Made by a program: the position numbers and the translations under genes. Below the pieces are notes generated by a model. That model was not told the DNA's origin and made no database searches. It was given only the letters and a program-made list of their open reading frames with translations. From the NCBI GenBank assembly GCA_017882905.1, contig JADGOO010000203.1, forward strand, positions 1-46,715: a stretch of 46,715 nt of DNA, written 5' to 3'. Every line of letters begins with the position of its first letter. Position 1 is the stretch's first letter. Below are positions 1 to 46,715 of the stretch, in pieces. Origin of the DNA: Acidimicrobiia bacterium (GTDB lineage Bacteria > Actinomycetota > Acidimicrobiia > IMCC26256 > PALSA-610).

Positions 1-1925
1 ACGCCGCGTACGCGCGTGTGCTGAGCCAACAGCCTGCGCTCGCAGGGAGCCAGCGCGCCGGCGTGTCGGCCTTGCTGGCGCACCATTGGTACGCGGCCCA
101 CGAGCTCACCGCGGCGCTCGGTGCCTCGATCGACGCCGCGCTCGAGGCCGAACGGGTTGCCGCGGTGCCCGAGGCGCGCCAGCACTACGAGCGCGCGCTG
201 AGCCTCTGGTCGCGCGCGCCGGGCGACCGCGCCGAGCTGCCGCTCGACCACCTCGAGGTACTGCGCCGCCTCGCCGACGCGGCCTGCTTGATGGCCGACT
301 ACGACCGCGCGCTGCATCTGATCGACATCGCGATCGGTGAAGCGCGCATGCTCGAGGATCCGCTGCGCGTGAGCGGTCTGCTCGAGCGGCGGGGCCGGTA
401 TCTGTGGGCCGACGGGTCGCCCAGCCTTGCGCTGCCCACCTACCACGAGGCGCTCACCACGTGTCCGGCCGCGCCGAGCGTCGAGCGCGCCCGTGCACTC
501 GCGGCGTACGCGCAGGCGTTGATGCTCGTGTCGCGCTCGGCCGAGGCGGTCGTCGTGGGCCGCGACGCGATCGATGTCGCCGCCGCCACGGGCAACCGTG
601 AGATCGGTGGGCACGCTCGCAACACGGTCGGCACGGCGCTGGCGGCGCTCACCAAGTTCGACGAGGGCATCGCGCTCTTGCGCGAATCGCTCGCCATCGC
701 TCGCGACGTCGACAACCTCGATGACCAGTGCCGCTCGTACACCAACTTGTCGGAAATGCTCATGCAGAGCGGTCAGCTCGATGAGGCGCTCGCAGTGGCA
801 CGCGAGGGCGCCGCGTTCGCGCGCCAGCTCGGCTTCCACCGTGCCTACGGCAGCTACATGCTCGCCAATGCGGCGATGATCTCGTTGCAGCGCGGCGATT
901 GGGACGATGTCGACGCGGCCACGAATGCGGCGCTCGCGCTCGACGCGCAGAGCATGGCTGCGCTGCGCGTGAACGCGGTTCGGGCTCGGCTCCTACTCGC
1001 CCGCGGCGACCTCGACGGCGCTGAACGTCACCTCACACCCGCGCTCGCCGCAGCCGCTCGGGCCGACGACGTGCAGCACGGCGCGCTGGTGCACGCGGCC
1101 CGCGCCGAGCTGCTCGCGGCGCGCGGCGACCGGATCGAAGCGCTCGAAGCCGCGGCGCGCGCCGTGCGCGCCACCGAGAACACCGACGACGCGTACTACG
1201 TGGAAGGGGCTACGCGCCTCGGCGTGGAGATCGCTGCCGACCTGGCCGACGACGCGCGAGCCCGCCGCGACGACGCCGGCGTCGCAGATGCCGTCGAACG
1301 CGCCGCGCCGTTCCTCGCTCGCGCCGAAGTGCTCGCCGCTCTCAGTGCCGCGGGTGAGCTGTCGCCGCGGACCCGAGGAGAGCTCGCAACGATCGTCGCC
1401 GAGCGCCGGCGCCTCGAAGGGACGCTCGACACAGATGCGTGGCGTGCCGCAGTCGAGTGCTGGCACACGATCGGCGAGCCGTACCCCGAAGCGCAAGCGA
1501 GCGTTCGCCTGGCTGCGGCACTGCTCGCGTCGCAGGCGCCGCGGGGCGAAGTGGAGGAGCAGCTCCGTGCGAGCGCCGCGTTGGCCGACGCATTGCGCGC
1601 CTCGCCACTGCGTGACGAGATCGGTCGCATCGCGCGATGGGCGCGCGTCGACCTCGATGTCGGCCTGGCGGGCTCGGAGTCGGGCGGATCCGAGGCGATT
1701 GCGCAAGCTCCAGCACCGTTCTCGCTGACGCGCCGCGAGCGCCAGGTGCTCGCGCTCGTGGCCGACGGCCGCACGAACCGCCAGATCGCCGACGCGCTCT
1801 TCATCAATGAGAAGACCGCGAGCGTGCACGTGTCGAACATCCTCGCCAAGCTGGAAGTTGCCAACCGGGGCGAAGCCGCCGCCGTCGCGCACCGCCTCGG
1901 CCTCACGAACGAGCAACCAGCGTGA
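1..1925 (+). CDS. LuxR-family large ATPase-type transcriptional regulator, C-terminal part (5' end outside window)
   Basis: The reading frame is open to the left edge, so the N-terminal part, which in this family holds an AAA/NACHT-like ATPase, lies outside. The visible 640 or so residues start in the post-ATPase segment typical of these proteins, followed by a long alpha-helical, TPR-like sensor region rich in Ala, Leu and Arg with repeats such as YERALSLW and AYAQALML. The C-terminal 60 residues are a LuxR/GerE helix-turn-helix beginning LTRRERQVLALVADGRTN, with the recognition helix region KTASVHVSNILAKL. The protein should bind DNA through this domain after ATP- or ligand-driven change in the helical region. 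Its target is unknown. The last codons and the stop lie inside the left arm of a dispersed hairpin element, so the C-terminal residues QPA are encoded by that element. Confidence 0.9.
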   Translation, partial: AAYARVLSQQPALAGSQRAGVSALLAHHWYAAHELTAALGASIDAALEAERVAAVPEARQHYERALSLWSRAPGDRAELPLDHLEVLRRLADAACLMADYDRALHLIDIAIGEARMLEDPLRVSGLLERRGRYLWADGSPSLALPTYHEALTTCPAAPSVERARALAAYAQALMLVSRSAEAVVVGRDAIDVAAATGNREIGGHARNTVGTALAALTKFDEGIALLRESLAIARDVDNLDDQCRSYTNLSEMLMQSGQLDEALAVAREGAAFARQLGFHRAYGSYMLANAAMISLQRGDWDDVDAATNAALALDAQSMAALRVNAVRARLLLARGDLDGAERHLTPALAAAARADDVQHGALVHAARAELLAARGDRIEALEAAARAVRATENTDDAYYVEGATRLGVEIAADLADDARARRDDAGVADAVERAAPFLARAEVLAALSAAGELSPRTRGELATIVAERRRLEGTLDTDAWRAAVECWHTIGEPYPEAQASVRLAAALLASQAPRGEVEEQLRASAALADALRASPLRDEIGRIARWARVDLDVGLAGSESGGSEAIAQAPAPFSLTRRERQVLALVADGRTNRQIADALFINEKTASVHVSNILAKLEVANRGEAAAVAHRLGLTNEQPA

Positions 1926-1961
1926 CGACCTCTCACAGGTGGAGAAGTCATCACGCGGGTT
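1915..1961. repeat. Dispersed hairpin element, copy 1
   Basis: Left arm 1915-1934 begins AACCAGCGTGA and pairs with right arm 1942-1961, leaving a 7-nt loop at 1935-1941. Mismatches are at 1919/1957, 1926/1950 and 1930/1946. The stop codon of the LuxR gene (1923-1925) is inside the left arm. The same architecture recurs at 14701-14749 and 22884-22930. No T-run follows the stem. Confidence 0.85.
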
Positions 1962-1980
1962 GGGTGGGTACGGTCGGGGT

Positions 1981-2187
1981 GTGAGCGGCGACCTGGACGA
2001 CGAGCGTCCGCAATGGGGTGTGTTCGGGTTCTACGCCCTGGGCGCGCTCTTGGTCGCGGCGGGTATCGGCGCGTTCGTCGCCCACGATGCGGTGCTCGGC
2101 GTGCTCGCGCTCGGGCTCGCGATCGCCAGCCGCGTGACGGTGCAGCTGTTGCTCATGCGCACTCGTCGCGCTACGACGGATCGGTGA
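1981..2187 (+). CDS. Small membrane protein, 68 residues
   Basis: A GTG start gives a 68-residue protein with an acidic N-terminus (SGDLDDERPQWG) followed by two hydrophobic segments, about residues 15-34 and 37-57, and a basic C-terminal tail MRTRRATTDR. This is the layout of a two-helix inner-membrane protein with both ends in the cytoplasm (positive-inside rule; inference). I do not recognise a family. Codon use and GC at third positions match neighbouring genes. The end overlaps the end of the convergent aguB by 17 bases. It lies 19 bases after the hairpin element that closes the LuxR gene, so it probably has its own promoter or depends on readthrough. Confidence 0.6.
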   Translation: MSGDLDDERPQWGVFGFYALGALLVAAGIGAFVAHDAVLGVLALGLAIASRVTVQLLLMRTRRATTDR

Positions 2188-3142
2188 GCGGCGCGTAGGT
2201 GTCGGGACGGCGCGTCGTGAGGAACGGGAACAGCGCCAGCCAGTCGCCGCGCTGGTCGAGGTCGAGGTCGGCCACCAACACGGCCGGCTCATTGCGCGGT
2301 GCTTGCACCAGCACACGACCGTACGGGTCGCTGATGAACGACGAGCCGTAGAAGCGCAACGGTGGCTCGTCGCCGATGCGGTTGACGGCCACCATGAACG
2401 TGCCGTTCGTGATGCCGTTGGCGCGGATCACCTGCTCCCACAACGGCTCGGTGTCGAACCCGGGATGGTCGGGCTCCGAGCCGATGGCCGTGGGGTACAC
2501 GATCACATCGGCGCCGGCGAGCGAGTACGCCCGGGCCAGCTCCGGGAACCACTGATCCCAGCACGTGGGGAAGCCGAGCTGCGCGCCGCCGAGCGGCACG
2601 ACCGGATAGCCCGTGTCGCCTGGCCGGAAGTAGCGGTCTTCGTAGTAGCCGGCCGTCACCGGGATGTGCAGCTTGCGCGTGCGCGCCACGAGCGTGCCGT
2701 CGGGCGCGACCACGATGGCCGTGTTGAACCCGAGACCGTCACCGTCGTCGACCCGCTCGTAGAGCGACGCGTGCACGTAGACCCCGGTCTGCGCCGCGAG
2801 CGCGGCTGCGAACTCGTATGTGCGCCCGCCGGGAAGTGCTTCGGGTGTGGCGCCGACCGCGCTCGGCCCGTCGGCCGTGACGGCGAAGTACCGCGACAAC
2901 GTGAGCTCTTGGAGGCACACCAGCGCGGCGCCCTCACCGGCCGCGATGTGCACACCCTCGCGCAAGGCCGCCTCGTGCACCTTCGGATCGTCGTGCCAGC
3001 GGTGCTGCACGGCCCCGATTCGGAACGGTGGGCGCGACGACGCCGATGACGCCGACGATGGCGACGGGGCGCCCGAAGCCGGAGCCACGCGCGCGGGCGA
3101 GTCGGGCACCATCCCGGCACTCGACACGAGCCGGATCGTCAT
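2171..3142 (-). CDS. aguB: N-carbamoylputrescine amidase (nitrilase superfamily)
   Basis: A carbon-nitrogen hydrolase of 323 residues expected to convert N-carbamoylputrescine to putrescine, CO2 and ammonia in the cytoplasm. The catalytic triad is visible: Glu79 in LQELTLSRY, Lys147 in RKLHIP and Cys184 in FPTCWDQWFPE. The WDQWFPE context and the segment YYEDRYFRPGDTGYPV are characteristic of the AguB branch. The first 40 or so residues are an Ala/Ser/Pro-rich extension absent from typical AguB proteins of about 290 residues, so translation could start later, for example at Met11. The first ATG is preferred because it overlaps the aguA stop in an ATGA (3139-3142), which implies translational coupling. 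The adjacent aguA makes the substrate, which supports the assignment over other nitrilases. Confidence 0.9.
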   Translation of the reverse strand: MTIRLVSSAGMVPDSPARVAPASGAPSPSSASSASSRPPFRIGAVQHRWHDDPKVHEAALREGVHIAAGEGAALVCLQELTLSRYFAVTADGPSAVGATPEALPGGRTYEFAAALAAQTGVYVHASLYERVDDGDGLGFNTAIVVAPDGTLVARTRKLHIPVTAGYYEDRYFRPGDTGYPVVPLGGAQLGFPTCWDQWFPELARAYSLAGADVIVYPTAIGSEPDHPGFDTEPLWEQVIRANGITNGTFMVAVNRIGDEPPLRFYGSSFISDPYGRVLVQAPRNEPAVLVADLDLDQRGDWLALFPFLTTRRPDTYAPLTDPS

Positions 3143-4155
3143 GGCGCCGGAACCTGTTGGGTGATGCAGTGCACGCCCCCTCCTCCGAACGCGAGCACCT
3201 CACCGGGCACGCCGACGACGACGCGGTCGGGGAGTGCACCACGCATCGCGTCGAGCGCGGCCTCGGCGAGTGCGCCTGCTACCACTGGCACCACGACCCC
3301 TTCGTTGCACTGATAGAAGTTCGTCGGCGGCACCACCACGCGCTCGCCGCCAACTACTGCGTAGGGCAGCACATCCACTTCGCGCACCTCGAGCCCCGCG
3401 CCCACGAGCGCATCGGCGTTGCGCCGTAGACGTTCGTAGTTCGGGTTGGCTCGGTCAGCGGTGGTCTGCGCGACCACTACGCCCGGCGCGACGAACGCGG
3501 CGACGTTGTCGACGTGCCCGTCGGTGTCGTCGTCTTCCACGAGGCCGAACGGCAGCCAGACGATGCGGTCGGCTCCCAGCCACGTGCGCAGCGCGGCTTC
3601 GACGTCGGCCCGCGACATCGACGGGTTGCGGTTCGGGTTGAGCAGCACCTCTTCGGTGGTCACGAGCATGCCCTCACCGTCGACGGTGATCGCGCCGCCT
3701 TCCAGCACGAACGGACGGGCGTCGTACGTGGCCAGCCCGAGGTGCTCGCACATGCGCGTCGCGAAGCGGGCGTCTTCGCCGTACGGGGCGAACTTCTCGC
3801 CCCATGCGTTGAACGCGAACTGCACTCCGGCGCGATGCGCGCCCGATGCCTGCGTGATGACGATCGCGCCGATGTCGCGCGCCCATGAGTCGTCGATCGG
3901 CCACTCCACCACCTCGATCGGCCGGTCGGTGCCACACGCCGCGGTTGCCGCGTCGCCGTGCGACGGTCGCGCCACCATCGTGACCGGAACATGGCCGGCG
4001 ATCGCGCGGGCCGTTGCCGCGTACTCCTGTTCGGCCGCCGCGAGCTGCGAACCCCACATCGATGCCCGCGTGGGCCACGCCATCACACAACGCTCCTGGC
4101 GAGCCCACTCGGCGGGCATGCGGAGCCCGTCGTCGGCGGGCGTGGCGCGATGCAT
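3139..4155 (-). CDS. aguA: Agmatine deiminase
   Basis: A 338-residue guanidino-modifying enzyme that hydrolyses agmatine to N-carbamoylputrescine and ammonia. Family hallmarks are MPAEWARQERCVMAWP near the N-terminus, the acidic PIDDSWARD motif (residues 86-94), TDGHVDN with His214 and Asp216, and the catalytic Cys330 in GGGGVHCITQQ at the C-terminus. Length matches the family. The frame stays open far upstream, but similarity to the family begins only at this ATG, so the longer form is rejected. The gene overlaps aguB by 4 bases and the two make a complete agmatine-to-putrescine route. With no arginine decarboxylase in the window, the agmatine is either imported or made elsewhere. Confidence 0.92.
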   Translation of the reverse strand: MHRATPADDGLRMPAEWARQERCVMAWPTRASMWGSQLAAAEQEYAATARAIAGHVPVTMVARPSHGDAATAACGTDRPIEVVEWPIDDSWARDIGAIVITQASGAHRAGVQFAFNAWGEKFAPYGEDARFATRMCEHLGLATYDARPFVLEGGAITVDGEGMLVTTEEVLLNPNRNPSMSRADVEAALRTWLGADRIVWLPFGLVEDDDTDGHVDNVAAFVAPGVVVAQTTADRANPNYERLRRNADALVGAGLEVREVDVLPYAVVGGERVVVPPTNFYQCNEGVVVPVVAGALAEAALDAMRGALPDRVVVGVPGEVLAFGGGGVHCITQQVPAP

Positions 4156-4200
4156 CGCACCAGCGTACGAAGCGACGGCGGCACTCGCGCCGATGCCGCC

Positions 4201-4271
4201 CGCGACATCTCTCGCGACATATTCCGCGACACCTCTCGCGGCGCCGAGTTGAGGCGTCGAGTTGAGGCGTC
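4201..4271. repeat. Short tandem repeats in a divergent intergenic region
   Basis: Three and one-third copies of a 12-mer (CGCGACATCTCT, CGCGACATATTC, CGCGACACCTCT, then CGCG) occupy 4201-4240. Two exact copies of the 13-mer GAGTTGAGGCGTC follow at 4246-4271. They lie between the divergent aguA and luciferase-like gene starts, so they may be binding sites for a regulator or a slippage product. Confidence 0.65.
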
Positions 4272-4296
4272 GACGCCGGCCACCGAGAATGCGCCG

Positions 4297-5097
4297 GTGC
4301 GCTACGGCCTGACCCTTCCCATCTTCGACGCGCTCGCCGATCCCGCGCTGCTCGCCGAGCTCGCGAGCGAGGCCGAAGCCGCCGGGTGGGATGGCCTGTT
4401 CCTCTGGGATCATGTGTACTACCGCCGCCCGGCGCACGCGGCCACCGATCCGTGGATCGCGCTCGCCGCGATCGCAACGAGCACGGCGCAGATCACCATC
4501 GGACCGATGGTGACGCCGTTGGCGCGCCGCCGGCCTCAGATCGTGGCTCGCGAGGTGGTCGCACTCGATCGCCTCTCGCACGGACGTGTCGTGTTCGGTG
4601 TGGGTCTCGGGCTCGACGCGAGCGGCGACGAGTTCGTCCGCTTTGGCGAGGAGACGGACGTGGCGGTGCGGGCCCAGATGTTCGACGAGGCGCTCGGGCT
4701 CGTGACCGCGCTCATGTCGGGTGAGGCCGTCGACCACCGCGGTCCGCACTTCACGGCGACCGATGTCCGGTTCCTGCCGGCACCGTTCGCGGGTCGCGTC
4801 CCGATCTGGGTGGCCGCTCGGTGGCCGAACCGCCGACCGCTGCGCCGGGCCGCGGGCCACAACGGAGTGTTCATCATCGACATCGACGTCGCACAGCTGC
4901 GGGAGGCCTGCGCCTACCTTGCGATGATTCGTCCGGAAGGTCTGGAGGGCTTCGAGGTGGTCGTGCAGGGCGCGCCCGACAGCGATCCACGACCCTGGCG
5001 GGACGCCGGCGCCACCTGGTGGCTCACGACGTTCAGCGCGTTCGGTACCGACCCGGCGTCGGTCCGGCGCGTCATCGGCGCCGGCCCGCCGCGCTAG
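4297..5097 (+). CDS. Luciferase-like (LLM class) oxidoreductase, probably F420-dependent
   Basis: A 266-residue TIM-barrel flavin/F420-type oxidoreductase. Visible family features are the N-terminal strand RYGLTLPIF, the segment EAAGWDGLFLWDHV, the WIALAAIA helix, and SHGRVVFGVGLG, the usual signature of the LLM superfamily. In actinobacteria this branch mostly uses coenzyme F420, but cofactor and substrate cannot be read from the sequence. The chosen GTG immediately precedes the conserved first strand. The frame is open further upstream through tandem repeats, which are not family sequence. The protein is short for the superfamily (280-350 is common) and ends soon after the last barrel helix. 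A DUF998 gene follows after 10 bases, so the two probably form an operon. Confidence 0.85.
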   Translation: MRYGLTLPIFDALADPALLAELASEAEAAGWDGLFLWDHVYYRRPAHAATDPWIALAAIATSTAQITIGPMVTPLARRRPQIVAREVVALDRLSHGRVVFGVGLGLDASGDEFVRFGEETDVAVRAQMFDEALGLVTALMSGEAVDHRGPHFTATDVRFLPAPFAGRVPIWVAARWPNRRPLRRAAGHNGVFIIDIDVAQLREACAYLAMIRPEGLEGFEVVVQGAPDSDPRPWRDAGATWWLTTFSAFGTDPASVRRVIGAGPPR

Positions 5098-5107
5098 GAA
5101 GCACGCG

Positions 5108-5737
5108 GTGGCTGCCTCGTTGCGATGGCGTGATCCCGCGCGACAGGCCGCGTTCGGAGGCATCGTCGGGCCGCTCGTGTTCGTCGGCGGCTGGTTGGTG
5201 AACGGCGCGATCACCGAGCACTACTCACCGATCAACGACCCGATCAGCGATCTCGCCGGTGTGCACGCGCCGACTCGACTGGCGATGACGGCTGCATTCC
5301 TCGTGTTCTCGTGCGGGATGGCTGCGCACGCGTTCGCGTTGCGGCGCGCGATGAGCGGACCGTCATGGATCGCCGCTGCTGTGACCGGGCTCGCCACCGT
5401 CGGCGTCGCGGCATTGCCGCTGCATCACTCGTCCACCGTCGACACCGCACACGGGGTGTGCGCGGGGGTCGGCTACGCCTCGCTCGCGGCGACGAGCTTG
5501 CTGGCCGTCGTTCCGCTCGCGCAATCGGGCGAACACCGTTGGGCGCGCGGCGCACTCCTCAGCGGCGTGGCCACGGCGGGCGCACTCGCGTGCACGGTGG
5601 TCGCGCCGCACCATGGTCTGTTCCAACGTGTGGGGCTCACGATCGGCGACTGTTGGGTGATCGCGAGCGCGCTCGCGATCACCCAACGCGCCTGGCCGAT
5701 CGTCGGGCCGGCGGCGTCTACGGCCGGCGGCCGCTGA
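5108..5737 (+). CDS. DUF998 family integral membrane protein
   Basis: A 209-residue protein with about six hydrophobic helices. It carries the DUF998 pattern: GPLVFVGGWLVNGAITEHYSP in the first helix-loop, NDPISDLAG after it, and a run of helices with short loops. The family is uncharacterised. An AGGAAG sequence just upstream of the GTG gives a good ribosome binding site. It follows the luciferase-like gene closely, and its last 20 bases overlap the end of the convergent DinB-like gene. No substrate or partner can be inferred. Confidence 0.85.
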   Translation: MAASLRWRDPARQAAFGGIVGPLVFVGGWLVNGAITEHYSPINDPISDLAGVHAPTRLAMTAAFLVFSCGMAAHAFALRRAMSGPSWIAAAVTGLATVGVAALPLHHSSTVDTAHGVCAGVGYASLAATSLLAVVPLAQSGEHRWARGALLSGVATAGALACTVVAPHHGLFQRVGLTIGDCWVIASALAITQRAWPIVGPAASTAGGR

Positions 5738-6281
5738 GCGCGACCAAGCGGTCGATCGTGGGCGCCGCCGCGGCCACGCTCACCACGTCGGCGAACGCGA
5801 CACCGTCGCGGGGCACGTTCGCGAGCAGCTGCTCGGCGAACGGGAACAGCACGTCGACGACGTCGCCCGGCATCGCAAGGTCTTGGCCGGTCGCCCGGGC
5901 GAGATCCCAACCGTGCGTCACCTGCTCGTAGCACGCGAGCCCCGGCACCATGCCGGCGGGCAACGTGCCGAACGGCAGCTCGGCCATCCGTTCACCGATA
6001 CCCGGATCCGCGAACACGGCGGCGGCTGCTTGGCTGGCGTCGCGCTGCGCGGCCGCGGCGTCGCCGGCCGCGAAGTCGGGGACGCCACCCGACATGTCAC
6101 CCAAGGGCTTGCCGGCCGCGGCATCGGCGAACATGTACTGACCGCCCACGATGTGGTTGATCAAGGCGCGGGTGTTCCAGCTGCTGCACGGGGTCGGCGC
6201 ATCGAGCTGCGCGGGCCCGGTCGCGGCGATCAGCTCACCAGTGCGCGCGGCGGCCACCTTGTAGGCCTCGACGAGATCCAT
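5718..6281 (-). CDS. TIGR03086/DinB-like metal-binding protein
   Basis: A 187-residue four-helix protein of the mycothiol-dependent maleylpyruvate isomerase/DinB superfamily, TIGR03086 branch. Visible features are the PTPCSSWNTRALINHIVGG segment with the first metal-ligand candidate His, and YEQVTHGWDLARATGQ with a second. These proteins bind a divalent metal and some act on thiol conjugates, but the TIGR03086 members have no established reaction. The start at MDLVEAY is chosen because GGGAG lies just upstream in the transcript and the extra residues of the longer frame are arginine-rich and unlike the family. Confidence 0.85.
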   Translation of the reverse strand: MDLVEAYKVAAARTGELIAATGPAQLDAPTPCSSWNTRALINHIVGGQYMFADAAAGKPLGDMSGGVPDFAAGDAAAAQRDASQAAAAVFADPGIGERMAELPFGTLPAGMVPGLACYEQVTHGWDLARATGQDLAMPGDVVDVLFPFAEQLLANVPRDGVAFADVVSVAAAAPTIDRLVALSGRRP

Positions 6282-6461
6282 GTGACTCTCCCTCTCGGTA
6301 TGTGGCGGCGGTCGTAGGGACCCGTCCGCCTGAGCCGCCGACCGATGCCGGCGCGCCACTCATCACCACGACGAACCGCCCGCAGGAAATCGACACGACA
6401 AGTCGGCGCGGCATCGCGGGCGCCGTTGCGGCGCCAGTTGGGTAGTGGTTGACTTGGCCCC
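6282..6461. other. Divergent intergenic region without a clear promoter
   Basis: This 180-base gap separates the DinB-like and beta-propeller genes. I see no convincing -10/-35 pair, hairpin or repeat. A TTGACT lies at 6449-6454 but is too close to the GTG at 6462 to act as its -35 box. Confidence 0.4.
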
Positions 6462-7589
6462 GTGCGGGGTGGGCAGATCCTTGTCACGCTGATCGTGGTG
6501 GCGAGTGCAGGGCTCGGCGTCGGGGTCGCAGCGGGCCACGGCGGGGCCACGCCGGTGGCGGTGGCGCACCTGCATCGGCTGTTCGCCGTGCCGGTCGGCG
6601 ACGGCTCGAGCAACAACACGCCGTCGGCTGCGGGCGGGGCCGTCTTCGTGAGCGCGTGCAACTCCGGCGGGTGCTCGCTCTCGCGGCGTAGCGAGACGAA
6701 CGGCGCGGTCGTATGGCGTGCGAGCGTGGGTGTCGGAGCAACGAGTCCGCAGGTCGCCGGGTTGTCGGTCGTGGTCGCGACGCCGGCGAGTGTCGCGGCC
6801 TACGACGCCAACACTGGTCGTCGGCGGTGGAGCCACGCGACGGCAGCATCGGTCACTCAGCTCCTCGCCGACCCGACGCGCGTGTACGCGGCGGAGACCG
6901 CGGGCCAGGACATCACATATCCAGCTTCGATCGAGGTGTTCGACGCGACGGACGGGCACCGACTGTGGTCGAAGCCACAAGGCACATGGCAGACCGACCA
7001 GCTGCTCGCGCTCGCGGGCGCGGTCGTCGACGCGAACCACAGCGTCGGTCAGACCTTCCGCGGCGTCGACGAGTATGCCGCCGCCACCGGCCAGTTCATC
7101 CGGCGCGTGGCGCGCTGTCATGTGGGCGTCGTCGCGAACGGCTTGCTCTACAGCGGTGCGAGCGCGTGCGATCCGCACACCGGCAACGTCGTGTGGAGCG
7201 ACCCGACCACGGGCGGCGCGGCCGACCCCGCGGTCGGCGGGCAGCAGCTCGACCTCCCGATCATCGACAGCCACGGCAACCCGGCTCTCCGTGCCTATGC
7301 CGCGACCACGGGCCTACGGCTCTGGACGCACGCGGCCACGCCGAACGGCGCATCGCCCAACAGTCAGCCGACGATCGCCGCCGGTGTGGTGTACGCGGCG
7401 ACTGCCAGCTTTGCGCCGCCGAGTTCGTACCGGCGCACGCTCACGGCCTTCCGTCAGAGCGACGGTGCTGTACTCGCAGCCGTGAGCGTTCCTGGTTCGG
7501 CCGGCGCTCAGGCCGCGCCGCACGTGGTGATCGCGAACAGTGTCGTGTTGGTGCAGGTCGCCGGCGTGCTGTACGGGTACAGCGCCTGA
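6462..7589 (+). CDS. Secreted PQQ-like beta-propeller protein
   Basis: A 375-residue protein with an N-terminal hydrophobic stretch (ILVTLIVVASAGLGVGVAAG) that looks like a signal peptide or membrane anchor. The rest consists of propeller blades with the repeating pattern of the PQQ/YncE-like fold: DANTGRRRW, DATDGHRLW, DPHTGNVVW and AATTGLRLW, roughly 60-90 residues apart. Such proteins may bind a quinone, act as scaffolds or be enzymes. The calcium- and PQQ-contacting residues of alcohol dehydrogenases are not apparent, so a structural role is as likely. Several Cys pairs (CNSGGC, CHVG, ASACD) could form disulfides outside the cell. No strong ribosome binding site precedes the GTG start. 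Confidence 0.8.
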   Translation: MRGGQILVTLIVVASAGLGVGVAAGHGGATPVAVAHLHRLFAVPVGDGSSNNTPSAAGGAVFVSACNSGGCSLSRRSETNGAVVWRASVGVGATSPQVAGLSVVVATPASVAAYDANTGRRRWSHATAASVTQLLADPTRVYAAETAGQDITYPASIEVFDATDGHRLWSKPQGTWQTDQLLALAGAVVDANHSVGQTFRGVDEYAAATGQFIRRVARCHVGVVANGLLYSGASACDPHTGNVVWSDPTTGGAADPAVGGQQLDLPIIDSHGNPALRAYAATTGLRLWTHAATPNGASPNSQPTIAAGVVYAATASFAPPSSYRRTLTAFRQSDGAVLAAVSVPGSAGAQAAPHVVIANSVVLVQVAGVLYGYSA

Positions 7590-7592
7590 GAT

Positions 7593-7617
7593 CTCCGAAT
7601 TCGGAGTGCCGTAGCAT
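7593..7617 (+). promoter_or_regulatory. Palindrome and -10 box upstream of the PAS-PP2C gene
   Basis: A perfect 14-base palindrome, CTCCGAATTCGGAG (7593-7606), sits six bases before a TAGCAT -10-like box (7612-7617), where the spacer and -35 would be. The following coding start is about 45 bases further on. This arrangement suggests an operator for the phosphatase gene. Confidence 0.45.
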
Positions 7618-7663
7618 CGCACCTGTCGGCAGGCGGTGGGCCACGATCGTCTGAAGGGTGCAG

Positions 7664-9787
7664 ATGGCGATTGACAGGGTGAGCAGAGGTGACGGCGTGT
7701 TGGCGCGGTTCGCGACGCTGAGCGACCGCGACGTGATCGACGCGCTGCCTTGGGCCGTGATCGTCACCGACCCTGAGGGCGTGATCCTGGCCTGGAGCAA
7801 GCCGGCCGAGAAGCTCTACGGCTGGGCCGCTTCCGATGTGGTCGGGCGCGCCGTGGCCGACGTCCTCGTCCCTGTCGAGGACCGCGCGCAAGCCGCTGAG
7901 ATCTTCGGCTCGGTCTCCGCCGGTGCCGCCTGGCGTGGCGATTTCGGCGTGCTGCACCGCGACGGCGACATCGTGCGCGCGCATGTGATCGAACAACCGA
8001 TCTTCGATGACGACGGCGACGTGGTCGCGGTCATCGTCTCTTCGGAAGACGTGGCCGACCGCCGGCTGCTCGAGCACCAGGCGGACACACTCGCCGAGCA
8101 CCTTGCTCTCGCGCTCGACGCCGGCGGCTTCGGCACCTGGCGCTGGGACATCGCGACCGGCGAGACCATCTGGGACGCCAAGCTCGAGGCGCTGTTCGGG
8201 CTCGAGGCCGGTACGTTCGACGCCACGTTCGACGCCTACGTGGCGCTGCTGCATCCCGACGACGCCGACGATGTGCTCGCTGCCGTGCAGCGAGCCGTGC
8301 GCGACCGCACGCGTTACACCGTCGAGCACCGTGTGATCTGGCCCGATGGATCCCTGCACTGGCTGCAGGGCAAGGGCCAGGTGACCGTCGATCTCGACGG
8401 CACCGTGACCGGAACGATGGGTTGCGTCGGCGACGTCACCGAGCAGATGCGCGCAGCGCTCGAGCGAGAGCGTGCGATCGAGGCGGCGCTCGAGGCGGCC
8501 GAACGTGATCGGGTGAGCGCGCAACGGCTCGCGTTCCTCGGTGAGATCAACGAGGCACTCGCGAGCGCGGCCACCCGCGCCGACGTGATGCGCAATGTGA
8601 CGCGCGCGTCGGTTCCGGCCCTCGGCGATTGGTGCGCGATCTTCGTGCTGGCCGACGAGCGGGCCACGATCCCCGATTTCGAGATCGCGCACAGCGACCC
8701 GGCAATGGTCGCCTACGCCAAGGAGCTCCAGGAGCGCTTCCCGTACGATCCGTCGGCGGCCACCGGCGTTCCCAACGTCATCCGGACCGGCCAGAGCGAG
8801 TTCCATCCGCGCATCGACGACGACGTGATCGCCGCGGCTGATGCTTCCGACGAGGCGCGCGACATCGTTCGTTCGATGGGCTTGAAGAGCTCGATATCCG
8901 TTCCGTTGCGCAAGGCGGGTCGCGTGCTCGGCGCGTTGCAGTTCGTGAACACAGAGTCGAGCCGTGCCTACACGTCCGACGACTTGGCGCTGGCGCAGGC
9001 CGTGGCCGGCCGCATCTCGTCGACGCTCGAGAACCGCCGGCTCGCCGAGCATCAACGCGACATCGCTACCACGTTGCAGGCCAGCTTGCTGCCGGGAACG
9101 CTGCCGTCGATCCCCGGTATCGACATCGGTGTGCGCTACTGGGCCGCGGGTGAGGGCACCGTCGTCGGTGGCGACTTCTACGACGTGTTCGATGTGGCCG
9201 ACGGTCGCTTCGCGGCGGTGATCGGCGACGTGTGCGGCACCGGTCCCGAGGCGGCCGCACTCACCGGCCTGGCGCGCCACAGCATCCGGGCGGCCGCATG
9301 GAACGGCGCCGATCCGGCCGGCGTGCTCAGCCAGCTCAACAATGCCGTCTATCGCACGGGCCAAAAGACGTTCTGCACCGCGCTCTACATCGCGCTGCAG
9401 CCCACAGCCACCGGAGTGCGGCTCGATGTGGCCGCCGGCGGCCACCCGCTGCCGATCGTGTGCCGCGCCGACGGCCGGTGCGAGACGATCGGCATGCCGG
9501 GCACGCTGCTCGGGTTGCTGCCCGACGCCACATCGACGGTGGTGAGCGCAGAGCTGGGTGCCGGCGACACGATCGTGCTCTACACGGATGGCATCACCGA
9601 TGTGCGCCCTCCCCACGATCTCACCGCCGAGGCGATGGAGCAGATCGTCGCGCGGGCCGCGACCCACGCCGCGACCGCTGACGACGTGGCCAGCAACCTC
9701 GGTGCCGCGATCGACGCAGCGCTCGCGTTCAGCGCCCGCAACGACGACATCGCGGTACTCGTGCTGAAGGCCGTCGCCGCCGCCTGA
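7664..9787 (+). CDS. PAS-PAS-GAF-PP2C (SpoIIE-type) serine phosphatase
   Basis: A 707-residue signalling phosphatase. Residues 20-130 form a PAS domain (ALPWAVIVTDPEGVILAW), 145-265 a second PAS with a PAC end (WPDGSLHWLQGKG, DVTEQ), about 290-450 a GAF domain (SISVPLRKAGRVLGALQFVN), and 470-707 a PP2C/SpoIIE domain. The phosphatase metal ligands are present: VVGGDFYDVF, VIGDVCGTGPEAA, LYTDGITDVR and RNDDIAVLVL. These enzymes usually dephosphorylate anti-anti-sigma factors, and no such partner is nearby. The ATG at 7664 is preferred over the GTG at 7658 because AAGG at 7654-7657 is correctly spaced only for the ATG. There is no transmembrane segment, so it senses cytoplasmic signals. Confidence 0.9.
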   Translation: MAIDRVSRGDGVLARFATLSDRDVIDALPWAVIVTDPEGVILAWSKPAEKLYGWAASDVVGRAVADVLVPVEDRAQAAEIFGSVSAGAAWRGDFGVLHRDGDIVRAHVIEQPIFDDDGDVVAVIVSSEDVADRRLLEHQADTLAEHLALALDAGGFGTWRWDIATGETIWDAKLEALFGLEAGTFDATFDAYVALLHPDDADDVLAAVQRAVRDRTRYTVEHRVIWPDGSLHWLQGKGQVTVDLDGTVTGTMGCVGDVTEQMRAALERERAIEAALEAAERDRVSAQRLAFLGEINEALASAATRADVMRNVTRASVPALGDWCAIFVLADERATIPDFEIAHSDPAMVAYAKELQERFPYDPSAATGVPNVIRTGQSEFHPRIDDDVIAAADASDEARDIVRSMGLKSSISVPLRKAGRVLGALQFVNTESSRAYTSDDLALAQAVAGRISSTLENRRLAEHQRDIATTLQASLLPGTLPSIPGIDIGVRYWAAGEGTVVGGDFYDVFDVADGRFAAVIGDVCGTGPEAAALTGLARHSIRAAAWNGADPAGVLSQLNNAVYRTGQKTFCTALYIALQPTATGVRLDVAAGGHPLPIVCRADGRCETIGMPGTLLGLLPDATSTVVSAELGAGDTIVLYTDGITDVRPPHDLTAEAMEQIVARAATHAATADDVASNLGAAIDAALAFSARNDDIAVLVLKAVAAA

Positions 9788-9803
9788 GCTTGCTCGAGCG
9801 CAC

Positions 9804-9820
9804 GGGTCGCTCTGCGACCC
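9804..9820. terminator. Short hairpin between convergent genes
   Basis: GGGTCGC and GCGACCC form a perfect 7-bp stem with a 3-base loop, lying between the ends of the convergent phosphatase gene and recQ. No T-run follows, so it is only a candidate bidirectional terminator. Confidence 0.45.
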
Positions 9821-9876
9821 CTGCGTTCACCAGGACCGCGTCAGGTGCGCGCCCGCCGCCGGCAGCTCGCAGCGCG

Positions 9877-11946
<2,070 letters not shown>

Positions 11947-11986
11947 GCCACGATCATCGCACCAGGTTGAGACAACCCCCGGACCG

Positions 11987-12340
11987 TCAGTCAGACGATG
12001 CGGTGTTCCACGATCCGTGCGAGTGGCGCTGATGGGCGATGCGCGTGGCGATGCGGTCGAGGCGGGTGCCGCTCAGCTGCGAACCGCCCTGCTGCAGGCC
12101 CTGCTTGATCGTGTCGATCAGCTTCTGCTCCGACACGCCCTTGCCCGCCGCCACCGTGGAGAGGTTGCTCGCCTGTGCGACCGAGCTGTCGAGCTGCGGA
12201 CGGCTCATGCCGAGCAGGGCGCTCGTGTCGTTCATGGCGTACTGCCACTGCCCGTCGAAGCGTCCGCCCGCGATCGGGCTCGCGCCCGAGGCCGTCACGC
12301 CCGGGAGCTGGCCACCGATGCCGTTCACGTTCATGGTCAT
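11987..12340 (-). CDS. Conserved-looking small protein of unknown function, 117 residues
   Basis: A polar protein of 117 residues with a Gly-rich N-terminus (MNVNGIGGQLPG). Its middle motif, LLGMSRPQLDSSV followed by STVAAGKGVSEQKLIDTIKQGL, resembles short helical repeats seen in many small bacterial proteins of the form L-G-x-S-x-x-x-L then A-x-x-x-G-V-S-x-x-x-L. The C-terminus LDRIATRIAHQRHSH is basic and His-rich. A GGAGG eight bases before the ATG gives a strong start. It sits 40 bases upstream of recQ on the same strand and may be co-transcribed with it. No function can be assigned. Confidence 0.7.
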   Translation of the reverse strand: MTMNVNGIGGQLPGVTASGASPIAGGRFDGQWQYAMNDTSALLGMSRPQLDSSVAQASNLSTVAAGKGVSEQKLIDTIKQGLQQGGSQLSGTRLDRIATRIAHQRHSHGSWNTASSD

Positions 12341-12485
12341 TGCCGCGTCCTCCGTCCGCCGGTGCTGTCACCTCGGCGGGACGGCATGCCGCTTGAGTCC
12401 GAGCGGTCGCCTCTTCGGAAACTCACACCCTGCTCTCACCATCGAGCACTGCAGATGGTCGCCGCACGGTCGATCGGACGTGGTG

Positions 12486-13448
12486 ATGGCCGCTACGTCG
12501 GGCTACGCCGCCGCGCGCTTCGAGGTGATGGGCACCACCGCTGAGGTCGTGGTCGTGGGCGGGGCGTCCGACGCGCTCGTCGCCGATGCCGTCGCGCTGC
12601 TGCACGAGCTGGAGGCGCGGTGGAGTCGCTTCCGTTCCACCAGCGAGATCGCGGCACTGAACCTGCATGCCGGCGACTGGGTCTTGGTCTCGGCGCCGAC
12701 GTTCGCGTTGGTGCGCCTGGCGACGGTGGGCTGGCGCTCGACCGGGGGCCGGTTCGATCCCACCGTGCTCGGTGACCTGATCCGTGCCGGCTACGACCGC
12801 ACGTTCGTCGACATCACTCCCGCATCGGCGGCGCACGCACGCTCGGACCTCCGACTCGGTTGTGCCGCCATCGATCTCGACGATGTTTGGTGTCGTGTGC
12901 GATTGCCGCTCGGTGTCGGTTTCGATCCGGGTGGCATCGCGAAGGGACTCGCCGCCGACATGGTCGCGGAGAGCGTGCGCGACGCCGGTGCCGATGGCGC
13001 GTGCGTGAACATCGGCGGCGACGTACGCGTCACCGGTGCCGCTCCGGGCTCCCACGCATGGACGGTGGAGCTCGACTCCGACGCCGCGAGCGACACGGAA
13101 GACGCCAATGCGCGCCCGAGTGTGCTGCTGCTCGAGGGCGCGGTGGCCACGAGTGGCACGACCGCGCGATCGTGGACGCGCGTCGGTGCCGAGCAACATC
13201 ACGTCGTGGACCCTGCGACCGGTCGCCCGGCGCGCGGCGCCGTGTGCCGCGCCACGGTCGTAGCCCCGTTGGGCTGGCAGGCCGAGGTGCTCACCAAGGC
13301 GCTCTTGCTCGCGGCGCCGTGCGACGGTCTCGAGATGGCGAGCGCGCACGGGGCGGCCGCTCGTATCGTCACCGTCGACAACGAGACGCTCGCCACGCCT
13401 GGTTGGCCGGCGGATACCCGCGCCGTCGCGTCGCAGCAATCGGGGTAG
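12486..13448 (+). CDS. apbE: ApbE-type FAD:protein FMN transferase
   Basis: A 320-residue enzyme expected to transfer FMN from FAD to a Ser/Thr of a target protein, or to act as a related flavin transferase. Family motifs in order are FEVMGTTAEV at the N-terminus, RFRSTSEIAALN, DPTVLG, DPGGIAKGLAADMV, NIGGDVRVTG, and HHVVDPATGRPA followed by a variable C-terminal region. No lipoprotein signal is visible, so this copy looks cytoplasmic. The frame extends far upstream but similarity starts at FEVMGTT, so the ATG at 12486 is chosen. No recognised flavinylated substrate (RnfG/NqrC-like, FMN-binding domain) lies in the window. Confidence 0.88.
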   Translation: MAATSGYAAARFEVMGTTAEVVVVGGASDALVADAVALLHELEARWSRFRSTSEIAALNLHAGDWVLVSAPTFALVRLATVGWRSTGGRFDPTVLGDLIRAGYDRTFVDITPASAAHARSDLRLGCAAIDLDDVWCRVRLPLGVGFDPGGIAKGLAADMVAESVRDAGADGACVNIGGDVRVTGAAPGSHAWTVELDSDAASDTEDANARPSVLLLEGAVATSGTTARSWTRVGAEQHHVVDPATGRPARGAVCRATVVAPLGWQAEVLTKALLLAAPCDGLEMASAHGAAARIVTVDNETLATPGWPADTRAVASQQSG

Positions 13449-13457
13449 ACCGACGGC

Positions 13458-14270
13458 ATGCCCGATGCCGAGTCCGTGATCGCTGCCCGCGTTGCCCATG
13501 TGCTGCGCCATCCGCTCGAGGCGGTCACCGCCGAGACGGTGCACCGTTCGCACCACGCATCGGCGTACATCGAGGCGGGCGTCACCGAGCACTTCATCGT
13601 GGAGTACCAGCGCAACCTCGGCTACGCCGGGCAGGTGCTCGCGAAAGGCGTCCTCAACGACTGCGAGCGCGACTTCGCGCAGCTCACGGCCTGGTTCGGC
13701 GGCCTCGTACCGGCCGGCCTGCCGTTCCGCGTCTCGGTCGTGCGCGGTTCGTTCGGCGCGTTTCACGACACGTGCGCTGATACGCACATCCGCTGCGCGG
13801 CGTTCAACGGTCACAACGCCGAGCTGGTCGAGATGTTGAACGTGGCCGAGGTGATCGAGGTGTTCTCGGCCGCGCAGAACGCAGGCTGGAACTGCGGCGC
13901 GAGCAACGGTGAAGGACTGTCACGAGTGCTGGCCACCGAGCTGCACCCGAGCCAGCTCGACGGCTTCGCCACCGCCGCCGATTGGCTCAACTCGTCGCGC
14001 GGCAACTTCGTCGATCACACGGAGCCCACCGACGTCGATGCGCACTCGACGGGCTGTTCGGTGCTGTTCCTCAACTACTTGCACTACCAGCTCGGTCACG
14101 ACTGGACCACGATCGTTGCGCACGGTCGCCCGACGCTGGGCGCCACGTACAAGGCGATCGAAGGTCACGACGATGGTTGGCCGCGCTTCTCGGCGTTGGT
14201 TTCGCGGCACTACCGGCCGGGCATCCACGCGCATGTGCCGGGCGACAACATCTTCCCGCTGATGGAGTAG
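13458..14270 (+). CDS. Conserved protein of unknown function, 270 residues
   Basis: A soluble 270-residue protein without signal peptide or membrane segment. Distinctive patches are ASAYIEAGVTEHFIVEYQ, NAGWNCGASNGEGLSRVLATELHP, DALSTGCSVLF-like text (here DAHSTGCSVLFLNYLHYQLG) and GRPTLGATYKAI. I recall similar unannotated proteins in proteobacteria and actinobacteria, but no function is established. Conserved-looking Cys, His and Glu residues (CGASNGEG, TELHP, HSTGC) could form an active or metal site. It starts 10 bases after the ApbE gene on the same strand and is followed by a VOC gene, so it may be part of a three-gene unit. Confidence 0.75.
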   Translation: MPDAESVIAARVAHVLRHPLEAVTAETVHRSHHASAYIEAGVTEHFIVEYQRNLGYAGQVLAKGVLNDCERDFAQLTAWFGGLVPAGLPFRVSVVRGSFGAFHDTCADTHIRCAAFNGHNAELVEMLNVAEVIEVFSAAQNAGWNCGASNGEGLSRVLATELHPSQLDGFATAADWLNSSRGNFVDHTEPTDVDAHSTGCSVLFLNYLHYQLGHDWTTIVAHGRPTLGATYKAIEGHDDGWPRFSALVSRHYRPGIHAHVPGDNIFPLME

Positions 14271-14297
14271 CGCTCGTAACGGGGCAGAATCGCGGGC

Positions 14298-14711
14298 ATG
14301 GACTGGAAGCTCGAGCTGATCGTCGTGCCCGTCTCCGATGTGGATCGGGCCAAGGCGTTCTATGTGGAGCAGGTCGGCTTCGGCCTCGACGTCGACTTCT
14401 CCGCAGGCGACTTCCGGGTCGTGCAGCTCACGCCGCCCGGATCCGCGTGTTCGATCGCGCTCATGCAGAACGTCGACGCGGCGGGTTCCTTGAACGGACT
14501 GCATCTCGTGGTCGCCGACATCGACGCGGCGCACGCCGATCTGATGGCACGGGGCGCGGCGGTCAGCGAGCCGTACCACTTCGACGCGGGGGGCCAGGTT
14601 CCGGGCCACGAACCGCAACGCGCCGACTACGGCACGTTCATGTCGTTCGACGATCCCGACGGCAACGGCTGGCTCGTGCAAGAAGTCGGCCACCGAGCCC
14701 AACCAGCGTGA
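14298..14711 (+). CDS. VOC (glyoxalase/dioxygenase superfamily) protein
   Basis: A 137-residue vicinal-oxygen-chelate protein. It starts with the typical beta strand ELIVVPVSDVDRAKAFYVEQVGF and ends with FDDPDGNGWLVQEV, the two halves of the duplicated beta-alpha-beta-beta-beta fold. A His in NGLHLVVADI and the Glu in LVQEV are candidate metal ligands. Substrate cannot be inferred. The stop codon and the last residues QPA lie inside a dispersed hairpin element, as for the LuxR gene at the left edge. Confidence 0.88.
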   Translation: MDWKLELIVVPVSDVDRAKAFYVEQVGFGLDVDFSAGDFRVVQLTPPGSACSIALMQNVDAAGSLNGLHLVVADIDAAHADLMARGAAVSEPYHFDAGGQVPGHEPQRADYGTFMSFDDPDGNGWLVQEVGHRAQPA

Positions 14712-14749
14712 CGATCTCTCGACCCGCGAGAGGGGTCTTCGCGCTGGCT
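14701..14749. repeat. Dispersed hairpin element, copy 2
   Basis: Left arm 14701-14720 starts AACCAGCGTG and pairs with right arm 14728-14749 around a 7-nt loop (14721-14727). One or two extra G residues occur near 14733-14735. The VOC stop codon (14709-14711) is in the left arm. The element separates the convergent VOC and tetR genes, which suits a bidirectional terminator role. Confidence 0.85.
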
Positions 14750-14762
14750 CGTGGCGTGCGAC

Positions 14763-15398
14763 CTAGCGGTCGAGGACGAAGCTCGAGATCTCGTCGGCGA
14801 GCGCTTCGGGATCGCACACGTCGCCCGCGATGGCGAGCCGGAACAGCAACAGCGACGGACCGACGTCGGTGAGCAGATCGAGCTGGGGGTCGTCGCTGCC
14901 GCGCGCCGCGGCGATGAGCTCGCGCAGGCGACCGCGCATCTGCGCGAGCGCCGTGCCGCGGAAGCTCTCGGCCACGGCCGGCTCGCTGCGCATGCTCGCG
15001 AGGAAGCCGATGAGGTCGCCCTTGGCGTTGAGATCCCGCGCCATGCCACGGAACGCGGCGACCACGTCGGCGCGCGGGTCCCCGGTGGAGGGGAACTTCT
15101 CGCTCGTGCCTCGCCCGCACTCGAGCGCATCGATCACGAGCGCCTGCTTCGTGGGCCAGCGCCGGTAGATCGTGCCGAGGCCCACACCGGCGTGCTCGGC
15201 CACGTCTTGCACGCGCAAGCGGTCGTAGCCCGTGTCGTGGAGCAGCTCGAGCACGGCGTCGAGGATCGCAGGAGTGCGGTCGGCGTCGAGCGGCCGGCCT
15301 CGCCGGACGATGGTGGCGAGACCCGGGTCGGGGTCGGGGGCCGCGCCCGCGCCGGGGGTGGTGACCGGTGTGGCCGCCGCTTTCGGTGCAGGCACCAT
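14763..15398 (-). CDS. TetR-family transcriptional repressor
   Basis: A 211-residue regulator. After a Pro/Ala-rich N-terminal stretch, the TetR helix-turn-helix spans about residues 40-85: AILDAVLELLHDTGYDRLRVQDVAEHAGVGLGTIYRRWPTKQALVIDAL. The C-terminal helices form the ligand-binding and dimer domain. It is divergent from a DHA2-type efflux pump with three phased CTTCCG sites between them, so it probably represses both genes and is released by a pump substrate. The start is uncertain: ATG at 15398 or GTG at 15407, neither with a good ribosome binding site. An AATACT -10-like box on this strand (15434-15439) lies between the two palindromes. Confidence 0.9.
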   Translation of the reverse strand: MVPAPKAAATPVTTPGAGAAPDPDPGLATIVRRGRPLDADRTPAILDAVLELLHDTGYDRLRVQDVAEHAGVGLGTIYRRWPTKQALVIDALECGRGTSEKFPSTGDPRADVVAAFRGMARDLNAKGDLIGFLASMRSEPAVAESFRGTALAQMRGRLRELIAAARGSDDPQLDLLTDVGPSLLLFRLAIAGDVCDPEALADEISSFVLDR

Positions 15399-15424
15399 GA
15401 ACAACACTGTACCGGATCTGACGA

Positions 15425-15482
15425 CTTCCGGAAAGTATTTCTTCCGGAAGCATTGACTTCCGTATGTCGCGGCGCCGATACT
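15425..15482 (+). promoter_or_regulatory. Phased operator and promoter of the efflux gene
   Basis: CTTCCG begins at 15425, 15441 and 15457, exactly 16 bases apart. The first two are full palindromes, CTTCCGGAAA and CTTCCGGAAG, and the third is a half site. A TTGACT (15453-15458) and GATACT (15477-15482) with an 18-base spacer form a promoter toward the efflux gene, and the third site overlaps its -35 end. Another TTCGGAAA occurs near 15495. This fits binding by the adjacent TetR protein. Confidence 0.75.
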
Positions 15483-15523
15483 GCAATGGACGTTTTCGGA
15501 AATACCCGTTGCAGGAGCTCACC

Positions 15524-17176
15524 GTGTCTCGATCCGGCCCCACCACCATCCGGCCCGCTCGGTCCCGTGCCGCCGCACTTGACCCCGTCGCACCTGGCGC
15601 CGCCGGCCACCCCAACCGCTGGCTGATCCTCGCCGTGCTGTGCACGAGCCTGGCCACCGTGATGATCGCCAACGCCTCGCTGAACAACGCGCTGCCGGCC
15701 ATCGCCGAACAGCTCCACGCCTCCACCAGCGACCTCCAGTGGATCGTCGATGCCTACTCCTTGGTCTTCGCCGGCCTGCTCTTCGCCGCCGGGTCGCTCG
15801 GTGACCGCTTCGGCCGCAAGGGCGCGCTGCAGCTCGGCCTCGGTGTGTTCCTGCTCGGCGCCATCGGCGGCGCGCTCTCGAGCACCGCCACGCAGGTGAT
15901 CGCCGCCCGCGGTGTGATGGGCGTGGGGGCTGCGTTCGTGATGCCGGCGACGCTGTCGATCATCGTCAACGCCTTCCCGAGCCACGAGCGCGCTCGGGCC
16001 ATCGCGATCTGGACGGCCACGGCCGGTGCCGGGGGCGCGTTCGGTCCGCTGGCCAGTGGTCTGCTGCTCGCACACTTCTCGTGGAGCGCGGTGTTCCTCG
16101 TGAACGTGCCGGTGGTCGTGATCGCGCTCGTGAGCGGAGTGCGGATCCTCCCCACATCGCGCGACGTCAACGCGACGCGTGTCGACGTGGTCGGCGCGCT
16201 GCTGTCGATCGTGGGAATCGGTGGTCTCGTGTACGCCATCATCGAAGCGCCGTCTCACGGTTGGCTCTCGAGCCCGACACTGCTCGTGGCCGGCGGCGCG
16301 GTCGCGCTGCTCGCCGCGTTCGCGTGGTGGGAGCTCCACACGCCGTCGCCGATGCTCGATCTGCGCTGGTTCCAGCATCGGGCGTTCAGCGTCGGGAGCC
16401 TCGGCATGATGCTGTCGTTCTTCGCGCTCTACGGGATGATGTTTCTCCTCACGCAGTACCTCCAGCTCGTGAAGGGCTACAGCCCGCTCGCGGCGGCAGT
16501 GAGGCTGCTCCCGATCGCCGGCGTGATGATGGTGGTGTCGCCCCAGGCTCCTCGTCTCGTTGGCCGGTTCGGCACGCATCGTGTGGTCGGTACTGGTCTC
16601 GGCGTGCTGGCCGTCGGTGCGTTGCTGTTGAGCCGGGTGTCGGTGGCCACGAGCTACTGGGCGATGGCCGCCGCGATGATCGTGATGGTTGCCGGCATGT
16701 CGGTGTCGATGGCGCCGCTCACCAACTCGATCATGTCGGGTGTGCCGCGTGACCGGGCCGGTGTCGGCTCGGCGATGAACGACACCACTCGCGAGCTCGG
16801 TGGTGCGCTCGGGGTGGCCGTGCTCGGAAGCATCCTCACATCGCAGTACGGCAGCACCCTCGCACCCTCGTTGAAGGGACTGCCGGTGGCGGCAGGCGCA
16901 GCCGCGCACGGCTCACTCGCCGGTGCGTTGCAAGCCGCCACGCAGCTCGGCGCCAAGGGCGGTGGCGCACTCGCCGCCGCAGCGCGGCATGCCTACGTGA
17001 CGGGCATGGGCGCCGCGTTCCTCGTGGGCGCGATCGTGATCGCGGTCGCGGCGGTGGTGGCCCGCCGGTTCCTGCCTGCGGTGGTGGAAGACGCCGACCA
17101 CGGTGGCGAGCCGACGGTTGCCGACCTCGACGCCGGGCGAGTCGACGTCGACGGTCTCGAGCTCCTCACCGCCTAG
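15524..17176 (+). CDS. DHA2-type major facilitator superfamily drug efflux pump
   Basis: A 550-residue transporter with about 14 hydrophobic helices, the pattern of the EmrB/QacA family that exports drugs in exchange for protons. The first helix is WLILAVLCTSLATVMI; LGDRFGRKGAL is the loop 2-3 motif A; RGVMGVGAAFVMPATLSII and TATAGAGGAFGPLASGLLL match motifs B and C. AGGAG at 15513-15517, six bases before the GTG, fixes the start; the frame extending upstream runs through the promoter and operator. Control by the divergent tetR is likely. The substrate is unknown. Confidence 0.92.
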   Translation: MSRSGPTTIRPARSRAAALDPVAPGAAGHPNRWLILAVLCTSLATVMIANASLNNALPAIAEQLHASTSDLQWIVDAYSLVFAGLLFAAGSLGDRFGRKGALQLGLGVFLLGAIGGALSSTATQVIAARGVMGVGAAFVMPATLSIIVNAFPSHERARAIAIWTATAGAGGAFGPLASGLLLAHFSWSAVFLVNVPVVVIALVSGVRILPTSRDVNATRVDVVGALLSIVGIGGLVYAIIEAPSHGWLSSPTLLVAGGAVALLAAFAWWELHTPSPMLDLRWFQHRAFSVGSLGMMLSFFALYGMMFLLTQYLQLVKGYSPLAAAVRLLPIAGVMMVVSPQAPRLVGRFGTHRVVGTGLGVLAVGALLLSRVSVATSYWAMAAAMIVMVAGMSVSMAPLTNSIMSGVPRDRAGVGSAMNDTTRELGGALGVAVLGSILTSQYGSTLAPSLKGLPVAAGAAAHGSLAGALQAATQLGAKGGGALAAAARHAYVTGMGAAFLVGAIVIAVAAVVARRFLPAVVEDADHGGEPTVADLDAGRVDVDGLELLTA

Positions 17177-17195
17177 CCGATGGTGCGAGTCGGGT

Positions 17196-18275
17196 TCAGA
17201 AGACGATGAGCTGGCGAGCCACTTCGCCTGCCTTCAGCGCGGCGAAGCCGTCGTTGATGTTCTCGAGCGGCATGCTCCCGCTCACCAGCTCATCGAGCTT
17301 CAGCTTCCCGGCGAGGTACCACTCGATGTACTGCGGCATGTCGAAGCGGAAGCGGTTCGAGCCCATGTTCGAGCCCTGCAGCCGCTTCTCCATGAGCAGC
17401 TGGAAGCCGTCGATCTCCACGGTCTCTCCGAGCGGGATCATGCCGATCACCGTGGCCGTGCCACCCTTGCGCAGCATGTTGAACGCCTGCTGGGCCGTGG
17501 CCTTCAGCCCAATGGCTTCGAACGCATGGTCGACGCCACCACCTGTGAGCTCGATGACAGCCATCGCGGCATCGGTGCTCGACGCGTCGATCACGTCGGT
17601 GGCGCCGAAGGTTCGTGCGAGCTCGAGCTTCGATGCGACTCGATCCACGGCGATGATGCGCCCGGCACCGACCAGCGCGGCAGCTTGAATCGCGTTGAGC
17701 CCGATGCCACCGCATCCGATCACCGCGACGAGCTCACCTGGGCGCACGCGCGCCGTGTTGATCACCGCGCCGACGCCGGTGGTCACACCGCAACCGATCA
17801 ACGCGGCTTTGTCGAGCGGCATGTCGGGACGGATCTTCACGAGATAGTTCTCATGCACGAGCAGCTGCTCGGCGAAGCTCGACAGATCGAAGAACTGGTG
17901 CACGGTCTCGCCGCCGCGCCGCAGTCGCGGTGGCCCCGCAGGGTCGGGGCGCAGGCCGTCGTGGTCGCACAGGTTCGGGCGGCCCGACAAGCAGAACGCG
18001 CACGTGCCGCAGAAGCCACTGATGCACGAGATCACGTGATCGCCCGGCTTCAAGTAGGTGACTTGCGAGCCGACGGCTTCGACCACGCCGGCCGATTCGT
18101 GGCCGAGCACCGCGGGCACCGGGCACGGGTACTTCGCCTCCATGAAATGGAGGTCGGAGTGGCACAGTCCGGCGGCGACGGTGTGCACGAGCACGTCGCG
18201 CGGGCCGAGTGCGCCGAGCTCCACATCGTCGATCACGAGCTCGCCGGGACAGCTTTCGAGCACAGCAGCTCTCAT
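17196..18275 (-). CDS. Zinc-dependent alcohol dehydrogenase (MDR superfamily)
   Basis: A 359-residue medium-chain dehydrogenase. The catalytic zinc site is present: Cys in AAGLCHSDLH, GHESAGVV, and a Cys in ALIGCGVTTG. The structural zinc Cys cluster is C-x2-C-x2-C-x7-C in FCGTCAFCLSGRPNLC. The NAD(H) site is AVIGCGGIGLNAIQAA followed by an acidic residue in AVDR, pointing to NAD preference. The layout matches the class III/NDMA-dependent alcohol dehydrogenases of actinobacteria, so oxidation of an alcohol or a thiol adduct of formaldehyde is possible. The start MRAAVLES is chosen over an upstream extension that is not family sequence. It is convergent with the efflux gene and divergent from a sulfotransferase-like gene. 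Confidence 0.9.
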   Translation of the reverse strand: MRAAVLESCPGELVIDDVELGALGPRDVLVHTVAAGLCHSDLHFMEAKYPCPVPAVLGHESAGVVEAVGSQVTYLKPGDHVISCISGFCGTCAFCLSGRPNLCDHDGLRPDPAGPPRLRRGGETVHQFFDLSSFAEQLLVHENYLVKIRPDMPLDKAALIGCGVTTGVGAVINTARVRPGELVAVIGCGGIGLNAIQAAALVGAGRIIAVDRVASKLELARTFGATDVIDASSTDAAMAVIELTGGGVDHAFEAIGLKATAQQAFNMLRKGGTATVIGMIPLGETVEIDGFQLLMEKRLQGSNMGSNRFRFDMPQYIEWYLAGKLKLDELVSGSMPLENINDGFAALKAGEVARQLIVF

Positions 18276-18319
18276 GGCAGTGACCGTAGCGATCCGGGCC
18301 GTGCGGCGACAGTCCGCAG

Positions 18320-18325
18320 TACGAT
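18320..18325 (+). promoter_or_regulatory. -10 box close to the sulfotransferase-like start
   Basis: TACGAT ends eight bases before the ATG at 18334 and there is no ribosome binding site. This is the arrangement of leaderless transcription common in actinobacteria. Confidence 0.45.
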
Positions 18326-18333
18326 CGCGGGGC

Positions 18334-18951
18334 ATGCAGGTGATCGGGGCGGGGCTCGGTCGAACTGGCACCACATCGCTCAAGCAGGCGCTGGAGCTCT
18401 TGTTGGGCGGCCCCTGCTACCACATGATCGAAGTGCGCGAACGCCCGGAAGACCCCGACGTGTGGGGGGATGCCTACGCAGGACGGCTGCCGGAGTGGCG
18501 CGACTTCTTCGCCGGCTACGAGGCCGAGGTCGACTGGCCCGCGTCGCCGTTCTGGAGCCAGCTGAGCGAGGTGTTCCCCGACGCGATCATCCTGCTGTCG
18601 GTGCGTGACGCCGACTCCTGGTGGACGAGCGCGTCCAACACGATCTTCCCCGCGCTCGCCACGTACTTCGCCGACGATGCCCCCGACGACGGCTGGACGC
18701 GCATGGGGCGCGGGATGATGAACACGTTCACTCCCGGTTGGCGCGACGAGACAGGGGCCAAAGCCGCGTTCCTTGCGTACAACGATCACGTGCGCGCTAC
18801 CGCGCCGGCCGACCGGCTCGTCGAGTGGCGAGCGAGTGACGGGTGGGGCCCGATCTGCGCGGCACTCGGGATCGACGTGCCCGATGCTCCGTTTCCCCAC
18901 GAGAACACCACCAAGGTGACACGCGCCGAAATCGGTCTCGACCCGCTCTGA
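18334..18951 (+). CDS. Sulfotransferase-family protein
   Basis: A 205-residue protein starting with GAGLGRTGTTSLKQALE, the 5'-phosphosulfate-binding loop of the sulfotransferase family that is often mislabelled as an epimerase. The second PAPS-contact strand is ILLSVRDADSWWTS, with Arg and Ser in the usual places for 3'-phosphate binding. Trp-rich segments (GYEAEVDWPASPFW) and the C-terminal KVTRAEIGLDPL are also typical of this short branch. The acceptor is unknown. The enzyme would be cytoplasmic. The start is supported by a TACGAT -10 box eight bases upstream. Confidence 0.82.
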   Translation: MQVIGAGLGRTGTTSLKQALELLLGGPCYHMIEVRERPEDPDVWGDAYAGRLPEWRDFFAGYEAEVDWPASPFWSQLSEVFPDAIILLSVRDADSWWTSASNTIFPALATYFADDAPDDGWTRMGRGMMNTFTPGWRDETGAKAAFLAYNDHVRATAPADRLVEWRASDGWGPICAALGIDVPDAPFPHENTTKVTRAEIGLDPL

Positions 18952-18993
18952 CCAACCTCCGGTGTCTCCGTGCCGGGCTCTTCGACGACCGGT

Positions 18994-18999
18994 TAGCGT
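18994..18999 (+). promoter_or_regulatory. -10 box close to the binding-protein-like start
   Basis: TAGCGT ends six bases before the ATG at 19006 with no Shine-Dalgarno sequence, suggesting a leaderless transcript. Confidence 0.45.
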
Positions 19000-19005
19000 C
19001 GGCGA

Positions 19006-19971
19006 ATGACTGGTTCGCTCATCCGGGTCGGGGTGCTGCACGATTTCCCGACGTCCGACGAGGGCCGCTCGTTCGAGCGCTACGTGCGCATGGGCATGCA
19101 GCCCGTGATCGACTCGGGGCGACTCGACGACGAGGTCGAGATCATCCACGCGGTCGGTCTCGGGCTACCCCTGCCCGGCGGGTCCGCTCACGCGGTGCAA
19201 CAGGCCTTCGCGTCACTCGTCGACCAAGGTGTGGTCGCCATCCTCGGCCCCGCGATCTCCGACAACGCGATGGTGGTGCGACCGCTCGCCGACGCCGCGT
19301 CGGTGCCGACGCTGAACTACACGGGATCCGAAGAGACCCGCAGCGAGTACGGCTTCCAGTTCCAGATCGGGTCGCTCGAAGACGAGCCGTCGTTTCTCGC
19401 GCAGAACCTTGCCGACCGCGGGCTCACACGCGTGGCCGTCGAGCGCGACCGGTCGTACGTGGGCCGGCGGATGGCCGCGTTCTTCGACGACGCGGCCTCC
19501 GTTGCGGGGCTGACGATCACGGCGCGTGTCGACGCGCAGGCGATCGTGTTCCTCGGTATGTGGGACGCGGCGCGCGAGCTCGCCGCGCAAGGCGTCGATG
19601 TGCCCGTGGTCGGCAACTCGGCGTTGATCTACGGCCATCACGATCCACAAGCCGCGCTCGCCTGGGAGGGCTGGGCGTATCCGGACACTGTGTCGGAAGA
19701 CAACCGGATCTACGCGGCGCTCGGCGACGTGGGCCCGGGTGTTGCCGGTCAGTTCGACATGGGTCGGCTGCTCGGCGAAGCGCTTGCACGCGCCCGCGTC
19801 GCGACCGGACCCGGCATGCTCGACGGCTTCGAGCAGGTGAAGGCGATCCCGTCGGCCACCGGTGAACCGGGCACGCTCATGGGATTCGGGCGCTGCGAGC
19901 GGGGCGCGCTCAAGGGCCGCTATCTCGTCGTGCGGCAGTGGCACGCGGGCCGCACCGTGGCGTGGCGCTGA
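19006..19971 (+). CDS. Periplasmic-binding-fold (type I, branched-chain amino acid receptor-like) protein without signal peptide
   Basis: A 321-residue protein with the fold of LivK-like substrate-binding proteins: RVGVLHDFPTSDEG at the first strand, a helix around QQAFASLVDQGVVAILGPAISDNAM, and PTLNYTGSEETRSEYGFQFQIGS at the interlobe strands. Exported members begin with a lipoprotein or Sec signal, but this one starts directly with the first strand, so it is probably cytoplasmic. No ABC transporter genes are adjacent. It may be a ligand sensor or a regulator using the binding fold. The segment between the two lobes is shorter than in typical 380-400 residue members. Confidence 0.75.
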   Translation: MTGSLIRVGVLHDFPTSDEGRSFERYVRMGMQPVIDSGRLDDEVEIIHAVGLGLPLPGGSAHAVQQAFASLVDQGVVAILGPAISDNAMVVRPLADAASVPTLNYTGSEETRSEYGFQFQIGSLEDEPSFLAQNLADRGLTRVAVERDRSYVGRRMAAFFDDAASVAGLTITARVDAQAIVFLGMWDAARELAAQGVDVPVVGNSALIYGHHDPQAALAWEGWAYPDTVSEDNRIYAALGDVGPGVAGQFDMGRLLGEALARARVATGPGMLDGFEQVKAIPSATGEPGTLMGFGRCERGALKGRYLVVRQWHAGRTVAWR

Positions 19972-20149
19972 GCGCTCCCAGTAGCCGACAACACCAGGTG
20001 GTGGCCCTGCGGCACGACAGTTGCGTAGACCCGTCCACCTGAACCGCAGGCCGTGCTCCGCCGGAGCATGGAGGCGCTCGCCCGGGCCGACTCTGTGGCC
20101 TCCGACACCCTGAGGTCCCGCGCCCGCGGACGCGTGGCAGGCTGTTGGT

Positions 20150-21571
20150 GTGCGCCCTCTGACGTCCCGCCGTACCTCACCGCGCGCTGCGCGCCGACTC
20201 GCTGCGGCCTGTGTCGGCGCGGTCGCCTTCGTCGCCGGCGTCCCACCGGCATCGGCGACGGTTGCGGTGCAGCAGGTCTCCGTCGACATCACCGGATCTC
20301 GCAGTGCCGCGAGTGGTGCCCAACACGACACCGAGGTCGAGCCGGTGACGGCCACGTGGGGTTCCACGATCGTGGCGACGTTCCAGGAAGGTCGCTTCGC
20401 AAGCGGCGGCAGCGGCGCGGCTGCGGCCGGTTTCGCAACCTCGCTGAACGGCGGCGGCACCTGGATCACCGGGGTCCTGCCCGGCGTGACCACGTCGAGC
20501 ACGCCGGCGGGTGTGTACCCGCGCACTGTGAACATGACGGTGGCGTACGACGCGAAGCACGCGCAGTGGCTCATCACGAACAACGTGTCGTCGTTCACCG
20601 GTGTGCACTGGTACTACACGGCGTTGCTGGTGAGCCGTTCGAGCGACGGCGTGCACTGGGGCACCCCTGTGACGGCGGTCATCGGCCCGAACCCGCCCTC
20701 GATCCGTCCCGACAAGGGTTGGATCGCGTGTGACAACACGCCGACGAGCCCCCACTACGGACGCTGCTACGTCACGTACATCTCGCAGGCGCTCAACCGC
20801 CGTTTCCAGATGGTGCACTCCGACGACGGTGGCCAGACATGGACGGCTCCCGTCGGCACCGCATCGAACGCGGTCGGCTATGACCCCATCCCGATCGTGC
20901 GCGCCGACGGCACGGTGTTCGTGGTCGGCACGGCCAACCTGCTGACGCAGGTGGTCGCGTTCCGATCCACCGACGGTGGCCTGTCCTGGACCGATCCTGT
21001 GCTCGTGAGCAACATCCAGCTGCACACGCTGCCCGCCAGTCTTCGCACGCGCTCGAAGCCCTCGGTCGCGATGGATGCTGCCGGCGTTCTGTACGTTGCG
21101 TGGTACGACTGCCGCTTCCGGAGCACCTGCTCGAGCAACGACATCGTGGTATCGCACTCGAGCGGCGGTGTGACGTGGACGGCGCCGAAGCGCGTGGCCG
21201 TCGACGCCACCACGAGCGGGATCGATCACTTCGTCGCCGGGCTCGGGGTCAAGCCGGGAACTTCGGGTGCCACCGCGCGCCTCGACCTCGTGTTCTACGA
21301 GCTGCGCGCGGCATCATGCAACGCGTCGACGTGCGCGATCGATGCGGTCACGACCCATTCGACGAATGCCGGCGCCACCTGGTCGGCGCCCGTTCGCCTC
21401 GACAGCACGCCGATGCGCACATCGATGCTCCCGAACACCACCATCGGCTTGATGCTCGCTGACTACCACACGGTCGCGTACAGCGCCGGCGTCCCGTGGG
21501 CCGCGGTCGTGATGGCCACGGCCAAGACGGCCACCTTCCATGAGGCGATCTACGGCGCCCGCCTGAGCTGA
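20150..21571 (+). CDS. Secreted Asp-box (sialidase/BNR-like) beta-propeller protein
   Basis: A 473-residue exported protein. The signal peptide is twin-Arg/basic then hydrophobic (AAACVGAVAFVAGVPPASA) with a plausible cleavage after ASA. The mature part has Asp-box turns of the form S-x-D-G-G-x-x-W: SDDGGQTWTAP, STDGGLSWTDP, and the variants SSDGVHWGTP, SSGGVTWTAP and STNAGATWSAP. These mark a six-bladed propeller. The sialidase Arg triad is not obvious, so a glycosidase activity is possible but not shown. Cys pairs (CDNTPTSPHYGRC, CRFRSTC, CNASTC) suggest disulfides. The GTG start follows a 178-base gap. Confidence 0.8.
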   Translation: MRPLTSRRTSPRAARRLAAACVGAVAFVAGVPPASATVAVQQVSVDITGSRSAASGAQHDTEVEPVTATWGSTIVATFQEGRFASGGSGAAAAGFATSLNGGGTWITGVLPGVTTSSTPAGVYPRTVNMTVAYDAKHAQWLITNNVSSFTGVHWYYTALLVSRSSDGVHWGTPVTAVIGPNPPSIRPDKGWIACDNTPTSPHYGRCYVTYISQALNRRFQMVHSDDGGQTWTAPVGTASNAVGYDPIPIVRADGTVFVVGTANLLTQVVAFRSTDGGLSWTDPVLVSNIQLHTLPASLRTRSKPSVAMDAAGVLYVAWYDCRFRSTCSSNDIVVSHSSGGVTWTAPKRVAVDATTSGIDHFVAGLGVKPGTSGATARLDLVFYELRAASCNASTCAIDAVTTHSTNAGATWSAPVRLDSTPMRTSMLPNTTIGLMLADYHTVAYSAGVPWAAVVMATAKTATFHEAIYGARLS

Positions 21572-21591
21572 TCCCGCGCTCCCCGAAATGC

Positions 21592-21620
21592 TTGCGCGCG
21601 CTCGCGCCGGATGCGATGCT
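21592..21620 (+). promoter_or_regulatory. Possible promoter of the SGNH hydrolase gene
   Basis: TTGCGC (21592-21597) and GATGCT (21615-21620) are separated by 17 bases and lie about 40 bases before the ATG. Both boxes match the consensus only partly, so this is a weak call. Confidence 0.3.
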
Positions 21621-21658
21621 GCGCGCCACATTCAGGCGCGGGAGTCCGGGGGGACGCG

Positions 21659-22870
21659 ATGCGACGCAAGCTCGGGGTGTTCATGGTCGCGCTCGGCATG
21701 GCCGGCGCGGCGTTCGGGACCAGCATGCCGACGGCCCATGCTGACGGACCGGGAGTCGGCGCGCCGTGGATCGTGAGCGTCGGCGACTCGGCGATATCGG
21801 GTGAAGCAGGCCGCTGGGCCGGGAACACGAACGGGAGCTCGAGCACCATCGACGCGCTCGGCCCCACTGCGTACTACGACAACGCTACGAACACCGCCGA
21901 GACCATTCCCGGCTGTCACCGTTCGAAGTCGGCCGAGGTGTACATCGGCAACGGCGTCAACGGCATGAACCTGGCCTGTTCGGGGGCCCGCACCTACACG
22001 CAGACGCCGGGCTCCGGTGACTTCAAGCCCGGTCTCGACTTCTTCAGCGACTCGAGCGGTCACCAGGGCCAGGCGCTGATGCTGCAGCAGTTCGCGGCCA
22101 CGCACAACGTGAAGGCCGTGACGGTGCTCATCGGTGCCAACAACTATGGCTTCGCCGACATCGTGCAGACGTGCATCGAGGACTTCCTGCTCTCGCCGTC
22201 GTGGTGGCCCAACTACTGCAACGACGATTCCAATGTGAAGGCGTACTTCACGTCGGCGAACGTCGCCGCGCAGACGACGGCCATCAAGGGTGCGATCCTC
22301 AACGTGCGCCAGGCGATGCTCAACGACGGCTACGCCGACAGCTCCTACAGGATCATCGTGCAGACGTACTCATCGCCGATCCCGAACGGTGCGGGTTTCC
22401 GGTACTCGCAGTCGGGTTACACGCGCCAGGCCACGGGCGGCTGTGGCTTCTGGAACAAGGATGCCGACTGGGCCAATGCCACGGCAGTGCCCACGATCGA
22501 CAGCTCCGTGAAGAACGGCGCCGCGCAGACCGGCCTCACGAACTACGTGCTGCTCGATGACCAGAACGCGTTGGCGGGTCGCCGCTTGTGCGAGAACACC
22601 GTCGGATTGTTGGAGGAGAAGGGCGTCGCCAGCTGGCAGAGCGCCGGCGCGGTCGACAAGACCGAGTGGGTGGATCAGGTGCGCACGGCCACGACCCTGT
22701 TCGGTCCGTACCAGCTCCAAGAAGATGCCCACCCGAACTACTGGGGGCAACTGGCGCTGCGTGACTGCCTGCGTCAGGCGTACAACGGTGGCGCGGCGCG
22801 CGGTGGCGCGTGCACGATCGCGGCGAGCGGTCTGAACGGCTACGGCGAACCCCAGATGTCGCTGCACTGA
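21659..22870 (+). CDS. Secreted SGNH/GDSL-type hydrolase
   Basis: A 403-residue exported esterase or lipase-like protein. The signal peptide is MRRKLGVFMVALGMAGAAF with cleavage predicted after MPTAHA. Block I is VSVGDSAISGEAGRW with nucleophile Ser44. Block II is near NGMNLACSGART, Block III is LIGANNYGFADI, and the C-terminal His358 lies in EDAHPNYWGQLAL. The serine, oxyanion Gly/Asn and acid-His elements of the SGNH fold are thus all present. Six or more Cys in the mature part suggest disulfides. The ATG has a G-rich ribosome binding site seven bases upstream, and the longer in-frame start is rejected. A dispersed hairpin follows the stop. Confidence 0.9.
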   Translation: MRRKLGVFMVALGMAGAAFGTSMPTAHADGPGVGAPWIVSVGDSAISGEAGRWAGNTNGSSSTIDALGPTAYYDNATNTAETIPGCHRSKSAEVYIGNGVNGMNLACSGARTYTQTPGSGDFKPGLDFFSDSSGHQGQALMLQQFAATHNVKAVTVLIGANNYGFADIVQTCIEDFLLSPSWWPNYCNDDSNVKAYFTSANVAAQTTAIKGAILNVRQAMLNDGYADSSYRIIVQTYSSPIPNGAGFRYSQSGYTRQATGGCGFWNKDADWANATAVPTIDSSVKNGAAQTGLTNYVLLDDQNALAGRRLCENTVGLLEEKGVASWQSAGAVDKTEWVDQVRTATTLFGPYQLQEDAHPNYWGQLALRDCLRQAYNGGAARGGACTIAASGLNGYGEPQMSLH

Positions 22871-22883
22871 GCACCCTCACCCG

Positions 22884-22930
22884 AACCAGCGTGACGATCT
22901 CTCAACGTTCGAGAGGTCTTCACGCTGGTT
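22884..22930. repeat. Dispersed hairpin element, copy 3
   Basis: The best-paired copy. AACCAGCGTGA (22884-22894) pairs perfectly with TCACGCTGGTT (22920-22930). After one C/T mismatch, GATCTCTC pairs with GAGAGGTC through one G-U, around the 7-nt loop 22904-22910. It lies between the convergent SGNH hydrolase and CopD-like genes, 13 bases after the SGNH stop codon. No T-run follows. Confidence 0.88.
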
Positions 22931-22955
22931 GGTGGTGGTGTTGCGTGGTCGGGGG

Positions 22956-23369
22956 TCAGCCGGCGAGGAGCACGCCGAGGAATGTGGCGCCGAGCGCGGC
23001 GAGCAGACCCACGCCCGCGAGGGCGCCGCCGAGCGCCGGACGGCGACGCGCGTAGAACGTGTGCGCCACCGTGCAGATGCCCGACACGCCCACGAGGAGC
23101 AGCTTCACCAGCAACGACGTGAGGTAGTCGCTCGACTGATCGCCGACCTTCACGGCGGACAGGTTCCACACGCCCGTGCCGACGAGCAGCGCGAACGCCG
23201 GCCAGGCGATGAGCTGGAAGCGACGCGCGACCGCCCGGGCCGCCTCCACGCCGCCCACTCGCCGCACCACGGGCACGATGCCGGCCAACGCGATCTGCCC
23301 GCCGACCCAGACCGTGGCGCCGAGCACGTGCAGGAACAGCCGGATCGTGGTGGACGTGACCGGCAGCAT
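22956..23369 (-). CDS. CopD-like small integral membrane protein
   Basis: A 137-residue protein with four hydrophobic helices: LFLHVLGATVWVGGQIAL, LIAWPAFALLVGTGVW, LLVKLLLVGVSGICTVAHTF and LAGVGLLAALGATFLGVLLA. The first helix has the H-x4-ATVWVGG pattern of the CopD/DUF2269 group, whose conserved His residues may bind copper or heme. Its small size and lack of CopC rule out a full copper-uptake system here. The frame remains open upstream, but the family sequence begins at MLPVTSTTIRLFLH, so that ATG is chosen. Confidence 0.75.
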   Translation of the reverse strand: MLPVTSTTIRLFLHVLGATVWVGGQIALAGIVPVVRRVGGVEAARAVARRFQLIAWPAFALLVGTGVWNLSAVKVGDQSSDYLTSLLVKLLLVGVSGICTVAHTFYARRRPALGGALAGVGLLAALGATFLGVLLAG

Positions 23370-23460
23370 GAGGCTGACCCTACGGGCTCCGTACGAACAA
23401 CGACCGAACCGCCGTCGGCGGCGCAGTGGGTGGCCGACGGCGTGCCACTGCAGTAGAACG

Positions 23461-24696
23461 ATGCTCGTGGTATCGCTCGATCTCCGGACTCGTCGCGAGG
23501 CAGACATCCGCACCGTCGGCGTGTGCGCCTTCTTCGCCGACGAGCTCCCCGAGCTGATCGCGCGCCACGGCCACCTCGCGATGCCGGGTGCGAGCGAGCT
23601 CGGCATCGAGCCGTTCAGCATCGTCACTCCGTCGGGTGCGTTCACGCTCTCGCTCGGGCGCGACACGATCGTTCTGCGACCCGGCGACGACGGCGCGGCG
23701 AGCGTGGTGCTCGACGATGCCGACTTCTCCGACATCGTCAACGATCTCAAGACGCCGATGACGTTCCTCACTGCAGGCACGCTGCGAATGTCGCGCGGCA
23801 ACGTCGGCGACTTCCTCGACTGGTGGGTCGTGCTGCGCTCGCTCATCGACGGTCGCGCCGTGCACACGCGCGGCGCCATCGCGTTCCGCGACGCGAATCG
23901 CGACGGCGTTGCGCTCGACCTCGCTCGGTCGTTCACGCCGTCCGACGACGACGGTGAGATCGCGCGCTTTGTCGCCGAGACCGGCTTCCTGCACCTTCGT
24001 GGGTGGTTCGATCCTCAGCTGATGCTCGAGATCTCGGCCGACATGGATCGCGCACTGCCCACGTACACACGCGACGACGGCCGTTCGTGGTGGGCGCGCA
24101 CGGCCACCGGCGACGACCGGTGCGTACGGATGCAGTACTTCCAGGAGCACTCGGCCGGCGTGCGCGACCTGCTCACGAGCGACGCCTTCCTGCGCATCGG
24201 TCGCATGTTCTCCGACGGCTATGTGGCCCGCGCCGACGGCAACTGCATCGAGGCGCTCGTGAAGCCGATCGGCGTGATCGAAGGCATCTCCGACGTGCCG
24301 TGGCACAAGGATTGCTCACTCGGTATGCACTCATACCGCTGTTGCGGCCTCACGACGGGCATCTCGGTGACAGGAGCCGACGCACGCTCCGGTCAGCTCC
24401 GGGTGGTCGCCGGCTCGCATCGGGCGCTCGTGCAACCCGCGTTTGTACGGCGCGGGAGCGATCTTCCGATCATCGATCTGCCGACCGCAACCGGTGATGT
24501 GACCGTGCACTGCAGTTGCACGATGCACATGGCACAACCGCCCGTAGATCGAGAACGGCGCGTGATGTACACCGGCTTCGCACTCCCGGCTCACGAGGCC
24601 GGCGGTGAAGCGCAGCAGCGTGCGATGGCAGCGATCGGCGCGGTGCGCGAAGGCGCCTACAAGACGGTCTCGCAGCAGCCGGGCCACGTCGCCTGA
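23461..24696 (+). CDS. SCP2-like sterol-carrier domain fused to phytanoyl-CoA dioxygenase (PhyH)
   Basis: A 411-residue fusion. Residues 20-140 look like an SCP2 lipid-carrier domain: GAFTLSLGRDTIVLRPGDDG, then FLTAGTLRMSRGNVGDFLDWW. Residues 160-400 are a 2-oxoglutarate and iron dioxygenase of the PhyH family: FVAETGFLHLRGWFD, the His-x-Asp motif in VPWHKDCSLG (His282, Asp284), a distal His in CTMHMAQPP (His356), and an Arg in RRVMYTGFAL for 2-oxoglutarate. The enzyme probably hydroxylates a bound lipid or polyketide. The ATG at 23461 precedes the SCP2-like part; the longer upstream frame overlaps the divergent gene and is not used. Confidence 0.85.
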   Translation: MLVVSLDLRTRREADIRTVGVCAFFADELPELIARHGHLAMPGASELGIEPFSIVTPSGAFTLSLGRDTIVLRPGDDGAASVVLDDADFSDIVNDLKTPMTFLTAGTLRMSRGNVGDFLDWWVVLRSLIDGRAVHTRGAIAFRDANRDGVALDLARSFTPSDDDGEIARFVAETGFLHLRGWFDPQLMLEISADMDRALPTYTRDDGRSWWARTATGDDRCVRMQYFQEHSAGVRDLLTSDAFLRIGRMFSDGYVARADGNCIEALVKPIGVIEGISDVPWHKDCSLGMHSYRCCGLTTGISVTGADARSGQLRVVAGSHRALVQPAFVRRGSDLPIIDLPTATGDVTVHCSCTMHMAQPPVDRERRVMYTGFALPAHEAGGEAQQRAMAAIGAVREGAYKTVSQQPGHVA

Positions 24697-24697
24697 G

Positions 24698-24745
24698 CCC
24701 GACCGCCGATGCGCGCGGCGTGCGCCGCGTGCGCCGAGGGTCGGG
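24698..24745. terminator. Nested hairpin between convergent genes
   Basis: An outer stem CCCGACC (24698-24704) with GGTCGGG (24739-24745) encloses an inner stem CGCGGCG (24714-24720) with CGCCGCG (24723-24729), extendable by three more pairs. It lies between the converging SCP2-PhyH and beta-helix genes and could terminate both. Confidence 0.6.
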
Positions 24746-24758
24746 CGTCGAGTGCGCG

Positions 24759-27002
24759 TCAGTGGATCGTGGCCGTGCCGCGGGTACGAGCGACCGTGCC
24801 GCCGATGGGCCGCGTCAGGTTCACGAAGAACGTCCGTGCTCCGGTCGCCGAGCTGCCCGCGACGGTGACCACCACATGGCGGGTCAGCGTGCCCGGATGG
24901 AACGTGGCCGAGCCATTGCGCGCGGTGTAGTCGATTCCGGCGCGGGCGGTGCCGTTCGTGGTGGCGTAGTCGACCGTCACGTCGGCGCTCGCAGCCTGCG
25001 AGAGCGTGATCGTGAAGCGCACGGTGGAGCTGTGACCCTTCGGCCCCGCGACCACCGACACGTCGTCGATCGACAAGGTCGGCTGGCCCGGGCCCGTGGT
25101 GGTCGACGTGGTCGGCCCCGCGGTCGTGGTCGTGGGCAGTGCGATCGTGGTGGTCGTGGTGGGCCCGCCGGAGCCGCCGCCACCGATGGGCGCGGGGTGC
25201 GGCGCGCCGAGCTGGTTCAGCGTGCTCACTCCGAGCGCGGCGGCAACCGACGACGGCAACGGGGCACCCGGGCGCTGCAGCGGGCTGCCCGCGGCAGGGG
25301 AGAAGTTGTTGTTCGTCGGGTCGGCGAACAGCTTGGTGAGGGCGACGTTGTCGGCGGCCACGCTCGCGGCTTCCCGCCCGGTCCCGCTCTGCGTGCTCGC
25401 GAGCGAGGAGAAGCGAGACATCGCCTTGAGCGAAGACTGCCAGTTGACGAGCACCGACGGTGCCACAGCCGTGGGCCGCGACCACACGTTGTGGTCGTCG
25501 AAGGTGACCATCTGTGCCGTCGTGAGGTGCTTCGGCGAGCTGATGTCGAAGCTCTCGAACACCGGCTTCGTGGCGTTGGTGCCGGCGACGAACACGTTGT
25601 TCACGGCGTGCACGTTCGACGTGTCGTAGGTGATGCCGGCGGCGTTGTCGATCGGGTTGCTGTCGTGGCGCGGGTCTTCGTACACCGCGAACTGCGACCA
25701 GCCGTTGCCGACCACCGTGTTGTTCCAGACCTCCGCGTGCGATGCGCCCGAGAGCTTGATGCCGTCACGACCGTTGTTGACCACGAGGTTGCCAACGATG
25801 GTCGCATTGCCCGACACTTCGTAGGCGATGCCGTGGCCGGCGTTGCGCACCATCGAGTTGTTCGCGATGACGGCGTTCGTGCTCGTCACGTCGAACCACA
25901 GCCCGTTGGCGCCGTTGTCGTCGAAGAGGTTGTTGGCGAAGACGCTGTTCCAGGTGTGGGCGAGCTTCGCTCCGGCCTCACCGGCAACGGGTGAGGGCGT
26001 GATGCTGAAGTGCTCCTCATTGGAGAACGCCACTCGGTTGCCCTGGAACACGAGACCGTCGGCGTGGAAGCCGTGGAACCCGTTGCTCCCGCTGTAGAGG
26101 AACAGGTTGTTCGTGATCACTGCGTTCGGCGCGAAGTCGGAGAGGCCCCGGCTCGCGCTCCACGCGAACGTGTCGTGGTCGAAGGTGGCGCCGGGCGCGC
26201 TGTTCACGACCATGCCGTCGGCGACCGAGGTGTAGGTGGAGCCGGTGCGGGCGAACCCGATGCCCTTGACAGCGGCGCCCGCCGCGCTCGACGACAGCGA
26301 CAGCGCCATGTCACGCGCGGTCACTTCCACCGAATGGCCGATCGGGTTGCTGCCGAGCACGAGCGCGTGGTGCGCGCCGTCGTAGTAGAAGCGACCGGCG
26401 CTGACCAACCGCGCGGCTGTCACCTGCGTGAGCGGCGTGCCGTCGATGAAGACCTGGTCGGGAAGTCCGGCGGCCGGGTACACCGGGTCGATGGCGCCCG
26501 ACGGGTAGCAGTTGTGACAGAGCGCGCTCGACCACGACCGCGTCCAGGTGCTGCCGCTCGGCGCGAAGCCCGTCACGATGTCGCTGCCCACGATCCACGG
26601 CTGTTCGTGCGGGTAGGCCTGCAAGGTCGCGGCACGCTTCATCTGGAGCGACTCGCGGTACGTTCCGCTGCGCAACACGATGGTGCCGCCGCTCCGTGCG
26701 ACGGAGAGGGCCTTGGCGATCGTTGCGAAGGGAGCGCTCTGCGAACCCGGGTTCGCGTCGCTGCCCGACGGGCTGACGAACAGCGCGTTGGCGGGGATCG
26801 GGTAGCTCGTGTCGGCGATGGTGGCTTGCTCATAGCCGTTCACGATCGGCCCGGTTGCGTCGGAGCGGTGTGTGAAAGCGGGGATGCCAGCACCGGCGCA
26901 AAAGGAGGTGATCGTGAGCCCTGCGATCGCCCGCCGGCGGCGCCAACCACGCACCGAGCGTGACGACGTACTCGGACGAGATCCCCGAAGTGCGACTTCC
27001 AC
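24759..27002 (-). CDS. Secreted right-handed beta-helix protein with C-terminal Calx-beta domain
   Basis: A 747-residue surface or secreted protein. An arginine-rich N-terminus and the hydrophobic AIAGLTITSFCAGAG act as signal sequence or anchor. LFVSPSGSDANPGSQSAPF and TIAKALSVARSGGTIVLRSG are the entry to a pectate-lyase-like parallel beta-helix; asparagine-ladder coils such as NVVVGNGW-type turns run to about residue 500. A Thr/Pro/Gly-rich linker (TTTTTIALPTTTTAGPTTST) leads to a C-terminal Calx-beta domain (LSIDDVSVVAG, TVDYATTNGTARAGIDYT). A carbohydrate-binding or -cleaving role at the cell surface is plausible; no catalytic residues were identified. The GTG start is tentative. Confidence 0.85.
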   Translation of the reverse strand: MEVALRGSRPSTSSRSVRGWRRRRAIAGLTITSFCAGAGIPAFTHRSDATGPIVNGYEQATIADTSYPIPANALFVSPSGSDANPGSQSAPFATIAKALSVARSGGTIVLRSGTYRESLQMKRAATLQAYPHEQPWIVGSDIVTGFAPSGSTWTRSWSSALCHNCYPSGAIDPVYPAAGLPDQVFIDGTPLTQVTAARLVSAGRFYYDGAHHALVLGSNPIGHSVEVTARDMALSLSSSAAGAAVKGIGFARTGSTYTSVADGMVVNSAPGATFDHDTFAWSASRGLSDFAPNAVITNNLFLYSGSNGFHGFHADGLVFQGNRVAFSNEEHFSITPSPVAGEAGAKLAHTWNSVFANNLFDDNGANGLWFDVTSTNAVIANNSMVRNAGHGIAYEVSGNATIVGNLVVNNGRDGIKLSGASHAEVWNNTVVGNGWSQFAVYEDPRHDSNPIDNAAGITYDTSNVHAVNNVFVAGTNATKPVFESFDISSPKHLTTAQMVTFDDHNVWSRPTAVAPSVLVNWQSSLKAMSRFSSLASTQSGTGREAASVAADNVALTKLFADPTNNNFSPAAGSPLQRPGAPLPSSVAAALGVSTLNQLGAPHPAPIGGGGSGGPTTTTTIALPTTTTAGPTTSTTTGPGQPTLSIDDVSVVAGPKGHSSTVRFTITLSQAASADVTVDYATTNGTARAGIDYTARNGSATFHPGTLTRHVVVTVAGSSATGARTFFVNLTRPIGGTVARTRGTATIH

Positions 27003-27071
27003 GAATACCAGCCCCTCGATCAGCGGTGCTTGCGCACCTCTCCCAATGAGAATGTCGGCGTTCAGGCCGAT

Positions 27072-27088
27072 TTCCCTGAGTTAGGGAA
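27072..27088. promoter_or_regulatory. Inverted repeat in the beta-helix/MetE-like divergent region
   Basis: TTCCCT (27072-27077) and AGGGAA (27083-27088) form a perfect inverted repeat with a 5-base spacer. It lies about 70 bases upstream of the beta-helix start, in the zone expected for its promoter. Confidence 0.4.
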
Positions 27089-27159
27089 CGCCCAAGGAAC
27101 GGCTCGGATCGCGCTACCGCCCAGAGTCCGGCATCGAGTGCCAAAGGAATGAAGACGAC

Positions 27160-27195
27160 GATCCGGACATCTCGCGAGGGAGCGATGTCTGGATC
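27160..27195. promoter_or_regulatory. Long inverted repeat upstream of the MetE-like gene
   Basis: GATCCGGACATC (27160-27171) and GATGTCTGGATC (27184-27195) pair in 12 of 12 positions with one G-U, around a 12-base spacer. The repeat overlaps the expected -35 region of the TACTGT promoter at 27208-27213, which suggests a repressor or activator site. Confidence 0.55.
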
Positions 27196-27207
27196 GCGTC
27201 GGTCTCG

Positions 27208-27213
27208 TACTGT
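27208..27213 (+). promoter_or_regulatory. -10 box close to the MetE-like start
   Basis: TACTGT ends six bases before the ATG at 27220 and no ribosome binding site is present, so a leaderless transcript is likely. Confidence 0.45.
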
Positions 27214-27219
27214 TCGCCC

Positions 27220-28362
27220 ATGGCTCGAATCCGCACGACGCACGCCGGGTCGTTGCCGCGGCCGCACGCGCTCGATGTCTGCTGGGCGCGTCACGCGCGG
27301 GGCGACACCGTCGACGTGACGGAGCTGCGCGCGCACATCGATACCGCGACGCGCGACGTCGTGACGCGACAGGCCACGATCGGCATCGACATCGCGGGCA
27401 ACGGTGAGCAAGGGCGCGAGAGCTTCTTCACGCACGTGCGCGAACGGTTCAGCGGCTTCGGCGGCACGGGTGAGGTGCGACCGTTCCGCGACTTCGTCGA
27501 GTTTCCGGCATACCGCGATCAACGGCGAACGTTGATGACCGACGTCGATTCCGTTTCGCTCGTGCAGCTACCAGCCGCGATCGATGCGGTTGCCTATCAG
27601 GGCACCGCACCGATCGACGCCGAGATCGCGTTGCTCGGATCGTGCGCTGCGCCGCACGCGTTCGACGATCTCTTCATGACCGTTCCGTCGCCCGGCATCA
27701 TCGCGACCGCGATGACGAACCGGCACTACGCGACCATCGAGGACTATGTCGATGCGCTCGCCGACGGTCTCGCGCACGAGTACGCGGCGGTGATCGACGC
27801 CGGTCTGATCCTGCAGATCGACGCACCCGACCTGGCGATGGAACGTCACGTGCTCTATGCCGACCGGTCCCTCGAGGAGTACCGAAGCTTCGCCGCGCAC
27901 GTGATCGCCGCGATCAACCGTGCGCTGAACGACCTGCCTCGGGAGCGCGTGCGGCTGCATGTGTGTTGGGGCAACTACGACGGACCCCACTGCTTCGACG
28001 TGCCTCTGGTCGACATGCTCGACACGTATCTCGGCGCGAACGTGGGCACCTACGTACTGTCGCTCGCGAACCCCCGCCACGCGCACGAGTTCCGCTTGCT
28101 CAGCGAGCTCCCCGTGAGCACGTCAGTGGTGGTCGGCTGCATCGACACGACCACGAACTACGTGGAACATCCGCAGGTGGTAGCCGACCGGATCCTGCGC
28201 GCCGTCGAGGCAGTGGGAGATCCTGCTCGTGTGCAGGCCGGTACTGATTGCGGTTTCGCCACCGCCGCCGGACTGCGCGACGTGGCGAGCGACATCGTGT
28301 GGGTGAAGCTGCAGGCCCTCGTCGAGGGCGCCCGTCTGGCAAGCGAGATGCTCACGCTCTGA
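27220..28362 (+). CDS. MetE C-terminal-like methyltransferase family protein
   Basis: A 380-residue protein of the cobalamin-independent methionine synthase/UROD-like superfamily, corresponding to the C-terminal catalytic half of MetE. The start RTTHAGSLPRP is diagnostic of the family. The zinc-site pattern is present: His247 and Cys249 in RLHVCWGNYDGPH and Cys344 in AGTDCGFATAAG. These stand-alone proteins may use other methyl donors or act on other thiols, and many are still unassigned. It is preceded by a long inverted repeat and a leaderless-type promoter and followed by a strong hairpin. No methionine pathway gene is nearby. Confidence 0.88.
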   Translation: MARIRTTHAGSLPRPHALDVCWARHARGDTVDVTELRAHIDTATRDVVTRQATIGIDIAGNGEQGRESFFTHVRERFSGFGGTGEVRPFRDFVEFPAYRDQRRTLMTDVDSVSLVQLPAAIDAVAYQGTAPIDAEIALLGSCAAPHAFDDLFMTVPSPGIIATAMTNRHYATIEDYVDALADGLAHEYAAVIDAGLILQIDAPDLAMERHVLYADRSLEEYRSFAAHVIAAINRALNDLPRERVRLHVCWGNYDGPHCFDVPLVDMLDTYLGANVGTYVLSLANPRHAHEFRLLSELPVSTSVVVGCIDTTTNYVEHPQVVADRILRAVEAVGDPARVQAGTDCGFATAAGLRDVASDIVWVKLQALVEGARLASEMLTL

Positions 28363-28389
28363 CGCGTGAAGTGCGCACGCGCGTGACGC

Positions 28390-28425
28390 GTGGGCGTCGC
28401 CGACTTCCTTGCCGGCGACGCCCAC
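28390..28425. terminator. Strong hairpin between convergent genes
   Basis: GTGGGCGTCGCC (28390-28401) and GGCGACGCCCAC (28414-28425) form a perfect 12-bp stem with a 12-base loop, 27 bases after the MetE-like stop. It lacks a T-run but its placement between converging genes supports a terminator. The rest of the 174-base gap holds only a second hairpin. Confidence 0.65.
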
Positions 28426-28505
28426 CCCCACCCGAGCGTCTGGATCAACCTTGATCCTTGCTCCGACCGAACGACCGGCCGTGATCGGTACAGCGTCGCG
28501 AGAGT

Positions 28506-28524
28506 GCGCCGTGTGACACGGCGC
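28506..28524. terminator. Second hairpin, end of tandem-FHA gene
   Basis: GCGCCGTGT (28506-28514) and ACACGGCGC (28516-28524) are a near-continuous palindrome 13 bases past the stop of the minus-strand tandem-FHA gene, suited to terminating that operon. Confidence 0.5.
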
Positions 28525-28536
28525 GTGCGGATTGCT

Positions 28537-29223
28537 TCAGACGGCCGCTTCGAGCGAGCACACGATGAGCTCGCCCGTGCGCTCGCCCGCGAGCCAGAGC
28601 TCCATGCCGTCGTGCACTACCGCGCGCTCGACGCGCGTGCCCGCGACGAACGTGCCCGACGACGAGCCGAGGTCGACGACGTGCCAGCCGGCGCTCGTGC
28701 GTTCGAAGCGCGCGTGGTGGCGCGACACGATGGGGTTGGCGATGACGATCGCGCAGTCCTCGTCGCGGCCGCACTCGACGCGCTCCTCACTCAGGAACGT
28801 GAACCGACGTCCGGCATGCACGACGTGGAGAGCCGGAGCGGGTCGCTCGCCGTTCGCGCCGTGCGGTCCGGTGACGTTCGCGGCAGGGACGATGGTGGGT
28901 GTCTCGCCCGGCGGCGTCACCGCGAGCACGGTGATCTCGATGCGGTCGCCGAGCTCGGGTCGTCCGAGCATCGCGACGAGTGAGTCTTGTACCGTGGTGC
29001 CGAGCACGCGGTTCCCGTCGACGTAGATGCCTTGGGTGCTGCCTACGTCGGCGAGTCGCCATTCGCCGCCGTCGTAGCGGAGCTCCGCGTGGTGGCGGGA
29101 GACGTTGGCGTTCTCGAGCACGACCTCGCTCGCCGCGTTGCGGCCGATGCGGACGAGCTGGTCCGCGGTGAACTCGGCCGCGCCGCCCGGCCATTGCACC
29201 CGCACCGCTGCCTTGGTGTCCAT
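28537..29223 (-). CDS. Tandem FHA-domain protein
   Basis: A 228-residue protein made of two forkhead-associated domains and little else. FHA1 (about 15-95) has the IGRN, SRHH (42-45) and STQGIYVDGNRV motifs. FHA2 (about 130-215) has CGRD, SRHH (157-160) and SSSGTFVAGTRV. The Arg, Ser and His that bind phosphothreonine are present in both. It should bridge two phosphothreonine proteins or bind a doubly phosphorylated one. FHA1 closely resembles the FHA of the cyclase at 34814 (both read VSRHHAELR and STQGI-VDG), so they are probably paralogous domains reading the same kinases. It ends an operon with the unknown 446-residue protein and the sigma-like gene. The start is the Met directly before the first FHA strand. 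Confidence 0.9.
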   Translation of the reverse strand: MDTKAAVRVQWPGGAAEFTADQLVRIGRNAASEVVLENANVSRHHAELRYDGGEWRLADVGSTQGIYVDGNRVLGTTVQDSLVAMLGRPELGDRIEITVLAVTPPGETPTIVPAANVTGPHGANGERPAPALHVVHAGRRFTFLSEERVECGRDEDCAIVIANPIVSRHHARFERTSAGWHVVDLGSSSGTFVAGTRVERAVVHDGMELWLAGERTGELIVCSLEAAV

Positions 29224-29249
29224 CGGCCTCCTACACCACCCCACTCCAC

Positions 29250-30590
29250 CTACGGGTTGCGCTCGGCGATCGCCAGCTCGGCTTCGGCGACGAACGCCAC
29301 GATGGGCCGACGTGGACGAAGCAGCCGGCGCCACGACCATCCGAGATATTGCCCGCGGTGCTGCCCGCGCCGCTCGGCGGCTGCCTCGGCGTTCCCGGCG
29401 GCATCGAGCGCATCGGCGGCGTAGTGCTCGGCGATCGCGGCGCGCTCGAGGTCGGCGACCGCTTCCCAGCTCGTTGCCGCACTGCTCCAGAGCTCGGCCG
29501 CACGATCCATGTCGAGCGCACGCTCTGCGGCGGCGGCCCATGCGCCCGAGGTCGCGGCGATCCACGCGCGACGTTGCCCGTCGGTGGGTGGACGGGCGTC
29601 GGGCGCATCGGTCACGTCGAAGCGGAGCGCGTCGAGCTCGTGCGATGGGTGCAGCAGCAGCTCCGCTCGCAGCGTGCTGCCGCCGGACGCGCCGCTCGGC
29701 GCGGCGGCGCGTGTCATCGGCGTCAGGGCAACGAAGCTCCGATCGTGGTCGTACACGCGGAGCCAGATCTCCGGCGCGGCGAGATCTGTCGCGAGCGTCA
29801 CGTCGATCTGTCCGGTATCGGAGCGGCGCATCAGCACGGTGCGCGTTGCGCCGAGCGTCAGAGGTGCAACCAGGGGATCGAGCACCACGGTCGCGGTGGA
29901 CCCCTCGAAGCGGGCGCGCGTGGCCGTCGCCCAAGCTTCGAGCAAGCGAAGATCGTCGGCGAGTGTGGTGTTCTGCGCCGCGACCGGGCCGACCGGCACG
30001 CTTCGGGCTCGCAGCGACGCGGCGAGCATCGCGTCGTTGGGCGCGAGGAGGTCGGCGCACCGCGCGAGCAGCCGGCGTCCGGGCGCGCTCGTCGCATGGA
30101 CCGGCGAAGCGAGGAACTGCTCCGCCGCCTGGCGCACGAGCGTGGGGCCGCCGCCGAGCTCGTGCAGCTCTTCGAGGCGCCACCACGGCGACGGTCCACC
30201 GCGCCGGAGCTCGTCGAGCTCCGCGTGATGCAGCATCGCGGCATGTCGTGCCACCCGTACGAGCCGCGCGAACGATTGGTCTGCCACATGGATCTCGTGC
30301 GGTTGGCGCGACGGCCCCGCCGCGACCCGCGCCGCCACGGCCGGCCCGAGCCAGTGCTCGACGGCGGCGAGGTGTTCGGGATCGACCGGGAGATCGGGCG
30401 GTTCGGCGTCGACGACGACGCGGGGCAGCGCCCCCGGGTCGGCCAGGTCGACGTAGGCATCGATCCCGTCGGCCAACACGCCGTGGGCCGCGCCCGCCGG
30501 ACCGACCGGCTCCTCGGTGCCGAGCTCCCAGCCAGCGGCGGCGGCGTCGTACCGGGTCAGCAGCCGCTGTTCGTGCTCCGAGGGTCTCAT
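29250..30590 (-). CDS. Unknown protein, 446 residues, in the kinase/FHA island
   Basis: A soluble protein without signal peptide or membrane segment. The N-terminal part is mostly helical (SEHEQRLLTRYDAAAAGW, a segment ARLVRVARHAAMLHHAELDELRRG), the centre has beta-strand character (TVVLDPLVAPLTLGATRTVLM, GQIDVTLATDLAAPEIWLRVYDHD), and the C-terminal 120 residues are Ala-rich helices that look TPR-like. I recognise no family. It overlaps the sigma-like gene upstream by 4 bases (ATGA) and is 26 bases from the tandem-FHA gene, so all three are translated from one message and probably act together. Threonine-rich patches could be kinase targets, which is only inference. Confidence 0.75.
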   Translation of the reverse strand: MRPSEHEQRLLTRYDAAAAGWELGTEEPVGPAGAAHGVLADGIDAYVDLADPGALPRVVVDAEPPDLPVDPEHLAAVEHWLGPAVAARVAAGPSRQPHEIHVADQSFARLVRVARHAAMLHHAELDELRRGGPSPWWRLEELHELGGGPTLVRQAAEQFLASPVHATSAPGRRLLARCADLLAPNDAMLAASLRARSVPVGPVAAQNTTLADDLRLLEAWATATRARFEGSTATVVLDPLVAPLTLGATRTVLMRRSDTGQIDVTLATDLAAPEIWLRVYDHDRSFVALTPMTRAAAPSGASGGSTLRAELLLHPSHELDALRFDVTDAPDARPPTDGQRRAWIAATSGAWAAAAERALDMDRAAELWSSAATSWEAVADLERAAIAEHYAADALDAAGNAEAAAERRGQHRGQYLGWSWRRLLRPRRPIVAFVAEAELAIAERNP

Positions 30591-31387
30591 CGATCTTCGC
30601 CTGTCGTCCCGAACGGATGCCGCGCCGACATCAGTCCCACCGCTTCCAGCGCCTGCTGGAGCAGGGGTGTGACACAGCGCTGGCAGCGGCTCTTCATCTT
30701 GCGGGACCGGTCGGCGACTCGTTGCCCGTCGATCGCGACGCTGCCCGGCCGCACGGCGTCGAGCGCCGCGTAGATGTCGGTGCTCAGCGCGTCGGCGCCG
30801 GGAACCTCCTCGGGGCCCCACGACGGCACCGCGAGATCGTGGTTCGCCCAGTAGCGGTCGATCAGATGCAGTGAGATCGCGGCGACGACCGCAGGTGGAC
30901 AACCTCGGCAGTTGATCGAGCCGCTCGTGAGCGCGCGGGTGACCTCGGCGCGAAGTCCGGCGGCGGCCGCGCTGTCGACGACGACACCGGCCACGTCGAT
31001 CTCGCTCTGCGGGTCACGATCGCGCTGGTCGTCGTCGGCGGCGGCGGAGAACGACACGGTGCGTGGCCGCCGGCGCTCGCGGCGGAACAGGTCGTACACG
31101 CGGTGTCGGAGCGTGGACCGGGCGTAACGCTCGGCTTCGTCGGCGCTCTCGATGCCGGGCAAGGCCGTACCACGCTCGCCCGCGTTTCGACACGTGGTGA
31201 TGAGCGACGCCGTGCAGTCGCTGCAGAGATCGTCGGCGTCGTACCACGCGATCTGCTCACGGCGGAGCAGCGCGACCGCGGCTTGCCGCGCCCGGTCGGA
31301 GGTCATGAAGGCGATCAGCCAATCGCGTTGTTGTTCGATCGAGGTCAGTGCACGCTCCCCGTCGCGACGCCGCCGGACATTACCCAA
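30587..31387 (-). CDS. Cysteine-rich sigma-region-2-like protein
   Basis: A 266-residue protein whose first half resembles sigma factor region 2: QAAVALLRREQIAWYDADDLCSDC in place of the usual AEDLVQD segment, and YARSTLRHRVYDLFRRERRRPRTV in place of the -10-binding helix. No clear region 4 is seen. Instead there are three CxxC motifs (CSDC, CRGC, CQRC) and further Cys, suggesting zinc or redox sensing. It could be a divergent ECF-type sigma or a sigma-derived regulator. The start is uncertain: a TTG at 31387 or a Met at 31306. It heads the operon with the unknown protein and the tandem-FHA gene, divergent from the first kinase. Confidence 0.65.
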   Translation of the reverse strand: MGNVRRRRDGERALTSIEQQRDWLIAFMTSDRARQAAVALLRREQIAWYDADDLCSDCTASLITTCRNAGERGTALPGIESADEAERYARSTLRHRVYDLFRRERRRPRTVSFSAAADDDQRDRDPQSEIDVAGVVVDSAAAAGLRAEVTRALTSGSINCRGCPPAVVAAISLHLIDRYWANHDLAVPSWGPEEVPGADALSTDIYAALDAVRPGSVAIDGQRVADRSRKMKSRCQRCVTPLLQQALEAVGLMSARHPFGTTGEDR

Positions 31388-31394
31388 ACCGGAC

Positions 31395-31426
31395 GGGCGC
31401 GATCCCCAAGCTGAATGGGCGCGATC
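31395..31426. promoter_or_regulatory. Direct repeat in the sigma-like/kinase divergent region
   Basis: GGGCGCGATC occurs at 31395-31404 and again at 31417-31426, 22 bases apart, which is two turns of DNA. The pair lies in the 140-base region between the two divergent units and may bind a regulator that controls both. Confidence 0.5.
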
Positions 31427-31527
31427 GCCGTGACGAATCGCCGCGGTGGGGGACGCCCGAAGGGCTGGAATGGTCCGAGGCCTCGGGATTACGCTCGCTG
31501 CGGGCGGGGCTCAGGGGGCAACTCGAG

Positions 31528-33456
31528 ATGGCGGCACAACCGGATCGCATCGGCGACTACGAGGTCGTGCGCGTCCTCGGTCACGGCGGCCAGGCCACGG
31601 TCTACCTGTGTCGCGCCGCCCGCAGCCGGCGTGCCTACGCGGTGAAGCTCCTCGACCGCAGCGACGCGCAGCTCGCGCAGCGACTCGAGCGCGAGATCGA
31701 GATCCTCTCGGGTCTCGAGCACCCGAACATCGTCGACGTGCGCGACGTCGGCCTCTACGAGTCGCGGCCGTACTTCGTGATGCGCTGCTACCGCGGCGGA
31801 ACCCTGCGCGCCGTGCTCGAGCGCGACCAACGACTCTCGGTGGGTGCCACCGTCGGCGTCGTCGCCGCGCTGGCCGATGCGCTCGGAAGTGCCCACCAGC
31901 GCGGTGTGGTGCACCGCGACGTGAAGCCCACGAACGTGCTGCTCGACCGCGACGGCAACCCGTACCTCGCCGACTTCGGTGTCGCGGCGATCGCGGGCGG
32001 CGAAGCTCTCACCCGAACCGGCGACATCGTGGGCACCGCCGGCTACCTGTCGCCGGAACGATGGTTCGGTGCACCGCTCGGCACGGCCTCCGACGCGTTC
32101 GCCCTCGGCTGCGTGGCCTTCGAGTGCCTGGCCGGCGCGCTGCCGTACGACTCGTTCGAATCGTCACGCTCGGGAACGCACGCCGACCTCGCCGTGCTCC
32201 GCCCTGATGTACCGGTCGAGCTCGCGGCCGCCATCGATCGGTTGCTCGATCCGGAGCCGAGCGCGCGCCCGGCGGATCTGCGCGAGTGGGCGGTGGAGAT
32301 CCGCGCAATCGCGCGGCCCGAGCGCGTGGTGCCGGCCGAAGCGATCGATCTGCCGCCCGATCTGAACCCGAGCTCGGAATCGGCCGGGGTCACGATCGTG
32401 CCGGGCGCGTACGGGGCGCGCGACGTCGCCGGAGGGTCGAGCCCCGACGCGACGCTGTTGCCGTTCCCCACTGCCGACACGACGGCGGTGGAAGAGCCGC
32501 GTCGCAAGCGAGCCGGTGTGCTCGTGGTCGCCGGACTGCTCGCGGCGGCGGTCACGATCGGTGGTGCACTCGCGCTCACGAGCGGTGGGCAGTCGAAGAG
32601 TGGCGCGGAGGTGGGCAACACGACCACCACAGGAGGCCGCGCCGCCACCGGGTCGGCGCGCCGCACGCCCACCACGCGCGCCGGCCACTCGACGAGCTCG
32701 ACGCCGGCGACGACCGCACTCGGCGGCACCGGCACGACGACGCCGTACCGAGGCGGCCTGACCGGCACCACGGTTGGAACCGACGGCGGCGGCGTCGTTC
32801 CGTTCCACCCGCCGAACGGTCCGGGCGGCGCGACCCGAGCCACCACGACGACGGCCACCACGGCGACGCCCGTGCAGCTGTTCAGCGCGCTCATGGACGC
32901 GCGGTCGAACCCGTACCTCGTGAACGGCACGTACAGCTGTGGTGCTCCGCAGCTCGGTGTGCCCGCGCCGGGGATCAGCGTGGCGGGGCGACACGTGCTC
33001 ACGGTCGGGGCGACCGGCGCGATCTTCTTCGGCAAGAACCCGCCGTTCAACTACTCGAACGGGCCCGACGGCATCAGCGACCCGTATCCCGGCCGCAACG
33101 GTGACGGCAACTATCTCGGTGCCACCACGAACATCGACCCGACGAACGGCTTCTCCGGCATCTACGCCGACCGCGTCGGCTTCTTGGTCGGCGTGTTCGC
33201 CGGTCCCGGGGGTCAGGGCGCCACCTGGGTCGGCAACGAGTCGGCCTCCTCGTTCTCGCCCACGCTCAACCAGGTGTTCTTCATCGGTGACGGCCTCACC
33301 GGCACGGGCGGGGGAGCGCGCCAGCAGTTCGTGGTTCCCGCGGGGGCGACGCAGCTGTACATCGGTGTCGCCGACGGCACACGCGCCACCGGTTGCCCTG
33401 GGTTCTACGACGGCAACACCGGATCGTTCACCGTGACGATCGACGCGGTCTCCTGA
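31528..33456 (+). CDS. Membrane Ser/Thr kinase with beta-sandwich ectodomain
   Basis: A 642-residue receptor-type kinase. Residues 5-270 form an Hanks-type kinase: glycine loop LGHGGQATVYL, Lys in AVKLL, HRDVKPTN, ADFGVA, and SPERW in the activation-loop end. A single membrane helix follows (GVLVVAGLLAAAVTIGGALAL, about 329-350), then a Thr/Gly/Pro-rich stalk and a C-terminal beta-sandwich, about 450-642. That domain ends in FVVPAGATQLYIGVADG and YDGNTGSFTVTI, a pattern seen in exported PEP-CTERM and lectin-like proteins, so carbohydrate or surface binding is likely. There are no PASTA repeats. The start at 31528 is chosen because family sequence begins just after it. The next kinase follows after 8 bases. 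Confidence 0.9.
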   Translation: MAAQPDRIGDYEVVRVLGHGGQATVYLCRAARSRRAYAVKLLDRSDAQLAQRLEREIEILSGLEHPNIVDVRDVGLYESRPYFVMRCYRGGTLRAVLERDQRLSVGATVGVVAALADALGSAHQRGVVHRDVKPTNVLLDRDGNPYLADFGVAAIAGGEALTRTGDIVGTAGYLSPERWFGAPLGTASDAFALGCVAFECLAGALPYDSFESSRSGTHADLAVLRPDVPVELAAAIDRLLDPEPSARPADLREWAVEIRAIARPERVVPAEAIDLPPDLNPSSESAGVTIVPGAYGARDVAGGSSPDATLLPFPTADTTAVEEPRRKRAGVLVVAGLLAAAVTIGGALALTSGGQSKSGAEVGNTTTTGGRAATGSARRTPTTRAGHSTSSTPATTALGGTGTTTPYRGGLTGTTVGTDGGGVVPFHPPNGPGGATRATTTTATTATPVQLFSALMDARSNPYLVNGTYSCGAPQLGVPAPGISVAGRHVLTVGATGAIFFGKNPPFNYSNGPDGISDPYPGRNGDGNYLGATTNIDPTNGFSGIYADRVGFLVGVFAGPGGQGATWVGNESASSFSPTLNQVFFIGDGLTGTGGGARQQFVVPAGATQLYIGVADGTRATGCPGFYDGNTGSFTVTIDAVS

Positions 33457-33464
33457 CGACGTCG

Positions 33465-34655
33465 ATGCCCATCGCGCCAGGACAGTTCGGCGACCGCTAC
33501 GAAGTCCTCGACCAGATCGGCGCGGGCGCGTTCTCGACCGTCTTTCGCGCCCGAGACCTCGCGTTCGGGCGCCGCATCGTCGCGCTGAAGATGTTGACGA
33601 TCCCGGCGTCGAGCGAGCAGAGCCGCCGGCGCTTCGACCGTGAGTGCCGTGCCGCGGGACGCGTGAGCATGCACCCGAACATCGTGGCGGTCTACGACCG
33701 TGGCTTCGCCACCGACGGCGCGCCGTACATCGTGCTGGAGCACTGCGGGGGCGGGTCGCTCGCGGATCGCGGCGCCGGAAGTGGACCGTGGCGCGTGGAC
33801 GACGTGCTTGGCATCGGCGTGCAGATCGCGGCCGCGTTGCAGTTCGCGCATGCCCAGGGCGTCTGGCACAGAGACGTCAAGCCCGAGAACATCCTCGTGA
33901 AGCGCCATGGCGCGCCGGCCCTCACCGATTTTGGGATTGCGCAGCTCACCACGGAGATCACGTACTCGAGCGGCACCTTCCAGTCGTTCGCCGCGGTGCA
34001 CGCCGCACCGGAGCTGCTGTGGGGTTCACCGAGTCCGCAGTGCGACGTGTACTCGCTCGCATCGACCCTGTACCAGCTGCTCGCTGGCCACGCCGCGTTC
34101 GTGAGCGGCGATGACGAGCCTGTCTCGAAGATGCTCGAGCGCATCGTCGAGAGCCCGATCCCGCCGCTCGGCCGCCTCGATGTCGACGACGCGTTGCTGG
34201 CCGTCGTGATGACCGGGATGGCCAAGGATCCGGCGCAGCGCTACGCGAACGCGGCGGCGTTGGGAGCAGCGCTCACCGACGTGGAAGCCGCACGTGGCGC
34301 CGAGCCGGTGCGTGAGCTTCCGGCGGAGCCGCGTTCGCATAGCGCCGGGAGCCCGCCGGCGCCACCAACGGTGACCACGACGCCGCGATCCGCCGCCCGC
34401 CCGGACTCGTCATCCGACACGTTCGTGCCGGAACCACCGCCGCGGCCCGAGCCGCAGCCGTTGCGGGCGCCGAGCCCGCAACGCACGCAGCCGGCCAAGG
34501 CCCGATTCGGATGGCTGGCGGTCGCGATCGCGATCCTGATCGGTGTGGTCGTGGGTCTCGTCGTCGCGCTCGGCATCCGAGCCGCAAGTGGCGCGCCGGC
34601 GCTCGGTCACACCGCCGCGCCAGCTCTGTCACACGATGGTCCCCGCCGACGCTGA
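33465..34655 (+). CDS. Membrane Ser/Thr kinase with short external tail
   Basis: A 396-residue kinase: glycine loop IGAGAFSTVFRARD, Lys in VALKML, HRDVKPEN, TDFGIAQL, and AAPELLWG in the activation segment. A Pro/Ser/Thr-rich linker (about 280-345) leads to one membrane helix, FGWLAVAIAILIGVVVGLVV (about 347-370), and only about 25 residues outside. It therefore lacks a sensor domain of its own and may be activated by dimerising with, or being phosphorylated by, the neighbouring kinases. The gene starts 8 bases after kinase 1, so the two are likely co-transcribed. A 158-base gap follows. Confidence 0.9.
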   Translation: MPIAPGQFGDRYEVLDQIGAGAFSTVFRARDLAFGRRIVALKMLTIPASSEQSRRRFDRECRAAGRVSMHPNIVAVYDRGFATDGAPYIVLEHCGGGSLADRGAGSGPWRVDDVLGIGVQIAAALQFAHAQGVWHRDVKPENILVKRHGAPALTDFGIAQLTTEITYSSGTFQSFAAVHAAPELLWGSPSPQCDVYSLASTLYQLLAGHAAFVSGDDEPVSKMLERIVESPIPPLGRLDVDDALLAVVMTGMAKDPAQRYANAAALGAALTDVEAARGAEPVRELPAEPRSHSAGSPPAPPTVTTTPRSAARPDSSSDTFVPEPPPRPEPQPLRAPSPQRTQPAKARFGWLAVAIAILIGVVVGLVVALGIRAASGAPALGHTAAPALSHDGPRRR

Positions 34656-34680
34656 CCGACCATCCCAGCGACGCAGCGCA

Positions 34681-34764
34681 ACTGGTCGTGACCAGTGAGC
34701 GTGGCGCGGCTTCTACCGCGCGAACGCGCCGATGGCAAGATGCAGGACGTCGAACATGGATACT
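34681..34764 (+). promoter_or_regulatory. Palindrome and -10-like box upstream of the FHA-cyclase gene
   Basis: ACTGGTC-GT-GACCAGT (34681-34696) is a perfect inverted repeat with 7-base arms. A GATACT (34759-34764) lies further down as a possible -10 box, without a good -35. The palindrome is a candidate operator for the FHA-cyclase and third kinase genes. Confidence 0.45.
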
Positions 34765-34813
34765 GAACACTCTCCGGTACGGGGCGGTACAACGGCGGGT
34801 TGGCCATGGCATC

Positions 34814-35758
34814 ATGGCGCGGACGGTCGAGGAGTGGAAGCTGAGCGCGGGGCGGACGATCGAAGTGCGGGTCGGTGAGGAAGTGTTCCGATTCGGCCCG
34901 GCCGACGTCGTCCATCTGGGTCGCGACGACGACAACGACGTCGTCTGTGACAACCGCAACGTCTCGCGCCATCACGCCGAGCTCCGCCACGAAGGCGGGG
35001 TGTGGCTGCTCGTCGACATGAACAGCACGCAGGGCATCTTCGTCGACGGCGAGCCGGTGCAGCGCTACGTAGTGCGGCCGAATGCCGATGTGGTGCTGGG
35101 GCTGCCTGATCGTGGGCAGCTCGTGGCGCTGACCGTCGAGGGCCACACCGCCGACACCGCCACATTCGTGCCGAGCGACGCCACGCGTCGGAACCTGAAG
35201 CAGCTCGGTGGTGGATGGGCGCCGCCCGTGGAGCCGAGCACACCGTCGATCCGGGCGGTGGTGTTCACCGACATCTGCGGGTCAGTCGCACAGACCGTTG
35301 CGCTGGGCGACGCCGGCCACATCGGGATCCTCGACGAGCACAATCAGATCGTGCGGAGCGCGCTGGCAACGTTCAGCGGGCGCGAGGTGAAGCACACCGG
35401 CGACGGCATCATGGCCGCGTTCGGCTCGATCGCGTCGGCCATCTCGTTCGCGGTGGCCGTGCAGGTTGCCATCGCCCGCCGCAATCGTGACGCCGAGAAC
35501 GAGCTCCAGATCCGTGTGGGTGTGAGCGCGGGCGAGCCGCACGTCGACGAGCGTGACGACCTGTTCGGCGCAACCGTGCAGCTCGCGGCGCGCCTCTGCA
35601 CTGCCGCACCGGCCGGCGAGATCTTCGTGTCGGCGGCAGTGCGCGAGCTGTGCATCGGCAAGGCGTTCGAGTTCGAAGACCAGGGGCGCATCGCGGTCAA
35701 GGGCATGCCCGAACCGATGCAGACCTACCGAGTGATGTTCTCCGACGGTGCACCATGA
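34814..35758 (+). CDS. FHA-domain class III adenylate/guanylate cyclase
   Basis: A 314-residue cytoplasmic protein. The N-terminal FHA (about 20-100) has HLGRDDDNDV, VSRHHAELR and NSTQGIFVDG. A linker leads to a class III cyclase domain (146-314): the two metal Asp in VFTDICGS and HTGDGIMAAF, the base-recognition Lys just before it (REVKHTGD), and a DLFGATVQLAARL segment where the transition-state Arg is present but the usual Asn is Gln. The protein should bind a phosphothreonine through FHA and so couple kinase activity to cAMP or cGMP production. Its stop overlaps the third kinase start (ATGA), so they are translationally coupled. Confidence 0.9.
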   Translation: MARTVEEWKLSAGRTIEVRVGEEVFRFGPADVVHLGRDDDNDVVCDNRNVSRHHAELRHEGGVWLLVDMNSTQGIFVDGEPVQRYVVRPNADVVLGLPDRGQLVALTVEGHTADTATFVPSDATRRNLKQLGGGWAPPVEPSTPSIRAVVFTDICGSVAQTVALGDAGHIGILDEHNQIVRSALATFSGREVKHTGDGIMAAFGSIASAISFAVAVQVAIARRNRDAENELQIRVGVSAGEPHVDERDDLFGATVQLAARLCTAAPAGEIFVSAAVRELCIGKAFEFEDQGRIAVKGMPEPMQTYRVMFSDGAP

Positions 35759-38700
35759 GCATGCCGATGATCGACGGTTTCGAAGACCTGAGCCTTGTGG
35801 GCCGCGGTGGCTTCTCGGTCGTGTACCGCGCGCGGCAGGTCGCGTTCGATCGACCTGTCGCGATCAAGGTGATGCGCACTCCCGACGACGACACACTCGA
35901 CCTGGCCGGCTTCGAACGTGAGTGCGCGGCAATCGGAACGCTCGACTGGTGCCCGAACATCGTCACGGTCTACGCGGTCGGCGTGAGCGACGCGCACGAG
36001 CCATACATCGTGATGGAGTACGCCGAAGGTGGTTCGTTGGCGACGCAGCTGAAAGCTGCCGGCGCGCTGACGTCGGGGGCCACGGCGGAGCTCGGGGCGA
36101 AGATCGCTCGCGCGCTGCAGGTGGCGCACGATGCGGGGATCCTGCACCGCGACGTGAAGCCGGGGAACATCTTGCTCTCGCGCGGTGGTGAGCCGCTGCT
36201 CGCCGATTTCGGTGTGGCCCGCTTGTCCGACGCGACGCGGACGCACGGCCTCGACATCACGGGGACGATCGCGCACGCTGCGCCCGAAGTGCTGCAGGGT
36301 CGCGATCACACCGTCGCCTCCGACATCTACGCACTCGGATCCACGCTCTTCACGCTCGTTGCCGGCCGCGCGCCGTTCGGCCCCAACGACGGCGCCGACG
36401 CCGCCCAGGTGATCGCCCGCGCGCTCACCGCGCCGCTCCCAGATCCGCGCGACTTCGGCGCCGACGAGGGACTTGCGCTCGTGATCGAACGGGCGATGGC
36501 GCGGAACCCCGCCGAGCGTTTCGAATCGGCGCGGGCCATGGCTTCGGCGCTCGCCGACGTTGCAGTCGCAACCGGATCGAGAGTCGCCCCGTTGCGCGCA
36601 CCGATGACGGTCGGTCACGGCGCGCAGTCGCCGCTCGCGTTCGAGAGCTTCGACGACTACGACGACGCCACGCCCAACCCGACCGCCACGATCGGCTGGG
36701 CGCCGGTGGCCGTCTCGACGTGCACCGACGTGACGCTCACGGACCGCGCCGGCCCGCCCGAGCTCCCCGTGTTGCCGATACTGCCGCCGGTCGAGGTTCC
36801 GGCGGGATCATCACGGCGGCCCGGCCGCACCCGCCGCTTCGTCGCCTTGGCGGTCGTGCTCGCCGCCATCCTCACCGTCGGCACCCTTGCCGTGGTGTTC
36901 CGTCCGAAGTCGAAGCCGGCGCGAGCACACGCGAGCACGGTCACGACGAGCAAGCCGGTCGTCGCGCCGCCGCCCGTACCGAAGTTCCAGTTCGGGTTCC
37001 GAGGCTTGCTGTTCGACAACCAGAAGCTGTACTTCGTGCAGGAATGGCAGGTGCCGGCGAGCGGCACGTCGTTGCACGTGACCCTTGCGCTGCAGAACCT
37101 CACCGCGGCGCCGATCTCCTACCCGCTCCATGTGGTCGTGCCCAAGAGCCTCGCTCACAACGTCGATGCGGTGCGGTGGGGTCAGGGCTACTCGAAGGTC
37201 GTCCATGCCGACCCGGTCGTGATGTACCAGCTCGCGGTTCCCGCGCACGGCACCCAGCACCTCGACTACACGATCACGATCAAGCAAGCGACGGCCGCGC
37301 TGTTCAAGAAGTGGCGAGCCGACGAGATCGCCGCACAGAAGCTCGACTTCGCCGAGACCAAGACGAAGCCGGTCGCACCGAAGCTCGCACTCACGCTCTC
37401 GTCGAGCTCGTGCGCGATCGCGCCGCTGCAGGCGTGCCAGCTCTCGCTCGACACCAACCGCACCATGCAGCTCGTCGCACATGTGACGGCCGATGCCAAG
37501 CCCGTGTCGGGCGCAGGAGTCGTGTTCTCGTCGTCGAACACGGGAATCGTGCGGGTCGACAACACGGGCCTCGTGACCGCGCTGGCCGACGGTGACGCCG
37601 TCATCTCGGCGACGGTGGGCGACGCGGCCGACAAGCTGTCGGCCGCGGTCGCGATCCATGTGACGGGGGGCGCGAAGCCCGGTCCTCCGGTCGCCGCGTT
37701 CTCGTGCGTGCCGAACCAGCTGGCGGTGCAGTGCGACGGCACCTCGTCGTTCGACCCGAGTGGTGCGGCACTCGCGTACGACTGGAGCTTCGGTGATGGT
37801 GCGCGATCGTCGGCGCCGGCGGCCGCGCACACCTACGCCCGCTCCGGCACCTACTCGGTGACGCTCACCGTGCACGACGCCGCTGGTGTGTCGGGCAGCA
37901 CCGCACAGAGCGTGACCGTCACGAAGATCAACGCCGCGCCCACTGCATCGTTCGTCTGCTCGACGGCCGGTGTGTCGGTGCAGTGCAACGCATCGCGCTC
38001 CAGCGATTCCGACGGCTCGATCCGTCAGTATGCGTGGAGCTTCGGCGACGGCGGGCGCAGTACCGGCGTGAACGGTGCGCACACCTACGCGGCATCGGGC
38101 CACTACGCGGTGCAGCTGACGGTCACCGACGACGGCGGCAAGACGGGCAGCGTCGTGCACACGGTCACGGTCGTGAAGCCGAACGTCGTGCCGACCGGCG
38201 ACTTCAACTCGAACGTCAACAGCTCGCATGTGGACTTCACGGCCTCGGGCTCCGATCCCGACGGCGATGCTCTGCAGTACACATGGAGCTTCGGCGACGG
38301 GGCGACCGCGACCGGCAAGACCACGGCCCACGACTACTCGTCACCCGGCACCTACACCGTTGCGCTTGCCATCTCCGACGGTCGGGGCGGTGTGGCGCAT
38401 GCGAGCCATCCTGTCTCGATCAACGCGCCACCGACCGGCGACTTCAACGTGACCCCCACCGGTCTGCACGTCGACGTGGCGGCGAGCGCGTCGGATCCCG
38501 ACGGCGATCCGCTGCGATACAGCTGGGACTTCGGTGACGGCACCCCCGCGGCGAGCGGTGGTGCCTCGTCGGCGCACGATTACGCGGCGGGCGGCACCTA
38601 CACGATCACGCTGACGATCGACGACGGCCGCGGCGGTGTCGCCACGGTGAGCCACCAGGTCACGGTGGCCCCGGTGAACACACCACCGACGGGCACCTTC

Positions 38701-38928
38701 ACCTCGGTCGTGCTCGCACTGCACGTCGACTTCGTCGCCGTCGCGACCGATCTCGACGGCGACACGTTGCAGTACAGCTGGGACTTCGGTGACGGGACCA
38801 CGGCGGCGAACGCGGGTGCAGCAGCGTCGCACGACTACACCACCGCCGGCACGTACACGGTGGTGCTCACGATCGACGACGGTCAAGGCAACAGCATCAC
38901 CGTCACGAACGACGTCGTGGTGAGCTGA
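35755..38928 (+). CDS. Membrane Ser/Thr kinase with Big_2-like and five PKD ectodomains
   Basis: A 1057-residue receptor kinase. Residues 10-265 are a Hanks-type kinase: LVGRGGFSVVYRAR, Lys in VAIKVM, HRDVKPGN, ADFGVARL, AAPEVLQG. The membrane helix is FVALAVVLAAILTVGTLAVVF (about 361-382). Outside the cell come a beta-rich region (about 410-540), a Big_2-like Ig domain (about 543-640, SSSNTGIVRVDNTGLVTAL), and five PKD domains from about 643 to the end, each with a W-S/D-F-G-D-G core and a TYTV-type final strand. PKD domains usually bind proteins or polysaccharides. This is an unusually large extracellular sensor for a bacterial kinase. The start is fixed by the ATGA overlap with the FHA-cyclase gene. 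Confidence 0.92.
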   Translation: MSMPMIDGFEDLSLVGRGGFSVVYRARQVAFDRPVAIKVMRTPDDDTLDLAGFERECAAIGTLDWCPNIVTVYAVGVSDAHEPYIVMEYAEGGSLATQLKAAGALTSGATAELGAKIARALQVAHDAGILHRDVKPGNILLSRGGEPLLADFGVARLSDATRTHGLDITGTIAHAAPEVLQGRDHTVASDIYALGSTLFTLVAGRAPFGPNDGADAAQVIARALTAPLPDPRDFGADEGLALVIERAMARNPAERFESARAMASALADVAVATGSRVAPLRAPMTVGHGAQSPLAFESFDDYDDATPNPTATIGWAPVAVSTCTDVTLTDRAGPPELPVLPILPPVEVPAGSSRRPGRTRRFVALAVVLAAILTVGTLAVVFRPKSKPARAHASTVTTSKPVVAPPPVPKFQFGFRGLLFDNQKLYFVQEWQVPASGTSLHVTLALQNLTAAPISYPLHVVVPKSLAHNVDAVRWGQGYSKVVHADPVVMYQLAVPAHGTQHLDYTITIKQATAALFKKWRADEIAAQKLDFAETKTKPVAPKLALTLSSSSCAIAPLQACQLSLDTNRTMQLVAHVTADAKPVSGAGVVFSSSNTGIVRVDNTGLVTALADGDAVISATVGDAADKLSAAVAIHVTGGAKPGPPVAAFSCVPNQLAVQCDGTSSFDPSGAALAYDWSFGDGARSSAPAAAHTYARSGTYSVTLTVHDAAGVSGSTAQSVTVTKINAAPTASFVCSTAGVSVQCNASRSSDSDGSIRQYAWSFGDGGRSTGVNGAHTYAASGHYAVQLTVTDDGGKTGSVVHTVTVVKPNVVPTGDFNSNVNSSHVDFTASGSDPDGDALQYTWSFGDGATATGKTTAHDYSSPGTYTVALAISDGRGGVAHASHPVSINAPPTGDFNVTPTGLHVDVAASASDPDGDPLRYSWDFGDGTPAASGGASSAHDYAAGGTYTITLTIDDGRGGVATVSHQVTVAPVNTPPTGTFTSVVLALHVDFVAVATDLDGDTLQYSWDFGDGTTAANAGAAASHDYTTAGTYTVVLTIDDGQGNSITVTNDVVVS

Positions 38929-38953
38929 CGCTCGGCCGGGGCGTGGCGTCGCT

Positions 38954-39748
38954 CTACGACACCGAGATGTTGTCGAGCACCACACCGCAAAATGGGCTCG
39001 GCCCCGAACCGTCGAAGCGCAGGGTCTCGGTCGCGCTCCCGGCGGTGAACGGATAGGTAGCCGTCTTGAAGGTGGTGTTCGCGCCGTTCGTGGCGTTGAG
39101 CGTGCTGTCGACATTGCCGATGCGGGTGCGCACACCAGCAGTCGCGGCGCACTGGTAGTTCAGCGCGTAGTGGAACGTGAGCGTGTAGGTGTTGCCCGCG
39201 GTCAGACCGCTGATGCTGCGCTGGATCGAGCCGTACGAGCTGCCGTTGAGGTCGATGTCCTGCGTGTCGGATGCGGTCACCGGCTGCGGCCAGAACGCGT
39301 TGTTCACGACGTCGATGCTTCCGCCGACCACGCTCCAGGGCCCGAGTGACTGGCCGCTGTTCACGGTGTAGAAGCCGTTGGTCGCGGCGGCGGTGACCGC
39401 GGGCGGCTCGAAGCCGTCGGTCGGGAACGAGATGCCGCACGTGCCCGTGTTGGTGATCGTGTAGCCGCTGCCGCTGAGCGTGATGTCGTGCAGCGACGAC
39501 TGGCTGGCCAGCAGGCCGCCGCTGACGAGCGTCGATTCGCTGGCGTACACGCCGTGCTGTGCGTTGTACGACTCTTCGGCTTGGGTCATCGTGGTCTGGT
39601 CGGCGGCGCACGCGCTCGTCTGACCACGGTCGGTGATGCCGTTCACGGCGAAGACCACGATGCTGGCGAGCACGCCGAGCACCACGATCACGACGAGCAG
39701 CTCCACCAATGTGAAGCCGCTCGTGGCCCGATTCTGATCCCGCGTCAC
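38954..39748 (-). CDS. Type IV prepilin-like protein with DUF642-like C-terminal domain
   Basis: A 264-residue protein with a class III signal: a short basic leader, then Gly|FTLVELLVVIVVLGVLAS with Glu at position 5 of the mature protein, as required for prepilin peptidase and pilus assembly. Residues 45-110 form a short pilin-like part. The C-terminal 150 residues (NGFYTVNSGQSLGPWSVVG, DIDLNGSSYGSIQRSISGL, NTYTLTFHYALN) resemble DUF642, a galactose-binding-like beta-sandwich known from plant and bacterial surface proteins. The GTG start has GGGAGG six bases upstream. No pilus assembly genes are in the window. It converges on the PKD kinase. Confidence 0.85.
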   Translation of the reverse strand: MTRDQNRATSGFTLVELLVVIVVLGVLASIVVFAVNGITDRGQTSACAADQTTMTQAEESYNAQHGVYASESTLVSGGLLASQSSLHDITLSGSGYTITNTGTCGISFPTDGFEPPAVTAAATNGFYTVNSGQSLGPWSVVGGSIDVVNNAFWPQPVTASDTQDIDLNGSSYGSIQRSISGLTAGNTYTLTFHYALNYQCAATAGVRTRIGNVDSTLNATNGANTTFKTATYPFTAGSATETLRFDGSGPSPFCGVVLDNISVS

Positions 39749-39796
39749 GGCGAACCTCCCAGCTCGAAGTGCACGATCGGCAGGTTGGGCGTCGCC

Positions 39797-40220
39797 ATGA
39801 GGTTCCGGGTCGGCGGCCGACCGATCGCGCCGCCACGCACCACTCGGGACCGCCCGGAACCGCCGTCGACCGCGGTGGGGCCTGGCTCGGCCCCCGCCAC
39901 GATGCGATCTTCGGGCTGGCTCGAGAGATGGGCGTCTCGACGTTCAAGACGTACGTCGACGGCAAGCACCTCCTCGTCGACGGCGGCCGCGTGCGTCGGT
40001 ACACGGGGCTCATCCCGAAGATCAGTCCGCTCGCCGTGCTCACGATCGCCCGGGCCCAGCTGCGCGTCGATCGGATGGCGAAGCGCGTGCCCGTCGACGC
40101 GCCATGGAACCCTTCGGGCGGGTGCACTGGGCCGGGACCGAGACCTCGACGGTCTCACACGGCGCCATCGACGGTGCGGTGCGCTCGGGCGAACGCGCGG
40201 CGGCCGAGATCCTGCGCTGA
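39797..40220 (+). pseudogene. Degraded flavin monoamine oxidase gene
   Basis: Remains of an FAD-dependent amine oxidase. RVGGR from the FAD-binding region is in one frame (39806-39820). Sequence from VDRGGAWLGP to RMAKRVPVDAPW, which is the family's segment after the FAD fold, is in another frame. Directly after it, in a third frame from 40104, comes the conserved C-terminus GRVHWAGTETSTVSHGAIDGAVRSGERAAAEIL. The beta-alpha-beta FAD motif is missing at the 5' end and about 270 residues of the middle are deleted. No product can be made. This accounts for most of the 510-base stretch between the pilin and DUF4236-like genes; I see nothing else there. Confidence 0.85.
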
Positions 40221-40258
40221 GCTCCGTCGCCGGTGCCGCGAGCTCGGCGCTGCTAGGA

Positions 40259-40555
40259 ATGCTGCTCGTGGGTTGGGTGTACCGGCGCCGCGTGCGCCTC
40301 GGGAGAGGCGCGTGGCTCAACTTCTCGAAGCGCGGCGTGAGCGAGAGCGTTCGCCTCGGCCCCGTCACGTTCAACAGCCGCGGGCGACGAACGGTGCGCG
40401 TCGCCAAGGGCCTGTCGTATCGCGGCGGCTGCGCGCTCCCGCTGGTGCTCAGCGTTGTGTCGACGAGTGTGGTTGCGACGCTCTGGCGGCCTGCGGGTCT
40501 GCGGTGCGTGTGCCGTTCGCCTCTACCGCGCTGTCGACGTCTCCCGGCACGCTGA
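40259..40555 (+). CDS. DUF4236-like small protein
   Basis: A 98-residue basic protein. The segment RRRVRLGRGAWLNFSKRGVS-SVRLGPVTFNSRGRRTVRVAKGLSYR matches the DUF4236 pattern (basic, L-N-x-S-K-x-G-x-S, then G-x-x-x-x-S-x-G-R-x-T, ending G-L-S-Y-R). A hydrophobic C-terminal stretch (PLVLSVVSTSVVATLW) may anchor it. The last 20 residues are Cys/Arg-rich. It ends four bases before the ABC ATPase start and may be co-transcribed with it. Function is unknown. Confidence 0.6.
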   Translation: MLLVGWVYRRRVRLGRGAWLNFSKRGVSESVRLGPVTFNSRGRRTVRVAKGLSYRGGCALPLVLSVVSTSVVATLWRPAGLRCVCRSPLPRCRRLPAR

Positions 40556-40559
40556 GACG

Positions 40560-41504
40560 GTGGACGCCGACGTGGTGCTGTCGTGTGAGCACCTGACGCG
40601 ACGTTTTGGCGACCGGGTGGCCGTCGACGATGTGAGCCTGTCGATCGCGAGTGGCGAGACGTATGGCCTGCTCGGGCCGAACGGCGCGGGCAAGACGACC
40701 ACGATCCGCATGATCTGTGGACTCTTGAAACGCGATTCGGGTCGCGTCAGCGCCGCCGGGTTCGATGTCGACGCGCGGGCGATGGAAGCCAAGATGCACA
40801 TCGGCTACGTGCCACAAGATGTTGCGCTCTACCCAGATTTGACTGCTCGCGAGAACCTCCAGTTCGTGGGGAGGCTCTACCGATTGCGCGGTCGCGTCCT
40901 CGCCGAACGGGTGCACGAAGTGCTGGCGCTCGTCGATCTCGCGGACCGCGGTGAAGACCGAGTGGAGGCCTACTCGGGCGGGATGCGCCGCCGTCTCAAC
41001 ATCGCCGCCGGTCTGTTGCACCGCCCGGCGCTGCTCGTGCTCGACGAGCCGACCGTGGGTGTCGATCCGCAGAGCCGGCACGCGATCCTCGAAAGCGTGC
41101 GCACGCTCGGCGGAGCGGGCATGGCGATCCTCTACACCACGCACTACATGGAAGAAGCCGAGCGGGTCTGCGACCGTGTCGGCATCATGGATCGAGGTCG
41201 GCTGATCGCCGAGGGAACCCGGCGCGAGCTCGTCTCCATGCTCGACGAGCATGACCGCATCGAGCTCGCGGCAACTGGCGACCTCGAGCGCTTCGCTGCC
41301 GCGTGCCGCGAGCTCGACGGCATCGATGGCGCCAGCGTCACCGACGGCCACCTGCAGCTCCTCGCCCGCGACGGCCGAAGGCTGCTGCCCGCCGTGCTCG
41401 ATGCGGCCGAGAGCCACGGTGCCGCGGTGAAGAGCGTCGAGGTCGTCGAGCCGGACCTCGAAGCGGTGTTCTTGCACCTCACCGGCACGGCGCTGCGGGA
41501 GTAG
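40560..41504 (+). CDS. DrrA-type ABC transporter ATP-binding protein
   Basis: A 314-residue ATPase for an ABC-2 type exporter. Walker A is GPNGAGKTT (residues 39-47), the signature is YSGGMRRRL, Walker B is [12 protein letters not shown], and the switch His is in [15 protein letters not shown]. The C-terminal 90 residues form the extra domain seen in drug and polysaccharide exporters of this branch. The GTG at 40560 lacks a strong ribosome binding site; 40572 is an alternative. Two permease genes follow directly, so the three make one exporter. Substrate is unknown. Confidence 0.92.
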
Positions 41505-41506
41505 CG

Positions 41507-42676
41507 ATGCGGCCTGCGTTCGTGATCGCCGGAAAGGATCTCAAGCAGCGGTTCCGCGACCGGTCGGCGATCGTGCTCGGCTTCGTCGCGCCAGTGGCGA
41601 TCGCCACGCTGATGAGCGTTGCCTTCCGCGGCACGGAGCACTTCCACGTGACGATCGGCGTGGTCGACCGTGACCATGGCGCACTCTCCACCGCGTTCGT
41701 GGATGTGCTGCAGAGCCCCGACCTTCGTGGCGTGGTCACGGCCGAGCGGATCCCGGACCAGACAACCGCGAGCCGGCGAGTGCATTCGGGCAACCTCGCT
41801 GCCGCGATCGTGGTCCCGCCGGGTTTCTCGGAGTCGGTGACAGCCAACCGTGCCGCTCAGCTCGATGTGCTGACCAGCGTCAACACCGCGCTCGGCGGCC
41901 AGGTCGCGCTCTCGCTCGCGCGCTCGTTCGTGGCCCAGGTGAACGCCGATCGACTCTCGCTCGCCACCGCCATCGCCGCGGGCGCGCCGCAGTCGCAGGT
42001 CGCGCAGCTTGCGGTGGCCGCAACGAAGCTGCACATCCCGGAGTCGGTCGCGGCCCGGCCGATCGGGTCGAGGCCGCTCAAGGCGATCAGCTACTACGGC
42101 CCCGCGATGGCCATCTTCTTCTTGCTGTTCGCGGTGGGGTTCACCTCTCGCAGCTTCTTCTCCGAGCGCAGCGACGGGATGCTCGATCGCATTGCCGCCG
42201 CGCCGGTGCGCGCGGGCGAGATCCTGCTCGGCAAGGCGCTTTCGGTGTTCGTCTACGGGGTTGCGAGCCTCACGACGATGGTCGTCGTCACCACGGTGCT
42301 GTTCGGCGCGTACTGGGGCAGCCCGCTGCAGGCGGGCGCGCTGTGCCTGGTGATGATCCTCGCCGTCGTCGCACTGACGAGCCTCGTGATCGCGGTGGCG
42401 CGCACCCAACGCCAAGCCGAAGGCCTGTCGTCGATCATCGTCTTCGGCCTGGCAATCCTCGGCGGGAACTTCGTCTCGATCTCGACGGCTCCGGCAGTGA
42501 TGCGAAAGATCGCGCTGCTCACACCGAATGGGTGGGCGCTGCGCGGCTTCGTCGACCTCACCACTGGTGCGAGCGGCGCGAGCGTGGTCCTGCAGCCTCT
42601 GCTCGCGATCCTTGCGTTCAGCGTGGTTGTGGGAGGCGTCGCGGCGGCGTCGGCGCACCGGATCGTTTCGCGATGA
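41507..42676 (+). CDS. ABC-2 type exporter permease, first subunit
   Basis: A 389-residue membrane protein with one N-terminal helix (IVLGFVAPVAIATLMSVAF), a large external domain of about 180 residues, and five C-terminal helices starting at AMAIFFLLFAVGFTSRSFF. The ERSDGMLDRIAAAPVRAGEILLGKAL loop is the conserved coupling segment of DrrB/YhgE-like permeases. It starts two bases after the ATPase stop and overlaps the second permease by an ATGA (42673-42676). The two permeases probably form a heterodimer. Confidence 0.9.
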   Translation: MRPAFVIAGKDLKQRFRDRSAIVLGFVAPVAIATLMSVAFRGTEHFHVTIGVVDRDHGALSTAFVDVLQSPDLRGVVTAERIPDQTTASRRVHSGNLAAAIVVPPGFSESVTANRAAQLDVLTSVNTALGGQVALSLARSFVAQVNADRLSLATAIAAGAPQSQVAQLAVAATKLHIPESVAARPIGSRPLKAISYYGPAMAIFFLLFAVGFTSRSFFSERSDGMLDRIAAAPVRAGEILLGKALSVFVYGVASLTTMVVVTTVLFGAYWGSPLQAGALCLVMILAVVALTSLVIAVARTQRQAEGLSSIIVFGLAILGGNFVSISTAPAVMRKIALLTPNGWALRGFVDLTTGASGASVVLQPLLAILAFSVVVGGVAAASAHRIVSR

Positions 42677-43833
42677 CCGCGCTGGCGATCGCGCTCGCCA
42701 GTGGCCGCCGTGTGGCTCGGGACCGCATCGCGTTGTTCTTCCTGATCGTGCTGCCCGTCGTGGTCATCGTGGTCGTCGGCTCCGTCGTGGGGGGCTTCAC
42801 GACGTTCCGCGTGGGCGTGGTGAACGACGACGCCGGCGCCCTGTCGGGCCAGCTGGTCACGCACCTGACCGAGAGCCACGCGCTCGCCGTGCACCACTTC
42901 ACCTCGCTCGACTCGGGCCGGACTGCGCTGCGACGGGGAGAGATCTTTGCGCTCGTGCACATCGGCGCCGGGACGGATGCGCGCCTGCGCGCCGGCCAGT
43001 CGGCGTCGATCGTGGTGTTCGGCGAGCAGACGAACTCACAGCAGCAAGCCGCGGGCGCCGCGGTGGCGGCCGTGGTCGCCGACGAAGGCGGGCGAGTGCA
43101 GGCGGCACGGTTCGCAGTCGCGTCGGCAGGCGGCTCCATCGAGAGCCGGCTGACGCTCGTCGACAAGGTCGCGGCGAAGGAGCCGGCGGTCGACGCGGTG
43201 GCGCGTTCGGTCGACTCCACGAGTCGCTTCCTGCCGTCGGGATTCAACTACAGCGCGCCCACGATGCTCGTGCTCTTCGTGTTCATCAACGCACTCGCGG
43301 CCGGTGCGGCCATGACCGAGACACGCAAGCTCGGCATGTACGAACGGATGAGCGCGGCACCCGTGCGGCCCCGCCAGATCGTGTTCGGCGAAGCGCTCGT
43401 GTACTTCGCGATCGCGATGGCGCAATCGATCCTCATCATCGCGGTGGGCGCGCTCGGCTTCGGCGTGCACTGGGGGAACGCGCCCGCGGCGGCCGCGCTC
43501 GTGACGGTGTGGGCCCTCGTGGGTACCGGCGCCGGGATGCTCGCCGGCACGGTGTTCAAGACACCCGAGCAGGCATCGTCGATCGCGCCGACGTTCGGCA
43601 TCGTCCTCGGGATGCTGGGCGGGTGCATGTGGCCGCTCGAGATCGTGGGTGCCACGATGAAGACGGTTGGCCACCTCACACCTCACGCCTGGGCGATCGA
43701 TGCCTGGACGGAGCTCCTCTCGCGCAGCGGCGGCGTGGCCGACATCGCCCGCCCGTTGCTCATCCTCGCGGCGGTCGCCGCCGCCTTGATCACGATCGCC
43801 TCGGCGCGGCTCCGGCGGGTGCTCGTCGCGTGA
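42673..43833 (+). CDS. ABC-2 type exporter permease, second subunit
   Basis: A 386-residue permease with the same layout as the preceding one: N-terminal helix FFLIVLPVVVIVVVGSVVGG, a large external domain, and a helical bundle from PTMLVLFVFINALAAGAAM. The coupling segment is ETRKLGMYERMSAAPVRPRQIVFGEAL. The two permeases share order and length but only moderate sequence, so they look like an old duplication and pair with one ATPase. Start fixed by the ATGA overlap. Confidence 0.9.
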   Translation: MTALAIALASGRRVARDRIALFFLIVLPVVVIVVVGSVVGGFTTFRVGVVNDDAGALSGQLVTHLTESHALAVHHFTSLDSGRTALRRGEIFALVHIGAGTDARLRAGQSASIVVFGEQTNSQQQAAGAAVAAVVADEGGRVQAARFAVASAGGSIESRLTLVDKVAAKEPAVDAVARSVDSTSRFLPSGFNYSAPTMLVLFVFINALAAGAAMTETRKLGMYERMSAAPVRPRQIVFGEALVYFAIAMAQSILIIAVGALGFGVHWGNAPAAAALVTVWALVGTGAGMLAGTVFKTPEQASSIAPTFGIVLGMLGGCMWPLEIVGATMKTVGHLTPHAWAIDAWTELLSRSGGVADIARPLLILAAVAAALITIASARLRRVLVA

Positions 43834-43859
43834 CGTGATGACCCCGTATCTCGTACGGT
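43830..43859 (+). promoter_or_regulatory. Promoter of the aldolase gene
   Basis: GTGACG (43830-43835) and TACGGT (43854-43859) are 18 bases apart and the -10 ends eight bases before the ATG at 43868. There is no ribosome binding site, which indicates a leaderless transcript. Confidence 0.5.
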
Positions 43860-43867
43860 GATGGTCC

Positions 43868-44656
43868 ATGCGTACAAACGGTCTCCGTGATTGCTGGGCT
43901 GAGGGGCGGGCCGCGCTCGGCGCCTGGCTCACGATCCCGAGTGCGTTCTCCGCCGAGATCATGGCGCACTCCGGCTTCGACTGGGTGTGCGTCGACATGC
44001 AGCACGGCGTGATCGACTACGCGCAGATGGTCGCCATGCTGCAGGCCGTATCGGCAACGGCCGTGACGCCGCTCGTGCGCGTCCCGTGGAACGAGCCCGG
44101 GATCATCGGCAAATCGCTCGACGCTGGTGCACGCGGCGTGATCGTCCCGATGGTGAACAGCCCCGCCGAAGCCGCGCGGGCTGTCGCCGCCTGTCGCTAC
44201 GCACCAATCGGTCACCGCAGCTACGGCCCATTGCGCGCGAACTATGCCCATGGGTTCGACTACTACGAGCACGCGAACGACGACGTGCTGTGCATCGTGA
44301 TGATCGAGACTCGTGAGGCCGTCGGCCGGGTCGACGAGATCCTTTCGGTGCCGGGCATCGACGCCGTGTACATCGGGCCGGCCGATCTGAGCATCACGCT
44401 CGGCCTTGCGCCCGCCCCCGATCACGACGAGGCGATCTTCGCCGACGCGATCACACGGATCGTCGAGGCATGCGGGGCGCACGGCATCGTGCCCGGGATC
44501 GCGGGCAACCAGAAGACCGCGCCGAAGCGCATCGAACAAGGCTTCCAGCTCGTCGAGGTGGCATCCGACGCCCGGCTCCTCGGGGTCGGTGCGGGCGAAG
44601 CGCTGCTCGCGGCCGCGCCCGACTCCGACGCGTCGGCGCGATCGGCGTACCTGTGA
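43868..44656 (+). CDS. HpcH/HpaI-family aldolase
   Basis: A 262-residue class II, metal-dependent aldolase of the type that cleaves 4-hydroxy-2-oxoheptanedioate or related 2-oxo acids. Motifs are GAWLTIPS near the N-terminus, FDWVCVDMQHGVID with the catalytic His, VRVPWNEPG with a substrate Arg, and the metal-binding Glu in VMIETREAV and Asp in YIGPADLSITLG. The family makes or splits pyruvate plus an aldehyde. The next gene overlaps by four bases (GTGA) and is a 2-hydroxyacid dehydrogenase, which could reduce or oxidise the resulting 2-oxo/2-hydroxy acid. Confidence 0.92.
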   Translation: MRTNGLRDCWAEGRAALGAWLTIPSAFSAEIMAHSGFDWVCVDMQHGVIDYAQMVAMLQAVSATAVTPLVRVPWNEPGIIGKSLDAGARGVIVPMVNSPAEAARAVAACRYAPIGHRSYGPLRANYAHGFDYYEHANDDVLCIVMIETREAVGRVDEILSVPGIDAVYIGPADLSITLGLAPAPDHDEAIFADAITRIVEACGAHGIVPGIAGNQKTAPKRIEQGFQLVEVASDARLLGVGAGEALLAAAPDSDASARSAYL

Positions 44657-45603
44657 GCGATCGCCATCGCATCGTTGCGATGGTGCCGCTCGCCGCGCCG
44701 CAGATCGCGTGGTTCGAAGGTCTCGACGACTGCGAGCTCGTGCTCGTCGATCCGCAGGCGCCCACCGGCGAGCTCGCCGCCGCGCTCGAGCCGGCCGCCG
44801 CCGTCCTCGTCAACTCGCACGTGCGCGTCGACAGCCCGCTGCTCGCCATGGCGCCGCACCTGCGAGCGATCAGCACGGTGAGCGTCGGGTTCGATCACAT
44901 CGACACGCGGGTAGCCGTCGAACGCGGCATCAGCGTGACCACCACGCCCGTGCTCAGCGACGCGGTCGCCGATCTCACGATGGCCCTGATGACGATGGCG
45001 TTACGCCGTCTCGGCGAGGCGATGCGCGACCTCTCGAACGGGGTGTGGAGCAACGAGATCCTCGGGGCCGACGTTCGCGGCAAGCTGCTGTTCCTCGTCG
45101 GGTTCGGCCGGATCGCGCGCGAAGTGGCGGCGCGCGCCCTCGCCGCCAAGATGCACGTGTGCGCGTACGACGTGCGTGACGATCTCGAGCCGATGCCGGG
45201 CGTGGAGCGCGTCGCGTCGCTCGCCGACGGTCTCAGCCGGGCCGACGTGGTGTCGTTGCACGTCGACCTCAATCCGACCACCCATCATCTGCTCGACGAC
45301 GCGGCGATCGCGATGATGCGACCCGGCGCGGTGGTGATCAACACGGCGCGCGGTGGGACCATCGATCAAGCCGCCCTGTACCGGGCGCTCGCGTGCGGAC
45401 AGCTCGGTGCGGCCGGTCTCGACGTGCTCGAGCGGGAACCACCCGATCCCAACGAACCGCTGCTCTCGTTGGCGAACGTGGTGGTGTTGCCGCACATCGG
45501 CTCGGCGACGACAGAGACTCGGCTCGCGATGCTCGAGTGTGCGATGACCAACGTGGTGGCGTGCGTGCGCGGCAACCCGTGCGCGCACGTCCTCCAGCTC
45601 TGA
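44653..45603 (+). CDS. D-isomer-specific 2-hydroxyacid dehydrogenase
   Basis: A 316-residue NAD(P)-dependent dehydrogenase. The nucleotide site is GKLLFLVGFGRIAREVA (G-x-G-x-x-A rather than G-x-G-x-x-G). The catalytic residues are Arg in INTARGG, Glu in LEREPPDP and His in LPHIGSATTET. The substrate-side segment SVGFDHIDTRVA is as in glyoxylate/hydroxypyruvate reductases. It is translationally coupled to the aldolase gene and probably works on the same 2-oxo or 2-hydroxy acid. The GTG start is chosen for that overlap. Confidence 0.92.
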   Translation: MSDRHRIVAMVPLAAPQIAWFEGLDDCELVLVDPQAPTGELAAALEPAAAVLVNSHVRVDSPLLAMAPHLRAISTVSVGFDHIDTRVAVERGISVTTTPVLSDAVADLTMALMTMALRRLGEAMRDLSNGVWSNEILGADVRGKLLFLVGFGRIAREVAARALAAKMHVCAYDVRDDLEPMPGVERVASLADGLSRADVVSLHVDLNPTTHHLLDDAAIAMMRPGAVVINTARGGTIDQAALYRALACGQLGAAGLDVLEREPPDPNEPLLSLANVVVLPHIGSATTETRLAMLECAMTNVVACVRGNPCAHVLQL

Positions 45604-45619
45604 CGCATGTTCGATGGAC

Positions 45620-46715
45620 TTAGGTGATGTCGGTGGCGGCGGAGACGAACTGCGAGTTGTACAGGCGGTAGTAGGGCCCGTCGCGGCTCAGCAGCTCCTT
45701 GTGTGAGCCCTGTTCCACGATGCGGCCGTTCTCCATCACGAGGATCACATCGGCGCCGCGGATCGTGGAGAGACGGTGCGCGATGACAAAGCTCGTGCGG
45801 TCTTGGCGCAACGCGTTCATCGCCTCTTGGATGAGCACCTCGGTGCGGGTGTCGACCGAGCTGGTCGCCTCGTCGAGGATGAGGATCGACGGATCGGCGA
45901 GGAACGCACGGGCGATCGTGAGCAGCTGCTTCTGACCCGCGCTGATGTTGTCACCCTCCTCGTTGATGACGGTGTCGTAGCCATCGGGCAGGGAGTGCAC
46001 GAAGCGGTCGACGTACGTGGCCCGCGCGGCGTCGAGGATCTGCTCGTCGCTGGCGTTGGGATTGCCGTAGGCGATGTTGTCGTGGATCGTGCCGCCGAAC
46101 AGCCACGTGTCTTGCAGCACCATGCCGATCTGCGACCGCAGCTCGGCACGGGGGATCGACGAGATGTCGCGGCCGTCGAGTGTGATCACGCCGCTGTTCA
46201 GCTCGTAGAAGCGCATGATGAGGTTCACGAGCGTGGTCTTGCCGGCACCGGTGGGGCCGACGATGGCGATGGTCTGGCCGGGCTCGGCCACGAGCGACAG
46301 ATCCTCGATGAGGGGCCGGTCGGGGTCGTACGAGAACGTGACGTCGCAGAACTCGACTCGGCCGAGCACCGGCGGCGGCGTGTCGCTGGCGATCGCCTCG
46401 GCGCTCTGCTCCTCGGCATCGAGGAACTCAGTGACGCGTTCGAACGACGCGATGCCCGACTGGAAGACGTTCATCATCGATGCCACCTGCGTAAGGGGCA
46501 TCGAGAACTGGCGGGAGTACTGGATGAAGGCCTGGATGTCACCGATGTTGATCGCGCCGCTCGCGACGCGCAGCCCGCCGACCACGGCGACGATCACGTA
46601 CTGCAGGTTGCCCATGAACATCGTGAGTGGCTGCATCAGGCTCGACATGAACTGCGCGCCGAACGACGACTCGTAGAGCTCGTCGTTGGTGTCTCGGAAA
46701 CGCTGTTCGACCTCG
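45620..46715 (-). CDS. ABC exporter, fused permease-ATPase half transporter (5' end outside window)
   Basis: The reading frame continues past the right edge, so the N-terminal membrane helices are missing. What is seen is the end of the membrane domain ([38 protein letters not shown]) and the full ATPase: [17 protein letters not shown], the Q-loop [15 protein letters not shown], signature [16 protein letters not shown] (Ala for the usual Gly-Gly spacing), Walker [13 protein letters not shown] and switch His in IAHRLSTI. The Walker B Glu is intact, so this half is catalytically competent. Such genes normally sit next to a second half transporter, which would lie outside. It converges on the hydroxyacid dehydrogenase. 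Confidence 0.93.

Follow-up and report, generated by a model that had tools for sequence, protein, structure and literature searches.

In the window, the whole stretch of 46,715 nucleotides that was analysed (contig JADGOO010000203.1 of an Acidimicrobiia bacterium), seven genes at positions 28537 to 38928 can be read as a receptor-STPK/FHA signalling island specific to its lineage: an STPK-FHA module of the PknF-Rv1747 type in variant form, with a cyclase as its output. We put the probability of this reading at about 50%. It is supported by the domains and catalytic residues of the encoded proteins, the tight packing of the genes, the presence of sister FHA domains, and an excess of FHA domains in the genome. 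Further support comes from the recurrence of STPK genes beside tandem-FHA genes in other genomes, from the grouping of two of the three island kinases with an FHA-adjacent kinase, and from the precedent of PknF-Rv1747 itself. The reading is weakened because the gene set is not conserved, all three FHA domains lack the NG-motif Asn, the transition-state Asn of the cyclase is a Gln, the shared linker motif is weak, and no promoter signal was found.

A first-pass annotation had described two divergent groups of adjacent genes, seven in all, and the same limits were recovered by independent gene calling, for which a position-specific GC gene caller and an ORF list were used. A Pfam search upheld the identities of the three Ser/Thr kinases (STPK1 to STPK3), the tandem-FHA protein, the FHA-cyclase, and a 446-amino-acid protein without a family. 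On the plus side, the intergenic gaps were 8, 158, and -4 bp, the last reflecting the 4-bp overlap of the FHA-cyclase stop by the STPK3 start. On the minus side they were -4 and 26 bp, with a 4-bp overlap between the start of the orphan gene and the end of the sigma-like gene. The edges of the island are clear, since it is flanked by a gene for a MetE-like protein on the left and by a convergent DUF642 pseudopilin gene on the right. The latter (38954 to 39748, minus strand, convergent with STPK3) encodes a pseudopilin-like protein in which an N-terminal methylation motif is fused to DUF642. Promoter and terminator scans of the island returned nothing above chance, and DNA similar to it was absent from the plasmids that were searched for a plasmid origin. 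A reading as a defence system was rejected, the PADLOC matches being generic kinase-domain matches. Another signalling gene in the window (7658 to 9787, plus strand) encodes a PAS-PAS-GAF-SpoIIE phosphatase.

All three STPKs kept the catalytic lysine, HRDxKPxN, and DFG, with one predicted transmembrane (TM) helix each and matches to Pfam Pkinase at E values of 6e-37 to 1e-44. STPK1 (31528 to 33456, plus strand; kinase domain from 31558, TM helix at about 32518 to 32574) carries a Thr/Gly-rich stalk and a C-terminal domain of ~195 amino acids (about 32869 to 33453) with no Pfam match. STPK2 (33465 to 34655, plus strand) consists of a kinase domain, a Pro-rich linker, and a TM helix at about 34515 to 34571; it has no ectodomain, because the protein ends ~25 residues past the helix. 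STPK3 (35755 to 38928, plus strand; kinase domain 35782 to 36540, TM helix at about 36841 to 36897) continues into an unnamed ectodomain, Big_2, and five PKD repeats. The large adhesion-type ectodomains that had been ascribed to the kinases therefore hold for STPK3 but not for STPK1, whose domain belongs to no family, or for STPK2; STPK1 and STPK3 are the two kinases predicted to possess extracellular domains. The idea that the STPK1 ectodomain is a lectin (LecA-like) was dropped, as neither PDB sequences nor Pfam supported it. In a tree of kinase domains, STPK2 and STPK3 grouped with the FHA-adjacent STPK-Bmp kinase of genome G295 (support 98/99). STPK1 fell apart from them, and the island kinases do not form one local family.

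The tandem-FHA protein (228 amino acids; 28537 to 29223, minus strand) matched PF00498 twice (E value of 3.6e-35), with FHA1 at about 28993 to 29154 and FHA2 at about 28594 to 28776. The FHA-cyclase (314 amino acids; 34814 to 35758, plus strand) combines an FHA domain at 34913 to 35098 (8e-17) with a class III cyclase domain at 35255 to 35734 (Guanylate_cyc, 3e-17). The FHA domain of the cyclase and FHA1 had been called near-identical. They shared 41% identity over 98 positions and, in a second comparison, 46% over 83 positions, against a background of 33% (standard deviation of 7) among 23 FHA domains. They are relatives rather than near-copies: in a maximum-likelihood tree with few strong branches overall, the two were sisters (93/87), and the pair stood apart from the housekeeping-type FHA domains of the genome. 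Both also have an unusual STQGI, where FHA domains usually have STNGT. In the alignment, all three island FHA domains kept the GR and SxxH motifs, and all three had a replacement for the Asn of the canonical NG motif (QG, QG, and SG). This Asn is listed among the phosphothreonine-binding residues of FHA (PMC1262709), and because it is replaced in all three, phosphothreonine binding by the island FHA domains is not assured. Three of the seven strong FHA matches in the window's genome fall in the island; nine such matches were present in G016, a genome of the same order, and about three in a typical genome of the order. Two RodA/PbpA-like gene sets are also apparent in the window's genome, as read from sequence only (L062:10205-14944 and L067:2-3873), one adjoining FHA and PP2C-like genes and the other an STPK.

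A short motif, T-[IF]-V-P, occurred in four of the five island linkers. It appears as TIVP in the cytoplasmic linker of STPK1 (32392 to 32403, plus strand), followed there by TLLP at 32452 to 32463. A motif search placed it as TFVP in the cytoplasmic linker of STPK2 (34419 to 34430, plus strand) and in the FHA-to-cyclase linker (35162 to 35173, plus strand), and as TIVP between the two FHA domains of the tandem-FHA protein (28885 to 28896, minus strand). Relaxing the pattern to T-hydrophobic-hydrophobic-P added one case, in the STPK1 linker, and none elsewhere in the seven proteins. The looser pattern also turned up outside the island, in two of the three G016 kinases and a single G295 kinase. 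It was missing from all eight compared kinases without a known FHA neighbour, a class that was defined after the kinases had been seen and of which one member (G062), like some of the window genome's own kinases, shares a contig with FHA genes. In shuffles, a T-pattern common to four of five linkers arose in 2.2% of cases and any pattern at all in 21%. T-[IF]-V-P is a possible phospho-site, a statistically weak candidate to be taken as a lead only.

GarA and OdhI are FHA switches in which the FHA domain binds the phospho-Thr of its own flexible segment. The linker Thr beside an FHA domain of the island could be a self-ligand of this kind, although the output here would be a cyclase. Each FHA domain might then be an intramolecular switch that binds its own linker in GarA/OdhI fashion and does not dock on the receptor kinases. 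The position of the motif beside FHA in the linkers of both FHA proteins favors such a switch, but the presence of the same motif in the linkers of STPK1 and STPK2 suits docking equally, and the statistics of the motif are weak; we consider a purely intramolecular role unlikely.

Linkage of the genes in related genomes, the test that the first-pass annotation had set for itself, failed for the exact set. The full seven-gene set was found in no other genome searched (149 relatives, 296 class genomes, and 396 phylum genomes), the orphan and sigma-like proteins lacked credible relatives, and the nearest cyclases lay outside FHA/kinase clusters. What did recur were STPK genes adjoining tandem-FHA genes, with differing outputs, in neighbourhoods that were reached by searching the cyclase FHA domain in the 296 class genomes. 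G016 encodes, at L098:5915-13221, an STPK, an FHA-FHA-LuxR protein, a second STPK, and then an FHA-FHA protein cut by the contig end. At a second contig end (L113:8363-10944), the apparent tail of an FHA-FHA-LuxR protein adjoins a third STPK, and the two ends may join. A sortase gene lies directly upstream of the G016 island. In G014, an STPK with a DUF6777 ectodomain is divergent from an FHA-FHA-ABC exporter gene, and the same pair was present in G295 (L099:7110-11829 and L101:7595-12251 for the two genomes); the kinase domains are sisters (98/99). G295 further encodes, at L100:6718-14855, an STPK joined to a substrate-binding receptor domain of the Bmp/PnrA type. Its gene adjoins a plain tandem-FHA gene, and genes for an FHA-FHA-ABC protein and for an AfsR-like regulator (BTAD/NB-ARC) lie around it. 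The ABC parts of the FHA-FHA-ABC proteins were assigned by reading the sequence.

The proposal of one kinase-to-FHA signalling unit therefore stays plausible in view of tight packing, sister FHA domains, and recurrent STPK/FHA neighbourhoods, but its exact gene set is unlinked elsewhere. An unconserved set would also be seen if the genes were neighbours without a common pathway, having gathered in a lineage-specific accessory region as an array of kinases plus unconnected FHA/cyclase and sigma-like genes, with the cyclase FHA domain reading housekeeping PknB-type kinases. The separation of STPK1 from STPK2 and STPK3 in the kinase tree points the same way. The packing, including the overlap of the cyclase and STPK3 genes, argues against this, as do the sister FHA domains and the STPK/FHA neighbourhoods found elsewhere, and we regard the absence of any shared pathway as doubtful.

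The two remaining minus-strand genes encode the orphan and sigma-like proteins. The orphan protein (446 amino acids; 29250 to 30590) has no TM helix and no family, and no relative was found in the 148 other genomes of the 149-genome relative set. The sigma-like protein (30587 to 31387; 239 to 266 amino acids, with an alternative start at 31306) had been described as cysteine rich, which is borne out by 7 Cys in 266 amino acids, mostly in CxxC pairs. Its sigma similarity, by contrast, stayed under every curated cut-off: an E value of 0.012 and 15.8 bits for Sigma70_r2 (cut-off of 24), and 2e-4 and 20.9 bits for sigma70-ECF (cut-off of 42.9). The same profile searches gave no match to sigma region 4, an AlphaFold single-sequence model reached a pLDDT of 44, and no credible relative was present among the 149 related genomes. 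For neither protein did a pattern scan of the GTDB contig collection, which reaches close relatives only, return a relative. Weak P0003 matches in G002 and G011 were rejected, as no called gene of the two loci (L049 and L050) matches any of the seven proteins; these neighbourhoods contain housekeeping-like genes. A further branch leading to transcription via the sigma-like and orphan proteins is no more than a guess.

No second FHA-cyclase fusion was found in the 149 relatives, 296 class genomes, and 396 phylum genomes. The nearest cyclases in relatives match mainly over the cyclase domain, and those whose neighbourhoods were examined are single cyclase genes without FHA neighbours, bar one locus (L054), which has two further cyclases beside it and a kinase ~9 kb off. 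This locus in G018 (L054:170-3649) is a row of three class III cyclase genes. FHA-cyclases are known in cyanobacteria (Anabaena CyaD), unconfirmed by open-text literature. The island cyclase kept the motifs FTDI, KHTGDG, DDLFG, and AAR, and the transition-state Asn is a Gln (VQLAAR instead of VNLAAR). Its closest solved proteins are Ma1120 (9e-23) and LipJ. It is improbable that the domain has ceased to be a cyclase and acts instead as a nucleotide-binding or dimerising scaffold: the Gln and the catalytically inactive cyclase domains known in other systems (PMC7159879) would suit this idea, but both metal Asp residues, the Lys/Asp pair that typifies adenylate specificity, and the catalytic Arg are retained, and Ma1120 likewise lacks the Asn, having Ala at the aligned position.

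For the island as an STPK-FHA module, we envisage the following mechanism. Stimulation of STPK1 or STPK3 from outside would lead to autophosphorylation, after which the STPKs would phosphorylate Thr sites, possibly T-[IF]-V-P, in the linkers of the kinases and of the FHA proteins themselves. The cyclase FHA domain may then dock on a kinase or on its own phospho-linker in a GarA/OdhI-like switch, and docking would localise or alter cyclic-nucleotide synthesis. The tandem-FHA protein may act as a scaffold or as a competitor for the same phospho-sites.

The input side of such systems appears to include an ectodomain family that reached no Pfam or NCBIfam cut-off and had no significant match among PDB sequences. 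The first ~130 extracellular residues of STPK3 (36970 to 37362, plus strand) match the ectodomain of a G016 STPK, with phmmer E values of 5e-7 and 9e-6 in a four-sequence comparison. When 58 genomes of the order were searched with a profile built from these two sequences, 8 proved to carry the domain, with E values down to about 1e-16 in genomes besides the two seeds' own. A nine-row profile run on 247 class genomes gave no match beyond the order, and a scan of the GTDB contig collection with the G016 ectodomain returned none either. In G016, all three STPKs carry it, one in a shortened form; G027 and G036 likewise have it in kinases, the G036 copy with a probable frameshift, and the copies of G032, G054, and G024 are cut by contig ends. 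In G035 (L117:2343-4010), the domain is part of a long non-kinase TM protein, of which a probable relative in G024 (L119:2-667) is truncated where its contig ends. Four positions (W, G, Y, and W) are invariant across the family alignment, accompanied by the motif [VI]PK[SA].A and by DPV. AlphaFold without an alignment modelled the STPK3 ectodomain mainly as beta strands (pLDDT of 45). In the tree, the STPK3 kinase domain is not sister to those of the G016 kinases, so either the ectodomain has passed from one kinase lineage to another or the kinases are of old origin. The unnamed domain offers a handle for learning what such kinases sense.

More tentatively, the order may possess a receptor system that recurs among its members. 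STPKs, several of them bearing the unnamed ectodomain, would signal in it to FHA proteins with an output that differs by lineage through exchange (cyclase, LuxR, or ABC exporter), the island coupling the system to cyclic-nucleotide synthesis via phospho-dependent docking on T-[IF]-V-P. If true, bacteria would here connect extracellular binding directly to a cyclic nucleotide by way of Ser/Thr phosphorylation, using parts that can be separated, and the lineages would offer a natural series in which one kind of reader domain has had its output swapped.

The combination of genes had been called undescribed. This is too strong for the parts, since Pkn2, FHA/STPK gene clustering, FHA-LuxR fusions, and PknF/Rv1747 have all been described; the parts and the principle are known, and what appears to be new is how they are combined, together with the ectodomain family. 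In Pkn2 of Myxococcus xanthus, a kinase and a cyclase are fused in one protein, and clustering of FHA and STPK genes has been reported as well (PMC1262709). The island resembles Pkn2 in bringing a kinase and a class III cyclase into one signalling unit, but here the two are separate proteins, linked, if at all, via FHA. FHA-LuxR fusions are described in Actinobacteria (PMC3466318). The G016 STPK/FHA-FHA-LuxR island (L098 and L113) is similar in that STPKs with the same ectodomain family adjoin FHA proteins carrying an output domain, whereas that output is DNA binding and the kinases are of another lineage. In the PknF-Rv1747 operon of Mycobacterium tuberculosis, a membrane STPK gene stands beside the gene for an FHA-containing ABC transporter that is regulated by the kinase (PMC3908365), and G014 and G295 possess their own FHA-FHA-ABC form of this arrangement. 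An STPK gene also adjoins an FHA-effector gene in the island, regulation by the kinase being known for PknF-Rv1747, but the island has three kinases, two of them with ectodomains, and its effectors are an FHA-cyclase and a plain tandem-FHA protein instead of an FHA-ABC exporter.
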